A DNA stretch of 64,000 nucleotides from assembly GCF_003050785.1 (NCBI RefSeq), contig NZ_QAOH01000001.1, positions 496,001 to 560,000 on the forward strand, read 5' to 3'. The stretch comes from Celeribacter persicus. Its GTDB lineage: Bacteria; Pseudomonadota; Alphaproteobacteria; Rhodobacterales; Rhodobacteraceae. The position numbers were made by a program, and so were the translations under genes. Each line of letters begins with the position of its first letter. The stretch's first letter is position 1. Under the pieces are notes generated by a model. It saw only the letters and a list, made by a program, of their open reading frames with translations, made no database searches and was not told the origin of the DNA. Below are positions 1-64,000 of this stretch, piece after piece.

Positions 1-108
1 AAACCGGGCGAAACGCTCTTGCACGGCGTCCAAAAACAACGTCATACAAGGGCCAAAGAGACAACACGCGCAGCGCAAAAGCGCGCGGACAGAACGGGAC
101 GACAAGAC

Positions 109-921
109 GTGGCGCATATCATCATCGTCGGGAACGAGAAGGGCGGAGCGGGCAAATCGACCGTCTCCATGCATGTGGCGACCGCGCTGGCGCGGCTTGG
201 CCATCGGGTGGGCGCACTGGATCTGGACCTGCGACAAAAGACCTTTGCCCGTTATCTCGAAAACCGTCTGAGCTATTGCCTGCGCGATGGGATCGAACTG
301 CCGACGCCCGAATATCGCGATCTGCCGCAGGTGGACGCCGCCGATCTGGCCGAGGGCGAGAATATCTATGACCAACGTCTGTCGATGGCCGTCGCTGGGC
401 TGGAAGAGACTTGCGATTTCATCCTGATCGACTGCCCCGGCTCGCACACCCGTCTGTCGCAGGTGGCGCATACGCTGGCCGATACGCTGATCACGCCGAT
501 GAACGATAGTTTCATCGACTTCGATCTTCTGGCCCGCGTCGACCCCGACAGCAACAAGATCCTCGGCCCCTCAGTCTATTCGGAAATGGTCTGGAACGCG
601 CGGCAATTGCGGGCGCAGGCCGGGCTCAAACCCATCGACTGGGTGGTGCTGCGCAACCGTCTCGGTGCGCAGGCGATGCACAATAAAAAGAAAATCGGCG
701 ATGCACTCGGCGAGCTGTCGAAACGCATCGGCTTTCGCGTCGCGCCCGGTTTTTCCGAACGGGTGATTTTCCGCGAACTGTTCCCCCGCGGGTTGACGTT
801 GCTCGACCTCAAGGACGTCGGTGTCAAATCCGCGATGAACATTTCGAACGTCGCCGCCCGCCAGGAATTGCGCGATCTGATGAAAGAGTTGAACCTGCCC
901 GGTGTCGAGGTTGATTTCTGA
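109..921 (+). CDS. mipZ: MipZ-type division-plane ATPase (ParA/MinD superfamily)
   Basis: 270-residue P-loop ATPase. The N-terminus reads IIIVGNEKGGAGKST, the deviant Walker A of ParA/MinD proteins in the form typical of MipZ, followed by DLDLRQKTFARYLENR and the Walker B region FILIDCPGSH. In alphaproteobacteria MipZ binds ParB near the origin and inhibits FtsZ away from midcell; that role is taken from the family. The reading frame opens at 19, but MipZ proteins begin a few residues before the P-loop, so I chose the GTG at 109; the upstream 30 residues are basic and low in complexity. It is a single gene here, convergent with the next gene. Confidence 0.85.
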   Translation: MAHIIIVGNEKGGAGKSTVSMHVATALARLGHRVGALDLDLRQKTFARYLENRLSYCLRDGIELPTPEYRDLPQVDAADLAEGENIYDQRLSMAVAGLEETCDFILIDCPGSHTRLSQVAHTLADTLITPMNDSFIDFDLLARVDPDSNKILGPSVYSEMVWNARQLRAQAGLKPIDWVVLRNRLGAQAMHNKKKIGDALGELSKRIGFRVAPGFSERVIFRELFPRGLTLLDLKDVGVKSAMNISNVAARQELRDLMKELNLPGVEVDF

Positions 922-1000
922 TCGGCGCACGCACGATTTTTGATGCTCAGCTCAGAGCTGCCGCAGATCGTATTTGTCGGGGAGTTCATCTGGAGAGGGC

Positions 1001-1954
1001 TCATCGCGCCCGCTCCCGCCAAAGCGTCGCAGCCCGCTCCTCCGCCGCCGGCTCACCCAGAGTGTCGAGCGCCAGAGCGGCTGTGGCTAACACGATAGCC
1101 TCCGCAAACGGATCGTCGAGCGTTCCGTCCCAAAGTGCGCTCAGGCGCGACAGATCGGTTTCGCCATCGTTGAGCCTGCGCGTATCCTCATGAGCCGGGG
1201 GCACAAACCCGTCCCAGCGCGCGCCCGCACGCAGGCCAAAGACCTGAATGTCTTTCGACGGATTACGCTCGAACTCGCCGCCGCCCCCCTTGATCACCGA
1301 AAGGGATTTCAGCCCGAGAAGCGCGGAGGCATCGGCCTGCAACTCGCGGTAGGGCGGATGAAACACCCCCTGCACGGAAGCCTCCGCCCCACCCGGATTG
1401 AGCATCCGCGCGACCGTGTTGAGACAGGAGCGCAGCCCGAAAACCGCGCGCAGTTGCAAGAGGTGCAGAAGCTCCGGCGAGACATTTTCAAGCGGCAGAT
1501 AGGCGATGCCCTCTGTCGCCATCACCTCGCGGGCATGATCCGGCCCGTCACAAGACATGATCCCGGCATAGGACAGCCCCTCACGCACCAGATGGCCGCT
1601 TTCGCCCAACCCGTTCCAGCCATGCATCAGGACCTTATATCCACCCTGCGCCACAAGACGCGCGGACAGGAGAAACCACGGTAGCCCACGCGTGCGCCCG
1701 GCGGCATAGGACGGCCAGTCGAGATCGGGCGTCGGCACGGTTACCAGCGTATCGCGCAGGGCACGGGTGAAGCCCGCGATCTCCTCGGGCACTTCGCCCT
1801 TCATCCGCATCAGCATCAGCATGGCACCGGTGCTTTCGGGCGCGGCCTCACCGCGCAGCACACGGGCCATGGCCTCATGCGCCTCGTCATATGTCAGGGA
1901 TCGCGACCGGCCCGGGCCACGGCCCAGAATCCGGACAAATTCGGCAATGCTCAT
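1001..1954 (-). CDS. TrpD-like glycosyltransferase family protein (YbiB/TrpD2 type)
   Basis: 317 residues resembling the anthranilate phosphoribosyltransferase fold: an N-terminal helical domain (LTYDEAHEAMARVLRGEA) and the middle part with HGWNGLGESGHLVREGL and IKGGGGEFERNP, which stand where TrpD binds PRPP. The family of TrpD-like proteins without tryptophan-operon context (YbiB in E. coli) binds nucleic acid and is not known to make tryptophan. It starts 19 bases after the nitrate reductase stop codon, so it is probably co-transcribed with it. No link to nitrate chemistry can be read from the sequence. Confidence 0.75.
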   Translation of the reverse strand: MSIAEFVRILGRGPGRSRSLTYDEAHEAMARVLRGEAAPESTGAMLMLMRMKGEVPEEIAGFTRALRDTLVTVPTPDLDWPSYAAGRTRGLPWFLLSARLVAQGGYKVLMHGWNGLGESGHLVREGLSYAGIMSCDGPDHAREVMATEGIAYLPLENVSPELLHLLQLRAVFGLRSCLNTVARMLNPGGAEASVQGVFHPPYRELQADASALLGLKSLSVIKGGGGEFERNPSKDIQVFGLRAGARWDGFVPPAHEDTRRLNDGETDLSRLSALWDGTLDDPFAEAIVLATAALALDTLGEPAAEERAATLWRERAR

Positions 1955-1973
1955 CAGGTGCTCACTCAGCTAC

Positions 1974-4607
1974 TTACTCTGCGGCTTCCTGGGCCTGCAC
2001 ACGTTCGATCAGAGCGGCGATTTCCGGACGGCAGGAACCACAATTCGTACCCGCCTGCAACGCTTCGCCAATCGCCTCGACCGTCATCAACCCACGCGTC
2101 TCAATCGCGGACAGAATAGTGTTCACACCGACATTGAAGCAAGAGCAGAGCACCGGCCCCGGATCGGGTTGATCGGCGGGGGATTTGCCGGAAAGCACCA
2201 TCGGTGCCTCCTGCCCCGGCAGGTGCGTGAGATAATCGCGCATCACGGCGACGGGTTGACGCGAGACGAAAAGCGCCGCTTGCAGCGCACCGTCCTTGTG
2301 AAAGGCGATGCGGGCCGTGCCCTTGGCCGGGTCGAGCATGGTCTGGACATCGGCGGCGGGCAGATCGAAGAGGCCGCGCGCCTCGGCAACCCAATCCTCG
2401 GGCGCCTCGCGTCCAGCCAGCTCCATCCGGTAGCCCGCATGGGTCTTCGCCAAGGCCCAATACTCCGTGTTGGCTTTCACCGGGGTCTGCGAGATCGCGA
2501 AGCCGTACCAGGCCGCCGCGAAAGGTGCGATCCCGGCGACGGAAGCCTTGCTCTCAGGTTGGCCGGAGACCGGATCAATGACCGGTGCAACCAGCGCGTC
2601 GATGCGGGCGGCGGGGGCGTTTTCCCCGGTCCAGTGCATCGGTGCGAAAATCTCTCCCGGTGCGATCCGATCCGTGATCATGGCGCGCAGGATCGCTTTG
2701 CCATGCGGCGACGTGATCTCGACAAGCGCGGTCGGGCCGATCCCCTTGGCGGCGGCATCGTCCGGGTGAATTTCAATGAAAGGCTCGCCCAGATGCGCAT
2801 TGAGACGCGGCGCACGGGCGGTGCGGGTCATGGTGTGCCACTGATCGCGCACGCGACCGGTGTTGAGGCGGAAGGGATAACGCGGCTCAAGTTTAGCCAC
2901 CGGCGGCTTCCACGACACGGGCAGCATCCGGCCCTTGCCATCGGGGGTAAAGAACCGCCCGTCGGCAAAGAAACGCCCGCCCTGTTTGCCATCGGAGACC
3001 GGCCAGCGGGTCGGCTCCAGCGCGTCATATTCGGCATCCGTCAGGTCCTTGAGACCGGAGATGTCGAAATCCTTGCCAAAGCCGCCGGCAATTCCGGAAA
3101 GGGCCGCATATTCGCGGAAAATCTCGGCGGGGCTCTCATAATCGAAAGCCGCGCCATAGCCCATCAGACGCCCGACCTCGGCCAATTGCCACCAGTCGGG
3201 GCGCGCCTCGCCCGGCGCGGGCAGGACGATGCGTTGCCGCGAAATGATCCGGTCGGAATTGGTCACCGTACCGCTTTTCTCGCCCCAGCCGGTGGCGGGC
3301 AAAAGCACATGGGCAAGGCGCGCCGTATCGGTCGCCCCGGTGATGTCGGAGACCACGACGAACTCGCAGCCCGCAATGGCCTCGCGCACCTTGTCGGCGT
3401 CCGGCATGGAGACGGCGGGGTTGGTGTGGAGCACCCAGAGCGCCTTGATCCGTCCCTCGCCCACGGCGCGAAACATGTCGACGGCCTTGAGCCCCGCTTG
3501 CTCCGGCATCACGGGGGCGGACCAGAAATCGCCCACCGCTTTGCGGTGATCCACGTTCTCAATGTCGAGGTGGCAGGCCAGCATATTGGCCAGACCGCCG
3601 ACCTCGCGCCCGCCCATGGCGTTGGGCTGGCCGGTAACGGAAAACGGCCCGAGACCCGGACGCCCGATGCGACCCGTAGCGAGGTGGCAATTGGTGATGG
3701 CATTGACCTTGTCCGTGCCCGATGAGGACTGATTCACGCCTTGAGAGAAGATCGTCACGACCTTCTCGGTGGTACACCAGAGGTCGTAGAATTCGGACAG
3801 CGTGTCATCCGACAGGCCGGTGACGGAAAGATCGTCAGCTCTGGCTGAGGCAATCGCCTCCTCAAGACCGGAAACATTCGTGGCAAACGTGGCGTCGATC
3901 AACCCGCGTCTGGCGATCTCCGCCAGAAGCCCGTTGAACAGCGCCACGTCGGAGCCGGGTTTCACCGGCAGGTGCAGGTCCGCCAGATCGCAGGATGCGG
4001 TGCGGCGCGGGTCGATGACGACGAGCTTCTGTTCCGGGCGTTTCTTGCGGGTCGCAAGAATGCGCTGATAGAGCACCGGGTGACACCAAGCGAGGTTCGA
4101 GCCGGTGAGCACGATGAGATCGGCTTCGTCGAGATCCTCATAGGTGCCGGGCACGGTGTCGGTGCCGAAAGCGCGTTTGTGCCCCGCGACGGTGGAGGCC
4201 ATGCAGAGCCGTGAGTTGGTGTCGATATTGGCCGATCCGATGAAACCCTTCATCAGCTTGTTGGCGACATAGTAATCCTCGGTCAGGAGCTGACCGGAAA
4301 CGTAGAAGGCCACGCTGTCGGGACCGTGTGCGGCGATGGTCTCCGAAAACCTGCGTGCGACGAGATCGAGCGCACTGTCCCAATCGGTCTCCTCGCCATG
4401 CACGCGCGGTGCCAGAAGCCGCCCGTCGAGAGAAACAGTCTCGCCCAGAGCGGTGCCCTTGGAACAAAGTCGCCCGAAGTTCGCCGGGTGGCTTTTGTCG
4501 CCACGCACATCAAGGCCACCCTCCCTGTCAGGGCTCAGGAGAACACCGCAACCGACGCCGCAATAGGGGCAGGTCGAGCGGATCGCACAGGATTGCGGTG
4601 CTTTCAT
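1974..4607 (-). CDS. nasA: Assimilatory nitrate reductase, molybdopterin catalytic subunit
   Basis: 877 residues; cytoplasmic reduction of nitrate to nitrite. The N-terminus has the [4Fe-4S] ligands C13, C16, C20 and C48 (CPYCGVGC, then RLCSKG). The bis-MGD oxidoreductase body follows, ending in a molydopterin-dinucleotide-binding domain (NTGRVRDQWHTMTRT). The last about 50 residues form a BFD-like [2Fe-2S] domain (CSCFNVG...TNCGSC), as in NasA proteins that take electrons from a flavoprotein. There is no signal peptide. Its ATG overlaps the stop of the upstream flavoprotein gene by 4 bases. No nitrite reductase gene is found in the window. Confidence 0.93.
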   Translation of the reverse strand: MKAPQSCAIRSTCPYCGVGCGVLLSPDREGGLDVRGDKSHPANFGRLCSKGTALGETVSLDGRLLAPRVHGEETDWDSALDLVARRFSETIAAHGPDSVAFYVSGQLLTEDYYVANKLMKGFIGSANIDTNSRLCMASTVAGHKRAFGTDTVPGTYEDLDEADLIVLTGSNLAWCHPVLYQRILATRKKRPEQKLVVIDPRRTASCDLADLHLPVKPGSDVALFNGLLAEIARRGLIDATFATNVSGLEEAIASARADDLSVTGLSDDTLSEFYDLWCTTEKVVTIFSQGVNQSSSGTDKVNAITNCHLATGRIGRPGLGPFSVTGQPNAMGGREVGGLANMLACHLDIENVDHRKAVGDFWSAPVMPEQAGLKAVDMFRAVGEGRIKALWVLHTNPAVSMPDADKVREAIAGCEFVVVSDITGATDTARLAHVLLPATGWGEKSGTVTNSDRIISRQRIVLPAPGEARPDWWQLAEVGRLMGYGAAFDYESPAEIFREYAALSGIAGGFGKDFDISGLKDLTDAEYDALEPTRWPVSDGKQGGRFFADGRFFTPDGKGRMLPVSWKPPVAKLEPRYPFRLNTGRVRDQWHTMTRTARAPRLNAHLGEPFIEIHPDDAAAKGIGPTALVEITSPHGKAILRAMITDRIAPGEIFAPMHWTGENAPAARIDALVAPVIDPVSGQPESKASVAGIAPFAAAWYGFAISQTPVKANTEYWALAKTHAGYRMELAGREAPEDWVAEARGLFDLPAADVQTMLDPAKGTARIAFHKDGALQAALFVSRQPVAVMRDYLTHLPGQEAPMVLSGKSPADQPDPGPVLCSCFNVGVNTILSAIETRGLMTVEAIGEALQAGTNCGSCRPEIAALIERVQAQEAAE

Positions 4608-5845
4608 GCCATCACCTCCAGAGCCGGGGCCTCCGGCGCGTCCTGATAGGCCGGGCCGAAAATCAATGTGTCGCGCATGGCGGAAATATCGGCACCGTCC
4701 CGGATCAGGTTGAAGAACCAGCCGCCGTCATCCGTGTCGCCATACATCACCGCACCAACCAGTCGCCCCCCCTCGATCACGAGGCGTTTGTAGATCGCAG
4801 CCTGCGGGTCGGAATAGGTGATGCACTCGCGTCCTTCGGCCTCGCGGAAATCACCGGCAGAAAACAGATCGCAACCGGTGACCTTGAGCTTTGTGGAGAC
4901 ATCCTTGTTGACGAAGGTGGCGGGCAGATCGCGCAGGGTCTGTGCCAGCACCCTGGCCTGATCGAAAAGCGGTGCGACGAGGCCGAAAACCGCCCCGTCA
5001 TGCTCGACACATTCGCCAAGCGCGAAAACCCCCGGTGCGGTGGTCCGCATCCGATCATCCACAAGAATGCCCCGCCCGGTCTCGATCCCGCACTCCCGGG
5101 CCAGCGCGATGGAGGGGCGTATACCTACGGCCATCACCAGAAGGTCACAGTAAAGCATACGCCCGTCTTCGAGCAGAAGAGCCCGCACACGTCCATCGTC
5201 TCCGGCGATAATTTCTTTCGAATTGGCCCCACAGATTACCTCGATCCCCCGCGCCTCAAGCGCCTCTTGCAGGAGGGCCGCAGCGGGGCCGTCGAGTTGC
5301 CGGTCCATCAGATGATCGTTGAGATGGACAACGGTGACATGGGTGCCACGCGCCGCCATGCCTGCCGCCGCCTCAAGCCCCAAAAGCCCGCCACCAATGA
5401 TGACGGCCCGGCCCTGCGGCTTTGCCGCGAGGCGGATCATCTCCTCGGTGTCTTCCAGATCGCGATAGGCGATGACGCCGGGCAAGTCATGGCCCGGCAA
5501 CGGCAGGATGAACGGGCTCGATCCGGTGGCGATGACCAGCTTGTCATAGGGCACCTCGCCCTGCTCCCCGAACACCACCCGGCGCGCGGGGTCGATCCGG
5601 GCCACGCGTTCGCCGAACCGACAGATCACTCCATGGCGGGTGTACCAGCCGGCATCGTGGGTGATGATCTCATCATAACTCAACTCCCCCGCCAGCACGG
5701 GCGACAACATGAGGCGATTATATGTGCCCCGCGGCTCCGCGTTGAAGAGCGTGATGTCGAACGCGCCGGGGCATTCCGCGACCAGATGGTCAAGCAACCG
5801 CCCCGTCGCCATTCCCGCACCGATGATGACAAGCCGTTCCGCCAT
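4604..5845 (-). CDS. NAD(P)H/FAD-dependent oxidoreductase, likely nitrate reductase electron donor
   Basis: 413 residues of the class I pyridine nucleotide-disulfide oxidoreductase fold, close to the N-terminal flavin half of NirB. FAD motif LVIIGAGMATGRLL is at the extreme N-terminus and an NAD-binding motif AVIIGGGLLGLEAA at about residue 147. The siroheme and nitrite-binding part of NirB is absent, so this is a stand-alone electron-transfer protein like Klebsiella NasC. The frame extends upstream, but the ATG just before AERLVIIGAG gives the normal family start and sits 4 bases after the ATPase gene. Overlaps nasA (ATGA). Confidence 0.82.
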   Translation of the reverse strand: MAERLVIIGAGMATGRLLDHLVAECPGAFDITLFNAEPRGTYNRLMLSPVLAGELSYDEIITHDAGWYTRHGVICRFGERVARIDPARRVVFGEQGEVPYDKLVIATGSSPFILPLPGHDLPGVIAYRDLEDTEEMIRLAAKPQGRAVIIGGGLLGLEAAAGMAARGTHVTVVHLNDHLMDRQLDGPAAALLQEALEARGIEVICGANSKEIIAGDDGRVRALLLEDGRMLYCDLLVMAVGIRPSIALARECGIETGRGILVDDRMRTTAPGVFALGECVEHDGAVFGLVAPLFDQARVLAQTLRDLPATFVNKDVSTKLKVTGCDLFSAGDFREAEGRECITYSDPQAAIYKRLVIEGGRLVGAVMYGDTDDGGWFFNLIRDGADISAMRDTLIFGPAYQDAPEAPALEVMA

Positions 5846-5849
5846 ATCT

Positions 5850-7544
5850 TCACTCCGCCGCGATGGCCTTCGGTTCAGACTTTTTTGGTTTTGCGCCGTG
5901 TTCGTATTCTTCGAGGAAATCGAGCACTTCCTGCCGATAGGCATAGTAATCCGGGTGCTCCAGAAGCGCCTTGCGCGTGCGCGGACGCGGTAGTTTGACC
6001 TCGGTGATCTTGCCGATGGTGGCCTGCGGCCCGTTGGTCATCATCACCACGCGGTCGGCAAGAAGGATCGCTTCGTCCACGTCGTGGGTCACACAGATCG
6101 CGGTGACTTTCGTGCGCTCCCAGACCTCCATGAGCACCTCCTGCAACTCCCAGCGCGTCAGGCTGTCGAGCATGCCGAAGGGTTCATCGAGGAGGAGAAG
6201 TTTCGGCGAGAGGGCAAAGGCGCGGGCGATGCCCACCCGTTGCCTCATGCCGTTCGACATTTCCGAGGCGGGCTTGTCCATAGCATCAGCGAGACCGACC
6301 CTCTCAAGGTAATACTCAATGACGTCCTGCCGCTCGGGCTGCGACGCGCCGGGATAGACCTTGTCGACACCAATGGCGACATTCTCCTTCGCGGTGAGCC
6401 AGGGAAACAGGTTCGGCGACTGAAACACCACGGCCCGCTCGGGATCGGCACCACGCACCTCGAAGCCGTCGAGCTTGATCGCGCCTTTCGAGATGTCATT
6501 GAGACCGGCGGCCATGGTCAGAACCGTGGATTTGCCACAACCCGAGTGCCCGATCAGCGAAATGAACTCACCGCGGTTCAATTTCAGATTGAAGTCTTCC
6601 ACGACCGTGAGCGGCCCCTTGGGCGTCGGATAGACCTTGTGCAGCCCTTCGAACGTCAGGAACCGCTGGTCGATCAGACCTTCCTGCGCCTTGGCGACGG
6701 CGGCGGGCACCGGCTGATTGTGGATCGCGGTGACGTTGGGCAATTGCTTGCTGCCTTCGGCCTTGGCCTCGATGCCCACATCCATCAGGTAATTGGTGAC
6801 CTGCGCGCGCAGATGATGGAAGGTTTCGTCGTGGTTCATCTCGCCCCGGTCGCGCGGACGCGGGATGGTGACCTTGAACTCTTCGCCAAGCGTGCCGTCG
6901 GGATTGAGCGCGATGATCCGGTCGGCCAGAAGAATCGCCTCGTCCACATCGTTGGTGATCAGCACGCAGGTTTTCTTGTCGGCTTCCCAGATGTGTTCGA
7001 TCTCATCGGCAAGGTTCGCACGCGTCAGCGCATCGAGCGCTGAAAGCGGCTCGTCCAGCAGCAAAACCTCCGGGTTCATCGCCAGAGCGCGCGCCACGTT
7101 CACCCGTTGCCGCATCCCGCCCGAAAGCTCCGCCGGACGGCGTGTCTTGGCGTGGCTGAGACCCACCATCTTGACGTAGTGATCGACCTTTTGTTGTTGC
7201 TCCGCCTTCGAGAGGCTCGGGAAAATCGCCTCCACCGCCAGAGACACGTTCTGATCGACCGTGAGCCAGGGCATCAGCGAATAGTTCTGAAAGATCACGC
7301 CGCGCTCGGGGCCGGGGCCGGTCACCGGCTGGCCTTTGAAGCTCACGGACCCGGTCGAGGGCGTATCGAGCCCGGCCATCAGGTTGATCAGCGTCGTCTT
7401 GCCGGAGCCGGAGAACCCGAGGAGCACAAGGAATTCACCCTCCTCGACCGACAGGTTGATGTTCTTGAGGACTTCCGTGCGGTGCAGACCCTCACCATAG
7501 CCCTTGGACACGTTGTCGAATGTCAGGAAACCCATGGCGATCAC
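5850..7544 (-). CDS. nasD: Nitrate ABC transporter ATPase with two fused nucleotide-binding domains
   Basis: 564 residues containing two complete ABC ATPase domains in tandem. Domain 1 (about 5-245) has Walker [10 protein letters not shown], signature LSGGMRQR and Walker B VLLLDEP. Domain 2 (about 295-535) has GHSGCGKST, signature MSNGMRQR and LLLLDEP. Both carry the PWLT motif after the Q-loop that is typical of the NrtC/NrtD/SsuB/TauB group. There is no solute-binding domain, unlike cyanobacterial NrtC. The second signature starts with MSNG rather than LSGG, which may make one ATP site weaker. GTG at 7544 overlaps the permease stop; ATG at 7535 is an alternative. Confidence 0.88.
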
Positions 7545-8635
7545 CGATTGTTCGTGAAGGTGAAGAGGGATTGCAGCGCATACATCACACGATCCAGCAG
7601 GAAACCGATGATGCCGATGGTGAGCACGGCGACGATGATCTTGGCGAGCGATTGCGAGGACCCGTTCTGGAATTCGTCCCAGACGAATTTACCGAGACCG
7701 GGGTTCTGTGCCAGCATTTCAGCGGCGATCAGCACCATCCAACCCACACCGAGCGACAGACGCAGACCGGTGAAAATCAGTGGCAGGGCGGAGGGCAGCA
7801 CCAGCTTGGTGATCTTCTGCCAGGTGCCCATTTTCAGAACTTTGGACACGGAAACGAGGTCCTTGTCGATGGAGGCCACCCCCAGCGAGGTGTTGATCAG
7901 CGTCGGCCAAAGCGAACAGAGCGTCACGGTGATGGCGGAGACGAGGAAGGACTTGGCGAACAGCCCGTCATTCGTCGTGTAAAGCGCCGAGACGACCATG
8001 GTCACAATCGGCAGCCACGCCAGCGGCGAGACCGGTTTGAAGATTTGCACCAGCGGGTTGATCGCGGCATTCGCATAGGGCGACAGACCGGCAAGGATGC
8101 CCAAAGGAATGGCAATCGCGGAGCCGATCAGGAAGCCAAAGAATACGGTTTTGATCGAGGTCCAGATTTGTTCGTAATAGGAAGGAGAGCCGGTGTAGGG
8201 GATGTCCTTGACCTTATCCAACTCGCCCGCCGCGATATAACGCTCGTTTCGCGCCTCGACGCGCTCAAGGAAGGCGGCCTTTTTCTCACCCTTGGCGATG
8301 GCGTCATGATGCAGGTTCACGGCTTCCTGCCACACGGCCGAGGGCCCTGGGATCGCGCCCAAAGAGGTTTGAACCTTCGGAGCCAGTGTGCCCCAGAGCA
8401 TCAGGAACCCGACGATGGCCAGAACCGGCACACCAAGGAGTTTCCAAATCTCTCTGGCCTGAGCTTTCGGATTATCTCCGGCGAGCGCCTTCAGGATCGG
8501 CGTCATCCAGGAGAGGCCCAGAACCTGAAACCAGGCATCGGCCTTGTTGATCCGGGTGAAGAGCTTTGCGCGACGATCCTCGCGGGCCTTACGGGTGGCC
8601 TCGGCGTCGAGCGCTTGGGGGTCGATGGCGGTCAT
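7541..8635 (-). CDS. nasE: Nitrate ABC transporter permease
   Basis: 364-residue inner-membrane protein of the NrtB/SsuC/TauC permease family. A hydrophobic segment ([17 protein letters not shown]) lies near residue 70 and the binding-protein-dependent transport domain in the C-terminal half, including the EAA-like loop around [24 protein letters not shown] that contacts the ATPase. A long soluble stretch of about 80 residues separates the first membrane segment from the rest, a usual NrtB feature. Located between nasF and the double ATPase, with a 4-base overlap to the latter. Confidence 0.9.
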
Positions 8636-8670
8636 TGCGGAATCCTCGCGTGAGAAATCTGTTTGCAGGG

Positions 8671-8700
8671 GCCGGGGCGCAGGAAGGGGAGCGCCCCGGC
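8671..8700 (-). other. Intercistronic hairpin between nasF and nasE
   Basis: A perfect 10-bp inverted repeat (GCCGGGGCGC and GCGCCCCGGC) with a 10-base loop. There is no T-run after it on the minus strand. It probably protects the nasF message end or lowers expression of the downstream permease and ATPase, as is common after binding-protein genes. Confidence 0.6.
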
Positions 8701-8747
8701 GTCTTGGGTATGAGGGTGGGCGCGATGGGCTCCGCCCGTTCGGCGCT

Positions 8748-8772
8748 GAAATCGCTCCGGTGGAGTGATTTC
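8748..8772 (-). other. Second intercistronic hairpin directly after nasF
   Basis: An 11-bp stem (GAAATCGCTCC with GGAGTGATTTC, one G-T pair) and a 3-base loop, 10 bases after the nasF stop codon. It has no T-run. Together with the hairpin at 8671-8700 it fills most of the 147-base nasF-nasE gap. Confidence 0.55.
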
Positions 8773-8782
8773 CGGGCGCGCC

Positions 8783-10150
8783 TCACCCTTTGACTTCGGT
8801 TCCCACGACGACCTGCTCGCCTTTCAGGCCGATCGGCAGGCTGTCGAGATAGGCGTTCGGCGCTTTGCCGTCATAGGGAATACCGTCAATAATGTCGGCG
8901 GCGGGCGTCGGGTCCTTGTAACCGTCGCTGTCCCACGGGAAGTCGGTCTCATTGGCCAGCCCTTCATCCACGAGAAGACGCGCGGCTTCGAGGTAGATCT
9001 CCGGCTTGTAGACCGATTTCGCGACCTCATCGTACCAGTTGTCGGGCTTGGCCTCCGCGATCTGACCCCAGCGACGCATCTGGGTCAGGTACCACACGGC
9101 GTCGGAATAGAAGGGATAGGTCGCGTTATAGCGGAAGAACACGTTGAAGTCGGGAACCTCGCGCTTGTCGCCTTTTTCATACTCGAACGTGCCGGTCATG
9201 GAGGCCGCGATCACCTCCTGATCGGCGCCCACATAATCCGGGCGGGAGAGGATTTCGACGGCTTCTTCGCGGTTGGCGTTGTCGTTCTCATCAAGCCACA
9301 TGGCGGCACGGATCAGCGCTTTGACGACAGCAAGCGTCGTGTTCGGATACTGTTCGGCAAACTCGGCAGTGATCCCGAACACCTTCTCCGGGTTGTTCTT
9401 CCAGAGCTCGTAATCGGTGATCACCGGCACGCCGATCCCCTTGAACACGGCCTGCTGGTTCCACGGTTCACCCACGCAATAGCCATAGATCGTGCCGGCT
9501 TCCAGAGTGGCGGGCATTTGCGGAGGGGGCGTCACGGAGAGGAACACATCGGCCCCGATCTGGCCGGTGATGTTCTCCGGCGAATAGTAGCCCGGATGCA
9601 GACCACCGGCCGCCAGCCAGTAGCGCAATTCGTAGTTGTGGGTCGAGACCGGGAAGACCATACCCATGTTGAAAGGCTTGCCCTCGGCTTTGTATTTCTC
9701 GACGACCGGGGCGAGCGCCTCGGCGGAAATCGGGTGAACCGGCTTGCCATCGTCCCCTGTCGGGATGTTCGGTTTCATCTCTTCCCAGACCTCGTTCGAC
9801 ACGGTGATGCCGTTGCCGTTCAGGTCCATGGAGAAGGGTGTGATGATATGCGCCTCGGTACCGAAACCGATGGTCGCAGCCAGCGGTTGACCCGCCAGCA
9901 TATGCGCGCCGTCCAGAGTGCCGTCGATCACACCGTCCAGAAGAACCTTCCAGTTGGCCTGTGCTTCGAGCGTCACGAAGAGACCTTCATCGTCAAAGAA
10001 ACCCTGCTCATAGGCGACCGCGAGCGGCGCCATGTCGGTCAGCTTGATGAAACCGAAGGTCAGTTCGTCCTTTTCCAGATCGAGCATCTCGGCCCAACCC
10101 GGGGCAGCGAGTGCCGTGGTGGCCGCGAGGCCGAGAAGAAGCTTTTTCAT
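8783..10150 (-). CDS. nasF: Nitrate ABC transporter substrate-binding protein (NrtA/CmpA family)
   Basis: 455 residues. Sec-type signal peptide [20 protein letters not shown], then the NrtA/CmpA-like binding protein ([40 protein letters not shown]). It captures nitrate and/or nitrite in the periplasm and delivers it to NasE/NasD. The reading frame continues 70 codons upstream, but those codons run through the leader attenuator and the ATG at 10150 is the one followed by a signal peptide. The gene is preceded by a leader with a transcription terminator (see 10189-10300), so its expression should depend on NasT. Confidence 0.92.
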
Positions 10151-10188
10151 CCGTTCGTCCCTGTTCTTTCGAAGATGAAAATACAAAA

Positions 10189-10242
10189 AAAGCCGCCGAT
10201 GGACCGCCTGGGAGGAGAAGGGGCGATCTATCGAGCGGCTTT
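10189..10242 (-). terminator. Intrinsic terminator (attenuator) in the nasF leader
   Basis: On the minus strand, AAAGCCGC (10242-10235) pairs with GCGGCTTT (10196-10189), extended inward by CGAT/ATCG after a one-base bulge, and is followed by more T residues (GGCTTTTTTTG). It stands 39 bases before the nasF ATG and after the region where the promoter must lie, so it would stop transcription before nasF unless antiterminated. Its 5' arm overlaps the hexaloop hairpin at 10233-10246. Confidence 0.85.
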
Positions 10243-10300
10243 GCTCTGTGTCCCGATCACCGGGACTTGTTCCGTATCGCGGCATCGTTGCCTTGCGATA
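10233..10300 (-). promoter_or_regulatory. Candidate ANTAR (NasT) antiterminator RNA with two hexaloop hairpins
   Basis: Hairpin P1 (10300-10275): TATCGC, AA bulge, GGC, loop AACGAT, GCC, GCGATA. Hairpin P2 (10246-10233): GAGC, loop AAAGCC, GCTC. Both loops are six bases with A at position 1 and G at position 4, the published hallmark of RNA bound by ANTAR proteins. P2 uses bases of the terminator's 5' arm, so P2 and the terminator exclude each other. A third hairpin (GTCCCG, 5-base loop, CGGGAC; 10266-10250) lies between them. NasT and NasS are encoded immediately upstream. Binding is inferred. Confidence 0.7.
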
Positions 10301-10363
10301 ATTTTCATATGCCGGGAATCGCGCTGCGCATGCAAAGAGACTTGCGATGGCACAGGGCAAAAA

Positions 10364-10379
10364 TGCTGCATATGCACCA
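10364..10379 (-). promoter_or_regulatory. Weak candidate sigma-54 promoter for nasF
   Basis: TGGTGCATATGCAGCA has the GG-N10-GC core of a sigma-54 promoter but deviates at several flanking positions (TGGTGC for TGGCAC, CAGC for TTGC). It is in the right place, giving a leader of roughly 200 bases that contains the attenuator. Other promoters in the 250-base gap cannot be excluded. Confidence 0.22.
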
Positions 10380-10399
10380 GAATGCGGAAATTTTGTGCA

Positions 10400-11575
10400 T
10401 CAATCCGCAGAAGGGTCAAAAACACGCCCGTCGAAAAACCGATTTCGTTCCAGAATCAGATGTCCCGCCTCGGAGGCGACCGGAGTAGGCGTATTCAAAG
10501 CGCCCTCAAGTTTCGAGGAAGCCCCCGGCAAATCGGCGGAAGTCTGCGCCAGCGCCTGCCGGTGGAGGTCGGAGCGGAATACATTATGCGCTACGGTCCG
10601 CGCCTGCGCCCGGTCGAGGCCAGTGCGCGCGGCAAGCTGGGTGCCGATCCATTCCGCCTGCGAGCGCCAGGGAAATGTCGCGGCACCGTTGAAGAACTCA
10701 AGAAATCCATCGACCGACCGGGTTTCACCGGTCGGCGCAATGACGATCTGGCCAGAAAGCGCGCGTTCGAGCATTTCGGAAGGCAGATCGAGATACTCCG
10801 GTCGGCTCAGAAGCTCGGAGGCCAACGTGCGGCTGTCGGGCGAACCGAGCCAGCGGCCCGCACGCCAGACCGCCCGGATAAGCCGCCCCATCAGCGCGCT
10901 TTCTTGTTCGGCCCAGTCGGTGCGCACCGCCAAAACCTTTTCCGGCGCGGCAGACCAGATCGCGGAGGTCGGCAGCAACAACTCTCCCACCCCATTGTCC
11001 ACCGCTTTCGAGCCCCAAGGCTCGCCGACACAAAAGGCGTCGATCTCGCCGGTCGCCAAGGCATCGGCCATCAGCGGCGGGGGCACGGTGCGGATGTCCA
11101 CCGATTGCGGCGCCGGAAGACCCAGCGCGGAGAGCCAGTAATACAGAAGTTCGGCATGCATCGAGAAGGGGAAGGGCACACCGATCCGGAGCCGTCCCTT
11201 CACCGCCGCGATCAGCGCCTTGCCCGCCGCCTGCGCGTCATTGAAGGCGAAGTCATGCCCCTCCTCGCGCAGCCGCGCGGCGAGATCGTTCGACACGCCG
11301 ATGACATTGCCGTTCATCGACAGGACGGAGACAGCCGACAGTTTCGCGCCGGCTCCGCCAAGCCCCAGAGCGGTTGCCACCGGCACCGGGGAGAGCATAT
11401 GCGCCGCCTCCACCTGGCCGAAACTCAGCATATCACGTACCGAGGACCAGGACGGCGCGCGTCTGAGATCGAGCGCAATCCCCTCTTCTGCGGCAAAACC
11501 CATCTCCTGCGCCACGATCAGCGGCGCGGCATCGACCAGCGGGATAAACCCGACCGAGAGCAGCGTGCCCCTCAT
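10400..11575 (-). CDS. nasS: NasS-like nitrate/nitrite sensor
   Basis: 391 residues homologous to the NrtA/NasF binding protein of the same locus (LLSVGFIPLVDAAPLIVAQEMGF; DAFCVGEPWGSKAV) but with no signal peptide, so it stays in the cytoplasm. In the characterised NasS-NasT systems NasS holds NasT inactive until nitrate or nitrite binds. It follows nasT with a 4-base overlap and precedes the nasF leader that carries the predicted NasT target. Confidence 0.9.
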   Translation of the reverse strand: MRGTLLSVGFIPLVDAAPLIVAQEMGFAAEEGIALDLRRAPSWSSVRDMLSFGQVEAAHMLSPVPVATALGLGGAGAKLSAVSVLSMNGNVIGVSNDLAARLREEGHDFAFNDAQAAGKALIAAVKGRLRIGVPFPFSMHAELLYYWLSALGLPAPQSVDIRTVPPPLMADALATGEIDAFCVGEPWGSKAVDNGVGELLLPTSAIWSAAPEKVLAVRTDWAEQESALMGRLIRAVWRAGRWLGSPDSRTLASELLSRPEYLDLPSEMLERALSGQIVIAPTGETRSVDGFLEFFNGAATFPWRSQAEWIGTQLAARTGLDRAQARTVAHNVFRSDLHRQALAQTSADLPGASSKLEGALNTPTPVASEAGHLILERNRFFDGRVFDPSAD

Positions 11576-12156
11576 GCCAGAAGCCCCGCTGCCGTGACCA
11601 GCGCCTGTGCCACATCGGCGACACGCTTGCCCTGATCCATCGCCGCCTTGCGCAGCATGGCATAGGCCTCATCCTCGCCGATCCCCTTGGCGCGCATCAG
11701 CATGCCCTTGGCCCGGTCGATCACCTTGCGCTCTTCCAGCGCCTTCTTGGTCTCGGCAAGTTCCGTGCGCATACGCTGGAACATGCGAAACCGCACGATG
11801 GCGGCGTCCATGATCGGTTTGACGCGTTGCGACTGCAACCCGTCCACGACATAGGCCGACACCCCCGCCTCGATCGCCGCCGTCGAAAGCGCCTCATCGG
11901 TGCTGTCGACGAACATGGCAACGGGACGGTCGAGCGGACCTGAAGCCAAGGCCAGTTCCTCCATCGTGTCGCGCGACGGGTTTTCGATGTCGATCAGCAC
12001 CACGTCCGGGTTGCGCGCCTGAATCTGACGCGCGAGCCCGTTCGGATCGTTGATGACGGAAATGTCGAATTCCCCAGCGGCACGCAGGCTGTCCACGATC
12101 AGCTGCGCGCGGGTGCGGTCGGTTTCGACAACGATGACGGAAAGGGGTGCACTCAT
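11572..12156 (-). CDS. nasT: NasT, ANTAR-domain antiterminator
   Basis: 194 residues: an N-terminal receiver-like domain (about 5-120; D56 in VVLIDIENPS at the phospho-acceptor position), a coiled linker (FQRMRTELAETKKALEERK) and a C-terminal ANTAR RNA-binding domain (about 132-190; KVIDRAKGMLMRAKGIGEDEAYAMLRKAAM). ANTAR domains bind paired hexaloop hairpins and prevent formation of an overlapping terminator. It is first gene of the nasT-nasS pair. No attenuator is evident in its own 124-base upstream gap, which holds only a small hairpin (CAGAT AATG ATCTG). Confidence 0.92.
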   Translation of the reverse strand: MSAPLSVIVVETDRTRAQLIVDSLRAAGEFDISVINDPNGLARQIQARNPDVVLIDIENPSRDTMEELALASGPLDRPVAMFVDSTDEALSTAAIEAGVSAYVVDGLQSQRVKPIMDAAIVRFRMFQRMRTELAETKKALEERKVIDRAKGMLMRAKGIGEDEAYAMLRKAAMDQGKRVADVAQALVTAAGLLA

Positions 12157-12280
12157 GGGGTCAGATCGCGTGAAGCGCGGAGCAAAGTAAACGATTCCTG
12201 CACAAGAAGGTGCTACATGCCTCAGAGACAGATCATTATCTGCCTATTTTTTAAGGCATGACGCTGCATTCGTGGGCAGT

Positions 12281-12778
12281 TCACATTTTGCCAAGACACC
12301 AGTCCCGCATCGCCGTCAGGTTCGGCTCCACGGGTTCGGCAAAGTCTCCGGCATAGACCTCAAACGCTTCGAAATTCTTGGTGTTGATGCCGAGCAGAAC
12401 GGGAATGCCCTCGGAGAGCGCCGCGGCGATGAGATCGCGAAATCCCCGGCCCTCGATCTCCTGCTTGCCGAACTTGTTGATCAGCACAAGCTCCGCCCCG
12501 GCTTCAAGCGCCTTCTCCGCATGATGCACGGCGCGTTCCAACCCGTCCGGATCGAGACGACAGCCTTGTGCCAGTGCGCCGAGGCTCTGGGAAATCGTGA
12601 TCTTCTCACCGGACGGCAGCAGGCGCAGTTCCATCCGGCATTTGATCTGATCGGGGAGTTCGGTGTTGATCTGCACCGCCCCCGCAAGCCGCCGCCCTTC
12701 CGCTTCGAAGCCGTCCGCGAGCTGCGCCAGCAGGCGATCCGTGGCACCTCGGTCTTCCGTCATCACATAGCCGAGCAT
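12281..12778 (-). CDS. DUF2478 family protein, linked to molybdenum genes
   Basis: 165 residues (MLGYVMTEDRGATDRLL...), cytoplasmic, no membrane segment. The family is known to me as DUF2478, often near molybdate or nitrate genes; its function is not established. Here it is divergent from mobA and next to nasT. An upstream ATG at 12811 would add 11 residues, but the ATG at 12778 has a better-placed Shine-Dalgarno (AGAGG, 7 bases before it). Contains ELVLINKFGKQEIEGRGF, which may be a nucleotide-binding-like segment. Confidence 0.7.
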   Translation of the reverse strand: MLGYVMTEDRGATDRLLAQLADGFEAEGRRLAGAVQINTELPDQIKCRMELRLLPSGEKITISQSLGALAQGCRLDPDGLERAVHHAEKALEAGAELVLINKFGKQEIEGRGFRDLIAAALSEGIPVLLGINTKNFEAFEVYAGDFAEPVEPNLTAMRDWCLGKM

Positions 12779-12854
12779 GGCCTGCCTCTTGATTTGCCCT
12801 GCCCCGGACATACAGAATGGATCCCAAGAGCAAAAGCCCTATGGAGCGGACCCC

Positions 12855-13466
12855 ATGCGCAGCTATCCCGGCGTTATCCTTGCAGGCGGCGAAGGCACCC
12901 GCCTGGGCACGGTCGACAAGGCCCTCGTGGAACTTGGCGGGAAGCGGCTGATCGCACGGGTGATCGACCGACTTGCCCCGCAATGCGCCACATTGGCGAT
13001 CAGCGCCAATGGCGATCCGAAACGTTATGCCGAATTCGGCTATCCGATCATTCCCGACGGCGCGGCAGAGATGCAGGGGCCTTTGGCCGGTGTGCTCGCC
13101 GGGCTCGACTGGGCCGCAACGAAGGGCTTCAAGGCAATTGTGACCGTTGCTACTGATACGCCATTCTTTCCGACAAATCTGGTAGAGCGCCTGTCGCAGG
13201 TGGCCCGGCCCGAAGAGTTCGGTATTGCGGTCACAGAGGAGAAAGGCGAAACGCGCTGGCATCCGACCTTCGGACTTTGGCCCGTGAGCCTGCGCGACGA
13301 TCTGCGCGTCGCTCTGGCTCGGCATCAACGACGCATGGTGCAATTCACCGAAAGCAAGGGCGCGGTGCCCGTGGTGTTCGAGGGGCCGGTGCCGGACGCG
13401 CTGTTCTTCAACATCAACACCGCCGAGGATCTGGCACAGGCAGAGGAAATGCTGGCGCGGGTGTAA
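12855..13466 (+). CDS. mobA: Molybdenum cofactor guanylyltransferase
   Basis: 203 residues; transfers GMP from GTP to molybdenum cofactor, forming the (bis-)MGD that NasA needs. The N-terminus has GVILAGGEGTRLGTVDKALVELGGK, the nucleotide-binding loop of MobA (usually GGxSxRMGxDK), and DTPFFPTNLVERL later. The frame opens at 12777, but the ATG at 12855 places the loop near the start as in the family. Divergent from the DUF2478 gene and convergent with tusA; the gap to tusA is filled by a dispersed repeat. Confidence 0.88.
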   Translation: MRSYPGVILAGGEGTRLGTVDKALVELGGKRLIARVIDRLAPQCATLAISANGDPKRYAEFGYPIIPDGAAEMQGPLAGVLAGLDWAATKGFKAIVTVATDTPFFPTNLVERLSQVARPEEFGIAVTEEKGETRWHPTFGLWPVSLRDDLRVALARHQRRMVQFTESKGAVPVVFEGPVPDALFFNINTAEDLAQAEEMLARV

Positions 13467-13468
13467 TC

Positions 13469-13583
13469 TAAAGCGTTTTGCTTTTTATCTGAGACAGGGA
13501 AAAAGCAAAACGCTGAGCAATATATAAGCGTTGTAAGCGTTTCACGCTAAATTTGTGATTCAGATTTAATGCGAAACGCTTTA
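13469..13583. repeat. Dispersed hairpin element, copy 1 (complete, 115 bp)
   Basis: Ends form an imperfect 13-base inverted repeat: TAAAGCGTTTTGC on the left, GCGAAACGCTTTA on the right. Inside, a 15-bp stem AGCGTTTTGCTTTTT / AAAAAGCAAAACGCT (13472-13486 and 13500-13514) encloses loop ATCTGAGACAGGG. It lies between convergent mobA and tusA and supplies the tusA stop codon (tta at 13581-13583). Related copies are at 41654, 56774 and 47748. Confidence 0.85.
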
Positions 13584-13826
13584 GCCTCTGCGGATCAGGT
13601 AGGTCTGGTGCGCACCAAGGTCTTTCATACCGAGATAGCTGTGCCCGGCCTCGTTGCAGTAATGCGGTACGTCGATCACCGCCGCCGGATCGGAAGCGAG
13701 AAGCCGGAGCACCTGTCCCGGCGCCATGGTCAAGAGCCGCTTGCGGGCTTTCAGCACCGGCAAAGGGCAAATCAGCCCGATCGCGTCAAGCTCTTCGTCC
13801 CAGTCTGGCGTGTCATAGGAAATCAT
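13581..13826 (-). CDS. tusA: TusA-like sulfurtransferase
   Basis: 81 residues with the family CPxP motif (DAIGLICPLPVLKARKRL), whose cysteine carries the persulfide. TusA-type proteins pass sulfur for tRNA thiolation, molybdenum cofactor or formate dehydrogenase maturation; near mobA and nasA a molybdenum role is attractive but not shown. The length is typical. Its stop codon lies in the right end of the dispersed repeat. Confidence 0.85.
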   Translation of the reverse strand: MISYDTPDWDEELDAIGLICPLPVLKARKRLLTMAPGQVLRLLASDPAAVIDVPHYCNEAGHSYLGMKDLGAHQTYLIRRG

Positions 13827-13874
13827 GGCCGAGGCTTAAGATGCCCCGGCCATTCTGTCCAGTCTCCCGTTACC

Positions 13875-14828
13875 TCATCCTCGCAGGCCCCGCGTCTGTC
13901 GAAACGGCAGATCGGGTGGAAGATAGGTCTCATCAAGTCGCGCTTTGAGATACTCAGCCGCCTGAACCGGCGGGTAATGCGCAACGCCCGTCCCCGGCAA
14001 GGGAGCAATGATGCTGTCGGGGTTCGGATCGAGATAGAAGGCAGCGAGCGTCCGGGGACGTGTCGGCGGCAACAAGCGATGCGGAACGGAACGGTACTGG
14101 TCATTGGTCCACCGCATCAGGCCGTCACCCACCAACACCAGCAGAGCACCGGGAATTTCAGGCACATCGCGCCATTGGCCGGTACGGGAGCGAATTTGCA
14201 CCCCGCCACTGCCATCGGTAAGCACGAGTGTCAGCCCGCCGTAATCGAATTGCGGCTGATCGCTGGGCGGCGCCATGATCCGCGACCCGACCGGGTAATA
14301 CGACAGGCGCAGCGTCGCCATCGGATCGGTGAAATGCGGCTGAAAGAACCCCTGTGGCAACTCAAGATCGCGCTCGACCCCGCGCATCAGGGCACGGCCG
14401 AGGCCGAGCATCTCCTTGTAATAGTCGCGCATGACATCACGGAACATATCATCCTCGGGCCAGAGGTTCGGCCCCCGAAACGGCTCGCCCGCCTGCACAC
14501 GCGGATCGCTCTCGGACAGGTCGAGGCCCAGGCTGAAACTCTCCTTGATCAGAGGCGTGCCCGACACCCCGCCGAGCAGTTCGACACCGGAGGGTGCCCA
14601 GCCCCGATTGATCGGCGAATGACGGATGTCGAGCGGCGCTTTCTCCGCCTCAGACAGAGCAAAGAACGCCTCCGCAGCACTCAGGACATCACGCAGAAGG
14701 CCGCGCGGGATGCCATGTTCGGACAAAAGAAACACGCCCTCGTCACGACAGGCTTGTCCCATCTGTTGCGCAAAACCCTGTGGGTCCTTGCCCGAGGCCT
14801 GAAGTCGAAAATCCAGTAAAGGTATCAT
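13875..14828 (-). CDS. Isopenicillin-N-synthase-like 2OG-Fe(II) oxygenase with altered HxD motif
   Basis: 317 residues of the IPNS/2OG dioxygenase family: N-terminal DIOX_N region (MIPLLDFRLQ...FLLSEHGIP) and the C-terminal 2OG-FeII domain. Normally the first iron ligands read HxD(Y)G; here the stretch is PQFDYGG, so the histidine is glutamine. The distal histidine is kept (YRSVPHRL), and the 2OG-binding RxS is RTL. The start was set at the ATG before IPLLDF; the frame runs further upstream with non-family sequence. Its substrate is unknown. It may be a weak, divergent or non-enzymatic member. Confidence 0.72.
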   Translation of the reverse strand: MIPLLDFRLQASGKDPQGFAQQMGQACRDEGVFLLSEHGIPRGLLRDVLSAAEAFFALSEAEKAPLDIRHSPINRGWAPSGVELLGGVSGTPLIKESFSLGLDLSESDPRVQAGEPFRGPNLWPEDDMFRDVMRDYYKEMLGLGRALMRGVERDLELPQGFFQPHFTDPMATLRLSYYPVGSRIMAPPSDQPQFDYGGLTLVLTDGSGGVQIRSRTGQWRDVPEIPGALLVLVGDGLMRWTNDQYRSVPHRLLPPTRPRTLAAFYLDPNPDSIIAPLPGTGVAHYPPVQAAEYLKARLDETYLPPDLPFRQTRGLRG

Positions 14829-15292
14829 TTGAAAATCTTTCGAATGGTCGCCTGCGTCTCCTCCTCCCAAATGATCCGCAGACTGATCATCGGGTACAGG
14901 CAGGTTACAGGAGGGAGGCCTGCACCGAGAGCACAACCCAAGGGCGAACGCCGGAAAATCGCAAAAATGGTCAAAGGACGGGCTTTTTTTCGTCCATAAG
15001 ATCAAATCCGGTGCAATTCCCGTGCAATGTCTTCGCACGAAATGCCCTCTTTCGGGCAGATGCATTGGCCTCTGCCAGACAAGATTTGTCAGAACGGTAA
15101 AAAATCCTTCACAGAACCATCACATTCCCCCGGCATGTGGACGCCTGTGCAAGACCGAACCCGGAGGTCACTTCCGGCACCTGACGTTTTGCGCCTCCTC
15201 AGAAGAGGAAGCACCGAGCGCCGCAAACCGACAGGGGGCGCCTCACCGACATGACAGGCCCCCAAGAGTGGGTCCAAACCGGAGACAGTGTG
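14829..15292. other. 464-base divergent intergenic region ahead of ugpB
   Basis: Contains the promoters of the 2OG oxygenase (minus) and of ugpB (plus). I see small hairpins (TGCCC TCTTTC GGGCA) and an 11-base-spaced direct repeat read on the minus strand (TGTGATGGTTCTGTGA, within 15108-15125) that only loosely resembles a PHO box. No ORF with family features is present. Confidence 0.5.
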
Positions 15293-16609
15293 ATGAACAC
15301 GATGAAAAACACGGCGAAATTCACGGCAGCCGCTGCCGCTTTCGCCCTCGCGGGCACCGCCGCTTTTGCTCAAACCGAGATCACCTGGTGGCACGCCATG
15401 GGTGGCAACCTCGGCGAGACCGTCAACAAGATCGCCGAGGGCTTCAACGCCTCGCAGGACGAGTACAAGATCACCCCGGTGTTCAAGGGCTCCTACGAAG
15501 AGACCCTGACCTCCGGCATCGCCGCCTTCCGTGCGGGCGAGCAGCCGAACATCATGCAGGTGTTCGATGCCGGTTCCGCCACCGTGATCGGCGCCAAGGG
15601 CGCGACCGTGCCGGTGCAGGACTTGCTGGCCGAGAACGGTGTCGATTTCGACATCAACGACTACATCCCGGGTGTGCGCTATTTCTATGCCGACAGTGAC
15701 GGCAAGATGATCGGCATGCCGTTCAACTCCTCTTCGCCGGTGATGTATTACAACGCCGATGCGCTGGCCGCCGCTGGTGTCGAAGTTCCGGCGACCTACG
15801 AGGAATTCGAAGAGATCGCGCCGAAGCTCAAGGAAGCCGGGTACATCCCGCTGGTGCAGACGCACCTGCCGTGGGAATTCGTCGAAAATTTCCATTCGCG
15901 TCACAACCTGCCGTTTGCGACCAACGCGAACGGTTATGAAGGCGCCGAAGGCACCCAGATCCTGATCAATTCCGACGAGATGAAAATGCACTTCACCAAG
16001 GTGAAGGAATGGCTCGCCGAAGGTTACTTCGGTTTCTTCGGCACCGGCTGGGACGACAACCAGTCGCAGTTCGAAGCGGGCAAAGCCGCCATGTATATCG
16101 GCTCCTCGGGCGACTTCGGCGGCCTGACCACGAAAGGCATGCCGTTCGAGTGGGGTTCCGCCTATCTGCCCTACTGGGCCTCGATCACCGAAGAAGGTTA
16201 CCAGACCTTCATCGGCGGCGCGTCTCTCTTCGCCATGGCTGGCAAATCCGCCGAGGAAAACAAGGCGACCGCCGAGTTCTTCCGCTACCTGACCTCCCCG
16301 GAAGTGCAATACATGTGGCACCGTGAAACCGGTTATGTTCCGGTCACCACCGCCGCTTACGAACTGGCGAAAGCCGATGGTCACTACGACCGTTTCCCGG
16401 CTGCTGAAACCGGCCCGAAACAACTGATGCTGCAATCCGGTGAAAACACCCGCGGCTACCGCATGGGCTTCTACGTCCAGATCCGCGACGTGGAAAACCG
16501 CGAGCTGTCCCGTGTGCTTTCCGGTGAGACCACCGTCGAGGACGCTCTGGCCACCATCGAGAAAGAGGGCAACGAGCTTCTCGCCCGTTTCGCCAAGACC
16601 CAAGGGTAA
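15293..16609 (+). CDS. ugpB: Glycerol-3-phosphate-binding periplasmic protein
   Basis: 438 residues, extracellular solute-binding protein family 1. Signal peptide with AAAAAFALAGTAAFA ahead of the mature start QTEITWWHAMGG. The mature protein matches UgpB features (WWHAMGGNLGETVNKIAEGFN; GMPFNSSSPVMYYN), which bind sn-glycerol-3-phosphate or glycerophosphodiesters. ATG at 15293 follows GGAG and is the one next to the signal peptide; the open frame begins 14 codons earlier. First gene of ugpBAEC; a strong hairpin follows it. Confidence 0.92.
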   Translation: MNTMKNTAKFTAAAAAFALAGTAAFAQTEITWWHAMGGNLGETVNKIAEGFNASQDEYKITPVFKGSYEETLTSGIAAFRAGEQPNIMQVFDAGSATVIGAKGATVPVQDLLAENGVDFDINDYIPGVRYFYADSDGKMIGMPFNSSSPVMYYNADALAAAGVEVPATYEEFEEIAPKLKEAGYIPLVQTHLPWEFVENFHSRHNLPFATNANGYEGAEGTQILINSDEMKMHFTKVKEWLAEGYFGFFGTGWDDNQSQFEAGKAAMYIGSSGDFGGLTTKGMPFEWGSAYLPYWASITEEGYQTFIGGASLFAMAGKSAEENKATAEFFRYLTSPEVQYMWHRETGYVPVTTAAYELAKADGHYDRFPAAETGPKQLMLQSGENTRGYRMGFYVQIRDVENRELSRVLSGETTVEDALATIEKEGNELLARFAKTQG

Positions 16610-16629
16610 CCCCGGTCAGACCGACATCT

Positions 16630-16657
16630 CTGACGGCCGCGCCTTTGCGGCCGTCAG
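16630..16657 (+). terminator. Hairpin / leaky terminator between ugpB and ugpA
   Basis: An 11-bp perfect stem CTGACGGCCGC / GCGGCCGTCAG with loop GCCTTT, followed by GCTTTTG. Position directly after the binding-protein gene suggests partial termination or mRNA protection so that UgpB is made in excess over the permeases. Confidence 0.7.
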
Positions 16658-16694
16658 GCTTTTGCGAAAGGTCCTCCCCCGTGAAAGGTCTCAC

Positions 16695-17576
16695 ATGAAA
16701 CGCGCAGGCTTTGCCTCCCGCTGGCTGCCGATCCTCCTTCTGGTGCCTCAGCTCTCGATCATTCTCGTCTTCTTCTACTGGCCCGCCGCCTATGCGGTGA
16801 AATCCTCGTTTTATCTGCAAGACCCGTTCGGGTTCGGGCAAACCTTTGTGGGGCTGGAGAATTACAGCGCGCTGGCCGGCTCCGCCGAATATCTCAAGGT
16901 GGCCAATTTCACCATGATCTTCACCGTTCTGGTGACGTTCTTCTCGCTGGCGCTGGCGCTTTTGCTGGCGGTCAAGGCGGATAAGGTGATCCGCGGCGCA
17001 AAGACCTATCGCACGCTTCTGATGTGGGTCTATGCGGTCGCACCGCCTGTGGCGGGGTTCATGGGGCTGATCCTGTTCAACCAGCGCTGGGGACCGCTGA
17101 CGGAGTTTTTCGGCGCGCTGGGCTGGGACTTCAACCTGCGGGCGGATTATGTCGACACGGCCTTTGCCATGGTCGTTGTCTCCGTCTGGAAACAGGTGCC
17201 GGTGAATTTCATCTTCTTCCTCTCCGGGCTGCAAAGCATTCCGAAATCCGTGCGCGAGGCGGCCCTGATCGACAACCGCTCGGACTCCGGGCGATTCTGG
17301 GACGTGACATTCCCTCTGCTTGCACCGACCGGGTTCTTTTTGCTCATCATCAACATCACCTACGCGCTCTTCGACACCTTCGGCATCATCGACACGCTGG
17401 TACAGGGCGAGCCGGGCAACAACCCGATGACGCTGGTCTACAAGGTCTATGTCGACGGGTTCCGGGGCAACGATCTTGGCGGCTCTTCGGCGCAATCCGT
17501 GGTCCTGATGATCCTCGTCCTCGCATTGACCGTGTTCCAGTTCCGCATGGTCGAGCGTCGCATTCACTATACCTGA
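16695..17576 (+). CDS. ugpA: Glycerol-3-phosphate ABC transporter permease UgpA
   Basis: 293-residue inner-membrane protein of the MalF/UgpA family with about six transmembrane segments (first: WLPILLLVPQLSIILVFFYW). The EAA loop reads VREAALIDNRSDSGRFWDVTFPLL. ATG at 16695 was chosen because it precedes the first membrane segment and matches UgpA length; the upstream frame overlaps ugpB and is non-coding. It forms the channel with UgpE. Confidence 0.92.
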   Translation: MKRAGFASRWLPILLLVPQLSIILVFFYWPAAYAVKSSFYLQDPFGFGQTFVGLENYSALAGSAEYLKVANFTMIFTVLVTFFSLALALLLAVKADKVIRGAKTYRTLLMWVYAVAPPVAGFMGLILFNQRWGPLTEFFGALGWDFNLRADYVDTAFAMVVVSVWKQVPVNFIFFLSGLQSIPKSVREAALIDNRSDSGRFWDVTFPLLAPTGFFLLIINITYALFDTFGIIDTLVQGEPGNNPMTLVYKVYVDGFRGNDLGGSSAQSVVLMILVLALTVFQFRMVERRIHYT

Positions 17577-17585
17577 GGCAGGACA

Positions 17586-18482
17586 ATGGCTGATATCTCC
17601 CTTTCCACGGCCACACCGGTCGTCCCCCGCCGTCGCTTTCGCTGGTCCACGCTTGTGGATCATGCCGTGCTCATCGCGGGCTCGTTGGTCATGATCCTGC
17701 CTTTGCTGGTCATGCTGCAAACCGCTTCGACCCCCGATGTCGAAACCATGAAATACGGCCCAGGCCTCTATTTCGGCGATCAGCTCGACGACAATTTCCG
17801 CAAGGCAATGTTCGAAGCCTCAGGCTTTTCCGGCGAAAACACTGGCTTCGCGATGTTCAAGAACTCGCTGATCCTCGGTCTCGGGTTCGCGATTGGCAAG
17901 ATCGTCATCGGCATGATGGCCGCCTATGCCATCGTCTATTTCCGCCTGCGGTTTGCCACTCTGGCCTTCTGGCTGATCTTCACCACGCTTCTCTTGCCGC
18001 TCGAAGTGCGCATCCTGCCCTCCTACGAGATCACGCAAAAGCTTGGGCTTCTGAACACCTATACCGGCCTCATCGTGCCATTGATCGCCTCCGCCACGGC
18101 GACGTTCTTTTTCCGGCAATTCTTCCGCTCCGTTCCCGAGGAACTGGTCGAAGCTGCGCGGATCGACGGGGCCGGGCCGGTCAAGTTCTTCATCGACATC
18201 CTCGTGCCGCTCTCGCAGACGATGATCGCGGCAATGTTCATCATCATGTTCGTCTACGGCTGGAACCAATACCTCTGGCCCACGATGATCACGACCGAGG
18301 AGGGCATGTATACCCTCGTGCGCGGGATCAAACGCATCGTTCAGGTGCTGCAAGGCGGCAATGAAATCCCCGAATACGGACGTGCGAACGTGCTGGCGAT
18401 CATCGCCGTCCTGCCGCCCGTCGCCATCGTCATTTTCTTCCAGAGCTGGTTCGTCAAGGGCCTCACGGAATCCGACAAATAA
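17586..18482 (+). CDS. ugpE: Glycerol-3-phosphate ABC transporter permease UgpE
   Basis: 298 residues, MalG/UgpE-type permease with six predicted membrane segments and the EAA loop [25 protein letters not shown]. Nine bases separate it from ugpA and eleven from ugpC, as expected for one operon. Confidence 0.92.
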
Positions 18483-18493
18483 GGACACTCGCA

Positions 18494-19594
18494 ATGGCTC
18501 AGGTCACTTTGGACTCCGTCCGCAAAATCTACCCCAACGGCGTCGAGGCCGTCACCCCCGCCAGCTTCGCGATCAAGGACGGTGAGTTCGTCGTCCTCGT
18601 GGGCCCCTCGGGCTGTGGCAAGTCTACGCTCCTGCGCATGATCGCGGGGCTGGAGGACATCACCGAGGGCGCACTCACCATCGGCGAACGCGTGGTCAAC
18701 ACGCTCGATCCGGCGGATCGCGACATTGCCATGGTGTTTCAGAACTACGCACTCTACCCGCATATGACCGTGCGCAAAAACATCGCCTATGGTCTCAAGA
18801 ACCGCAAAACGCCGAAGGACGAGATCGCGCGCAAGGTCGATGAGGCGGCGAAGATGCTCAACCTCACCGAATATCTCGACCGCAAACCGGCGCAATTGTC
18901 TGGCGGGCAGCGTCAGCGCGTTGCCATGGGCCGCGCCATCGTGCGCGATCCGGCGCTGTTCCTGTTCGATGAACCTCTGTCGAACCTCGACGCCAAGCTG
19001 CGCAACCAGATGCGGATCGAGATCAAGGCGCTGCAACGTCGCCTTGGCGTCACCTCGATCTACGTCACTCACGATCAGGTCGAGGCCATGACCATGGCGG
19101 ATCGGATCATCGTGCTGAACGGCGGCAGGATCGAACAGATCGGCACACCGTCGGAGATTTATCACAACCCGGCCTCGACCTTTGTCGCCTCCTTCATGGG
19201 CGCGCCACCGATGAACCTCGTAGGTGCCGAGATGCAGGATGGCACTCTGAGCTTTGCCGGGCTGGAGCTGCCGGTGTCCTCCACACTGCGCGGGCCGGTC
19301 ACATTGGGACTACGCCCGGAGGACCTGATCATCGACCCGCATGGTCCGCTGGCCATGGAGGTCGAGTTGATCGAAGAGTTAGGCGCGCATCGTCTGTTGC
19401 ATGGGCAGGTCGACGGCCAGCGTCTCACCGTGCATCTCGCGAAGGAAGAGCAGGTTGCGCTCGGGCCCCTGCGCCTGTCCTGCCGGGAGCAGAATCTCTG
19501 CCTGTTCCATCCCGAGAGCGGCAAGCGCATGGAGACCTCATTCTCCCTGAATTTGACGGAACACAGTCCTGACGCCGCAGAGGCGCGGGCATGA
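18494..19594 (+). CDS. ugpC: Glycerol-3-phosphate ABC transporter ATPase UgpC
   Basis: 366 residues of the MalK/UgpC type. Walker [11 protein letters not shown]-loop [11 protein letters not shown], signature LSGGQRQR, Walker [18 protein letters not shown], switch [14 protein letters not shown]. The C-terminal about 120 residues are the TOBE/OB regulatory domain ([14 protein letters not shown]). Overlaps the next gene by 4 bases (ATGA). Confidence 0.93.
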
Positions 19595-20586
19595 TCTCCC
19601 TGCTCGACACCCTGCCGCCCGTCACTGACGACCAGCGTACCACTCTTCTGAATGCACCACGCACCGAAGAGGCGCATCGGGCGATGATGGCGGAGGTTCT
19701 GGCAATGAATGCGGTGCAGATCGGCGGCACGGCGACACAAAAGGTTCTGCCACGGGACATCACCATCGCCGCATGGAATGTCGAACGCTGCCTGTTCCCC
19801 AAAGACACCGCCGCGCATCTCATGTCGCTTGCGCCCGACGTGGTGCTACTCTCCGAACTCGATCACGGCATGGCTCGCACGGGCCAACGCCACACAACGG
19901 CAGAGATAGCTACGGAGCTGGGCATGGGCTATGCTTTCGGCGTTGAGTTTTTCGAAATGGGGCTGGGTGGACCGACGGAGCGGCACTTCTGCACCGACGA
20001 TGTCAACGCGCTTGGCTGGCACGGCAATGCGGTGCTTTCCAAAGTGCCATTCGATAAGGTCACGCTGATCCGGCTCGACGATCACGGACACTGGTTTTCC
20101 GAAGCCAGCGGTGCCGACCCGGAGCAACCGCGTCTTGGTGGGCGTATGGCGATTGCCGCCGTTCTGCCCACTGCCGAAGGCGAGTTCTGCGTCGTTTCCA
20201 CCCATCTTGAAAGCAATGCTGGCCCTCAACAGCGGCACGCTCAATTCGAGATTCTGCTCGACGCCATCGAAGACTTCGCACCCGGTGTTCCGGTGCTGAT
20301 CGGCGGCGATCTGAATACCGGCAATCACATCCCGCCGAATTTCGACCACCGCGACGAAACCCTGTTTGATCTGGGCGAAAAACGAGGTTTTGAATGGAGC
20401 TTCACCGCCGAGGGCATGACCACCCGGCCCTCGCTGATCACACCGCACCCCGAGCGGGTGATGAAACTCGACTGGATTGCGGCCCGTGACATGCGTTGTC
20501 TGGATAAGGGCATCCTGTCTTCGCTCGACGCCTCCGGTCGCCCTCTGGCCGATCACGATTGCGTCTGGGCGCGGGTCGCTCTCTGA
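19591..20586 (+). CDS. Endonuclease/exonuclease/phosphatase family protein, putative phosphodiesterase in ugp operon
   Basis: 331 residues of the EEP fold. Catalytic landmarks are present: AAWNVER, SELDHG (metal-binding Glu), [11 protein letters not shown] (His), GGDLNTGN (Asp-Asn) and LADHD (Asp-His pair). No signal peptide, so cytoplasmic. E. coli places the glycerophosphodiester phosphodiesterase ugpQ at this operon position; this protein is unrelated in fold but could do an equivalent job, which is inference from position and its translational coupling to ugpC. Confidence 0.75.
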
Positions 20587-20589
20587 ACC

Positions 20590-21192
20590 TCAGGGGCGAG
20601 CAAGCAGAAGGCCGAGGCTCGCCCGAATCCGTTGTTCCAGCGCCTCGTGGGTTTCGCCCGTGAACATGTAGCCGCAGCTCAGTGTCACGGAATATATGGA
20701 AATCGCCCGCATCCGGGCTTCTTCCGGCGTGAACCCGATGGCGGCGAACTGTCGGGCGAAAAAATTCAACCGTTCCGCGTCGACCTCCGTCAATCCGGCG
20801 CGCACAGCCTCCTCGCTTTGGCTCCATTGCCGCATCGCGACTTCAGAGGCGATGTCGTAATCGCCCAGCGTAACAAACTCGACCACATGCCAGATGCGAT
20901 CCTCTGGCCGTGCGTAGCGCTCTTCGACATGGCGGATCAGGCCGGTGGTTTCCCGCCCGCGCCAATAGGCAAAGAGGTTGTCGAGAAAATCCTGGCGGTC
21001 CTGAAAGTGCCAATAGAAGCTGCCCTTGGTGACATTCATCGCCTTGCAAACCTGGTCGATCCGAAGGCCACCGGGGCCGGTCTGACCGAGAATGACGAGG
21101 CCGGCATCGCACCAATCCTCTTTGCTCAGACGATCTTCTTTCAATCGTCCCGAATGGGAGCCGTTCTTTCGTACCATACCTGTTTTCACCAC
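20590..21192 (-). CDS. TetR/AcrR family transcriptional regulator
   Basis: 200 residues. N-terminal helix-turn-helix about 30-70 (GPGGLRIDQVCKAMNVTKGSFYWHFQDRQDFLDNLF, the TetR recognition region) and a ligand-binding C-terminal domain. GTG at 21192 follows GGGA; an ATG at 21177 is an alternative. It is divergent from a dioxygenase-led gene cluster, and the gap has two copies of ATACT-N4-AGTAT, likely its operators. Confidence 0.85.
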   Translation of the reverse strand: MVKTGMVRKNGSHSGRLKEDRLSKEDWCDAGLVILGQTGPGGLRIDQVCKAMNVTKGSFYWHFQDRQDFLDNLFAYWRGRETTGLIRHVEERYARPEDRIWHVVEFVTLGDYDIASEVAMRQWSQSEEAVRAGLTEVDAERLNFFARQFAAIGFTPEEARMRAISIYSVTLSCGYMFTGETHEALEQRIRASLGLLLARP

Positions 21193-21300
21193 TTTACTAT
21201 TCCCTGTTGCGATCTGCGAAGAAATTCCGCGACGCTTTGTGCCTGTTTTAACGGCAATTTTCCGTATCTGACAATCGCAAGGTTATTATTTTAAATTTCA

Positions 21301-21314
21301 ATACTAAAAAGTAT
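21301..21314. promoter_or_regulatory. Candidate TetR operator O1
   Basis: Perfect inverted repeat ATACT-AAAA-AGTAT. It shares both half-sites with O2 at 21344-21357, 43 bp centre to centre (about four helical turns), between the divergent tetR and dioxygenase genes. Confidence 0.6.
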
Positions 21315-21343
21315 TGACTGAAATTCCCGTCACACGAATGTCT

Positions 21344-21357
21344 ATACTATAAAGTAT
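21344..21357. promoter_or_regulatory. Candidate TetR operator O2
   Basis: Perfect inverted repeat ATACT-ATAA-AGTAT overlapping a TATACT -10-like box, so a bound repressor would block the dioxygenase promoter. Confidence 0.6.
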
Positions 21358-21494
21358 GGAGATTCGACATCATGCATCGCAGACATGAAGCCACAAAGTC
21401 CTGCGGCGCTTGCGCCGTTTGCACCTGTTACGGCGAAAGCGTCGTCTCCGCACCGGAACACCACGCACACGCACAGGCTGGAAAGGACCAGAGC

Positions 21495-22478
21495 ATGAGC
21501 ATCATTCTGACAGACAAGATCACCAGTCCCGCGGCCTGGGTCGCCCGCGATTTCGACCGGGACGACAGTTGGATTCATCCGCTGAGCACCGCGCATATCG
21601 ACGCCATCGACGCCGCGCTCGCCGGGTTGAAGACCAAGGGTCTGAGCTTTCCGAATTTCACCCGCGCGGATTTCCCGCTCGGCGATCTGGAAGCGGAACT
21701 GGCACGCTGTGCTGATGAACTGGAAAACGGGCGCGGGTTTCTCGTACTGCGTGGTTTGCCGGTCGAGAAATACACCGACGCGGAGATCGACACGCTCTAT
21801 TTCGGCATCGGCCTGCACCTTGGCGAGCCGGTCGGACAAAATCCGCGCGGCGATCTGATCGGCAAGGTCATGGCCGTGGGCGACGCCGGAAAAAAGGACA
21901 CCCGCGTTTACGAAACCAACCTCTACCTGCCGTATCACTCCGACCCCTCCGACGTGGTCGGCCTCCTGTCCGTGCGCAAGGCGCGCGAGGGCGGGCTCAG
22001 TAGCCTGATCAGCGTCGCCTCGATCTACAATGTGATCCAGGAAGAGCACCGCGAATTCCTCGGGCTCTACTATCGCCCGTGGTATTTCTCGCATCTCTGC
22101 GAAGATACCCCGTCACTGTCGCCGATCTTCAGCTTTTACGAGGGCAAATTGAGTTGCCGCTATCTGCGGCAATATCTCGAACTGGGCCATGAAATCATGA
22201 AACAGCCACTCTCCAAGGTGGAGGTCGAGGCGCTGGACCTGTTCGATGCGATCATCGGCACAGATGCGCTGCGGCTCGACATGATGCTGGAGCCCGGCGA
22301 TCTGCAATTCGCCAACAATTACGCGGTGCTGCATTCGCGCAACGCCTTCCTCGACCATGACGAGCCGGAGAAGATGCGCAAGCTGCTGCGGCTTTGGCTG
22401 AAGATGCCGAACGCCCGGCAACTGGCCCCGGAGTTCCCCGGACGTAACGGTTTTCCACTGCCTGAAAAGGCCGCGTAA
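21495..22478 (+). CDS. TauD/TfdA family 2-oxoglutarate-dependent dioxygenase
   Basis: 327 residues. The iron motif HxD is present (YLPYHSDPSDVVGL) and the distal histidine lies in NNYAVLHSRNAF, followed by KLLRLWLKMPNARQL, with an arginine where TauD-family enzymes hold 2-oxoglutarate. The substrate is unknown. I chose ATG 21495, which gives a family-like N-terminus and has GGAAAGGA upstream; the in-frame ATG at 21372 also has a GGAG and would add 41 residues including CGACAVCTC. Controlled, I infer, by the divergent TetR protein. Confidence 0.82.
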   Translation: MSIILTDKITSPAAWVARDFDRDDSWIHPLSTAHIDAIDAALAGLKTKGLSFPNFTRADFPLGDLEAELARCADELENGRGFLVLRGLPVEKYTDAEIDTLYFGIGLHLGEPVGQNPRGDLIGKVMAVGDAGKKDTRVYETNLYLPYHSDPSDVVGLLSVRKAREGGLSSLISVASIYNVIQEEHREFLGLYYRPWYFSHLCEDTPSLSPIFSFYEGKLSCRYLRQYLELGHEIMKQPLSKVEVEALDLFDAIIGTDALRLDMMLEPGDLQFANNYAVLHSRNAFLDHDEPEKMRKLLRLWLKMPNARQLAPEFPGRNGFPLPEKAA

Positions 22479-22922
22479 ACGGATCTCTCCCGCATGAATC
22501 AAGGCCGTGCCTCGCTCTTCGAGCGGGGCATATATAAGGGAAATATACCGTTATTGCAGCGCAGAATGATGGAGATGAACGCGGGAAACCTTGGGACACG
22601 GTCCGAAAAACCATCCTCCTGCCCTCCCGGCTCAAATTTTGTGCAAACAGGTCAACCCGACGTATCCACATGAATAATCATAAAAATTCAGAATCACAGA
22701 CGCGCTCATCACAAGCGCAATCAGGAATTCACAACGGCAACCGACATCCTCGCTTCCCCGGACGGCAATCTGTCGTAATATTCACTTAATTCCGAACAAG
22801 AACATCGGGAATCGCACAAACAGACACACAGGATCGGACAGCGGGGCACCTGAACGTCCCGGACCTGTCCCCAAAACAAACCCCGCGCTCGACGGGGTGT
22901 CGACAACCATCAGGGAAACCAC
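22479..22922. other. 444-base gap between dioxygenase and TRAP binding-protein genes
   Basis: No convincing gene on either strand. A hairpin ACCCCG-CGCTCGA-CGGGGT sits just before the TRAP gene at about 22881-22899. No further ATACT-N4-AGTAT operator was found. The length suggests a separate promoter for the downstream genes. Confidence 0.45.
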
Positions 22923-23933
22923 ATGAAACATCTTTTGCCCGCAACCGCACTCTCGCTTCTGCTCGCAGGCCCGTCTTTCGCCGAAACCGTCCTGACGGTC
23001 GCGAACTGGCTGCCGCCGTCGCACCCGCTCGTCTCCGAGGTGATCGTGCCGATGACCGAAGAAATCGCCGAGGCCACCGCCGGCGAGGTGGTCGCCAATA
23101 TCCTGCCTGCACCGCTCGGAGCGCCGGGCGCGCATTTCGACTTCGCAGTGAACGGCGTGGCCGACATCACCTTCGCCGTGCAAGGCTATAGCCCGGGCCG
23201 GTTCAAGACCACCAACGTCGCCGAAATTCCCTTCTTGGGAGACAGCGCCGAAGTGACCTCTGTCGCTTACTGGCGCACTTGGGACGCCATGCTGAAAGAC
23301 GCGGGCGAATACGATCAGGTCAAGGTACTCGCGGTCTTCACCCACGGTCCCGGCGAGATTTTCCTGAAAGACACCGATCCGACGTCGATCAATCTCATGG
23401 AAGGCCAGAAAATCCGCGTCGGCGGTGGCATCGTGCATGAAATCGCAACCAAGCTCGGCGCGGTGCCGGTCGAAGGCCCCTCCTCGAAAGCCTATGAACT
23501 TTTGTCGCAAGGCGTCGCGGACGGCATCCTGTTTCCCTATGAATCGGTGAGCTTCTTCGGCCTGATCCCGCAGCTCGACATCGGCGTGTCCGTGCCGGGT
23601 GGGCTTTACAACACCTCCTTCTACATCGTGATGAACAAGGCGAAATACGACAGCCTGACGCCTGAGCAACAGGCCGCCATCGACAGCGTGACCGGAGAAC
23701 ATCTCGCCCGTATGGCCGGGCAGATGTGGGATCGCGCCGATGCCGCCGGCCTCGAAGCGATGGAGGGTAAGATTGCCGTAACGCCCGCGACCGAGGAACA
23801 GCTTGCGGCGTGGAAGGAAAGCCTTCAGCCGATCATCGACGCGAAGCTCGCGCAAGTGTCGGAAACCGGCGTGGACGGCCCGGCGGCCTATGAAATGATG
23901 CTCTCCGAGATCGCCAAGCTCTCGGCGGAATAA
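22923..23933 (+). CDS. TRAP transporter substrate-binding protein (DctP family)
   Basis: 336 residues. Signal peptide MKHLLPATALSLLLAGPSFA, then the DctP-type fold (VLTVANWLPPSHPLVSEVI; QKIRVGGGIVHEIATKLGAVPV, including the conserved Arg that binds the substrate carboxylate). It is an orphan: no DctQ or DctM membrane subunit lies in the window, so its partner must be elsewhere. Followed by a terminator-like hairpin before the next gene. Confidence 0.85.
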   Translation: MKHLLPATALSLLLAGPSFAETVLTVANWLPPSHPLVSEVIVPMTEEIAEATAGEVVANILPAPLGAPGAHFDFAVNGVADITFAVQGYSPGRFKTTNVAEIPFLGDSAEVTSVAYWRTWDAMLKDAGEYDQVKVLAVFTHGPGEIFLKDTDPTSINLMEGQKIRVGGGIVHEIATKLGAVPVEGPSSKAYELLSQGVADGILFPYESVSFFGLIPQLDIGVSVPGGLYNTSFYIVMNKAKYDSLTPEQQAAIDSVTGEHLARMAGQMWDRADAAGLEAMEGKIAVTPATEEQLAAWKESLQPIIDAKLAQVSETGVDGPAAYEMMLSEIAKLSAE

Positions 23934-23942
23934 TCCCACACG

Positions 23943-23963
23943 GGGCCCGGTGCGCCCGGGCCC
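23943..23963 (+). terminator. Probable terminator after TRAP binding-protein gene
   Basis: 8-bp stem GGGCCCGG / CCGGGCCC, loop TGCGC, then TTTCC. The T-run is short, so read-through into the following reductase gene is likely. Confidence 0.55.
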
Positions 23964-24056
23964 TTTCCTCAACAGCGGAACACCCTTGCGAACGCCCTTT
24001 CGGGCGCATGGATGAGCTTTGTCCGCGCAACCGAACAAAAGACACCCACAAGAACC

Positions 24057-25085
24057 ATGACCACCCGACCTCTCGACATCGCCGTGATCGGCGCGGGCAA
24101 TATAGGAACCGCTATGGCGGCTTTGCTGTCGCACGCCGGTGCGCATGTACATCTTGTCGCCCGTGGCGTGCGGCTCTCCGAGGTGCGCGAGAAGGGCGTG
24201 ACGCTGGATGATCGGGGGAATGTGATCCATGCCCGGCCCGAAGCCTGTGATGCGCTGACCCGTCCGATGGATGCGGTGTTTCTCTGCGTGAAATCGCAAA
24301 GCCTTGCAGCGGCGGTCCGCGCCAATGCGGCGGGGATCGGGCCGGATACTTTGGTGATTCCAATGGTCAATGGCATGCCCTTCTGGTTTTTTGCCACGCC
24401 CGAGGGAATGGACGATATTCCCTATCTCGACCCACAGGGCGATCTGGCCGAACGGCTCTTCCCCCACCAAATTCTTGGGGCCGTATTGCTGATGACCGTG
24501 CGGATGGAGGGCAACCGGGCGCTGTCCTCCAACACGCCGACACTGAGCATCGGGCCGATCATCGAAGGCGCGGACCGCCCTCGGATCGCCGCCTTGATCG
24601 AAGTGCTCGAAGCGGGCGGCGTGCGTGTCGATCTGACCGAGGACATTCACCAGAAGGTGCTTGTGAAACTGCTCGCCAACCTCGCCACCAACCCGCTTAC
24701 CGCCCTGAGCGGCGCGACGCTCGAAGAGGTCGGCCAAAGGCCCGTGCTACGCGAGATCGCCACCCGACTTGCCACCGAGTTTCGCGACTGGGCAACCATG
24801 CAGGGGTTTACGCTGCCCGATAATGACTGGCTGGTCGATCTCATGATCGACGCCGGCCCCTTCCCGACCTCGATGCTTCAGGATGCCCGTGCGGGGCGTG
24901 CACTCGAACTCGATGCGATCTGCCGCGCGCCTCTGGCACTGTCCCGGCGTGATGGGACAGACATGCCGCTTCTGGCGCGGCTGATCGCGGAACTCGAAAC
25001 CCAATCCGCTCTTCCCTTATCCGAGACCGCTCTCCCCGCGGTGCTTGGCAGACTTTTCCCTGACACCGCTTTTTCGAAAGGATAA
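24057..25085 (+). CDS. Ketopantoate reductase family protein (ApbA/PanE)
   Basis: 342 residues. Rossmann motif IAVIGAGNIGTAMAALL at the N-terminus and the C-terminal helical domain with the catalytic lysine and following Asn (HQKVLVKLLANLATNP). PanE-type enzymes reduce 2-oxo acids with NADPH. In a catabolic cluster with an aldolase, a role on another 2-oxo acid rather than pantothenate is likely but unproven. The frame opens at 24012; ATG 24057 gives the normal distance to the Rossmann motif. Confidence 0.8.
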   Translation: MTTRPLDIAVIGAGNIGTAMAALLSHAGAHVHLVARGVRLSEVREKGVTLDDRGNVIHARPEACDALTRPMDAVFLCVKSQSLAAAVRANAAGIGPDTLVIPMVNGMPFWFFATPEGMDDIPYLDPQGDLAERLFPHQILGAVLLMTVRMEGNRALSSNTPTLSIGPIIEGADRPRIAALIEVLEAGGVRVDLTEDIHQKVLVKLLANLATNPLTALSGATLEEVGQRPVLREIATRLATEFRDWATMQGFTLPDNDWLVDLMIDAGPFPTSMLQDARAGRALELDAICRAPLALSRRDGTDMPLLARLIAELETQSALPLSETALPAVLGRLFPDTAFSKG

Positions 25086-25088
25086 GCC

Positions 25089-25862
25089 ATGAACACCACG
25101 ACAACCGCAATCAAGGATGCAACGCCCATGGCAGGCATGACCGAAGAGGAATTGCGTGTCCAACTGGCCGATTTCTACCATCTCGTGAGCTACCTCGGCT
25201 GGACCGAGCTGATCTTCAACCACATTTCCGTCCGTCTTCCCGGTGAGGACCATGCCTATCTGGTGAACCCGATGGGGCTGCACTACGACGAGGTGACGCC
25301 GGAGAACCTTCTGGTCGTGGGCGTCGATGGCAAGCTCAAGCGTGAAAGCCCCTACAGACCGAACCCGGCGGGCTTTGCCCTTCACGGTGTGATCCACGAA
25401 CACCGCCCGGATGTGGGCTGTATCGCCCATACGCACACCACGCCGATCTCCGCCATCGTGATGAAAGAGGCTGCAATCGACCATAACAATTTCAACGGCG
25501 CGCAGCTTTACGGTCGCGTTGCCTATCACGATTTCGAAGGCATCACGATCTATAGCGATGAGCGTGACCGGATGCTCAAAAGCCTTGGCGACAAGCACGT
25601 TCTGGTGCTGCGCAACCATGGGATCGCGGTATGCGAGGCGGATATTCCTCTGACTTTCTTCCTGCTCTGGACCGTGCAGCGCGCGGCCGAGATCCAATGC
25701 GCCGCCGCTGCGATCCCCGGACCGAATGTGCAATTGCCTGAGGCGACAAAACGGAAATGCGCTGAGGACGCCCAACGTCTCAAGGACAACGCCGCTTTCG
25801 CGACGCTGCTCTTCGATGCGATGGTCCGCAAGATGAAACGCGAGCGCCCCGAGTTTGCGTAA
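25089..25862 (+). CDS. Class II aldolase/adducin family protein
   Basis: 257 residues. Zinc ligands appear as AHTHTTPIS (two His) and RNHGIAV (third His), the pattern of fuculose-phosphate aldolase relatives; N-terminal SYLGWTELIFNHISVRLPG is the usual family opening. Many members without sugar context are aldolases or decarboxylases of hydroxy-acids. Starts three bases after the PanE-like gene, so they form one operon; the function is probably linked to the product of that reductase. Confidence 0.82.
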   Translation: MNTTTTAIKDATPMAGMTEEELRVQLADFYHLVSYLGWTELIFNHISVRLPGEDHAYLVNPMGLHYDEVTPENLLVVGVDGKLKRESPYRPNPAGFALHGVIHEHRPDVGCIAHTHTTPISAIVMKEAAIDHNNFNGAQLYGRVAYHDFEGITIYSDERDRMLKSLGDKHVLVLRNHGIAVCEADIPLTFFLLWTVQRAAEIQCAAAAIPGPNVQLPEATKRKCAEDAQRLKDNAAFATLLFDAMVRKMKRERPEFA

Positions 25863-25868
25863 ATGCAG

Positions 25869-25887
25869 AGGGGCGAAAAGCGCCCCT
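25869..25887. terminator. Bidirectional terminator between convergent genes
   Basis: 7-bp stem AGGGGCG / CGCCCCT with loop AAAAG between the class II aldolase gene and ggpS. Its last base is also in the ggpS stop codon. No long T-run on either side. Confidence 0.5.
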
Positions 25888-27389
25888 TACGCCGCAGGAG
25901 ACACCAGCGCGGGCAGGACACCTGCCCCGAAGGCCTGCATCTGATCCTCCGCCCAGAACCGGATATCCTGTTTGACGACCATGGCACGGTTGGCCTTCAT
26001 TCGCCCCTTACGATCCTCGGCCTCCATGTCGAGCGCGAACTGGATCGCCCCGTCCATCGACTTGTGAGAGAACGGGTTGGTCGGCACGGCAGCGGCCAGT
26101 TCTACCGCAGCACCGGCGAACTCGGAAAGCACCAGAACCCCGTCCAGATCAGTGCGGGCGGCACAGAATTCCTTGCACACAAGGTTCATCCCATCGGCCA
26201 AAGGCGTGATCCAGGCCACATCGGCAGCCCGGTAATAAGCGACGAGGTCGGTGAACTTCACAGGCCGGGAAATCAGCGCCACGGGTTGCCATTCGAACGA
26301 GCCATACCGCCCATTGATCCGCCCGGCGAGTTGTTCCAGCGTCTGCTGGATTTCCTCATAGGCGGTCATGTTGGAATTGGCCGCGACAGAAACATGCATC
26401 AACCGCACCTTGCCACGTAGGTCGGGTCGTGCCTCAAGAAGCCTCTCGAAACTTTCGAGCTGTTCGATCCCACCCTTGGTATAATCGGTGCGTCCGACGG
26501 ACAGCAGGAGCTTTGCCTCGCCCAGTTCCGACTTGATCGCCTCGACCTTGCGCGTGGTTTCTTCGCGGGCGGCGACCTCTTCGATATAGGACACATCGAC
26601 GCCCACCGGGCTGGCCTGAAGCCGGATCGTGCGATCTTCATAGCCGATCTCGGTGACCACGGATTGCTCAGACAGAGCGGAGCTTTCCGCCGCCAGTTCC
26701 GGTTTGACCTTCTCACGCTTCAGGGTGTCCACCTCCAGAAGCGAGCGCGCGGCAGAGACAAAGTTGTTCACGTAGCGCGGAATGTGGAAGCCCACGACAT
26801 CGCAGGCCAGCAGGCTTTCGAGAATTTCCTTGCGCCACGGCAGCACGTTGAAAATATCTGCGCTCGGAAACGGCGTATGGTGGAAAAAGCTGATCTTCAC
26901 ATCCGGGCGCAGTTTGCGCAGATAGCCGGGCACCAGCCACAGGTTGTAATCGTGAATCCACACCACCGCGCCGGAGGCGGCCTCGGCGGCGGCGGCCTCA
27001 GCAAAGGCCCAGTTCACCTCGCGAAAAGTCGGCCAGTCCACGGGGTCGTAATTATAGCGTTCTTTAAAACCGTGCAGGATCGGCCAGAAGGCCTCTTTCG
27101 AAGAGACATGGTAGAAACTCGTCACCTGCTCCGGCGTCAGCGGAAGACGCGACACGGTGTATTTGCCATAGGCATCGTCAATTTCGATGACTCGCTCGAA
27201 CTCGGGATTGGCCGGGTCCTCGGCATGTTTCCACGCGATCCACGCACCCTTGTCGAACCGGCCGAAGAAACTCTTGAGCGTCGGCACGATGCCATTGGGA
27301 CTTTTGTTTTCGCGATATTCGATTTTGCCATTCACCTCGACTTCTTCGTAGGGCTGGCGGTGGTAGACGATCACCAGATCGGATGGCAT
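25887..27389 (-). CDS. ggpS: Glucosylglycerol-phosphate synthase
   Basis: 500 residues of glycosyltransferase family 20. The sequence follows GgpS rather than trehalose-phosphate synthase: it opens [18 protein letters not shown], then [49 protein letters not shown] and [19 protein letters not shown]. GgpS joins glucose from ADP-glucose to sn-glycerol-3-phosphate in the cytoplasm, the first committed step to the compatible solute glucosylglycerol. The linked gpsA, which makes glycerol-3-phosphate, supports the call over OtsA. Third gene of the operon. Confidence 0.9.
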
Positions 27390-27392
27390 GGA

Positions 27393-28175
27393 TCAGGCTC
27401 CTTTCGGTGTGTCATGCAGGTCAAGCGCGGCGATGGCTTCGAGGATACCGGCGGCGCCATGTGCAGAGGCATGGTAGACGGCGCCCTGGCCTTCGAGCCG
27501 CGTCTTGAGCGCAGTTTCGGAATTGCCCACTGCGACGGCAGGCAGACCGCTGGCGAGCATGGAAAAGTCATTGAGCGTATCCCCCGCGCAAAGAACCCGT
27601 GCCTCGGGAATGCCCAGATGGGCGATCAGCCGCTTGATCGACGGGCCTTTGGAAACGCCTTTCGGCAACACGTCGAAATAGCGGTTGTCGGAGATCAACC
27701 AGTCGAGCCCCATCTCCTCCACCTGCGCTTCGGCGGTTGTGTCATATGCGGTGGGTGTCAGGTCGTAGCTGACGCGATAGCGAAAGGCGGTCGGCTGAAG
27801 CTCCAGCCCCGGATGACCGTCGAGTGCTTCGCGTACCCGATCGCCGGAGTCGTTCCAGCGCGCGGCGATGTCCTCCTCAAGCAAGGGGATCGGTTCGACA
27901 TGACCATCGTCGCGGACATGGGCAATCGTGGTGCCGACATCGCCGACGACATATTCGGGCCATGGCAGCCCGCGTTCGCGACACATCTCCATGATGAACT
28001 CCGGATCGCGCCCGGTCACAAAGATTAGGCCCACCGTGTCACGGTTCTCCTCGATCCAGTCATAAAGCGTGGCGCGCTCGGCCTCGGCACCACCGAGAAA
28101 GGTGCCGTCGAGATCGGTCGCAAGGGTGAAACGGCGCGCGGCAATCGCCGGGCGCGGGGAAAGATGAACATTCAT
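27393..28175 (-). CDS. HAD-family phosphatase, probable glucosylglycerol-3-phosphate phosphatase
   Basis: 260 residues, HAD superfamily of the sucrose-phosphate/mannosylglycerate-phosphate phosphatase type. Motif I is TLATDLDGTFLGG, motif II IFVTGRDP, motif III lysine in GVSKGPSIKRL, motif IV LCAGDTLNDFSML. Between gpsA and ggpS the expected activity is removal of phosphate from glucosylglycerol-phosphate. The cyanobacterial enzyme for this step (StpA/GgpP) is a different family, so the assignment rests on operon position. Four bases separate it from ggpS. Confidence 0.75.
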   Translation of the reverse strand: MNVHLSPRPAIAARRFTLATDLDGTFLGGAEAERATLYDWIEENRDTVGLIFVTGRDPEFIMEMCRERGLPWPEYVVGDVGTTIAHVRDDGHVEPIPLLEEDIAARWNDSGDRVREALDGHPGLELQPTAFRYRVSYDLTPTAYDTTAEAQVEEMGLDWLISDNRYFDVLPKGVSKGPSIKRLIAHLGIPEARVLCAGDTLNDFSMLASGLPAVAVGNSETALKTRLEGQGAVYHASAHGAAGILEAIAALDLHDTPKGA

Positions 28176-28178
28176 CGG

Positions 28179-29297
28179 TCAACTCACTCCGAATTGCAGC
28201 GGAAGGTCGGGGGCAGGATGGGCAAGCGAGAGATCGAGCGCATAGGGCTCCGCCTCGATCGGGCGTGCCCAAAGCGCGGTGAAGGCTTCTTGCAGATCGG
28301 CGCCCTTGTGCAGCACCGCATTCACCGTTTCGCAAATCGGCATCGGCACCCCGATACGATGCGCCAGATCGGTGACGGACACAGCGTTCACCTCGCCCTC
28401 GACCACCACAGGCCGTCCCTCGAAACAGGAAGGCCGCGAGATGCCTTGACCGAGTTGATAGCCCAGCGACATGTTGCGCGAGGTGGTGGAGCTACAGGTC
28501 AGCGTCAGATCGCCCGCGCCGGAAAGACCTGTGACGGTCTCGCGTTTGCCACCCAGCGCCTGCGCCAGAAGCTTCATCTCGTCGATACCACGGGTAATCA
28601 GAGCCGCGCGGGTGTTTTCGGCAAAGCCCGCACCCGACATCATGCCACAGGCGATGGCGATCACGTTCTTGACCGCGCCACCCACCTCGACTCCGACAAG
28701 ATCGTCGGAAACATAAGGCCGAAAGCCGCCACCCGAAAGCGACAGGGCGAGACGCGCCGCTGGGCTGGCCTCGGGTGTCAGGCGATCTTGATAGGAAAAC
28801 GGGAAGGCCACGGTGGCCGCCGTCGGATGATCCAGCGCGGTTTCGCGGGCGAAGGTTGGTCCCGAAACCGCCCCGACCGGATGGCCCGGCAGTTCCTCGG
28901 ATACGACTTCGGACAAGAGATAACCGCTGCGCCGCTCGACACCCTTGCAGGCGAGCGCAATCGGCACACCTTCGGGCAGATGCGGCTTGATCGCCTGGCA
29001 CATGACGCGCAGTGTCGCCGAAGGAGTGACCATCAGAACGGCTTCGGTCCCAGTCAGCGCCTCGTCAAGGTCAGAGGTCGCCGTCAGGCCGCTCGGAAGG
29101 TCAACACCGGGAAGGTAATCGGCATTCTCGAAAGTTGCATTGATCCGTTCGGCCAGATCGGGACGGCGCGCCCAGAGGCGCACATCGTGACCGTTGCGGG
29201 CCAGAACGGAGGCGAGCGCAGTCCCCCAGCTGCCGGCACCGAGAACGGTGAGGCGGCGCAGGGGCTGCGGCGGGATATGGGGCAGTGAATCCTTGAT
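28179..29297 (-). CDS. gpsA: NAD(P)H-dependent glycerol-3-phosphate dehydrogenase, non-canonical start
   Basis: About 372 residues. GpsA features: LTVLGAGSWGTALASVLARNGHDV (nucleotide-binding), ALACKGVE, AVSGPTFA, and GVEVGGAVKNVIAIACGM with the active-site Lys. It reduces dihydroxyacetone phosphate to sn-glycerol-3-phosphate, the acceptor used by GgpS. The first ATG/GTG/TTG is GTG 29183, which would delete the nucleotide-binding motif. The frame is open back to a stop at about 29335 with only CTG or ATC as starts. I place the start at ATC 29297, six bases after AAAGGAG. CTG codons are alternatives. Confidence 0.75.
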   Translation of the reverse strand: MKDSLPHIPPQPLRRLTVLGAGSWGTALASVLARNGHDVRLWARRPDLAERINATFENADYLPGVDLPSGLTATSDLDEALTGTEAVLMVTPSATLRVMCQAIKPHLPEGVPIALACKGVERRSGYLLSEVVSEELPGHPVGAVSGPTFARETALDHPTAATVAFPFSYQDRLTPEASPAARLALSLSGGGFRPYVSDDLVGVEVGGAVKNVIAIACGMMSGAGFAENTRAALITRGIDEMKLLAQALGGKRETVTGLSGAGDLTLTCSSTTSRNMSLGYQLGQGISRPSCFEGRPVVVEGEVNAVSVTDLAHRIGVPMPICETVNAVLHKGADLQEAFTALWARPIEAEPYALDLSLAHPAPDLPLQFGVS

Positions 29298-29669
29298 GGG
29301 GAGCTCCTTTTGGGTGCTCTTGCTCAGGTCGTCTCTTCAGATGTATGCGCGCCCCACCTGCCCGTCACGGGCTGCGCGGCAAGGAGCAAAGACAAGCCGG
29401 AGACAGGCATAAACCCGAAATCAAATCCGGCGTCGCGCGGTGCGGGTCGGCCTCAGCCATCCTTCTAGAGATCACCAAAACCGAACAGGTCCGCCGCGTG
29501 GACCCTGACACATCATTTACACGGAAGCGTGAAAATTTCAACCGGGAGAAAGCTGCATTGCAGCAAATTACTGTTTTTAATTGAAAATTTTTCAATAAAA
29601 ATCGACACGGTGCAGAAAAGGCGGCAGAGATGCACCCTGCCGTCTCATCTGCTACACCAGCCCTTCCTC

Positions 29670-29813
29670 CTTTTCACCACCGGTTCGCCGGTGAACCGGA
29701 ACTGCCCCCGCAACTGTAGACGGCGAGCGCTGATCTGAAAATGCCACTGTGGCTCAAGTGCCATGGGAAGGCGGTCAGGCGCCATGACCCGTCAGTCAGG
29801 AGACCTGCCGACA
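29670..29813 (+). ncRNA. Cobalamin riboswitch
   Basis: The conserved cobalamin-riboswitch blocks appear in order: ACCGG...CCGGTGAACCGGAACTGC, GCCCCCGCAACTGTAGACGG, ATGCCACTG, ATGGGAAGGCGG, CATGACCC, and the 3' block AGTCAGGAGACCTGCCG. Such RNAs bind adenosyl- or methylcobalamin and repress downstream genes. Here it leads a BtuFCD-like transporter operon. Exact helix P1 was not resolved by eye, so the ends are approximate. Confidence 0.9.
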
Positions 29814-29969
29814 CGCAACAGCAACGCGGCCCGGGCGGGGTGTCCGGGGAGGTGTCGAATGATGATTTCCCAAGAGTGGCCGCATGCGGTCACGACAGCG
29901 AGAATGGTTGTATCCGCCGTTTCGGCCGATGCTCCGGTCAGCGATTGGGTCGGCAAATCCCCCTTGTCC

Positions 29970-29991
29970 CCGGTCGCATTACACACCGGAG
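29970..29991 (+). promoter_or_regulatory. Ribosome-binding-site sequestering hairpin of the riboswitch operon
   Basis: CCGGT (29970-29974) pairs with ACCGG (29985-29989); the latter overlaps the GGAG ribosome binding site (29988-29991) of the ATG at 29999. No terminator with a T-run is seen between riboswitch and gene, so control at translation initiation is the better guess. Confidence 0.45.
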
Positions 29992-29998
29992 ACTTCCC

Positions 29999-31012
29999 AT
30001 GTTCCTCAAATTGTTGACCACCGCCGCCGTTGGCGCGGCATCGCTTGCCCTGCCTGCGCTGGCCGAAACATCCTACCCGCTGACGTTGACCAACTGCGGC
30101 GCGGAAACCACCATCGCGGCACAGCCCGAAGGCACCGTGTCTATTGGTCAGGCCGCGACCGAGATCCTCTATTCGCTGGGCTTGGGCGACAAGGTGTTAG
30201 GCACCTCCGTGTGGTTCACCGACGTCCTGCCCGAATATGCCGAGCTCAACGCCGGTATCGAGCGGCTGGCAGACAACGACCCGAGCTTTGAAAGCGTTGT
30301 AGCCAAGCGCCCCGATCTCGTGACCGTTCAGTACGAATGGCATGTCGGCCCGCAGGGCATCGTGGCCACGCGCGAGCAGTTCGGTGACGTGGGCATTCCG
30401 GTCTACACCCTGCCTGCCGATTGCGTTGGCAAAGACAACTCCACTGGCATGGATGGCACTCGTCTTGAGCTTTACAAGATGGACAGCGTCTACAAGGGGA
30501 TCTCCGAACTGGCGCAGATTTTCAATGTCGCTGAACGTGGAGAAACTCTGGTCGCAGATCTGAAAGCCCGTGAAGCGGCGGCCATTGAGCTGGCTGCGGG
30601 TCTTGATCTTCCCGAGGGCACTTCGGCGGTCTTCTGGTTCTCCTCCGCAGAGATGGACATGGACCCCTATGTCGCCGGTCAGGGCGGCGCACCCGCCTAC
30701 ATGATGAACGTGTTAGGTCTTGAGAACGTGGTCCAAAGCAACGAGGAATGGCCCACTGTCAGTTGGGAAACAATCGCCCGCGCCAACCCGACCGTGATCG
30801 TTGCCGCGCGCATGGAGCGCCGCCGCTTCCCCGCCGATGATATCGAGAAAAAGCTGGAGTTCCTGCGGACCGACCCGGTCGCCAGCCAGATGGACGCGGT
30901 CAGGAACAACCGTATCGTTATCCTCGACGCGCACGGAATGGACCCATCCATTCGCAACATCGGCTCCCTTGAAACGCTGGCCGAAGCGTTGACCGGGTTC
31001 GACCTGAAGTGA
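29999..31012 (+). CDS. BtuF-like ABC transporter substrate-binding protein
   Basis: 337 residues, type III periplasmic binding protein of the cobalamin/siderophore/heme group. Signal peptide MFLKLLTTAAVGAASLALPALA, then PLTLTNCGAETTIAAQP and IGQAATEILYSLGLGDKVLG, which is the usual opening of FepB/BtuF-like domains. The ligand is not readable from sequence; the upstream cobalamin riboswitch points to a corrinoid or cobalt chelate. Its stop overlaps the permease start. Confidence 0.82.
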   Translation: MFLKLLTTAAVGAASLALPALAETSYPLTLTNCGAETTIAAQPEGTVSIGQAATEILYSLGLGDKVLGTSVWFTDVLPEYAELNAGIERLADNDPSFESVVAKRPDLVTVQYEWHVGPQGIVATREQFGDVGIPVYTLPADCVGKDNSTGMDGTRLELYKMDSVYKGISELAQIFNVAERGETLVADLKAREAAAIELAAGLDLPEGTSAVFWFSSAEMDMDPYVAGQGGAPAYMMNVLGLENVVQSNEEWPTVSWETIARANPTVIVAARMERRRFPADDIEKKLEFLRTDPVASQMDAVRNNRIVILDAHGMDPSIRNIGSLETLAEALTGFDLK

Positions 31013-32052
31013 GTGACATGACCGCTCTCGCCGCCTCATACCTGCGGCCTGTCACGCTCTGGGGCGTGGCGGGGGCGGTCACCCTGACGCTGGCGATCCT
31101 TGGCGGTGTCGCTATTGGCGAGACACCTTTGCCCTTCGACACCGTGCTGAAAGTGCTTGCCAATCATCTATGGGGCGCGGGCCACGATGTGGATGCCATC
31201 GACGCAGGCATTCTCTGGAGCTACCGCCTGCCGCGGACCCTTGTCGCTGCGGCTTGTGGCGCGGGACTGGCACTTTCCGGCGTCGTCCTGCAATCTCTGG
31301 TACGTAATGCACTTGCCGATCCCTACCTGTTAGGTGTTTCCGCCGGGGCGGGCACCGGAGCCGTCGCCGTCACCGTTCTGGGGCTCGGCGGGGGCATGAT
31401 CGGCATGTCAGCCGGAGCCTTTGCGGGCGCATCGCTGTCCTTTGCCATCGTGGTGCTGCTGGCGCGCGCGGCAGGTGGCGGCTCGGCACAGTTGGTGCTG
31501 GCGGGCATAGCCGGATCTCAGCTCTTCAACGCACTGACCTCCTTCCTGATCACCAAGTCGGCGAATGCCGAGCAGGCGCGTGGCATCATGTATTGGCTGC
31601 TGGGCAATCTGTCCGGCGTGCGCTGGCCGGATGTAACCCTGGCAATCCCAGTCACGTTGAGCGGGCTGGTCGTCTGCGTCTGGTTGGCCCGCGCCATGGA
31701 TGCTTTCGCCTTCGGAGCGGCATCGGCGGCATCGCTTGGCATCGCAGTACGCCGGGTGCAGATTGCGCTGATCGGAGCGACAACGGTGATGACGGCAACG
31801 ATGGTGAGCCTCGTCGGGTCCATCGGCTTTGTCGGGCTGGTGATCCCTCATGCGATGCGCTTTGTCGTCGGAGCGCGCCACGGGCGGTTGGTGCCCGCCT
31901 CGGCGCTGGCGGGAGCCGTATTCCTGATTGTCGCCGATGTGACCTCGCGCATCCTGATCCCCGGTCAGGTCGTACCTATCGGCGTCGTCACCGCTCTCGT
32001 GGGCGCACCGGGATTTGCCGCGATCCTCATCCGCAACCGGAGGCGGGCATGA
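31009..32052 (+). CDS. FecCD/BtuC-type ABC transporter permease
   Basis: 347 residues with about nine to ten membrane segments. FecCD features: WSYRLPRTLVAAACGAGLALSGVVLQSLVRNALADPYLLGVSAGAG and GSIGFVGLVIPHAMRFVVGARHG. GTG at 31009 overlaps the binding-protein stop by 4 bases; ATG at 31018 is possible. Overlaps the ATPase gene by 4 bases. Confidence 0.88.
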   Translation: MSDMTALAASYLRPVTLWGVAGAVTLTLAILGGVAIGETPLPFDTVLKVLANHLWGAGHDVDAIDAGILWSYRLPRTLVAAACGAGLALSGVVLQSLVRNALADPYLLGVSAGAGTGAVAVTVLGLGGGMIGMSAGAFAGASLSFAIVVLLARAAGGGSAQLVLAGIAGSQLFNALTSFLITKSANAEQARGIMYWLLGNLSGVRWPDVTLAIPVTLSGLVVCVWLARAMDAFAFGAASAASLGIAVRRVQIALIGATTVMTATMVSLVGSIGFVGLVIPHAMRFVVGARHGRLVPASALAGAVFLIVADVTSRILIPGQVVPIGVVTALVGAPGFAAILIRNRRRA

Positions 32053-32822
32053 AACTGCATGCACACAATCTCGGCTGGACAACACGCGGGAAAACAATCG
32101 TCGACGACGTCACGCTGGACATCCTGCCGGGCGAGACCTTTGGCCTCGTGGGACCGAACGGCTCCGGAAAATCCACATTGCTGCGCCTTCTGACAGGCCT
32201 CCTCCCGCGTCCCGCAGGCCGGGTTCATCTGGAGGGCGTACCGCTTGAGAGCATGTCTCGTCGCGACATCGCTCAACGCATCGCCTTCGTTGAACAAATG
32301 GCCGATACATCCGAGGCTTTGCGTGTCCGGGATGCCGTAGAGCTGGGCCGAACGCCCTGGCTTTCGGCACTGACGCCGCTCGGCCCCGAGGACAGGCGGA
32401 TCGTGACCGAAGCGCTTGAAGCCACAGGCCTTGCGCATATGGCCGGACACAGTTGGTCCACCCTGTCAGGCGGCGAGCGTCAGCGGGTCCACATCGCCCG
32501 CGCTCTTGCGCAACGGCCTCGCCTGTTGGTACTGGACGAGCCGACCAACCACCTGGACATCCATCACCAGCTTTCTCTGCTGCGCCTCGTCAGCATGCTG
32601 TCCGTCACCGTGGTGATGGCCTTGCACGATCTCAATCAGGCCATGGGCTGCGACCGCGTCGGCGTGATGGAGAACGGTCGCCTTATTGCCTGTGGCCCAC
32701 CCGCAGAAGTGCTGACCCCCGCTCGCATCGCCGCGATCTTCCGCGTGCATGTCACGCCGCTGCGCGACCCCGACGACAACGCCACCCTGTTTCGTTTTCA
32801 TTGCCTGGAGGACCATTCATGA
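32049..32822 (+). CDS. BtuD/FecE-type ABC transporter ATPase
   Basis: 257 residues. Walker A GPNGSGKST, signature LSGGERQRVHIARAL, Walker B LLVLDEPTNHLDI, switch His in ALHDLNQAM: the pattern of FecE/BtuD ATPases. Overlaps the permease at its start and the pseudoazurin gene at its end, 4 bases each. Confidence 0.9.
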   Translation: MKLHAHNLGWTTRGKTIVDDVTLDILPGETFGLVGPNGSGKSTLLRLLTGLLPRPAGRVHLEGVPLESMSRRDIAQRIAFVEQMADTSEALRVRDAVELGRTPWLSALTPLGPEDRRIVTEALEATGLAHMAGHSWSTLSGGERQRVHIARALAQRPRLLVLDEPTNHLDIHHQLSLLRLVSMLSVTVVMALHDLNQAMGCDRVGVMENGRLIACGPPAEVLTPARIAAIFRVHVTPLRDPDDNATLFRFHCLEDHS

Positions 32823-33241
32823 AATCCCTCGCGTCATCTTTGATCGTCGGCCTGCTTGCCACACCGCTGTTTGCCGAAACCTACGAGATCGGCATGTACA
32901 CCCGAAACGACAACGGACCGATGATCTACGAGCCGCAGTTCCTCAGCATCGCGCCGGGCGATACGGTGGTCTTTGTCTCCAAACAGCCGGGTCACAACGC
33001 CGCGACCATTGACGGGATGATCCCTGAGGGCGCCCAGCCGTTCAAAAGCAGGTTGGGAGAGGACTTCACAGTCACCCTGACCGAGCCCGGTCTATACGGC
33101 ATCAAGTGCAGCCCGCATTATGCCATGGGCATGGTCATGCTGATCGAGGTGGGCGAACAGACGGATCGCAGCCTGCCAGAAGGCCTGCCGAACCGCGCGC
33201 GTCAGCGCTTCGAATCCATTCTTGAGGCTGCCGCAAAGTGA
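32819..33241 (+). CDS. Pseudoazurin (type I copper protein)
   Basis: 140 residues. Signal peptide MKSLASSLIVGLLATPLFA; cupredoxin domain with copper ligands His (SKQPGHNAAT), Cys and His (GIKCSPHYAMGM) and Met of the same motif. Pseudoazurins carry single electrons in the periplasm, classically to nitrite or nitrous oxide reductase; neither is in this window. The gene is locked into a transporter operon by 4-base overlaps on both sides, which suggests a task connected with the imported compound. Confidence 0.88.
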   Translation: MKSLASSLIVGLLATPLFAETYEIGMYTRNDNGPMIYEPQFLSIAPGDTVVFVSKQPGHNAATIDGMIPEGAQPFKSRLGEDFTVTLTEPGLYGIKCSPHYAMGMVMLIEVGEQTDRSLPEGLPNRARQRFESILEAAAK

Positions 33242-34008
33242 ATACCAACTACGATCTGACTGAGGACATCCGGAACTACTGGTCGCGCAGGTCCAAGACC
33301 TTTGACTTTGCTTTCGGCCATCGCATTGCCGCAGGCCGGGAGGCCGAGGCCTGGGCGCAGCCGATGCGCGATCATCTGGGCGAACCGCCATGCCGGGTTC
33401 TAGAACTGGCCTGCGGCACAGGCGAGGTGACGCGGCTCGTTCACGATCTCGGCCACGACGTTACAGCCCTCGATTTTTCGGAAGACATGCTGGCGATCGC
33501 GCGAGCCAAACACGCAGGCAAACCACGCCTGCGCTTTCTGATGGCGGATGCCGGGCGGACGATGGAACCGGATGAAAGCTACGACGCCATTCTGTGCCGC
33601 CACCTTGTCTGGACGCTGGTCGAGCCAGAAGCCGCATTCGCCGACTGGTTCCGCATCATGCGTCCGGGTGGGCGATTGCTGATCTTTGACGGCAACTGGG
33701 CAAAGCCATCCCCCTCGGGTCGCTGGGCAGCTCATCTTCTGGCTCTCTGGGACCGGTTATCACCCGATCCCCATTACGACGGCGCAATGAGCGATGCCCA
33801 TGGTACGATCATGGAGCGCCTGCCCTTCGGCAAAGGTCTGACGTTCGATATGCTTGCCCCGATGCTCGCGGATGCCGGTTTCAACATGATCGAACGGCTG
33901 TCACACGACCCTATCGCCAAGGCCCAGCGCCGAACCAACGGGTTGCGCAACGGCTTGCGTACCCGTGTTTATGATCGGTTCATTCTCACGGCACGGAAAC
34001 CCGGGTGA
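33238..34008 (+). CDS. Class I SAM-dependent methyltransferase
   Basis: 256 residues. SAM motif I VLELACGTGEVTRLVHDLG, acidic post-I residue in VTALDFSEDML, motif II-like YDAILCRHLVWTL and the post-motif LRPGG-like region MRPGGRLLIFDGN. Cytoplasmic (no signal). GTG start overlaps the pseudoazurin stop by 4 bases. The substrate is unknown; as last gene of the riboswitch operon it may act on the imported ligand or a related tetrapyrrole, which is only inference. Confidence 0.85.
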   Translation: MNTNYDLTEDIRNYWSRRSKTFDFAFGHRIAAGREAEAWAQPMRDHLGEPPCRVLELACGTGEVTRLVHDLGHDVTALDFSEDMLAIARAKHAGKPRLRFLMADAGRTMEPDESYDAILCRHLVWTLVEPEAAFADWFRIMRPGGRLLIFDGNWAKPSPSGRWAAHLLALWDRLSPDPHYDGAMSDAHGTIMERLPFGKGLTFDMLAPMLADAGFNMIERLSHDPIAKAQRRTNGLRNGLRTRVYDRFILTARKPG

Positions 34009-34358
34009 GCTGTTTTATGGAGTGCAAGCCATAAGGCTGTTACGCACAGACACATGGGCTTCGAAACCTGAAAACGCACGACACCGCAAGCTTTTCTCGA
34101 TTACCTGTGCAGCCCAAAACATGCCCAACCGAAATGCCCATGACGCCCCGTATCGTTCACCAAGAAAAGCAATTGAGGCATGAACACGACGCAACGTGAG
34201 GCTCGATTGCCCCATTCGATGTTGGTTCGCATTATCCTGTAGTCGTTAAGCCTTTGAATTCCATAAGAACAGGATAGAAATACGCGTATCTCTCGCAATT
34301 TTACTGAAGCCTGATAAAATCGACCATCTTGATCGAGCTTTAGCCCTGTCGGACCCAA
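34009..34358. other. 350-base intergenic region before the Rrf2 gene
   Basis: Lower GC than its surroundings and without a credible gene. The near-palindrome AGAAATACGCGTATCTCT stands at 34276-34293 with core ATACGCGTAT, about 65 bases before the Rrf2 gene. No terminator with a clear T-run was seen after the methyltransferase gene. Confidence 0.45.
34276..34293. promoter_or_regulatory. Candidate operator upstream of the Rrf2 gene
   Basis: AGAAATACGCGTATCTCT is an almost perfect 18-base palindrome (one mismatched pair). Its place before an Rrf2-family gene suggests autoregulation. No second copy is seen before the sulfate transporter, where a different inverted repeat stands. Confidence 0.35.
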
Positions 34359-34826
34359 ATGATCACCCAGAAGACCAAATACGCCCTTAAATCCCTCATG
34401 GTGCTGGCCGACGAAAAGGCCGGTGACGGCTCATCTCTGCGCATCGAGGAGATCGCAGAGCGCTCCGGGGCCCCCAAGCGGTTTCTGGAGCACATCCTGC
34501 TCGATCTCAAACGCGCCGGTTTGATTGGCAGTCGACGTGGCCGGAACGGCGGGTACGAACTGATCAAGGATCCGGCACGTGTGTCACTGGCCGAAATCCT
34601 GCGCCTGATCGACGGTCCCATGGCACCTTTGCCCTGCCTGTCCCGCAATGCCTATCAACCCTGCGACGACTGCAAGGATGAAGTGAGCTGCCGGGTGCGT
34701 GCTGTCTTCGGCGGTTTCTACTCCGCCTATATTCTGATGATCGAATCTCTCACGCTCGCCGATCTGATGGAGGATGCGCGTCCGTTGGAGCGATTTGCGC
34801 TGCCCGAAAGTGCCGCCGGAGAATAA
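34359..34826 (+). CDS. Rrf2 family regulator with cysteine cluster
   Basis: 155 residues. N-terminal winged helix (KYALKSLMVLADEK; IEEIAERSGAPKRFLEHILLDLKRAGLIGSRRGRNGGYEL is the family core). Four cysteines at about 93, 102, 105 and 111 (CLSRNAYQPCDDCKDEVSC) are in the place where IscR, NsrR and RirA hold an Fe-S cluster. As the gene lies just upstream of a sulfate importer, a sulfur or Fe-S sensing role is likely. Confidence 0.85.
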   Translation: MITQKTKYALKSLMVLADEKAGDGSSLRIEEIAERSGAPKRFLEHILLDLKRAGLIGSRRGRNGGYELIKDPARVSLAEILRLIDGPMAPLPCLSRNAYQPCDDCKDEVSCRVRAVFGGFYSAYILMIESLTLADLMEDARPLERFALPESAAGE

Positions 34827-34834
34827 TCTTCTAT

Positions 34835-34859
34835 AATCACGATTAAAATAGACGTGATT
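34835..34859 (+). terminator. Inverted repeat after the Rrf2 gene
   Basis: AATCACG and CGTGATT (7 bp) with an 11-base loop, followed by TTTCC. It fits a weak terminator of the Rrf2 gene, or an operator ahead of the sulfate operon. A second repeat ACGAC/GTCGT lies at 34875-34891. Confidence 0.4.
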
Positions 34860-35004
34860 TTTCCTTTGCTAAATACGACTAACTCTGTCGTCATTATCGT
34901 GTCAGGAGGTGCGATGGTCGCACCCGCTTTCGGTTCATTGCCCGGGGCCGCGCCGACCTGCCGCCTGACACAAGGTTCGCCTTGTCCAGCAGAGGAGATT
35001 AAGA

Positions 35005-36201
35005 ATGATACATACCATCCGCATCGGCGCACATGTGCTCGCCCAAGGCCAATTCGCCCGAAATCTCGGCGATGGTCGCATCGAGATCGACACGGGCAAT
35101 CGCAGACTTGCCGGGAAGCCTGTCACGCAGCATGGCTTGCACACCGCCAAGGTTTCACCGCTGCTTCACCTGCTTTCGGCGAACCACTGGCGCAGCGGTC
35201 TGCTTGCCGCAGTGGGGGCAATGACGCTGGCCTTCGGCCCGACCTCTGCGGCGAAGGCAGAAGATACTGTCGAAATCCTGAACGTCTCCTACGATCCGAC
35301 GCGCGAATTCTATCGGCAATATAACGCGCTGTTCAATGAATGGTGGGAAAGCCAGGGCCATGAGCCGGTGACCCTGCGCCAGTCGCATGGCGGCTCGGGC
35401 GGGCAGGCCCGGGCCGTGATCGACGGGCTTGAGGCCACGGTCGTCACCCTCGCGCTCTCCGCCGATATCTCGGCCATCGCAGAGCGCAGCGGTAAAATCC
35501 CCGCAGACTGGCAATTGCGCCTGCCCCACAATTCCTCGCCCTACACATCCACGATTGTTTTTCTGGTCCGGGACGGCAATCCAAAGGGCATCGCCGACTG
35601 GGACGATCTCATCCGCGACGATGTGCAGGTCATCACGCCGAACCCCAAAACCTCCGGCGGGGCACGTTGGAATTTCATGGCGGGCTGGGCTTGGGCTCTG
35701 AATGAATATGGCGGCAACGAAGATCAGGCCCGCGCCTATATGAGTGATCTCTTCAAGAACGTCCCCGTACTCGATACCGGTGCGCGCGGTGCAACCAACA
35801 CCTTTACCCAGCGCGGCATCGGCGATGTGCTTCTGGCCTGGGAGAACGAGGCTTTTCTGGCGTTGGCCGAACAGGGAGAAGACGCCTTCGACATCGTCGT
35901 GCCGTCCGTCTCCATGCTGGCGGAGCCGCCAGTGGCGCTGGTGGACGGCAATATCACCTCGCAGGCGGAGCGCGCCGTCGCCGAAGCCTATCTGGAGCAT
36001 CTTTACAGTCCTGAGGCGCAGGCGCTTGCGCTCAGGAACTTCTACCGGGCTTGGGACACGTCCGCGGCGTCTGATGAAGACATCGCCCGCTTCCCTGAAA
36101 TCACGCGCCTGTCCATCGACGATTTTGGAGGATGGGTCGAGGTGCAGCCCGTCTTTTTCGGGGATGGCGGTGTGTTCGACCAGATTTATGAGGAGCAATA
36201 A
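35005..36201 (+). CDS. Sulfate ABC transporter substrate-binding protein with N-terminal extension
   Basis: 398 residues of the Sbp/CysP family (VEILNVSYDPTREFYRQYNALF; LRQSHGGSGGQARAVIDGL; TPNPKTSGGARW), which binds periplasmic sulfate or thiosulfate. A Sec signal core (LLAAVGAMTLAFGPTSAAKA) is found only at about residues 66-85. The 60 residues before it (from MIHTIRIGAHVLAQG) are unusual for the family. The ATG at 35005 has a good GGAG 6 bases upstream, and I see no good alternative start nearer to the signal. First gene of the operon. Confidence 0.85.
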   Translation: MIHTIRIGAHVLAQGQFARNLGDGRIEIDTGNRRLAGKPVTQHGLHTAKVSPLLHLLSANHWRSGLLAAVGAMTLAFGPTSAAKAEDTVEILNVSYDPTREFYRQYNALFNEWWESQGHEPVTLRQSHGGSGGQARAVIDGLEATVVTLALSADISAIAERSGKIPADWQLRLPHNSSPYTSTIVFLVRDGNPKGIADWDDLIRDDVQVITPNPKTSGGARWNFMAGWAWALNEYGGNEDQARAYMSDLFKNVPVLDTGARGATNTFTQRGIGDVLLAWENEAFLALAEQGEDAFDIVVPSVSMLAEPPVALVDGNITSQAERAVAEAYLEHLYSPEAQALALRNFYRAWDTSAASDEDIARFPEITRLSIDDFGGWVEVQPVFFGDGGVFDQIYEEQ

Positions 36202-36204
36202 ACC

Positions 36205-37044
36205 ATGAGGGCGGGTGTTCTCCGCGCGCCCTCCCCTCTGCCGGGGTTTGGGCTGAGTTTCGGGATCATGATGGCGGTGCTGTCCGTCGTCGTCCTTCTG
36301 CCGATCATGGCGCTCCTCGGGCGGGGTGTGGTGATCGGACCGGCGGAACTTTGGGAGATGGTCGGCACAAAACGCATTCGCGCGGCGCTGTCCCTCTCTT
36401 TTCGCGCCGCTCTGATCGCGTCGGTCTTCAATCTGGTCTTCGGATTGTTGCTGGCATGGGTGCTGGTGCGCTACCGCTTCTGGGGGCGCCGTCTGATCGA
36501 CGCCGCTATTGATCTGCCCTTCGCCCTGCCGACAGCCGTGGCAGGCATTGCTTTGACAGCGCTTTATGCCCCCAACGGCGCTTTCGGAGCTCTGCTCGCG
36601 CCATTCGGAATAAAGGTGGCCTATACCCAGATCGGCATCTGGCTGGCACTTATCTTCATCGGTCTTCCCTTCGTCGTGCGCACTGTGCAGCCCGTCATCG
36701 AGGAACTCGACCGCGAGGTCGAGGAAGCCAGTGCCACGCTGGGCGCAAGTCGCGCATATACGCTGCGCCGCGTGGTTCTGCCAACGCTGACACCCGCACT
36801 CTTGACCGGGTTCGCCCTCGCTCTGGCGCGCTCTGTCGGGGAATACGGCTCGGTGATCTTCATCGCAGGCAACCTGCCGTTCCAAACCGAGATCGCGCCC
36901 CTGCTGATCGTGATCCGGCTTGAGGAATACAATTACGACGCTGCCACCGCGATCGGTCTGGCCATGCTGCTAATCTCTTTCGCCATGCTGCTGGCCATCA
37001 ACATCATTCAAATCTGGAGCAGACGGAGGATCGGAGATGTCTGA
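36205..37044 (+). CDS. cysT: Sulfate ABC transporter permease CysT
   Basis: 279 residues, six membrane segments, CysT/CysU type: LPTAVAGIALTALYAPNG and the EAA-like loop EVEEASATLGASRAYTLRRVVLP. Three bases after the binding-protein gene; overlaps cysW by 8 bases. Confidence 0.9.
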   Translation: MRAGVLRAPSPLPGFGLSFGIMMAVLSVVVLLPIMALLGRGVVIGPAELWEMVGTKRIRAALSLSFRAALIASVFNLVFGLLLAWVLVRYRFWGRRLIDAAIDLPFALPTAVAGIALTALYAPNGAFGALLAPFGIKVAYTQIGIWLALIFIGLPFVVRTVQPVIEELDREVEEASATLGASRAYTLRRVVLPTLTPALLTGFALALARSVGEYGSVIFIAGNLPFQTEIAPLLIVIRLEEYNYDAATAIGLAMLLISFAMLLAINIIQIWSRRRIGDV

Positions 37045-37903
37045 GGTTTCCTCAATCGCCCGCACGCCCTCGGTCACGACCGAGCCACGCCTCATCCGCA
37101 CCCTTTTGATCGGCACGGTTGTGGTGCTGATCTCGGTCTTGTTGTTCGCCCCCCTGATCGCCGTTTTTTCCGAGGCTTTGCGACAAGGCTGGGTCGCCGC
37201 GCTCGAAAGCCTGACCTCGCCCGACGCGCGTGCTGCGATCGGCCTGACCCTCATTATTTCGGCCATTGTCGTACCATTCAACGCGGTCTTCGGTGTCGCC
37301 GCAGCATGGGCGATCACCAAGTTCGATTTTCGGGGCAAGGCGTTTCTGATCACGCTGATCGACCTGCCGTTTTCGGTCTCTCCGGTGGTTGCCGGTCTGG
37401 CACTGGTCCTGCTGTTCGGGGCCAATTCCTGGCTCGGGGCATGGCTGATCGCGCATGATCTGAAGATCGTCTTTGCCTTCCCTAGCATCGTACTCGCCAC
37501 ACTGTTCGTGACCTTCCCCTTCGTGGCCCGCGAATTGATCCCGGTCATGATCGAGCAGGGCCGCGCCGAGGAGGAAGCCGCTCTGACCCTCGGAGCGTCC
37601 GGCTGGCGGATATTCTTTACCGTCACCCTGCCGAACATCCGTTGGGCGTTGCTCTACGGTGTGTTGCTCTGCAATGCGCGGGCCATGGGGGAGTTCGGTG
37701 CCGTGGCCGTGATCTCCGGCAAGATCCGGGGCGAGACAACCACCATGCCGATCATGATCGAGATGCTCTACAACGAATATCTTTCGGTCGCCGCCTTCAC
37801 GCTCGCCGCCGCGCTCGCCCTTCTGGCGCTGGTTACGCTTGTGCTGAAATCCCTGCTCGAATGGCGCTACGCGGATTTGCTCGCCGCCACGCGCCGCCAT
37901 TGA
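37037..37903 (+). CDS. cysW: Sulfate ABC transporter permease CysW
   Basis: 288 residues, the partner permease to CysT. It has [20 protein letters not shown], the loop [23 protein letters not shown] and [22 protein letters not shown], typical of CysW. Confidence 0.9.
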
Positions 37904-37914
37904 AAGGATATTCC

Positions 37915-38634
37915 ATGTTTATCGAAATCGAAGAGATCGCCAAGGAATTCGGGAGCGAGCGTGCGCTTCATCCTGTCTCGCTTTCCATTCCCTCGGGCGC
38001 GCTGATTGCACTTCTCGGGCCCTCCGGGTCCGGCAAGACGACACTCCTGCGCATTCTTGCCGGGCTGGAGTTCCCGACCTCGGGTCGCGTGATGTTCGAC
38101 GCTGTCGATGCGACGGGCCTTAGCGTGCAGGCGCGACGGGCTGGCTTCGTGTTCCAACATTATGCGCTGTTCCGACACATGACCGTGTTCGAGAACATCG
38201 CCTACGGGCTACGCGCGCGCAAACGGCGGGAGCGCCCGAATGAGGCGGAGATCGGTCGGCGTGTGAACCGGCTTCTGGATCTGATCCAGCTTCCCGATAT
38301 CAGTAGCCGCTACCCCAGCCAGCTTTCGGGTGGTCAGCGTCAACGTGTGGCTCTTGCACGTGCACTGGCAATCGAGCCACACATGCTGCTGCTCGACGAA
38401 CCCTTCGGCGCGCTTGACGCGAAAGTGCGCAAGGAGCTGCGGCAAGGGCTGCGCGAAATTCATGACACCACCGGGCTGACGACCGTTTTCGTGACTCATG
38501 ACCAGGAAGAGGCGATGGAACTGGCCGACCTCGTCGTCGTCATGTCGATGGGCCGGATCGAACAGATCGGCAAACCGTCGGACATCCGCACGCATCCCGC
38601 CAGCGAGTTCGTGCGTACGTTTACGGCAGCTTAG
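37915..38634 (+). CDS. cysA: Sulfate ABC transporter ATPase, short form
   Basis: 239 residues. Walker [11 protein letters not shown]-loop [12 protein letters not shown], signature LSGGQRQR, Walker [17 protein letters not shown], switch [14 protein letters not shown]: CysA type. It ends right after the ATPase domain and lacks the C-terminal TOBE-like region of full-length CysA (about 340-360 residues). The stop is clean and the gene looks intact, so I read it as a naturally short form. Confidence 0.88.
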
Positions 38635-38673
38635 GAAGGTACTGTTGCCCTCCTCGCCACAAGACGTCTCGTG

Positions 38674-38699
38674 TGGGCACGGTGCAGTTCTTGTGCCCA
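38674..38699. other. Hairpin after cysA
   Basis: 7-bp stem TGGGCAC / GTGCCCA with a 12-base loop and no T-run, 40 bases after the cysA stop. Could cap the sulfate operon transcript. Confidence 0.4.
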
Positions 38700-38787
38700 T
38701 ACAAATGGAATGGGGCGAAACGATGAGGCTCACGCAACCACCCGGTATGTGTCCACTTGGATCAGGTCCAAAGATAAGGAGATGCAG

Positions 38788-39267
38788 ATGAACGATGTGA
38801 CGCTCGACAGGATTGACCGGAAAATTCTGGACCAGTTGATGCGCGATACGACCCTACCCGTCGCGCAACTCGCGGAGCGGGTCGGCCTGTCTCAGACGCC
38901 CTGCTGGAAACGCATTCAGAAACTGGAAGCCGCCGGGGTGATCACGCGCCGCGTGGCGCTTGTCGATCCCGTGAAAATCGGCCTGGGGCTCACGGTGTTC
39001 GTGGAGGTCGAGGCACTGGACCACACACCGGAATGGCGGGCCGCGTTCCGTGCGCTCATCCCCCGCTTCCCCGCCATTGTCGAGGTGCACCGGCTGGCCG
39101 GAACAGTCGATTATCTGCTCAAGGTCGTCGTCCCGGACATGCGGGCGTTCGATGAGTTCTATCTTCAGTTGACCCGTGCGCTTCCCTGCCGGAACATCAC
39201 CTCGAAATTCTCGACGGAAGCCATCCTTGTCTCCACCGTCTGGCCGATTGATGTCGAGACGGTTTGA
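38788..39267 (+). CDS. Lrp/AsnC family regulator
   Basis: 159 residues. N-terminal HTH (LDRIDRKILDQLMRDTTLPVAQLAERVGLSQTPCWKRIQKLEAAGVI) and C-terminal RAM/ligand domain (VEVEALDHTPEWRAAFRAL; GTVDYLLKVVVPDMRAFDEFYLQ). ATG 38788 follows AAGGAG; an ATG six bases earlier is also possible. Target genes are not evident: the sulfate operon is upstream on the same strand and the copper genes downstream. Confidence 0.88.
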   Translation: MNDVTLDRIDRKILDQLMRDTTLPVAQLAERVGLSQTPCWKRIQKLEAAGVITRRVALVDPVKIGLGLTVFVEVEALDHTPEWRAAFRALIPRFPAIVEVHRLAGTVDYLLKVVVPDMRAFDEFYLQLTRALPCRNITSKFSTEAILVSTVWPIDVETV

Positions 39268-39391
39268 AAGACAGAGCACGCTTCTGCGAGGATATGCAGC
39301 AAATAAAATTGAACAAGACAGGGACAACGCCGCGTTGACCTGATACCTGTGCCCCGCCATAATCCGGATACAAAGGCACAGGAGAACCTGT

Positions 39392-39757
39392 TTGTCCCGC
39401 ATCGTGACCATCCTGCTCATCGGGGTTCTTACCCTCTTCTCTGCGCCCCGCGCAGGGATGGCGCATGAGATGTCCGGGGCTGAGATGACGGGAGCAACAC
39501 AAACGGTCGCGAACACCGTGCATCATCATGAAATGTGCCCCGATTGCGCCAATAGCACCTCCGGTTCGACCTCCATGGATATTCCCTGTCCGCATGGCGC
39601 GATCTGCGTCCTGTTCACACCCGGTCACGGTCTTGATCATCGGGTGAGCAGGACGTTGCAGCCAGTTGGCTTTCCTCCCCCAGCTTCAGCGAAGATCATC
39701 GCGCGGAGCCCCGGCCTGGACCTTCCGCCTCCCCGTATCCGGTTCAACATCGCCTGA
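39392..39757 (+). CDS. Small exported Cys/His/Met-rich protein, likely copper-related
   Basis: 121 residues, TTG start with GGAG eight bases upstream. A signal-like segment (IVTILLIGVLTLFSAPRAGMA) precedes a stretch rich in His, Met and Cys: HEMSGAEM, HHHEMCPDC, IPCPHGAIC. Such content fits metal binding in the periplasm. I do not recognise a named family. Position before a cytochrome c and a multicopper oxidase supports a copper role. Confidence 0.6.
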   Translation: MSRIVTILLIGVLTLFSAPRAGMAHEMSGAEMTGATQTVANTVHHHEMCPDCANSTSGSTSMDIPCPHGAICVLFTPGHGLDHRVSRTLQPVGFPPPASAKIIARSPGLDLPPPRIRFNIA

Positions 39758-39807
39758 ACCCTTTCTTGTGACGCTCCACCGCGTCACGATCCGATACGGA
39801 AACACCC

Positions 39808-40248
39808 ATGAACAAATTCATCCTGCCCTTGGCCGGTGCCGCTGCACTGGCGCTTGGGGCCTATCTTATCTTCAAACCCGAACCCGAAACGACTCCGCTC
39901 GCGTCCTCTTCGCGACCGGCCCAAGGAGACCCTATTGTATCGGTCGCGCTACCGGATGCTCTCTCCCCCAATGCGCAGATCGGAAAACGTGCTTTCGACA
40001 GTGTCTGTGCCGCCTGCCATGGCGAGAATGCCGCTGGCAAAGAAGGGTTCGGACCGCCCTTGGTCCATAAAATCTACGAGCCTTCCCACCATGGCGATAT
40101 GTCCTTCCTGTTGGCTGCGCAGCGCGGCGTTCAGGCGCATCATTGGCGCTTTGGAGACATGCCTCCGCAAGAGGATGTCACGCAGGGCGATGTCAAAGCG
40201 ATCATCGCCTATGTCCGGGAATTGCAGCGCGCCAATGGGATCAACTGA
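39808..40248 (+). CDS. Small monohaem cytochrome c
   Basis: 146 residues. N-terminal membrane or signal segment (FILPLAGAAALALGAYLIF), then one haem-binding CAACH (FDSVCAACHGENAAG) and a C-terminal axial Met candidate in FGDMPPQEDVT. One base separates it from the multicopper oxidase gene, so the two are co-expressed; it could accept electrons from or feed the oxidase. Confidence 0.85.
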   Translation: MNKFILPLAGAAALALGAYLIFKPEPETTPLASSSRPAQGDPIVSVALPDALSPNAQIGKRAFDSVCAACHGENAAGKEGFGPPLVHKIYEPSHHGDMSFLLAAQRGVQAHHWRFGDMPPQEDVTQGDVKAIIAYVRELQRANGIN

Positions 40249-40249
40249 C

Positions 40250-41635
40250 ATGACAGACTTCTTTATTTCGCGCCGTCATTTCCTTGCAGGTTCCGGCGCG
40301 ATGGTCATGATGCCGGGCACAACCTTCGCGGCGCCCCCGGAGGTTTTGGTCGCAAAGATCGCACAAGCCCAGATCGCGCCCGACAGCTATCCCCCGACAA
40401 GCATCTATAGCTATAATGGCCAATTCCCCGGCCCTATGATCCGCGCCAAACAAGGCGAACGGATCACCCGGGAATTGGTCAACGACCTGCCTGTGCCGAC
40501 CTCGATCCACTGGCACGGCATCCGCATCGACAATACCATGGACGGGGTTGCAGGGCTCACGCAGGAGGCCGTACCTCCGGGAGAGCGGTTCAGCTATGAT
40601 TTCGTGGTGCCGGACGCGGGCACCTATTGGTATCACGCGCATACGAACTCGATGGAACAAGTGGCGCGCGGCCTCTACGGTCCGTTGATCGTCGAAGAAA
40701 CCGAGGCACCGGATGTCGATCGTGATGAAGTGCTGATGCTTGGTGACTGGCGCCTCGATCCCGAAACCGCACAGATCGACCCGAACTTCGATCACCCGAT
40801 GGATCGCAGCCACGCCGGGCGCTATGGCAATCTGATCGGCACCAACGGGCGCTACGGCTATCGTCTGGTGGCGCGCCAAGGCGAACGGCTGCGCCTGCGT
40901 CTGATCAACGCGGCAAATGCGCGAATTTTCAGGCTCAGGCTCAAAGGGTTGATCGGGTGGACCGTGGCACTCGATGGCATGCCGCTTGAGACACCAGTGC
41001 CGGTTGAAGGCGAAATCGTTCTCCTCCCGGCGCAGCGTGCCGATCTGATTGTCGATGTAACAGCCGATGACGGGGGCGAAACCATGATCCTGCGGTTCGA
41101 TGACGATGGGCAATGGCGCGAACAGGTCGGGTTCGATCTCTCCGGTTCCATCGCTCTGCGCAGCACACCTCCCGCACCTTTGTCGCCCAATCCAGGCATG
41201 TCTCCGATTGATCTTGAGCGTGCCACCCGACTTGAGATGCGCATGGAGGGCGGTGCCATGGGCAATATGCCGATGGGCCGGATGAACGGGCAGATGATGA
41301 CCTTTCGCGAGATGGTGGCATCCGGCATGTACTGGACGCTCGCGGGTGTTGCCGGAATGGCGGATAACCCGTTCGCGCGTCTTGCGCGGAGGGAGCATGT
41401 CCGATTGAAACTCATCAACGACACGGCGTTCCCGCACGCCATGCACTTGCATGGACATCATTTCCGCGAAATCACGGAAGGACAACAAGGTCCGATGCGT
41501 GACACGATTCTGAGCCTGCCGGGGGACACCATCGAGATCGCGTTTGTCGCGGACAATCCAGGGAAATGGCTATTTCATTGTCACATGCTCGGTCATGCCG
41601 CATCCGGAATGACAACCTGGATCGAGGTTCTCTAA
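40250..41635 (+). CDS. Tat-exported multicopper oxidase
   Basis: 461 residues. Twin-arginine signal (ISRRHFLAGSGAM). All four copper-ligand clusters are present: HWHG (H87, H89), YHAHT (H129, H131), HAMHLHGHH and the C-terminal HCHMLGH with the type 1 Cys. A Met-rich segment (MEGGAMGNMPMGRMNGQMM) before the last cupredoxin domain is like the Met-rich copper regions of CueO/CopA. Probably oxidises Cu(I) in the periplasm as part of copper defence. Confidence 0.9.
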   Translation: MTDFFISRRHFLAGSGAMVMMPGTTFAAPPEVLVAKIAQAQIAPDSYPPTSIYSYNGQFPGPMIRAKQGERITRELVNDLPVPTSIHWHGIRIDNTMDGVAGLTQEAVPPGERFSYDFVVPDAGTYWYHAHTNSMEQVARGLYGPLIVEETEAPDVDRDEVLMLGDWRLDPETAQIDPNFDHPMDRSHAGRYGNLIGTNGRYGYRLVARQGERLRLRLINAANARIFRLRLKGLIGWTVALDGMPLETPVPVEGEIVLLPAQRADLIVDVTADDGGETMILRFDDDGQWREQVGFDLSGSIALRSTPPAPLSPNPGMSPIDLERATRLEMRMEGGAMGNMPMGRMNGQMMTFREMVASGMYWTLAGVAGMADNPFARLARREHVRLKLINDTAFPHAMHLHGHHFREITEGQQGPMRDTILSLPGDTIEIAFVADNPGKWLFHCHMLGHAASGMTTWIEVL

Positions 41636-41653
41636 GTAGGAAGTCGATCTGCC

Positions 41654-41748
41654 TAAAGCGTTTTGCTTTTTATCTGAAACAGGGAAAAAGCAAAACGCAG
41701 TGCCTCGTATAGGCGTTGCGAGCGCTTCACATTAAATCTGCGATCCTC
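41654..41748. repeat. Dispersed hairpin element, copy 2 (right end missing)
   Basis: Same left end and hairpin as copy 1: AGCGTTTTGCTTTTT (41657-41671), loop ATCTGAAACAGGG, AAAAAGCAAAACGC (41685-41698), then the internal part GGCGTTGCGAGCGCTTCAC and TTAAATCTGCGATC. The right terminal repeat GCGAAACGCTTTA is absent. It lies after the multicopper oxidase gene and could serve as its 3' hairpin. The rest of the gap up to the tRNA holds nothing I can name. Confidence 0.8.
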
Positions 41749-41931
41749 GAAAGCACTCGGCAACGCAGGCCGCGAAGCCGCTCACGATACGGGAATAAAG
41801 AAAAGCGCTCATGGCCAGCGCAAAGCCGGTGCTGTGATGGGTCAGAACAAGAACGGAATAGTATGGAAAGCGCCGCCCAAGGTGTAGAAATCGAAATATT
41901 TTCGCTTAAAATCAACACGTTAGGAGATTAG

Positions 41932-42008
41932 TGGCGCGCTGGGGAGGATTCGAACCCCCGACCCCTTGATTCGTAGTCAAGTACTCTATCCAACTGAGCT
42001 ACCAGCGC
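41932..42008 (-). tRNA. tRNA-Arg(ACG)
   Basis: 77 bases including encoded CCA. The acceptor GCGCTGG pairs with CCAGCGC; D-arm GCTCAGTTGGATAGAGT; anticodon stem TTGAC..., loop CTACGAA with anticodon ACG; T-arm GGGGGTTCGAATCCTCC; discriminator G. Reads CGU/CGC/CGA codons after A-to-I editing. Confidence 0.93.
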
Positions 42009-42098
42009 GCGGGGTAGGGGCGATTTACAGAGAGTCGTCGGGGGGCGCAAGAGGCCATTGTGATTTTTTTGAAAAACTTGTCGCAACCAATGCGGTTG

Positions 42099-43544
42099 TC
42101 ATTCGGCGGCTTCTGCCGAGGCCTTCTTCTCCGCGCGTTGCGGAACCGAAATCGTGAAACCTTTCGGCAGATGGATTTCGAACGCCGTGCCGGTTTCGTC
42201 GCTGCGTTTGAGCAGCAGCCGCCCGCCATGCCCGCGGACCAGTTCGGCGGAAATCGCAAGACCGAGGCCAAAGCCGCCCTTGCGCGCGCCCCCCTGAAAT
42301 GGCTGGAACAAATATTCGCGCGCTTTCGGCGGCAGGCCTGGCCCCGTGTCAGTCACGGAGAGCACCCATTCCTCCTCATCCTCGCGCCCGGCGACGGAAA
42401 TCTCACCGCATTTGCCGGTCGCCATAATCGCCTGACGCGCGTTACGCACGAGATTGGAGAGCACGCGGTGCATCTGTTCGTGATCCGCGCGCACGACCAT
42501 GGTGGCGGGAATATCCTCGGCAAAGGACAGGTCGAAATCCCCGATGGCGAGGCGCTCGCCCTCGATCACCTCGGCCACAAGCTCGGCAAGCCGCACGCCG
42601 GTGAGCGTCGGCGCGGGTTCCTCGGCCTTACCGAACGCCAGCGTGGTTTCACATAGATTCACCGCACGTTGGATCGAATTCACCAGTTTCGGCGCGGAGC
42701 GGGTCACGGCGGGGTCCTGAGACATTTCGAGCCGGTCGGTAAAGAGCTGTGCCGTGGTGAGAATGTTGCGCAGATCGTGCGAGACTTTCGCCACCGCACC
42801 TCCCAATTGCGCCAGTCGTTCCTTTTGCCGCAGGGATGCGGTCAGTTCCGTTTCCATCGCCTTGAGCGCGGCCTCGGCCTCGCGCAGTTCGGCGACTTTT
42901 GCGGACGGTTCGATGATCCGTCGGGTGTCCTCAGGCGCTTGGGCATAGGAGGTCATTGCATTCACGACCCGCTTGATCGGTCGCACCAGCAATGCCCGCA
43001 CGGCGAGAAACAACAGACCAGCAGTCAGGAAGGAGATCACGGCGGACAGGAGCAGGATGCGCAGACCATAGTCGATCATCGCCACACGCAGAGGTGCGGT
43101 CGGCAGCGTCACCTCGATCAACAGCCCCGCCTGTTTCACCGGATCGCCGATGACGCGGATCACGCGTTCTTCGGGATCGAACAGCGTCACCATGGCATCG
43201 CGGATCAACTCGAAAGCGGTGGCATCTCGCAGATCGTAGGTGGCATGAATCTGTTCCGGGATCGGGGAGGACAGCACAAGCTGGCGAATCTCGTTGCGGC
43301 GCAGCACGACGTTGTAGACGCCCGCGTTTGCCAGAAGCTCGTCTTCGAGATCCATGTCGAGGCTGTCGTTGGCGAGAAGCGCAAGAGAAGCGATCTGGGC
43401 CCGTTCCAGTCGTGACAGCAGGAAATCCTCGCGGAACCGCGCCACCGAAGGGACAAAAATCATGATCTCGGCGGCCATCACGAAAATGACCGTCAACATC
43501 AGGAACCGTCCCGTCAGCGTATTGAGGAACCGCGGCAGTTTCAT
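42099..43544 (-). CDS. Sensor histidine kinase, orphan
   Basis: 481 residues. Two membrane segments (about 14-33 and 162-185) flank a periplasmic sensor of about 130 residues. Then HAMP, a coiled segment (ELREAEAALKAMETELTASLRQKERLAQLG), the H-box AKVSHDLRNILTTAQL, N-box LVRNARQAIM, G1 VTDTGPGLP and G2 GGFGLGLAIS. No response regulator is adjacent, so its partner is elsewhere. The next gene upstream on the strand is 8 bases away. Confidence 0.88.
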   Translation of the reverse strand: MKLPRFLNTLTGRFLMLTVIFVMAAEIMIFVPSVARFREDFLLSRLERAQIASLALLANDSLDMDLEDELLANAGVYNVVLRRNEIRQLVLSSPIPEQIHATYDLRDATAFELIRDAMVTLFDPEERVIRVIGDPVKQAGLLIEVTLPTAPLRVAMIDYGLRILLLSAVISFLTAGLLFLAVRALLVRPIKRVVNAMTSYAQAPEDTRRIIEPSAKVAELREAEAALKAMETELTASLRQKERLAQLGGAVAKVSHDLRNILTTAQLFTDRLEMSQDPAVTRSAPKLVNSIQRAVNLCETTLAFGKAEEPAPTLTGVRLAELVAEVIEGERLAIGDFDLSFAEDIPATMVVRADHEQMHRVLSNLVRNARQAIMATGKCGEISVAGREDEEEWVLSVTDTGPGLPPKAREYLFQPFQGGARKGGFGLGLAISAELVRGHGGRLLLKRSDETGTAFEIHLPKGFTISVPQRAEKKASAEAAE

Positions 43545-43552
43545 CGCATCCC

Positions 43553-44926
43553 TTATGGCACCAGCCTCTGAATCGCTTGCACGACCCGCTTGAGCTTTCG
43601 ATTATCGAAAAGCCTCGGGGTAAAATAGGCACTCGTCACACGTTTGTTAAGCTCGGCCAACGTCGGATAGGGCGCGATCATGCCCGCGATCCGGCTCATC
43701 TTGAGCTTTGTCGAGATCGCAAGCGACCACAGCGCAATCAATTCGCCCGCCTCGGGGCCGACAATCGTCGCCCCGACAGGGCGCGATTTGACCACCATGA
43801 GCTTGATGAACCCCGGCCCCGCACGCCCCGTCGCAATGGCCCGGTCATTGCCGGAAAACTCCGTACGCACCACTTCGAGCTTGTCGCCATGGACCTGCCG
43901 CGCCTCAGCCTCGGTCAGCCCGACCTGCGCCAGTTCCGGATCGGTATAGGTCGCGTGCGGGATATGATCCTCGCGCAGCCTGGCGGACAGGCCGAACAGA
44001 AGACCCCGAATGGCCACCCCCGCCTGATAACCTGCCACATGGGTGAAGCGCGGATGATCGGCCAGCACATCGCCCAGCGCATAGATACGCCGATTGGACG
44101 TCCGCAGGTTAGCCCCGGTGCGAATGCCATCTCTGGTGCAGTCGACATCGGCATGCTCCAGCCCAAGCTCCTCGGCATTCGCCCGCCGCCCGGTCGCAAC
44201 CAGAAGATGCGAACCGGAGATGCGCTGCCCGTTCGAAAGGGTGAGCGTGAGCGCCCCGCCCTGCCCCACGACTTGCGTTACCTCTGCCCGTTCAAGAAAA
44301 CGGACACCTTCAGAGATCAGCGCCTGTTTCACCACCGCCGCGGCCTCTTCGTCCTCTCGCGCCAGAACACAACCTGCCTCGATTACCGTCACCTCAGCCC
44401 CAAAACGAACGAAGGCCTGCGCCATTTCCATACCGATGGGGCCACCGCCGAGAACCAACAGGTGCGAAGGACACTCGCTCAGGTCCCAAAGCGTCTCGTT
44501 GGTAAGGTAAGGCACATCCGACAACCCCGGAATGGGCGGAACAAAAGGGCGCGATCCCGTGGCAATCACGAAGCGCCGCGCTTTGATGCTGTGATCTCCG
44601 GCCACAACCGATTTGGGCGAGGTAAACCGTGCCGCCTCCCGGATCACCGTGCACCCCAGGCCTTCGAACCTCTCCTGACTGTCGTGCGGGGCAATGGCGG
44701 AGATGGTCTGGCGCACATGGGTCATAGCCTCGGGAAAGGACATCCCCGACGCCGCCCCGTGCAGCAGCGCTTTCGAAGGCACGCAGCCGGAGTTGAGGCA
44801 ATCGCCCCCCATCTCGCCCTTCTCAATGAGCACGACCCGCGCGCCCATCTGCACCGCCCCCGCAGCCACGGACAATCCGCCGGAACCCGACCCGATGACA
44901 CAGATATCGGTCTTGATGGTTTTCAT
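43553..44926 (-). CDS. Dihydrolipoyl-dehydrogenase/MerA-like flavoprotein
   Basis: 457 residues. FAD motif DICVIGSGSGGLSVAAGA, redox-active disulfide GGDCLNSGCVPSK, NAD motif LLVLGGGPIGMEMAQAF. The C-terminal catalytic His-Pro of lipoamide dehydrogenase is replaced by Tyr-Pro (IAPYPTLAELNKR), as in mercuric-reductase-like proteins, but the MerA C-terminal Cys pair is missing. Its substrate is unknown. ATG 44926 overlaps the TVP38 gene (ATGA); the longer open frame upstream is on top of that gene and not coding. Confidence 0.82.
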   Translation of the reverse strand: MKTIKTDICVIGSGSGGLSVAAGAVQMGARVVLIEKGEMGGDCLNSGCVPSKALLHGAASGMSFPEAMTHVRQTISAIAPHDSQERFEGLGCTVIREAARFTSPKSVVAGDHSIKARRFVIATGSRPFVPPIPGLSDVPYLTNETLWDLSECPSHLLVLGGGPIGMEMAQAFVRFGAEVTVIEAGCVLAREDEEAAAVVKQALISEGVRFLERAEVTQVVGQGGALTLTLSNGQRISGSHLLVATGRRANAEELGLEHADVDCTRDGIRTGANLRTSNRRIYALGDVLADHPRFTHVAGYQAGVAIRGLLFGLSARLREDHIPHATYTDPELAQVGLTEAEARQVHGDKLEVVRTEFSGNDRAIATGRAGPGFIKLMVVKSRPVGATIVGPEAGELIALWSLAISTKLKMSRIAGMIAPYPTLAELNKRVTSAYFTPRLFDNRKLKRVVQAIQRLVP

Positions 44927-45657
44927 GCACGCTCCTCTGCCGTCTCTTTGCGCCAAGCCTTCCACAGAATCGGGGCAAGCGCGAGCAGGCAGAGACCCAG
45001 AAGCGGCAAAAGAATAAATGGCTCGAAAATCACCCCGAGATCGGGCGCCTCTCCGCGCTCGAACACCTCTCCCAACCCGGCACCGACGGAGGTATAGACC
45101 AGCGCCCCCGGCACGATGCCCAACGCGGTCGAGATCACAAAGCGGTAGAACGGCACCCCGAACAGCGCGGGCAGGAGATTGGCGACGAAAAACGGCACGA
45201 CGGGAAGAAAGCGCAGTAAGAACAGCATGGACCACTGATTGTCGTCGATACCCTGCTTGATGCGGTGGATACGTCCTTCGGAAGCGTCGATCCGGGCCGC
45301 AAGCCAGTCGCCCAGCCCCCAGCGCGCCGCAAGAAACAAAAGCGAGGCCCCGAGCACCGCCCCCGTCATGTTGAAAAACACACCGGGGAAAAGCCCGAAC
45401 AGGAACCCGCCGGTCAGGGTCGAGACTGTCGCACCGGGCAGCGACAGCGCAACGATCACGGTATAAATCGCGACAAAGACGAGAACCGAAAGCGCCCTGT
45501 GGCTTTCCGCAAAGGATACGAGACGCGCGCGGTTCTCCGACAGCGCCGCGAAACTCAGATGCTCGCGCAACAGCACGGCCAGCGTCAGAGCGCAGAGCGC
45601 AAAGAGGGCCAGAGCCCAGAGGTGTCGTTTGCCGCGTTGATCCGTGTCGTTTTGCAC
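44923..45657 (-). CDS. TVP38/TMEM64 family membrane protein
   Basis: 244 residues, about five membrane segments and the SNARE-associated/DedA-like core (LPGATVSTLTGGFLFGLFPGVFFNMTGAVLGASLLFLAARWGLG; FLLRFLPVVPFFVANLLPALFGVPFYRFV). Family members are thought to move lipids or other compounds across the membrane. The pair TVP38 plus MerA/Lpd-like flavoprotein is translationally coupled here. Confidence 0.85.
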   Translation of the reverse strand: MQNDTDQRGKRHLWALALFALCALTLAVLLREHLSFAALSENRARLVSFAESHRALSVLVFVAIYTVIVALSLPGATVSTLTGGFLFGLFPGVFFNMTGAVLGASLLFLAARWGLGDWLAARIDASEGRIHRIKQGIDDNQWSMLFLLRFLPVVPFFVANLLPALFGVPFYRFVISTALGIVPGALVYTSVGAGLGEVFERGEAPDLGVIFEPFILLPLLGLCLLALAPILWKAWRKETAEERA

Positions 45658-45821
45658 AAGTCTGCCTTTCCATCACAAGGGTTGCAGCAGCATGCGCAAT
45701 CCGCCATGCGTGCGCCAGTGTTTCGCTATCCCTCTCACGCGCCGGTGATCTTCCGTCAGAGGTTTGTGGCCGCTCCGCCGCAACCGGAGCCATTTTGTTA
45801 CAGATTTCCGGCGCATGAGAA

Positions 45822-45850
45822 TTGACAACCGCCCGAGAGCCTCCTATTGG
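45822..45850 (+). promoter_or_regulatory. Candidate promoter of rpmH operon
   Basis: TTGACA (45822-45827), 17-base spacer, TATTGG (45845-45850). The -35 box is perfect, the -10 box weak. It would give an untranslated leader of about 95 bases before rpmH. The rest of the 296-base gap has no gene. Confidence 0.5.
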
Positions 45851-45953
45851 CAGGGCTTCGAACGATTACTCGCCTTCGAATCCCTTTGTCATGTCGCCAC
45901 ATCGGCAGTGACGATCGGGTTTGGGCCCCAACGCAACCGATGGAGATGGCGCG

Positions 45954-46088
45954 ATGAAACGCACCTATCAACCGAGCAACCTCGTCCGCAAGCGCCGCCA
46001 CGGCTTCCGTGCCCGTATGGCCACCAAAGCCGGTCGCAAGGTTCTGAACGCGCGCCGCGCTCGTGGCCGCAAGTCCCTCTCCGCGTAA
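45954..46088 (+). CDS. rpmH: Ribosomal protein bL34
   Basis: 44 residues beginning [18 protein letters not shown] and ending [11 protein letters not shown], the highly conserved L34 sequence. It is the first gene of the rpmH-rnpA-yidD block and shares the usual gene order of bacteria around the chromosome origin. Confidence 0.98.
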
Positions 46089-46124
46089 TCCGCGCTTTCG
46101 GGACCGCCTGAACAGGCAAAGCTG

Positions 46125-46565
46125 ATGACACCGCCGAACGCACCCGAGGATCAGGCATGTGCCGACGCCGAAGGGTCGCAGTCGGCGGTTTTGTCGTGCG
46201 CGCATGGTGTCTCAGTCGAAATTCTGACGCTGACAAAGCGCAGCGACTTCCTGAAAGCCGCCCGCGCACGGCGTCAGGGCACCGCAAGCTTCCTTCTGCA
46301 AGGCCGCAAGCGCGGGTCCGAAGAACCTGCCACGGGTATTCGGGTAGGCTATACCTGCTCCAAGAAGGTCGGCAATGCCGTCGCCCGCAACCATGCCAAG
46401 CGGCGCCTGCGCGAAGCGGCACGTCTGGTGCTTCCGGAGCTTGGGCGGGATGGCTGGGATTACGTGCTGATCGGCAAGAAGGGCGACACAAGCGCGCGGC
46501 CCTTTGATTTGCTCCTGAAAGATCTCAGATACGCTCTGAAGAAGGTTCATGGAGAGAGCAAATGA
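46125..46565 (+). CDS. rnpA: Ribonuclease P protein component
   Basis: 146 residues. Basic protein with the RnpA signature [19 protein letters not shown] and the opening [18 protein letters not shown]. It carries about 30 extra residues before that; a start nearer the conserved part is possible, but the ATG at 46125 is the first good one after rpmH. Overlaps yidD by 4 bases. Confidence 0.95.
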
Positions 46566-46825
46566 CCCCGCTCGCTTTCGTCATTTCCCTGCCGGTGCGT
46601 GCCTATCGCAAGGTGTTTTCACCCTTCGTCGGGCACAATTGCCGTTATCAGCCGACCTGTTCGGCCTATGCGATGGAAGCGCTGGAAAAACACGGCGCGA
46701 TCAAGGGCACATGGCTGGCGATTCGCCGCATCGGGCGCTGTCACCCGTTGGGCGGCATGGGCTATGACCCGGTGCCCGAGCCGAAATCTGCGCCGCAAAA
46801 AACCGAGGAAAAGCCCGATGCTTGA
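46562..46825 (+). CDS. yidD: Membrane protein insertion efficiency factor
   Basis: 87 residues with the YidD core: [26 protein letters not shown] and [15 protein letters not shown] (conserved cysteines). It assists YidC. Overlaps ttcA by 8 bases. Confidence 0.95.
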
Positions 46826-47699
46826 TGATCTCGACGATATCCATCCGCTGTTCCACGGCGCGCCCTCCACCACGGAGTTCAAGAAGCTGCGCAAGCGGAT
46901 CATCCGCAATGTGCGCGAGGCCATTGAGCAATACGGCATGGTGGAACGCGGTGCGAAATGGCTCGTGTGTCTGTCGGGCGGCAAGGACAGCTATACCCTG
47001 CTCGCCGCCCTCTATGAACTGAAATGGCGAGGCATGTTGCCAGTCGAGCTTGTCGCGTGCAATCTCGATCAGGGGCAACCGGGGTTCCCCGCGACCGTAC
47101 TTCCCGAGTTCCTTGAGAAGATGCAGGTGCCGCACCGCATCGAGTATCAGGACACCTATTCGATCGTCATGGACAAGGTGCCGCAAGGACGGACCTATTG
47201 CGCGCTTTGTTCGCGTCTGCGTCGCGGCAATCTCTACCGGATCGCGCGTGAAGAGGGTTGTACCGCCGTGGTGCTCGGCCATCATCGCGACGACATTCTG
47301 GAAACCTTTTTCATGAATCTCTTCCATGGCGGGCGGCTGGCCACCATGCCTCCGAAACTGGTGAACGAGGAGGGCGATCTCTTCGTCTATCGCCCTCTCG
47401 CGCATGTTGCCGAGGAGGATTGCGAGAAATTCGCTCGTGCGATGAATTATCCGATCATCCCCTGCGATCTCTGCGGCTCGCAGGACGGGCTGCAACGCCA
47501 GCAGGTCAAACAGATTCTCGACGGTTGGGAGAAAAACAGTCCCGGTCGCCGTCAGGTGATGTTCAAGGCGCTGACCAACATCCGACCGTCGCATATGATG
47601 GACCCGAAACTCTTCGACTTCCTTGGTCTTTCGTTAACGGAACGCCCAGAAACGAACGAAAATGAAGAAAATTCTATGGAAATCCCAAGGTTGCGTTAA
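46818..47699 (+). CDS. ttcA: tRNA 2-thiocytidine biosynthesis protein TtcA
   Basis: 293 residues. PP-loop [10 protein letters not shown] activates C32 of tRNA; Fe-S cluster cysteines in [12 protein letters not shown] and [11 protein letters not shown] 46818 lies inside the end of yidD, in another frame. TtcA puts sulfur on position 32 of some tRNAs, among them tRNA-Arg(ACG), one of which is encoded in this window. Confidence 0.93.
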
Positions 47700-47747
47700 C
47701 CGACCAGCCACTTTCTTGCGCCATGCTCCGGAAAGACAAAGGCCATT

Positions 47748-47771
47748 TAAAGCATTTCGCGAAACGCTTTA
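47748..47771. repeat. Dispersed hairpin element, copy 4 (ends only)
   Basis: A 24-base near-palindrome: left end TAAAGCATTTC joined directly to right end GCGAAACGCTTTA, without any interior. It looks like the two terminal repeats of the 115-bp element fused. Lies between ttcA and the EAL gene. Confidence 0.6.
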
Positions 47772-47799
47772 GGTCGACGAACAGACCGGGACAAGAACC

Positions 47800-49335
47800 A
47801 TGCCGAACGACATCGCTGCCAAGCTTCACCGCCTGCGCGATGCCCTGACGGGGCCACAGACACTCGCCTTTCTGCCTGCGCTTTGCCTCGGTGCCTTCTG
47901 GTTCGGTGGAGAAAGCCTGCTCATCGCCTGCGCCCTTCTGGTCCCCGCCCTTGCCACCCTTCTGAGCATGTCCGACGCCACACGACACCATCGCCCCATT
48001 GCCCGTGATGGGCTCACGGGGCTGCCTCTGCGCCGGACCGTCACAGACATTCTGGATCAAATACTGGATGCCCGGGACACCACCGGGCGCACCACGGCCT
48101 GCCTCGTCATAGAAATCGACGATTTCCACGCGTTGAGTTCAGGCTTCGGGGCCACCGCAAGCGATGACATCCTGATCAGTGCCGCGCAGCGTCTTCGGGA
48201 TGCTTTGCGAGATCATGACACGCTCGCCCGACTTGAAGGCGCCCGTTTTGCCATTGTGTTCGCTCCGGTGCGCCGTGCCGATCTTGAATCGCTCATCCAA
48301 CTCGCCTCTCGCCTTCAGGCTGCCCTTTCCGAACCCTTCTCGATCAATGCCAGCAAGATTTTCGCCACCGCATCCATCGGTTTCTGCCTGCCGAACCGCG
48401 CACCGGCCGCCTCCGGTCAGGCCTTTCTCGACGCAGCCGAAATCGCTCTGGCCGATGCACATCGCAATGGTCCCGGCTCAATCCGCGCCTATTCTCCGGC
48501 GATCGCCGCACGTATTCTGGAACGCAGCAGCCTCAACGCCGACGTGGGCGATGCTCTGGAGAACGGGCAAATCCTGCCCTGGTTCCAGCCACAGATTTCC
48601 ACCGACACCGGCACGGTCTCCGGCATGGAGGCCCTCGCCCGGTGGGTCCACCCGGAGCAGGGTGCGCTCCCCCCCGCTGAGTTCATGCCCGATATCGAGG
48701 AACTTGGCCTGCAGGAACGTCTCAGTGAGGTGATGTTGTATCATGCCCTGATGGCGATCAAGGAATGGGATCGCGCCGGTTTCCATATCCCGTCCGTCGC
48801 GGTCAATTTCTCACCGACCGATCTCGCCAATCCGAGGATCGTGGACAAGATACGCTGGGAACTGGATCGGTTCGAACTGAAACCGGAGCGTCTGAGCGTA
48901 GAAGTCCTCGAAAGCGTGATTTCCTCCTCCGACAACGACACGATCACACGCAACATCTGGGCCCTCAATGAAATGGGCTGCGGCATTGATCTGGACGATT
49001 ACGGTACTGGTCATGCCTCCATCGCCAACATCCGACGTTTCGCCGTGAAACGCATCAAGATCGACCGCTCTTATGTGTCGCGCTGCGATCTGGACCGCGA
49101 TCAGCAAAGCATGCTGGCTGCCATTCTAACCATGGCCGAACGGCTCGATCTTGAAACCCTTGCCGAGGGTGTGGAAACCGTCGGCGAGCATGCGATGCTT
49201 TCCCAACTGGGCTGCAATCATGTGCAGGGGTATTCGATCTCCCGCCCGATGGCGTTCGAGCAGACCCACGAATGGATGGAAACCCACAATCGCAAACTGA
49301 CGCATCCCCCGCAGATCGGACGACGCGCGAGTTGA
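47800..49335 (+). CDS. EAL-domain cyclic-di-GMP phosphodiesterase with degenerate GGDEF domain
   Basis: 511 residues. Two short N-terminal hydrophobic segments (about 22-56), then a GGDEF-like domain (about 70-230) whose active-site motif is LEGARF instead of GGDEF, so it should not make c-di-GMP. The EAL domain (about 245-495) has MEALARW, NFSPTDL, VEVLES, DDYGTGHAS, IKIDRSYV and AEGVET, thus all main metal and catalytic residues. Predicted active phosphodiesterase attached to the membrane. It separates ttcA from yidC. Confidence 0.88.
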   Translation: MPNDIAAKLHRLRDALTGPQTLAFLPALCLGAFWFGGESLLIACALLVPALATLLSMSDATRHHRPIARDGLTGLPLRRTVTDILDQILDARDTTGRTTACLVIEIDDFHALSSGFGATASDDILISAAQRLRDALRDHDTLARLEGARFAIVFAPVRRADLESLIQLASRLQAALSEPFSINASKIFATASIGFCLPNRAPAASGQAFLDAAEIALADAHRNGPGSIRAYSPAIAARILERSSLNADVGDALENGQILPWFQPQISTDTGTVSGMEALARWVHPEQGALPPAEFMPDIEELGLQERLSEVMLYHALMAIKEWDRAGFHIPSVAVNFSPTDLANPRIVDKIRWELDRFELKPERLSVEVLESVISSSDNDTITRNIWALNEMGCGIDLDDYGTGHASIANIRRFAVKRIKIDRSYVSRCDLDRDQQSMLAAILTMAERLDLETLAEGVETVGEHAMLSQLGCNHVQGYSISRPMAFEQTHEWMETHNRKLTHPPQIGRRAS

Positions 49336-49439
49336 TCACTTTCCCGCATTTTCCGCAAGAAATAGCCAAAACCGCTTGACCTCAGGGCTTCTGGAAGGTT
49401 GAACCTCCCGGGACTGAATTCCAAAATCGGGCGGCCTAG

Positions 49440-51251
49440 ATGGACGATCAAAACAAGAACCTGATTCTTGCAGTGGTGCTGAGCGGCATCGTATTGCTTG
49501 GGTGGACAATCTTTTTCCCTGCTCCGGAGACGGCGACCGATCCGAACGCCCCGGTGGCTACCGTCACGGACGGAACGACACCAACCACGGCAGTGGCGCC
49601 TCCTGCGGCAACATCCGGTTCCGGCACCGCCACGTCGGGGCTTGAGACCGCGACCCAGACGCCCGACGCCCCGCGCATCGAGATCGAGACCCCCCGCGTT
49701 GTCGGTTCCATCTCGCTGATCGGTGGTCGCATCGACGATCTGGCCCTAAAAGACTACAAGGTCGAGATCGACGGCGACGAGATCGTCACCCTGCTCGAAC
49801 CGGTCGGCTCCGAAGCGCCCTATTATGCCACCTATGGCTGGGCCCCCGGTGGCGCTCTGACCGTCGATGACGTACCTGGCGCAAACACCCTGTGGAATGT
49901 CGAGAGTGGCGAAACGCTGACCCCGGAAACTCCGGTCCGCCTGTCGTGGGACAATGGCAAGGGTCTGATTTTCCACCGCGAAATTTCGATTGACGCGCAC
50001 TATCTTTTCACCGTCACACAATCCGTCGAAAACACGTCCGAGACCACCGCCCGCCTGTTCTCTTACGGGGTCGTGGCCCGTCACGGCACCCCCGAGACCT
50101 CGAAATATTTCGTTTTGCACGAAGGTCTGGTGCGCCTGTCCGACAAGGAACTCGACGAAGAGAAATACAAGGACATCGCGGATTTCGACCTCGATCCGCG
50201 TGAAGGCGGCCATACCTCCGTCATTCCGGTCGCGGAAAACGGCTGGACCGGTTTCACCGACAAATACTGGATGACCTCTCTCGTGCCGCAACCCGGCCAG
50301 AGCTTTACCTCGGTGGCGAAATACGTCGAAAGTGGTAATATCTATCAGGTCGAAACCCGGATGCCGACGGTCGAGGTCGCACCCGGCAGCCGCACTGAAA
50401 CCACCTCCTACCTCTTTGCCGGCGCAAAGGAATGGGAAACGATCAGGCAGTATCAGGATGACAACGGTTTCTACCGCTTTGTCGATTCGATTGACTGGGG
50501 CTGGTTCTGGTATTTCACCAAACCGATCTTCCGCATCCTGCACGCGCTTCATGGGCTGATCGGCAACATGGGCTGGTCGATCATGATCCTGACCCTGATC
50601 ATCAAGGGGGTCATGCTGCCGCTGGCCTATAAATCCTATGTTTCCATGGCCCGGATGAAAGAGCTTCAGCCGGAAATGGAAAAGCTCAAGGAACAGGCGG
50701 GCGACGACCGTGAGAAGCTTCAGCGCGGTATGATGGAGCTTTACAAAACGAACAAGGTGAACCCGGCTTCCGGCTGTCTGCCGATCCTGCTGCAAATCCC
50801 CGTGTTCTTCTCGCTCTACAAGGTGATTTTCGTCACGATCGAACTGCGGCACGCGCCGTGGATCGGCTGGATTCGCGACCTCTCGGCCCCGGACCCGAGC
50901 TCGATTCTGAACCTGTTCGGCCTCCTGCCCTACGCGCCGCCGGAACCCGGCTCGGCCCTTGCCTTCCTGTCGCTCGGTATCCTGCCGATCCTGCTCGGGA
51001 TTTCCATGTGGCTGCAACAGAAACTGAACCCGGCGCCGACTGATGCGTCGCAGGCGATGATCATGGCCTGGATGCCCTGGGTATTCATGTTCATGCTCGG
51101 CAATTTTGCCTCGGGTCTGGTGCTCTACTGGATTTGCAACAACACGATCACCTTCACCCAGCAGTACCTGATCATGCGCAGCCACGGGCACAAACCCGAT
51201 GTGTTCGGCAATATCCTGCGCTCGCTGAGGCTCAAGAAAAAGGACGCCTGA
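49440..51251 (+). CDS. yidC: Membrane protein insertase YidC
   Basis: 603 residues. N-terminal membrane segment (LILAVVLSGIVLLGWTIFF), Thr/Pro-rich linker, periplasmic beta-domain (about 80-340) and the C-terminal conserved insertase core (WGWFWYFTKPIF; NPASGCLPILLQIPVFFSLYKVI; SGLVLYWICNNTITFTQQYLIMR). Inserts and folds inner-membrane proteins. It follows the rpmH block as usual, here after the EAL gene. Confidence 0.96.
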   Translation: MDDQNKNLILAVVLSGIVLLGWTIFFPAPETATDPNAPVATVTDGTTPTTAVAPPAATSGSGTATSGLETATQTPDAPRIEIETPRVVGSISLIGGRIDDLALKDYKVEIDGDEIVTLLEPVGSEAPYYATYGWAPGGALTVDDVPGANTLWNVESGETLTPETPVRLSWDNGKGLIFHREISIDAHYLFTVTQSVENTSETTARLFSYGVVARHGTPETSKYFVLHEGLVRLSDKELDEEKYKDIADFDLDPREGGHTSVIPVAENGWTGFTDKYWMTSLVPQPGQSFTSVAKYVESGNIYQVETRMPTVEVAPGSRTETTSYLFAGAKEWETIRQYQDDNGFYRFVDSIDWGWFWYFTKPIFRILHALHGLIGNMGWSIMILTLIIKGVMLPLAYKSYVSMARMKELQPEMEKLKEQAGDDREKLQRGMMELYKTNKVNPASGCLPILLQIPVFFSLYKVIFVTIELRHAPWIGWIRDLSAPDPSSILNLFGLLPYAPPEPGSALAFLSLGILPILLGISMWLQQKLNPAPTDASQAMIMAWMPWVFMFMLGNFASGLVLYWICNNTITFTQQYLIMRSHGHKPDVFGNILRSLRLKKKDA

Positions 51252-51265
51252 GGGCGTGAGTAACG

Positions 51266-51913
51266 ATGGATCTACAGTTTCCCATCGCTGAACCAGATGC
51301 GGCGGCCCTCGAGAAGGGCCGTTTGCTGTTTGCAGGCGAGACAAATTTCCTCAAAGGCGTCGTCGCGATGGATGGCATGCCTCCGGACGACCGGCTTGAG
51401 GTCTGTTTCGCAGGTCGCTCCAACGTGGGTAAATCCACGCTGATCAATGCGCTGACGGGGCGCAAGGCGCTGGCGCGCGCCTCGAACACTCCCGGACGCA
51501 CACAGGAGATCAACTTTTTCACCTGTTCCGACAGCCATTACCTCGTCGACCTGCCCGGCTATGGTTTTGCCAAGGCCCCGGTGAAAACCGTCGAGAAATG
51601 GCAACGCCTGCTGAAAGCCTACCTGTCGGGCCGGGCCACGCTGCGTCGGGCTTTCGTGCTCATCGACAGCCGCCACGGGGTGAAAGAGGTGGACGAGGAG
51701 ATCATGACACTTCTCGACAAATCCGCCGTAACCTTTCAGGCCGTGCTGACAAAGGCCGATAAGGTCAAGGAGGCCGAACGCCAAAAAGTCATTGATCAGG
51801 TGCGTCAAAAAATCTCCAAACACCCCGCGGCTTACCCGGAGCTGATCGTTACCTCCTCGGAAAAGGGCTGGGGCGTGGATGTGTTGCGTGCGGTGATCGC
51901 GACCCTCGTCTGA
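51266..51913 (+). CDS. engB: Ribosome biogenesis GTPase YihA/EngB
   Basis: 215 residues. G1 GRSNVGKST, G3 DLPGYG, G4 TKAD, G5-like SSEKGWG, the TRAFAC GTPase pattern of EngB; needed for 50S assembly. 14 bases after yidC. Confidence 0.94.
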   Translation: MDLQFPIAEPDAAALEKGRLLFAGETNFLKGVVAMDGMPPDDRLEVCFAGRSNVGKSTLINALTGRKALARASNTPGRTQEINFFTCSDSHYLVDLPGYGFAKAPVKTVEKWQRLLKAYLSGRATLRRAFVLIDSRHGVKEVDEEIMTLLDKSAVTFQAVLTKADKVKEAERQKVIDQVRQKISKHPAAYPELIVTSSEKGWGVDVLRAVIATLV

Positions 51914-51976
51914 CGCGCTTGGCCTCTGGTCGGCAAGCCTGTATTGAGGGACAAACCCTCATCTGGATTCCCGAAC

Positions 51977-52867
51977 ATGAAGAAGCAAGACATGAACAGA
52001 GACTGGATCGCGACCGCCCGCACTCTTTCCCAAGCGCTGCCCTATTTGCAGCGATACGAGGGCGCGACCGTCGTAATCAAACTCGGCGGTCATGCCATGG
52101 GGTCGGATGAGGCGATGGAAAGCTTTGCCCGCGACGTGGTGCTGATGCAGCAGGTGGGCGTCAAACCCGTAGTCGTCCATGGCGGCGGGCCGATGATCAA
52201 CAAGCTTCTGGCCGATCTCAACATCAAATCCGACTTCGTGAACGGCAAACGGGTGACCGACAAGGCCACGGTTGAAGTCGTCGAAATGGTGCTCTCGGGC
52301 CTCGTCAACAAGCGCATCGTTCAGGCGATCAACGGTCAGGGCGGTCGCGCGGTCGGGATTTCCGGCAAGGATGCCAACCTGATGATTTGCGAACAGACCC
52401 ATCCGGATCTGGGCTTTGTCGGAACGCCGGTGGAGATGAACCCCGCCATCGTCAAGGAACTCGGCGACGAGAACCTGATCCCGGTCATCGCGCCGGTGGG
52501 CGCGGGGCGCAATGGCGAGACGTTCAACGTCAATGGCGACACCGCCGCGGGCGCCATCGCAGGGGCGCTCAAGGCCGACCGCCTGTTGCTTCTGACCGAT
52601 GTGTCCGGTGTGAAAGGCGCGGACGGAGAGGTGCTGACCTCGCTTAACTCCGCGCAGATCAAGCAACTGACCGAAGAGGGGATCATCGCAGGCGGTATGA
52701 TCCCGAAAACCGAGACCGCACTCGATGCGCTCAAAGAGGGCGTGCGGGCCGTGGTCATCCTTGACGGCCGCGCCCCGAATGCCTGCCTTCTCGAACTTTA
52801 CACCGAACACGGGGCCGGATCGCTGATCCGTGACAGCGAGCCCCGGATCAAGCCGCTTGAGCCATGA
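51977..52867 (+). CDS. argB: Acetylglutamate kinase
   Basis: 296 residues. Amino-acid kinase family: [11 protein letters not shown] (phosphate loop), [51 protein letters not shown]. Phosphorylates N-acetylglutamate in arginine synthesis. The ATG at 51977 or 51992 is likely; family members begin close to [11 protein letters not shown]. Overlaps the following gene by 4 bases. Confidence 0.94.
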
Positions 52868-53370
52868 CGCGCCGCCTGATCCTGATGCGCCACGCGAAAT
52901 CGAGCTGGGACGATCCCCGGCTCGACGACATCGACCGCTCCCTCAATGCACGCGGACAACGCAATGCCAAAGCGATGGGAACATGGCTCAGGACGCGAGG
53001 ATATTTCCCGGATCAGGCGCTCGTGTCGGTCGCGGCCCGCACGCAACAGACCTTTGATCTGGTCACACAGGGACTGGGGATGCAGCCAGAGCTGCGCGTG
53101 ATCGACGGCCTTTATCTGGCCTCGGAGTTACGCATCCTGCAGGAACTTAAGAAGGCAACCGGCCAGACCGTCCTGCTCATCGCGCATAATCCCGGCATCG
53201 GTGAATTTGCCGCTCGGTTCGCACAGAACCCACAGGGCCACGGCGATTTCCTCCGCTACCCGACCTGTGCGACGACCGTTTACGAGATTGGTGCAGCGAC
53301 CTGGCCCGAGGTGCGTTTTGGCGACAACCCGGTTCTGGAGTTCGCCATCCCCCGCGAGATCGACATATGA
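52864..53370 (+). CDS. SixA-like histidine phosphatase
   Basis: 168 residues. Branch-1 histidine phosphatase motif [13 protein letters not shown] (catalytic RHG-like RHA) and the second His in [16 protein letters not shown]. Similar to SixA, which removes phosphate from phosphohistidine domains. Coupled to argB by ATGA overlap, followed by a strong terminator. Confidence 0.85.
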
Positions 53371-53371
53371 A

Positions 53372-53395
53372 AAAGGCGCCCCGAGAGGCGCCTTT
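53372..53395. terminator. Bidirectional terminator
   Basis: 9-bp perfect stem AAAGGCGCC / GGCGCCTTT with loop CCGAGA; followed by CCTTTTC on plus and by TTTTCAT on minus. Serves the SixA-like gene (plus) and bztD (minus). Confidence 0.85.
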
Positions 53396-53415
53396 CCTTT
53401 TCGAAGCCAAAGCCC

Positions 53416-54204
53416 TCAGTGGCCCAAAATCTGCGACAGGAAAAGCTTCGTGCGCTCCGATTTCGGATTGTTGAAGAACTCTTCCGGCTCGTTCTGTTCC
53501 ACGATCTGGCCCTGGTCCATGAAGATCACGCGGTTCGCCACCTGACGGGCAAAGCCCATCTCGTGCGTCACGCAGAGCATGGTCATGCCCTCTTCGGCCA
53601 GCTCGATCATGGTATCGAGCACCTCTTTGATCATCTCCGGGTCGAGCGCCGAGGTCGGTTCGTCGAACAACATGATCCGCGGCTTCATGCAGAGCGAACG
53701 CGCGATGGCCACACGCTGTTGCTGACCACCCGAAAGCATGCCGGGATACTTGTGCGCCTGATCCGGGATTTTCACCTTTTCGAGGAAATGCATCGCAATC
53801 TCTTCGGCTTCGCGCTTCGGCGTCTTGCGGACCCACATCGGCGCCAGAGTGCAGTTCTCAAGGATCGTCAGATGCGGGAAAAGGTTGAAGTGCTGAAAGC
53901 ACATGCCCACTTCCGAACGAATCTTGTCGATGTTCTTGAGATCCGAGGTCAGTTCGGTCCCATCGACGATAATCTTGCCCTGCTGATGCTCTTCGAGACG
54001 GTTGATGCAGCGGATCATCGTGGATTTCCCGGAGCCCGAGGGCCCCGCGATGACGATCCGCTCGCCCCGGTTCACGGTCAGGTTGATGTCACGGAGAACG
54101 TGAAATTCGCCGTACCATTTGTTCATATTCGTGATCTGAATGGCCACCTCATCGGAGACGGTCAATTTAGAACGGTCAATAGCGCGGTCTTCTGCGAGAG
54201 ACAT
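53416..54204 (-). CDS. bztD: General L-amino-acid ABC transporter ATPase
   Basis: 262 residues. Walker [11 protein letters not shown]-loop [12 protein letters not shown], signature LSGGQQQR, Walker [15 protein letters not shown], switch VTHEMGFAR: polar amino-acid uptake ATPase (GlnQ/AapP/BztD). Last gene of the operon. Confidence 0.93.
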
Positions 54205-54219
54205 ATCAGGTCTCCTTTC

Positions 54220-55533
54220 TTAACGATGATCGGTGCGGAGCTTGCGCTCCAGCCACTGAGAATAACGGGACATGGCGAAACAGCAGATCCAGAAGACCAG
54301 ACCGATGAAGATGAACAGCTCCCAATAGATGCCGTTCCACGCCGCGTTGGCACGAATGGCATTGGAGAGGCCCAGCATGTCATAGATGCCGATAAACATC
54401 ACAAGAGTGGTGTCCTTGAACAGGCCGATGAAGGTGTTCACGATGCCCGGGATGGAGATTTTCAGAGCCTGCGGCATGATGATCAGGCGCTGCGACTTCC
54501 AGTAATCGAGACCGAGCGCATCGGCCGCCTCATACTGGCCTTTGGGAAGGGCCGCGAGACCGCCACGGATCACCTCGGCCATATAGGCCGACGAGAACAG
54601 CGTCACCATGATGATCACCCGCAACGTCAAGTCAAACGTCGTCCCCGGCGGCAGGAAGTAGTTCAGCAGCAGCGAGGCGGTAAACAGAAGGGTGATCAGC
54701 GGCACGCCCCGGATGAACTCGATGAACCCCACGCAGATGGTTTTCACGATGAACAGGTCCGACTGACGACCAAGCGCCAGAACGATGCCAATTGGCAGGG
54801 ACAGTGCAATGCCGGAAATACCGATGATCACACAGATCATAAAGCCCCCGAGATCGCGGCTCTGAACCTCTTGCAGATGACCCAGAGGAGCGACAGAGTT
54901 CAGCCCGTCGACGACGGACGGGCCAATGAACAGCCACCAGACAACAGCCACCACGACAGCGGCAATGGCGGACAGCGCCATGGAGCCGAAACGATCAACG
55001 ATCTTGAACGCCACACCAGCGAGTACAAAGCCAACAGCAACGGACAGAACGCCCCAGATCGTGCCGCCCCAAACCAGCCAGACGAGCAGGAAGGGGAAGG
55101 CCATGGTGAGGTACAGCATCTTGCGCGGCAGCTTATCGAACAACACCGGCGCCAAAGAGGCCAGCATCAGGACGAAAGCAAGGTTGGCGCGCCAGTATTG
55201 GCTTTCCGGATAGAACCCGTAGAGCAGCTGGTTCCAGCGTTCACGGATCACCGCCCAACAGGCGTAATGGGTGTCGCCATAGCGCTCGTTGAGAATGGTC
55301 CGGCACTGATCCAGAGACTCGGCGTTCCAGACACCGCCGAACACCCAGGGCAGGGTGGCGGCGAGCATCTTGTAGATCACGAAGAGCGAAACCAGCGTCA
55401 GCAGCGTGTTGAACCAGCCGGAGAACAGGTTCTCACGCGCCCAGCGGGTAAAGCCCACTTGCGAACGCGGCGCGGGTTGCTGCTCGATCATTTCCTTTCG
55501 CACATAAGCGAGAGATTGGGTCGAATGGCTCAT
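54220..55533 (-). CDS. bztC: General L-amino-acid ABC transporter permease, BztC/AapM type
   Basis: 437 residues, about eight membrane segments: an N-terminal extension of several segments and the C-terminal HisM-type domain (LPIGIVLALGRQS; VIRGGLAALPKGQYEAADALGLDYWKSQRLIIMPQALKISIPG). This long form with a partner of equal size is typical of AapQM/BztBC, not of glutamine permeases. Confidence 0.92.
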   Translation of the reverse strand: MSHSTQSLAYVRKEMIEQQPAPRSQVGFTRWARENLFSGWFNTLLTLVSLFVIYKMLAATLPWVFGGVWNAESLDQCRTILNERYGDTHYACWAVIRERWNQLLYGFYPESQYWRANLAFVLMLASLAPVLFDKLPRKMLYLTMAFPFLLVWLVWGGTIWGVLSVAVGFVLAGVAFKIVDRFGSMALSAIAAVVVAVVWWLFIGPSVVDGLNSVAPLGHLQEVQSRDLGGFMICVIIGISGIALSLPIGIVLALGRQSDLFIVKTICVGFIEFIRGVPLITLLFTASLLLNYFLPPGTTFDLTLRVIIMVTLFSSAYMAEVIRGGLAALPKGQYEAADALGLDYWKSQRLIIMPQALKISIPGIVNTFIGLFKDTTLVMFIGIYDMLGLSNAIRANAAWNGIYWELFIFIGLVFWICCFAMSRYSQWLERKLRTDHR

Positions 55534-55534
55534 C

Positions 55535-56755
55535 TCAACGCTCCTTCAGCTTTACGGATTTATTGTAGATATTCATGCCCGACGAGATGATCAGACTGAC
55601 GATCAGATAGATCAGCATCATCAACAGCATGCATTCCAACTCGCGCCCCGTGGTGTTGAGCGTGGTCCCGCCAAGCGTCGAACGAAGATCCATGTAACCC
55701 ACGGCGAGTGCGAGCGAGGAGTTTTTCGTCAGGTTCAGGTACTGCGAAATCAGCGGCGGAATGATCACCCGCAAGGCCTGCGGCAGGATCACGAGGTTCA
55801 TGGTCCAGGACGGGCGCAGGCCAAGCGCAAAGGCGGCTTCGGTCTGGCCCTTGGAAATCGCGAGAATCCCCGAACGGACGATCTCCGCGATGAAGGATCC
55901 GGTATAGAAACTCAACGCCAGCCACAGCGCCAACATCGAGTTGCGCATGTGCAGGCCACCGGAGAAGTTGAACCCCTTGAGCTCCGGATAGGAGAGGGTG
56001 ATCGGACGGCCCATCACGAAATAGACCAGAACGGTGGGCACAATAAGGATGCCCAGTTTGATCCAGAAATTCGGCAGGTGCTGCCCGGTTTCCTCGAAAT
56101 GACGATTCGACCATTTGCCAAAGGCCCAAATGCCCAGAAGCGACAACAGGAAAGCGATGATGACCACGCTCGAACCGCTGCCCCAGACCGGAGAGGGAAC
56201 ATAAGTACCGCGATTTGTCACCGCGACGCTGTCCCAGAACCACATGGAGGCCGTCGCATCTTCGCCCCGGAAGGCGCGCGGCGCGGGCAGGGATTCGGAG
56301 AGGACCGCCATGAAGGCGAGAATCCACAGGAGCACCGGAATATTACGGAAGCTTTCGACATAGACCGTCATGATCTTGGCCGTCAGCCAGTTCTTCGACA
56401 GGCGCAGAACGCCCGCGATCACTCCGATCACCGTAGCCAGTATACAGCCCAGAATGGCGATCAGAAGCGTATTCAGCAGCCCCACGAGTGCCGCCCGCCA
56501 ATGCGGGTCGTTGGATGTGTAGGGAATGATCTGCTGGTTGATGTCATAAGCCGCCCGACTGGACAGGAAGCTGAAATTGATGTCCTTGCCCAGTGCCGAG
56601 AGGTTGATGATCGTGTTACGAATGAGAAAAGCCGCGATCAGCATGAACACGATCATCGCGATCACCTGGATGGTGATCGAGCGGTAACGCGTGTCATAGA
56701 TCAGCTGACTGAGCCGAAACCCCTGGTCTTGCGGCGGATCTGATAGTGTCGTCAT
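55535..56755 (-). CDS. bztB: General L-amino-acid ABC transporter permease, BztB/AapQ type
   Basis: 406 residues, partner permease with HisM domain (EIVRSGILAISKGQTEAAFALGLRPSWTMNLVILPQALRVIIPP). One base separates it from bztC. Upstream gap of 252 bases holds two hairpins and separates it from the binding-protein gene. Confidence 0.92.
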   Translation of the reverse strand: MTTLSDPPQDQGFRLSQLIYDTRYRSITIQVIAMIVFMLIAAFLIRNTIINLSALGKDINFSFLSSRAAYDINQQIIPYTSNDPHWRAALVGLLNTLLIAILGCILATVIGVIAGVLRLSKNWLTAKIMTVYVESFRNIPVLLWILAFMAVLSESLPAPRAFRGEDATASMWFWDSVAVTNRGTYVPSPVWGSGSSVVIIAFLLSLLGIWAFGKWSNRHFEETGQHLPNFWIKLGILIVPTVLVYFVMGRPITLSYPELKGFNFSGGLHMRNSMLALWLALSFYTGSFIAEIVRSGILAISKGQTEAAFALGLRPSWTMNLVILPQALRVIIPPLISQYLNLTKNSSLALAVGYMDLRSTLGGTTLNTTGRELECMLLMMLIYLIVSLIISSGMNIYNKSVKLKER

Positions 56756-56773
56756 GAGAGACGGTCCCCTGTT

Positions 56774-56870
56774 TAAAGCGTCCTGCCTTTAGACCTGAGA
56801 CATCAGACAAAGGCAGGGCGCGTGCAACGTTCCGTTGTTGCGCCGCGTTCAACCAAAATCTGAGTTTCAG
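56774..56870. repeat. Dispersed hairpin element, copy 3 (divergent, stem conserved by compensatory change)
   Basis: Starts TAAAGCG like the others. The stem is GCGTCCTGCCTTT (56778-56790) with AAAGGCAGGGCGC (56809-56821), differing from copies 1 and 2 on both arms yet still paired. The loop keeps CTGAGACA, and the internal part (GTTGCGCCGCGTTCAACC, AAAATCTGAGTTTCAG) aligns with the other copies. Located in the bztA-bztB gap. Confidence 0.65.
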
Positions 56871-56965
56871 TTTTTGGCTGAACACTTTCGATATAGCCCT
56901 ACCCTCGCCCGGGCGCTCCCCGTTCGTGGAAATGGTCTTCTTGAAGTGAGCAGAGCTGAAAGGCG

Positions 56966-56991
56966 AAGGGCGCGGATCACTCCGCGCCCTT
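56966..56991 (-). other. Strong hairpin after bztA
   Basis: 11-bp perfect stem AAGGGCGCGGA / TCCGCGCCCTT, loop 4 bases, 16 bases after the bztA stop on the minus strand. No T-run on that strand; likely protects the binding-protein message and reduces read-through into bztB. Confidence 0.65.
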
Positions 56992-57007
56992 CCCTTAATC
57001 AATGGTC

Positions 57008-58033
57008 TTAACGGAAGGGCGGCGAGTAGATCAGGCCGCCTTCGGTCCACTGAGCATTCAGGCCACGAGCCAGACCCACCGGAGTGTTTTCACCGATGTT
57101 TTTCTCGAAGCTTTCGCCATAGTTGCCAACCTGGGTGATGATGTTCAGAGCCCAAGCGTTGTCGAGGCCAAGCATCGCGCCCAGTTCACCCTCGACACCC
57201 AGAAGACGGTTGATCTCCGGGTTGTCGGTGCCATTGGCCATTTCCGCTGCATTCGCAGAGGTCACGCCGTATTCTTCGGCAGCGATCATCGCGTTCAAAG
57301 ACCAGCGAACGATGTCGCCCCAGTTGTCGTCGCCATGACGCACGAGCGGACCGAGCGGCTCTTTGGAGATGATCTCCGGCAGAACCACGTAACCTTCCGG
57401 GTTCTCGAAGGACGCACGCGATGCAGCCAGAGCGGAGGCGTCGGTGGTGTAGACGTCACAGGCACCGGCGAGGAACTGCGTCTGAGCTTCGGTGAAGCTT
57501 TCCACCGGAACCGGTTCGTATTCCATGTTGTTCACACGGAAATAATCAGCCAGGTTGAGCTCGGTCGTGGTCCCGGTTTCGATACACACGGTCGCGCCGC
57601 CCAGTTCTTTCGCGGAGGACACGCCGAGGTCTTTGGGGACCATGAAGCCCTGACCGTCATAGTAGTTCACGCCGACGAAGGTGTTTTTCAGGTCCACGTC
57701 GCGCGAGAAGGTCCAGGTGGTGTTGCGGGCCAGCATGTCCACTTCGCCGGAGGCCAGAGCGGTGAAACGCACAGCCGACGTCAGCGGGGTGTATTCGACG
57801 GCTTCGGAATCGCCGAGCACGGCAGCGGCCACAGCACGGCACACGTCGACATCGAAACCCACGAATTTGCCGCTTGCATCCGGCGCAGCAAAGCCCGGAG
57901 TGCCCGGGTTCACACCACATTTCAGCATACCGCGCTCTTTCACGGCGGCCAGAGTGGAGGAATCCTGAGCCATCGCCGTCCCGGCAGCCAGACCTGCCAG
58001 CGTCAGCGCGCCAAGAAATACGGATTTTTTCAT
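57008..58033 (-). CDS. bztA: General L-amino-acid-binding periplasmic protein
   Basis: 341 residues. Signal peptide MKKSVFLGALTLAGLAAGTAMA; type II binding-protein domain (LAAVKERGMLKCGVNPGTPGFAAPD; GFDVDVCRAVAAAVLG; ARNTTWTFSRD). Matches AapJ/BztA, which bind glutamate, glutamine, aspartate and others. The frame extends 40 codons upstream, but ATG 58033 has the signal peptide and a GAGG upstream. The 228 bases before it carry the promoter; I did not find a clear box. Confidence 0.93.
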   Translation of the reverse strand: MKKSVFLGALTLAGLAAGTAMAQDSSTLAAVKERGMLKCGVNPGTPGFAAPDASGKFVGFDVDVCRAVAAAVLGDSEAVEYTPLTSAVRFTALASGEVDMLARNTTWTFSRDVDLKNTFVGVNYYDGQGFMVPKDLGVSSAKELGGATVCIETGTTTELNLADYFRVNNMEYEPVPVESFTEAQTQFLAGACDVYTTDASALAASRASFENPEGYVVLPEIISKEPLGPLVRHGDDNWGDIVRWSLNAMIAAEEYGVTSANAAEMANGTDNPEINRLLGVEGELGAMLGLDNAWALNIITQVGNYGESFEKNIGENTPVGLARGLNAQWTEGGLIYSPPFR

Positions 58034-58261
58034 ATTTACCTCTTCCTGATGTTGCGCCTTTGAATGGCGCTTTTTCCGATCCTCCCTGTGGACCGGGGGC
58101 GATATCGAAATGGGCAATTGCCCTTTCAATGAGCTTAGTTTGGGAGGATTCATTCAGGAACGTCAAGGCCACGATCACAAATATGCATGACCTCTGCGCA
58201 TTTGATCAAATTGATGGCAGATGTGCGCGGCGATTGAGCTTTGCAGACAGACAAGCGCCGC

Positions 58262-58969
58262 TTAATTGACCACGCGGTAAAACAGCGCTGCCTGCAGGAA
58301 GCTCTGTCGCTTAATCTCGGCGGCCTCTGTGGCCTCTTCATCCTCGCCCCATTGCTCGATCTGGAACTGTTCATCGAGCCGCGACAGCGCCCAGGCTTCC
58401 TCAGGCGAAAGACGCCCTTCGATCACCGCAAAACCAAGAATCAGCGATCCCGAAAGCGCCACCAAATCGTGAAACGCAGCCAACTCAAAAGCGGTCAACG
58501 CATGCGTTCTGCTACGCAATGTTTCGAGCGCTTCCGGGGATTGCGGGGTGTGCATCACCCCAGCGCGCGGCTCCAGCCTGGCCGCAAGAACCTCCGCCGC
58601 CCAGTCGAGCAGTGGGTCCCAGCCCGTCGCCTGCCGCTCCACCAATTCGCGCGGGTGCTCGGCCCGGTAACACAGAAGATCGCTGTCGCCGTAGTCCGAA
58701 AGCATATCGGCCACCTCGGCATGCTGAACGCTCACCTTGTCGAGCGCGGCATTGGCGCCACGGGTCGCGGGCATGGTGTTCGGGTCGATAGCACCTTCCT
58801 GCGCCTCCCATTCGGCAGCAATCAGATCGGCCAACGCCCGTGTCGGCACGATCAGCGGCATCTTCGCAGGCGTTCGCACCGGACGGCCGTCGAGATGCAC
58901 GGTGAAACCACCGTCAGCTTCCGCCACGGTGGTGTCTTTCCAAAACCGTTTCGCTGCCCATTCCGCCAT
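58262..58969 (-). CDS. ATP12-type F1-ATPase assembly chaperone
   Basis: 235 residues, ATP12 family: MAEWAAKRFWKDTTVAE, TVHLDGRPVRTPAKMPLIVPT, AAEWEAQEGAIDPNTMP, LLCYRAEHPRELVERQ. In mitochondria Atp12p helps assembly of the F1 alpha subunit; alphaproteobacterial relatives are common. Two bases after the HAD gene. Confidence 0.9.
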   Translation of the reverse strand: MAEWAAKRFWKDTTVAEADGGFTVHLDGRPVRTPAKMPLIVPTRALADLIAAEWEAQEGAIDPNTMPATRGANAALDKVSVQHAEVADMLSDYGDSDLLCYRAEHPRELVERQATGWDPLLDWAAEVLAARLEPRAGVMHTPQSPEALETLRSRTHALTAFELAAFHDLVALSGSLILGFAVIEGRLSPEEAWALSRLDEQFQIEQWGEDEEATEAAEIKRQSFLQAALFYRVVN

Positions 58970-58971
58970 GT

Positions 58972-59640
58972 TCAGTCCTTCCAGATCGTCTTGAGCGCAC
59001 CTTCGAGTTGCCCGAAATCGTCAAGCACTGTCGCAGCCCCCGCCCCGATCAGCGCCTCGCGCCCGTGATAACCCCAACTCACGCCAATCCCATGGCAGCG
59101 CGCGGCCCGGGCCATTTCCATATCGTATGTCGTATCCCCGATGACAACCGCCTCTGTCGCAGTGACCCCCGTGTCCATGAGACAGGTCATCACCATGGAC
59201 GGATGCGGTTTCGACGGATGATCGTCGGCGCTTTGCGTAGTCACGAAGAGATCGGCAAACTCCCAACCGTCAAGCAACGCGGTCAGCCCACGCCGGCTCT
59301 TGCCCGTTGCAATCGCAAGATAGAGATCGTCGCGCGCGCCAAGTCTGCGCACCGCCTCTTCCGCACCGGGATAAAGCGGCGAGGCCGCCGCCCCTTGCGC
59401 CAGACGGTGTGTGTAAAACGCATCCTTATAGGCCTCAACCATGCGGACCAGAGTGGTCTCATCCACCGCACGGGCCAGTTCCCGCATCGCCAGAGGCAAG
59501 GACAGTCCGACAATGGACAGGATCGTATTTCGATCCGGCACCGGCAGGTCCACTGCCTCGAACGCCGCCGCCATGGACAGGACGATGTGGGCCTGACTGT
59601 CGACCAGCGTGCCGTCCACGTCGAAAATGACGAGTTTCAT
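58972..59640 (-). CDS. HAD family hydrolase (phosphoglycolate phosphatase-like)
   Basis: 222 residues. Motif I VIFDVDGTLVDS, motif II AIATGKSR, motif III lysine (HPSKPHPSMV), motif IV VVIGDTTYDMEMA. Cap domain of the Gph type between motifs I and II. ATG 59640 is right at motif I and overlaps rluC (ATGA). Substrate unknown. Confidence 0.88.
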   Translation of the reverse strand: MKLVIFDVDGTLVDSQAHIVLSMAAAFEAVDLPVPDRNTILSIVGLSLPLAMRELARAVDETTLVRMVEAYKDAFYTHRLAQGAAASPLYPGAEEAVRRLGARDDLYLAIATGKSRRGLTALLDGWEFADLFVTTQSADDHPSKPHPSMVMTCLMDTGVTATEAVVIGDTTYDMEMARAARCHGIGVSWGYHGREALIGAGAATVLDDFGQLEGALKTIWKD

Positions 59641-60686
59641 CCGCGCAGGTCCTCGAACGGGTCTTCGGCAGCGAGGTCTTCGGTCCAACCGAACGTGTCC
59701 CAGCTATGCTTCATATGATCCGGCAAGGGCGCGGTCACGGTCATGACTTTCTTTGTCACCGGGTGCTCAAACCGCAGCATCCGCGCGTGCAGGTGCAGCT
59801 TCTTCGAGATGATCCCGCCAAGCTGCGCGCCCCAGCCATCGCCGAGGTTTTCCTGACCCGAGCCGCCGTATTTACCATCGCCGATGATCGGATGACCGAT
59901 CTCCGCCATATGCGCGCGGAGTTGGTGGGTGCGACCGGTGATCGGCTCCATCGCAACCCAGCTTGCCCGCGACCCGACACGGTAGAGCGTGGCATAAAGC
60001 GTCTGCGCCCGTTTCGCGCCGGGCGTCGCATCGACATCGCGTGGGTGCACCGCGAGCATCTTTTCCCCCTCGCCCGACTTGCCGCGACCGGGCGCTTTGA
60101 CCAGCCCGTATTTGATTTCGCCAAGGTAGGGCGTCGGCACACCCGCCACCAAGGCCCAGTAAATCTTGCGCGTATTCTTGTGGCGGAAGGCTTCGGTCAG
60201 TTTCGAGGCAATCGCAGGCGTGCGCGCCAGTGCCAGCACTCCGGACGTGTCCTTGTCGAGCCGGTGCACAAGACGTGGTTTCTCAGGAAAATCACCCTGC
60301 AACGCCACCGATAACCCGTCGACATGGCGGGTCTGTTTAGACCCGCCTTGGGTCGGCAATCCCGCCGGTTTATTGATCACGATGAGATATTCGTCCTCAT
60401 AAAGCACCGCATCGCGCATCATCTGCGCATCGGCCTTCGAGACCTTCGCCTCGCTGCGCTCCGGTTTCGGCGCACTCTCATCGGGCAGCGGCGGCACACG
60501 GATCGCCATCCCCGGCCCGACCCGCGTGTTCGATTTCGCCCGCGCGCCATCGACGCGAATCTCACCCTTGCGGCACATCTTCTCGATATTGCCCTGCGTC
60601 ACCTGCGGGAACATCTTGCGGAACCAACGGTCGAGCCGCTGCTCGGGCTGATCGTCGCCAATGGTGATCGTCTGAACTGCGCTCAT
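59637..60686 (-). CDS. rluC: 23S rRNA pseudouridine synthase, RluC/RluD family
   Basis: 349 residues. S4 domain at the N-terminus (QRLDRWFRKMFPQVTQGNIEKMCRKGEIRVDG) and the catalytic motif HRLDKDTSGVLALAR with the active Asp. Also GRTHQLRAHMAEIGHPIIGD. Overlaps crcB by 4 bases. The exact rRNA site (RluC or RluD) is not certain. Confidence 0.9.
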   Translation of the reverse strand: MSAVQTITIGDDQPEQRLDRWFRKMFPQVTQGNIEKMCRKGEIRVDGARAKSNTRVGPGMAIRVPPLPDESAPKPERSEAKVSKADAQMMRDAVLYEDEYLIVINKPAGLPTQGGSKQTRHVDGLSVALQGDFPEKPRLVHRLDKDTSGVLALARTPAIASKLTEAFRHKNTRKIYWALVAGVPTPYLGEIKYGLVKAPGRGKSGEGEKMLAVHPRDVDATPGAKRAQTLYATLYRVGSRASWVAMEPITGRTHQLRAHMAEIGHPIIGDGKYGGSGQENLGDGWGAQLGGIISKKLHLHARMLRFEHPVTKKVMTVTAPLPDHMKHSWDTFGWTEDLAAEDPFEDLRG

Positions 60687-61057
60687 GCGTAGAAACTCCT
60701 TGCGGCGAAGAGGCCGAGAGCGATCCCACCCAGTGCCAACACCAGCGTGCCAAAGACATAGGCTGCGGCCAAACCGTAATCGCCCCGCTCAAAAATGGTC
60801 ATCGCATCCAATGAGAAGGCCGAATACGTGGTGAATCCGCCCAACATCCCGGTCATCAATAGCGGCGCGAACCGGTTGCCGTTCTCATGCGCCAGCATCA
60901 CCACCACGACCCCCATCAGGAAAGAGCCGAGGAAATTCACGAACATCGTGTTCCATGGAAAGCTCTTGCCCACGAGATGGGTCATGGCGAGGCCGGACAG
61001 ATAGCGTGCCGATGCGCCAATCGCGCCGCCCAATGCGACCTGGATCAATGGTGCCAT
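60683..61057 (-). CDS. crcB: Fluoride ion channel
   Basis: 124 residues with four membrane segments and CrcB motifs GGAIGASARYLSG, TMFVNFLGSFLMG and GGFTTYSAFSLDAM. Exports fluoride passively. No fluoride riboswitch was recognised in the 48 bases upstream. Confidence 0.93.
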   Translation of the reverse strand: MAPLIQVALGGAIGASARYLSGLAMTHLVGKSFPWNTMFVNFLGSFLMGVVVVMLAHENGNRFAPLLMTGMLGGFTTYSAFSLDAMTIFERGDYGLAAAYVFGTLVLALGGIALGLFAARSFYA

Positions 61058-61105
61058 GTCATCCTCTTCAGTTGCCCGTGTTCCTGTGGGGGACAGCCCG
61101 GAATG

Positions 61106-62431
61106 TCAACCGCCCCGTTGTTTGCGCAGCTTGTCGAAATAGGCCACGCGCTTGACTAGATCACGCTCAAAGCCGCGCTCGACGGGCTTGTAGAACTGCG
61201 TGCGCGGGAGGGTGTCGGGAAAGTAATTCTGTCCGGAGAAGGCATCCTCGACGTCGTGATCGTAGGCGTAACCCTCGCCATAGCCTTGTTCCGACATGAG
61301 TTTCGTCGGCGCGTTCAGGATGTGTTTCGGTGGCGGTTCCGACCCGGTCTTGCGCGCCGCCGCGCGGGCCGCTTTGAACGCGGTATAGACCGCATTCGAT
61401 TTCGGTGCGAGCGCGAGATAAACGATGCATTGTGCCAGTGCGAGCTCGCCCTCGGGAGAGCCCAATCGCTCATAGGTTTCCCAGGCATGAAGCGCAACCG
61501 CCTGGGCCTGTGGATCGGCGAGCTGAATGTCTTCAATCGCCATACGCAGCATCCGGCGTGCCAGATAGCGTGGATCTTCGCCACCCTCCAGCATCCGACC
61601 AAGCCAATAAAGCGCCGCATCCGGGTCCGAGCCCCGCACGGATTTGTGCAGCGCCGAAATCAGGTTGTAATGCTCGTCGCCCCTCTTGTCGTATTTCGAG
61701 GCTCGCCGCATCAGGCGCTTGCCAAGTTGTTCAGGATCGAGCGGGGCATCCACTTTCCACGCGGCGATCTGCTCGATCAGGTTCAGAAGGCTGCGCCCAT
61801 CCCCGTCGGCCATCTCGTAAAGCGCGAAACGCGCCATTTCCGTCAGCGGCAGGGTCTTGCCCAACTCCCGCTCCGCCCGCTCGGTCAGTTGCGCGAGGTC
61901 TTCATGCGTCAGCCGCGTCAACACCATGACCTGCGCCCGCGACAGAACCGCGGCGTTCAGTTCGAATGACGGATTCTCCGTTGTCGCGCCTACAAGGAGA
62001 ATCGTGCCATCCTCCATATGCGGGAGGAAACTGTCCTGCTGCGCCTTGTTGAACCGGTGAATCTCGTCGACGAAAAGAAGCGTCCCCTGCCCGTTCGCAC
62101 GCCTGAGTTTCGCCGCCTCGAACACTTTGCGCAGTTCCGGGACGCCGGAAAAAATCGCGGAAATCTGAACGAAATGCAGGTCGGTCTCATCCGCCAGAAG
62201 CCGCGCAATGGTGGTCTTGCCCACCCCCGGCGGCCCCCAGAAGATGATTGACGACAAGGCCCCCGAGGCAAGCATCACACCCAGTGGAGCTTCGGGGCCG
62301 AGTACCTGTTGCTGTCCGATCACCTCCGACAGTTTCTGCGGACGCAAACGATCCGCGAGCGGTCGCGGAGCGGTCCCGTGCGGCGCGGGATGTGTCGGGG
62401 TGGTTTCATCGGAAGAGAACAGGTCGGCCAT
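61106..62431 (-). CDS. rarA: Replication-associated recombination protein A
   Basis: 441 residues. AAA+ ATPase: PLADRLRPQKLSEVIGQQ, Walker A GPPGVGKTT, Walker B LLFVDEIHRFNK, sensor 1 GATTENPSFELN. C-terminal MgsA/RarA domain (HYNLISALHKSVRGSDPDAALYWLGRMLEGGEDPRYLARR). Acts at stalled replication forks. Confidence 0.94.
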   Translation of the reverse strand: MADLFSSDETTPTHPAPHGTAPRPLADRLRPQKLSEVIGQQQVLGPEAPLGVMLASGALSSIIFWGPPGVGKTTIARLLADETDLHFVQISAIFSGVPELRKVFEAAKLRRANGQGTLLFVDEIHRFNKAQQDSFLPHMEDGTILLVGATTENPSFELNAAVLSRAQVMVLTRLTHEDLAQLTERAERELGKTLPLTEMARFALYEMADGDGRSLLNLIEQIAAWKVDAPLDPEQLGKRLMRRASKYDKRGDEHYNLISALHKSVRGSDPDAALYWLGRMLEGGEDPRYLARRMLRMAIEDIQLADPQAQAVALHAWETYERLGSPEGELALAQCIVYLALAPKSNAVYTAFKAARAAARKTGSEPPPKHILNAPTKLMSEQGYGEGYAYDHDVEDAFSGQNYFPDTLPRTQFYKPVERGFERDLVKRVAYFDKLRKQRGG

Positions 62432-62474
62432 GGCATAAGGTTACGCCGCCTGCGCGGATCGCGAAAGAGGGGAT

Positions 62475-62503
62475 CGGGGCCAAAAAGCAGCGTTCTGGCC
62501 CCG
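62475..62503. other. Hairpin between luxI and rarA
   Basis: 8-bp stem CGGGGCCA / TGGCCCCG with a 13-base loop. T-run (TTTT) lies on the plus side, so as a terminator it points right; for luxI on the minus strand it would be a plain 3' hairpin. Confidence 0.45.
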
Positions 62504-62520
62504 TTTTCAGGCACATGAGT

Positions 62521-63108
62521 TCAGTGCAGTTTGTTGATCAGGTTGATGCGCATGCAGGCATTGCGCGCGCCCCCGATATCCATCACCGGACCGATCACAT
62601 CAATGTCGAGCCCCACCCGGCGACCCCAGCGGTTACCGTTTTCCGGGATCAGGCATATCACCGAAGTGGCCCCAAGTTCCCGTGCGGAATTGGTCATCTC
62701 CCCGATCAGGCTTATCTGAACTTTGAGACGGTTTTTCGCAGGCACCCGCGGCGAGACGAAAATCCGGCTCGATTCCCAGACATGCTCCGCCACGGGCGCC
62801 TCTTCGAACAGCAAATCCGACGGAATGCTGTCGAGAAGGCCGCGTTGGGCGTCCCGGATCATGTAGGAATAGATGCCACAGCGTGTGGTTGTGGGGGTCA
62901 GGCGGATACCCGCCAACACGTCGCCAAACTCGTGAACCGCAATCCAACGGGACGCGGGCGTGTCGTATTGATCGTATTCCATACCATCTGCCTGCGGCAG
63001 ATCCCACTTCGCGTGCTGAATGAAAGTTTCATGCCGCGCGCGAAGCATATTGGCAAAAAGATCGCCATGATTGTGCAGATTGGCAAAAGAAAGCGTAGTC
63101 GTTTGCAT
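62521..63108 (-). CDS. Acyl-homoserine-lactone synthase (LuxI family)
   Basis: 195 residues. The LuxI-conserved residues are found at near-standard positions: R25, F29 (RARHETFI), W35, D46 and D49 (EYDQYDT), R69 (GIRLTP), E112 and R115 (WESSRIFV). Makes an AHL signal from acyl-ACP and SAM; the chain length cannot be predicted. ATG 63108 has GGAG nearby. It follows luxR on the same strand with a 54-base gap. Confidence 0.92.
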   Translation of the reverse strand: MQTTTLSFANLHNHGDLFANMLRARHETFIQHAKWDLPQADGMEYDQYDTPASRWIAVHEFGDVLAGIRLTPTTTRCGIYSYMIRDAQRGLLDSIPSDLLFEEAPVAEHVWESSRIFVSPRVPAKNRLKVQISLIGEMTNSARELGATSVICLIPENGNRWGRRVGLDIDVIGPVMDIGGARNACMRINLINKLH

Positions 63109-63162
63109 GGTACGTCTCCGGAGTTGGTTGATTTCTTCAACGCAACGCGGGAGCGAGCACCG

Positions 63163-63774
63163 TCACAACAGTTTGATCTCCTTAGCTTTTTGGATGGCTT
63201 CCGAGGTCGTCCGGGCCATAAGACGTTCCCGGGCTGAAACAAGACGCGCCTTCAGCGCACTCTCCGAAATCCCGAGCTTGGCCGCGGCTGCTGCGTGACG
63301 ATCACCGCCCGCGATGCACCGGAGGGCCTGAATTTGGGCCTGTGTCAAATCTGTTTGCGGCTCAGAGATTTCATGCAGGGTGCGCACGATCGTCGCGATT
63401 TTCGAGATCTCCTGATCCGTGAATTCGCGATCGGCCCTTGCGCAGCCGACAATGGTTCGGGACTGAACCGGCCCACAGGACACGGCAACACCGTAGTTCA
63501 GACCGAATTCAGCGGCCTGCCTCCAAATTTGGAATGGATCGGGGAGTTCTATTTCGCTCCACCTTGTAGCCCCTTCGCAACTCAACCCCCAGGCGATCAT
63601 CGGGTCTCTCAACGCATAGGCGTTCGCCGCATAATGTTCGAGCCATTTCGGATCGTAAGTCGATTCCGCGACCAGAGGCGAGGCGAAACGGATATGCAGA
63701 CCAGCGGAATATCCGTCGGCAGATGCAGAACGAAGCTGGGCAAACAGGCGATTGAGTTCGGTTGTGTCACGCAT
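63163..63774 (-). CDS. LuxR-type autoinducer-binding regulator
   Basis: 203 residues. Autoinducer-binding domain with the conserved W44/Y48-like pair (KWLEHYAANAY), D57-P58 and W72; C-terminal HTH (LTQAQIQALRCIAGG...LGISESALKARLVSARERL) about 143-200. The HTH is slightly divergent (SESALKARL where SERTVKFHL is common). It precedes luxI on the minus strand, so both may be co-transcribed from upstream of luxR, where a palindrome stands. Confidence 0.9.
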   Translation of the reverse strand: MRDTTELNRLFAQLRSASADGYSAGLHIRFASPLVAESTYDPKWLEHYAANAYALRDPMIAWGLSCEGATRWSEIELPDPFQIWRQAAEFGLNYGVAVSCGPVQSRTIVGCARADREFTDQEISKIATIVRTLHEISEPQTDLTQAQIQALRCIAGGDRHAAAAAKLGISESALKARLVSARERLMARTTSEAIQKAKEIKLL

Positions 63775-63819
63775 GGGAAAATCATTTTGGTTACGAAAGG
63801 AATGACAACCATAAGGAGA

Positions 63820-63834
63820 TCATCCTAAGGATGA
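63820..63834. promoter_or_regulatory. Palindrome upstream of luxR
   Basis: TCATCC-TAA-GGATGA, a perfect 15-base palindrome 46 bases upstream of the luxR start. It is shorter than, and different from, the usual 20-base lux box; could still be an operator for luxR-luxI. Confidence 0.35.
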
Positions 63835-63938
63835 GTAAACCAACAAAACTGACTTTGAAAGCCAAAATGCGGTTCTATGATGAATAGTCGCAGGACGACT
63901 GCAAAACTGCACAATTTCGAGGCCTTCCCCCATCAATA

Positions 63939-63965
63939 AAAAAGCCCCGCCGAAGCGGAGCTTTT
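63939..63965 (-). terminator. Intrinsic terminator of a gene at the right edge
   Basis: On the minus strand: AAAAGC, a G-T pair, CCGC, tetraloop TTCG, GCGG, GCTTTT and further T residues (GGGGCTTTTTTATTG). It stands just beyond the stop codon at 63988-63990 and ends that minus-strand gene. Confidence 0.8.
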
Positions 63966-63987
63966 GAAATCACAGGGGAAACTGAGA

Positions 63988-64000
63988 TCAGTCCTCGTCG
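63988..64000 (-). CDS. 3' end of a minus-strand gene, cut by the window edge
   Basis: The last codons read Asp-Glu-Asp then TGA (63990-63988), followed by the terminator at 63939-63965. Only about four codons are visible; the product cannot be named. Confidence 0.45.

Follow-up and report, generated by a model that had tools for sequence, protein, structure and literature searches.

A CbtJKL-like, very probably cobalt-importing operon carrying pseudoazurin and an importer-linked methyltransferase in Celeribacter persicus

The window analysed here, a 64,000-nucleotide stretch of Celeribacter persicus contig NZ_QAOH01000001.1, contains an operon of five plus-strand open reading frames, which the ORF list and Pfam/NCBIfam profiles resolve into an importer trio, a pseudoazurin and a methyltransferase (Table 1). 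Their Pfam domains, read 5' to 3', are Peripla_BP_2, FecCD, ABC_tran, Copper-bind and Methyltransf_11. The first-pass annotation had described the five genes as chained by 4-base overlaps at all four junctions, and we confirmed the coordinates: GTGA at 31009–31012 (cbtJ/cbtK), ATGA at 32049–32052 (cbtK/cbtL), ATGA at 32819–32822 (cbtL/pseudoazurin) and GTGA at 33238–33241 (pseudoazurin/methyltransferase). Loci sampled by their methyltransferase (the best 80 of 153 confirmed loci) carry 4-base overlaps between K and L in 66 of 70 measurable cases, between J and K in 42 of 72, between L and pseudoazurin in 13 of 27, and between the methyltransferase and its preceding gene in 23 of 70. Because they recur in related loci, the overlaps are not due to chance.

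Table 1. Features of the operon and its leader (positions within the window)
Feature	Position	Strand	Basis
Cobalamin riboswitch aptamer, 5'-truncated, core and B12 box kept	29687..29803	+	RF00174; own model R1
Leader ORF, 52 aa, SD GGGGAGG	29859..30017	+	SD and conserved ATG placement; 19-nt overlap with cbtJ start
CbtJ-like periplasmic binding protein, signal peptide by eye	29999..31012	+	Peripla_BP_2; 57% identity to S. meliloti CbtJ
CbtK-like permease, GTG start (possible ATG 31018)	31009..32052	+	FecCD; 67% to S. meliloti
CbtL-like ATPase	32049..32822	+	ABC_tran; 52% to S. meliloti
Pseudoazurin	32819..33241	+	TIGR02375; predicted copper ligands kept
Importer-associated methyltransferase (SAM-dependent, class I), GTG start	33238..34008	+	PF08241, AlphaFold2 model, synteny

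The importer trio shares 52–67% identity (Table 1) and an identical gene order with cbtJ-cbtK-cbtL of S. meliloti. S. meliloti CbtJKL is reportedly a Co(II) importer whose knock-outs need added CoCl2 for growth (PMC7689651; PMC12239276). This CoCl2 rescue leaves the form bound by CbtJ unspecified. On pSymB of S. meliloti 1021, a full riboswitch precedes cbtJKL and the same methyltransferase (64% identity; pSymB 69552–70331) begins 3 nt past the cbtL stop, so that the two loci agree in the J-K-L order and in the methyltransferase downstream of cbtL; in the riboswitch position the window has the cobalamin core and B12 box. The loci differ in that the S. meliloti cbt locus has no pseudoazurin, which in the window lies between cbtL and the methyltransferase, and in that the window riboswitch is 5'-truncated. 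The sequence comparison thus indicates that the operon very probably serves cobalt uptake and probably does not serve B12 uptake. The doubt about B12 uptake, already voiced in the first-pass annotation, is thereby upheld as probable; its suggestion that an imported metallophore might substitute for B12 demand was abandoned, because an importer matching CbtJKL would meet that demand through cobalt import rather than replace B12. Within CbtJ, no histidine reaches at least 95% conservation in 100 aligned rows, and R274–R276, R155, R191 and R319 do. Conserved arginines without histidine are a better fit to an anionic chelate than to a histidine-type bare-metal site, although Asp, Glu or Cys of CbtJ could bind Co(II) without a chelate.

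The claim that the operon stands behind one cobalamin riboswitch holds only in part. The RF00174 match scores 69.1 bits, well over the gathering score of 31.5, and our own RNA model R1 gives 95.5 bits at 29679–29828. However, the RF00174 match spans only model positions 51–166 of 189: positions 1–50 stayed unmatched in the window even under permissive filters, and the final 23 positions also lie outside the local match. When the window was aligned with 12 intact riboswitches, the 5' third ending in GGGAA, present in 12/12 of them, was unrecognisable. One of the 12, from a same-genus genome (L155), matches the full positions 1–189 with 111.4 bits. Judged from these alignments, the window riboswitch is 5'-truncated or strongly diverged, which makes B12 control of the operon doubtful in this genome. 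The window leader folds mildly more stably than shuffled sequences (z -1.8). R1 was scanned over three sets (80 loci plus the window, 24 loci and 5 loci), and among the best 80 of 153 methyltransferase-sampled loci it matched ahead of 72 of the 74 with cbtJ (71 by script and, on inspection, L042).

Past the riboswitch, a leader ORF is conserved, which would alter how B12 control of the operon is read. From 113 CbtJ rows we retained 90 distinct leaders, excluding those with no B12-box pattern, a short leader or an identical sequence. An ATG with a Shine–Dalgarno sequence lies 58–71 nt past the B12-box start in 87/90, and the same pattern occurs in 0–3 of 90 leaders in each of six neighbouring intervals. 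Translation of the ORF is predicted in these leaders. Its frame relative to cbtJ is identical among 21 of 29 Rhodobacterales-type leaders, many of which have one spacing in common. In the remaining 58 leaders no frame is favoured, so coding selection on the ORF is not established. In S. meliloti the leader ORF ends ahead of cbtJ, whereas in the window it overlaps cbtJ. The arrangement resembles that of M. tuberculosis ppe2, which reportedly has a riboswitch-controlled leader ORF separating aptamer and target gene (PMC11260477); that system differs from the window in phylum, target and aptamer, and leader translation in the window is a prediction.

We then considered how far the five genes belong together. 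Among the best 80 of 153 methyltransferase loci, 74 have cbtJ as a neighbour (73 the full cbtJKL), and the rest have a riboswitch-led NikA-like importer (3), znuABC-cobW (1), an AztD-ZinT gene (1) or nothing (1), so that a metal-uptake gene adjoins the methyltransferase in 79/80. In this set the order riboswitch-JKL-pseudoazurin-methyltransferase was found at 28 loci (27 by script, L042 by inspection) and riboswitch-JKL-methyltransferase at 43, which upholds the grouping of transporter, pseudoazurin and methyltransferase: the three make up a recurring type of operon, as a rule preceded by a cobalamin riboswitch. Whole genomes searched with the enzyme as the sole probe gave further loci (19 matches outside the window, E below ~1e-35, with a second copy in G976 left uncounted as it is the DNA of L113), and in 17/18 of them an importer gene lies within 425 bp; as a control, 0/12 generic methyltransferase loci have an importer within ~1.5 kb. 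Two matches below that score were inspected: G064 (L167) has no importer, and in G045 (L146) a divergent form of the enzyme accompanies a cbt importer. In whole genomes, no importer was found nearby at L168 (51% to the second subfamily) or at L167, a weaker partial match.

Sampling by transporter gave a different picture, with the methyltransferase at 5/26 loci and the pseudoazurin at 6/26, counting L138 (covered only through cbtK) and L145 (a 7-kb contig with cbtJ alone) as lacking both. The two proteins are accessory to the transporter. The first-pass annotation had named the absence of the last two genes from most transporter relatives as evidence against a joint system; this sample bears that objection out in part, while seen from the enzyme's side the operon type recurs. 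Their rarity here might mean that both are loosely linked passengers of operon mobility, as would the many copies on plasmid or megaplasmid records and the repeated decay of the enzyme, which is shortened in the same-genus G007 (matching residues 1–165) and in C. sphaeroides EBL0706 (matching 1–96) and reduced to residues 201–255 in G225. We consider this unlikely, given the metal-uptake gene at 79 of the best 80 loci, the common tight junctions and the retention of the enzyme through a change of transporter. In the tree, which left out L028 and L155 (partial) and L139 and L140 (genomes same as L055 and L056), NikA-linked and Zn-linked methyltransferases are nested within cbt clades with starred support. 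By this topology, transporters changed while the methyltransferase stayed.

The methyltransferase matches PF08241 (Methyltransf_11) with 75.7 bits against a cut-off of 21.2, and carries the motif CRHLVWTL at residues 120–127. A Foldseek search with its AlphaFold2 model (pLDDT 91.9) returned small-molecule methyltransferases as the closest solved structures and no close functional analogue. The corrinoid protein-associated methyltransferase CpaM was rejected as an identity (66 of 180 bits required by NCBIfam). A sister subfamily adjoins FhuP-like importers, and no B12 riboswitch was found in the 11 loci with this pairing. At L095 and L098 no Zur-box arms were found; both carry GTAATAACATTAC, a weak signal, as the looser GTAAT...ATTAC gives 23 matches across 80 loci. 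A literature search on cbtJ, cobalt and methyltransferase returned only a review describing CbtJKL. The ties of the enzyme to cobalt, zinc and probably iron uptake loci, together with its small-molecule structural relatives, would also suit a role in building a secreted or intracellular metallophore rather than processing an imported one. This is quite unlikely: a lone tailoring enzyme makes no metallophore, and the annotated neighbourhoods show no repeated gene for biosynthesis or export. The single cases there are a DMT transporter (at the R. capsulatus locus), a gene for PACE efflux (L170), and an MFS transporter with aminotransferases (L171/L176).

The pseudoazurin passes TIGR02375 with 120.7 bits (cut-off 109.85) and keeps H59, C97, H100 and M105, which we take to be the type 1 copper ligands and which show 95% conservation or more across 41 aligned rows. 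It differs from a typical family member in that its gene overlaps a metal importer operon; NirK, tried as its partner, had no protein over the family cut-off in this genome. Literature searches gave no match joining pseudoazurin with a cobalamin riboswitch, or with cobalt, an ABC transporter, an operon and a riboswitch. With its predicted copper ligands kept, and as the genome's sole pseudoazurin match without its usual partner NirK over the cut-off, the protein could deliver electrons in the periplasm, so that Co(III) chelates are reduced and cobalt is imported as labile Co(II). We regard this as very unlikely, since the operon has no reductase, 44 of the 74 cbtJ loci among the best 80 of 153 have no pseudoazurin ahead of the methyltransferase (L087 has one behind), and S. 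meliloti CbtJKL reportedly functions, with no pseudoazurin at its locus.

Other identities were considered for the importer. The window proteins reach none of the NCBIfam cut-offs for BtuF, BtuC and BtuD (22/234, 211/334 and 130/281 bits), and these cut-offs decide nothing, because the genome's BtuBFCD-CbiZ-like operon also stays under them (BtuC 210/334, BtuD 129/281 bits, BtuF unlisted). EitABC is the best NCBIfam match of the binding protein (EitA, 294 of 640 bits) and the second for the ATPase (EitC, 277 of 485 bits), and was rejected as a siderophore importer on the missed cut-offs; so was an F420-0 importer, whose permease leads the matches of CbtK with 273 bits, BtuC following among the better ones with 212 bits. 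Elsewhere in the genome, full-length riboswitch matches precede a CbiM-CobW-CobN operon, a ribonucleotide reductase operon, and a separate operon with a TonB-B12-type receptor, BtuC-type permease and CbiZ-type hydrolase. That the importer is a cobalamin or cobinamide BtuFCD with two unrelated passengers is hardly credible despite the shared Peripla_BP_2/FecCD/ABC_tran architecture, the cobalamin riboswitch and the BtuC score, since its nearest studied relative reportedly carries Co(II) and the BtuBFCD-CbiZ-like operon sits elsewhere behind its own riboswitch.

We propose, at about even confidence, that this operon specifies a high-affinity cobalt importer of the CbtJKL type together with two accessory proteins, and that the enzyme would methylate the metal's organic ligand after uptake. 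In relatives, the leader ORF would be translated when cobalamin is low, and cbtJ along with it through coupling. CbtJ would bind cobalt, probably complexed with an anionic organic ligand, and CbtKL would take the complex into the cell, where the cytoplasmic methyltransferase may methylate the low-molecular-weight ligand and weaken chelation. The freed cobalt could then be handed on to the CobN/CobW chelatase. The periplasmic pseudoazurin, as a guess, may shield CbtJ from copper or take part in redox reactions or the transfer of metal. The enzyme would accompany NikA-like, Znu/AztD-ZinT and FhuP-like systems because it follows a metal-ligand problem and not one transporter. More tentatively, and on balance doubtfully, the family as a whole may unload imported cobalt, zinc or iron in the cytoplasm by methylating the organic ligand that entered with the metal, serving unrelated importers (CbtJKL, NikA-like, Znu/AztD-ZinT, FhuP-like) and being kept when transporters are exchanged.

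Cobalt acquisition and release for B12 synthesis are poorly known, and CbtJKL is among the few defined cobalt importers. The methyltransferase family has barely been noticed, and it accompanies cobalt, zinc and probably iron importers; its position beside transport systems of differing descent suggests that metal uptake has a shared step with no name as yet. Metals are released by reduction, ligand hydrolysis or ligand exchange, and ligand methylation, if our proposal is true, would be a further route.

The five overlapping genes of the window encode a Peripla_BP_2 binding protein, a FecCD permease, an ABC ATPase, a pseudoazurin and a class I SAM methyltransferase, as assigned by Pfam and NCBIfam. 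The 4-base stop/start overlaps read in the first-pass annotation were borne out at 4/4 junctions. Among relatives within the best 80 of 153 methyltransferase-sampled loci, such an overlap is the rule between cbtK and cbtL (66/70) and common at the other junctions (cbtJ-cbtK, 42/72; cbtL-pseudoazurin, 13/27; methyltransferase and preceding gene, 23/70).

Features of the window and of compared loci (L-numbers)
Locus	Positions	Strand	Feature
Window	29859-30017		Predicted leader ORF, reaching 19 nt into cbtJ
Window	29999-34008	plus	Five overlapping genes, downstream of cobalamin riboswitch match
Window	34359-38634		Sulfate-type ABC importer genes downstream of Rrf2-like regulator (named by eye from ORFs)
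Window	about 40400-41632		Multicopper-type protein matching the NirK family weakly, some 7 kb 3' of pseudoazurin
L050 (also L052, L054)	5671-9941		Candidate second cobalt importer
L098	3988-10804		Zinc uptake: AztD-ZinT fusion, znuABC, cobW, small ORF with CHVPGCPP; methyltransferase at end
L095	7958-10771		Zinc uptake
L139 (same arrangement in L055)	6246-8495		Riboswitch-cbtJ-pseudoazurin-methyltransferase lacking permease and ATPase, beside complete cbtJKL in opposite direction
L100 and L114	10914-14584		Further cobalamin riboswitches directly 3' of methyltransferase; the first precedes metE (B12-independent methionine synthase) in L100
L065	10875-13479		As above; the first precedes metE

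The pSymB locus of Sinorhizobium meliloti 1021 runs in the order full riboswitch, cbtJ, cbtK, cbtL and, 3 nt further on, a 259-aa methyltransferase 64% identical to that of the window (P0005). According to passages of PMC7689651, CbtJKL was first thought to be a cobalamin transporter and later shown to import Co(II), a role also given in part of PMC12239276. The window genome has a separate operon of a TonB receptor (best match TonB-B12), binding protein, permease (best match BtuC), ATPase and CbiZ-type hydrolase, as well as a CbiM-CobW-CobN and a ribonucleotide reductase operon, and a full-length riboswitch match precedes each of the three. With these functions located elsewhere, cobalt supply is the natural role of the window operon, which is probably a cobalt importer. 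The earlier view that this is not typical B12 uptake is probably right, with cobalt supply taking the place of the suggested metallophore import that replaces B12 demand. The window proteins fall below the NCBIfam BtuFCD cut-offs, as does the TonB-B12/BtuC/CbiZ-type operon, so these cut-offs decide nothing.

Sampling by enzyme revealed the binding protein/permease/ATPase/methyltransferase order behind a riboswitch, part of the five-gene order with pseudoazurin that the first-pass annotation had proposed looking for, to be recurrent. Within the best 80 of 153 loci from the enzyme-only genome scan, the methyltransferase adjoins complete cbtJKL in 73 and cbtJ alone in 1; a riboswitch lies upstream in 72 of these 74 (71 by script, L042 by inspection) and was not detected in L045 and L111, and pseudoazurin precedes the enzyme in 30. 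Three loci instead have a full-length cobalamin riboswitch and, before the methyltransferase, genes for a 2Fe-2S protein, a NikA-like protein of the SBP_bac_5 family and a pair of permeases, with no ATPase gene between riboswitch and enzyme; gene families were tested directly in L050 and assigned by tblastn in L052 and L054 (85-96% identity). L061 shares with L050 a chloride-channel neighbour and has no riboswitch or importer before the enzyme. At zinc-uptake locus L098, a 94-aa ORF overlaps cobW of znuC-znuB-znuA-cobW by 4 bases and the methyltransferase begins immediately 3' of its stop; in L095 the enzyme is divergent to an AztD-ZinT fusion. GTAATAACATTAC occurs upstream in both zinc-uptake loci. 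Of 18 more whole-genome loci found by enzyme alone (window and one duplicate excluded), 17 had an importer gene no more than 425 bp away; the second copy in genome G058 did not. None of 12 control loci of generic methyltransferases (L009-L020) had one within about 1.5 kb.

Sampling by binding protein gave a different picture. Twenty loci from 295 same-family genomes (12 close, 8 more distant) and six (L162, L190-L194) from a class-wide draw of 385 genomes, including L138 (readable through cbtK) and L145 (short contig, cbtJ alone), carried a riboswitch in 18/26 (counting the truncated one of the window), pseudoazurin in 6/26 and the methyltransferase in 5/26, one of them divergent (L146). In this sample most transporter relatives lack the last two genes, an outcome that goes partly against the five-gene system by the first-pass annotation's own criterion. 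The methyltransferase is also shortened in G007 and C. sphaeroides EBL0706 and reduced to a 55-residue remnant in G225, indicating that the importer does not need it.

A methyltransferase tree of 113 rows largely separates enzymes adjoining cbtJKL from a sister subfamily adjoining FhuP-like importers. Exceptions are the enzymes of L170 and L171, which have FhuP-like neighbours and branch on the cbt side, and that of Paracoccus ferrooxidans L174, which belongs to the FhuP-like side and lies inside a complete cbt-pseudoazurin operon. NikA-linked enzymes are nested within one cbt clade (100/98), and two Zn-linked enzymes are sisters within another (100/99). On this tree, transporter type switched while the methyltransferase remained. 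S. meliloti also carries a second-subfamily enzyme (L186) that, judging from gene order alone, presumably adjoins SMb21429-SMb21432, so that a tie of this subfamily to iron uptake is tentative. Passages of two transcriptome papers place SMb21429-SMb21432 with iron uptake (PMC2848241, PMC2912261).

The RF00174 match in the window (69.1 bits) covers only model positions 51-166 of 189, and a search of 401 bases with permissive filters returned the same partial match. The 5' segment ending in GGGAA, kept in 12/12 other aligned riboswitches, same-genus L155 (full-length match, 111.4 bits) among them, was not recognised in the window leader. The riboswitch reported earlier is thus present as a match and incomplete as an aptamer, and B12 control may be lost or altered in the window genome. 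Operons of this type are normally led by a riboswitch. Between B12 box and cbtJ, an ATG with Shine-Dalgarno lies 58-71 nt past the box start in 87/90 distinct leaders, against 0-3 of 90 in each of six neighbouring intervals, and the ORF overlaps the cbtJ start in 28/87. This fixed distance suggests that the riboswitch would act on the leader ORF start, with the effect passing to cbtJ by coupling or polarity. The leader frame relative to cbtJ is identical in 21/29 Rhodobacterales-type leaders, with no preference in the remaining 58, and this confined bias does not support a role of the peptide itself. The M. tuberculosis ppe2 riboswitch likewise has a translated leader, as reported in part of PMC11260477; that of the window is predicted.

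The window pseudoazurin retains its copper ligands and is the only match in its genome, in which no NirK was found above the family cut-off. It might shield CbtJ from copper or, alternatively, serve a redox step.

CbtJKL itself is a known system; among open-licence papers, none was found that deals with either the methyltransferase or the pseudoazurin in such an operon. One parallel worth comparing is a zinc-regulated operon in P. denitrificans (described in part of PMC5387054), which comprises seven genes and includes a COG0523 member along with an importer of the Ni/dipeptide type. In a 100-row CbtJ alignment, no histidine reaches 95% conservation, while R274-R276, R155, R191, R319, C33, C142 and several acids are at least 95% conserved, which suggests, without proof, a negatively charged chelate rather than bare Co(II) as ligand. 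The methyltransferase model is of high confidence (pLDDT 91.9), and its nearest Foldseek matches are small-molecule methyltransferases, with query-length TM values of about 0.5-0.67 across the top 50. Together these features favour a putative role in which the enzyme would methylate an organic ligand imported with the metal. The methyltransferase nearly always occurs with metal uptake and the importer often occurs without it, a pattern that fits an accessory processing enzyme.
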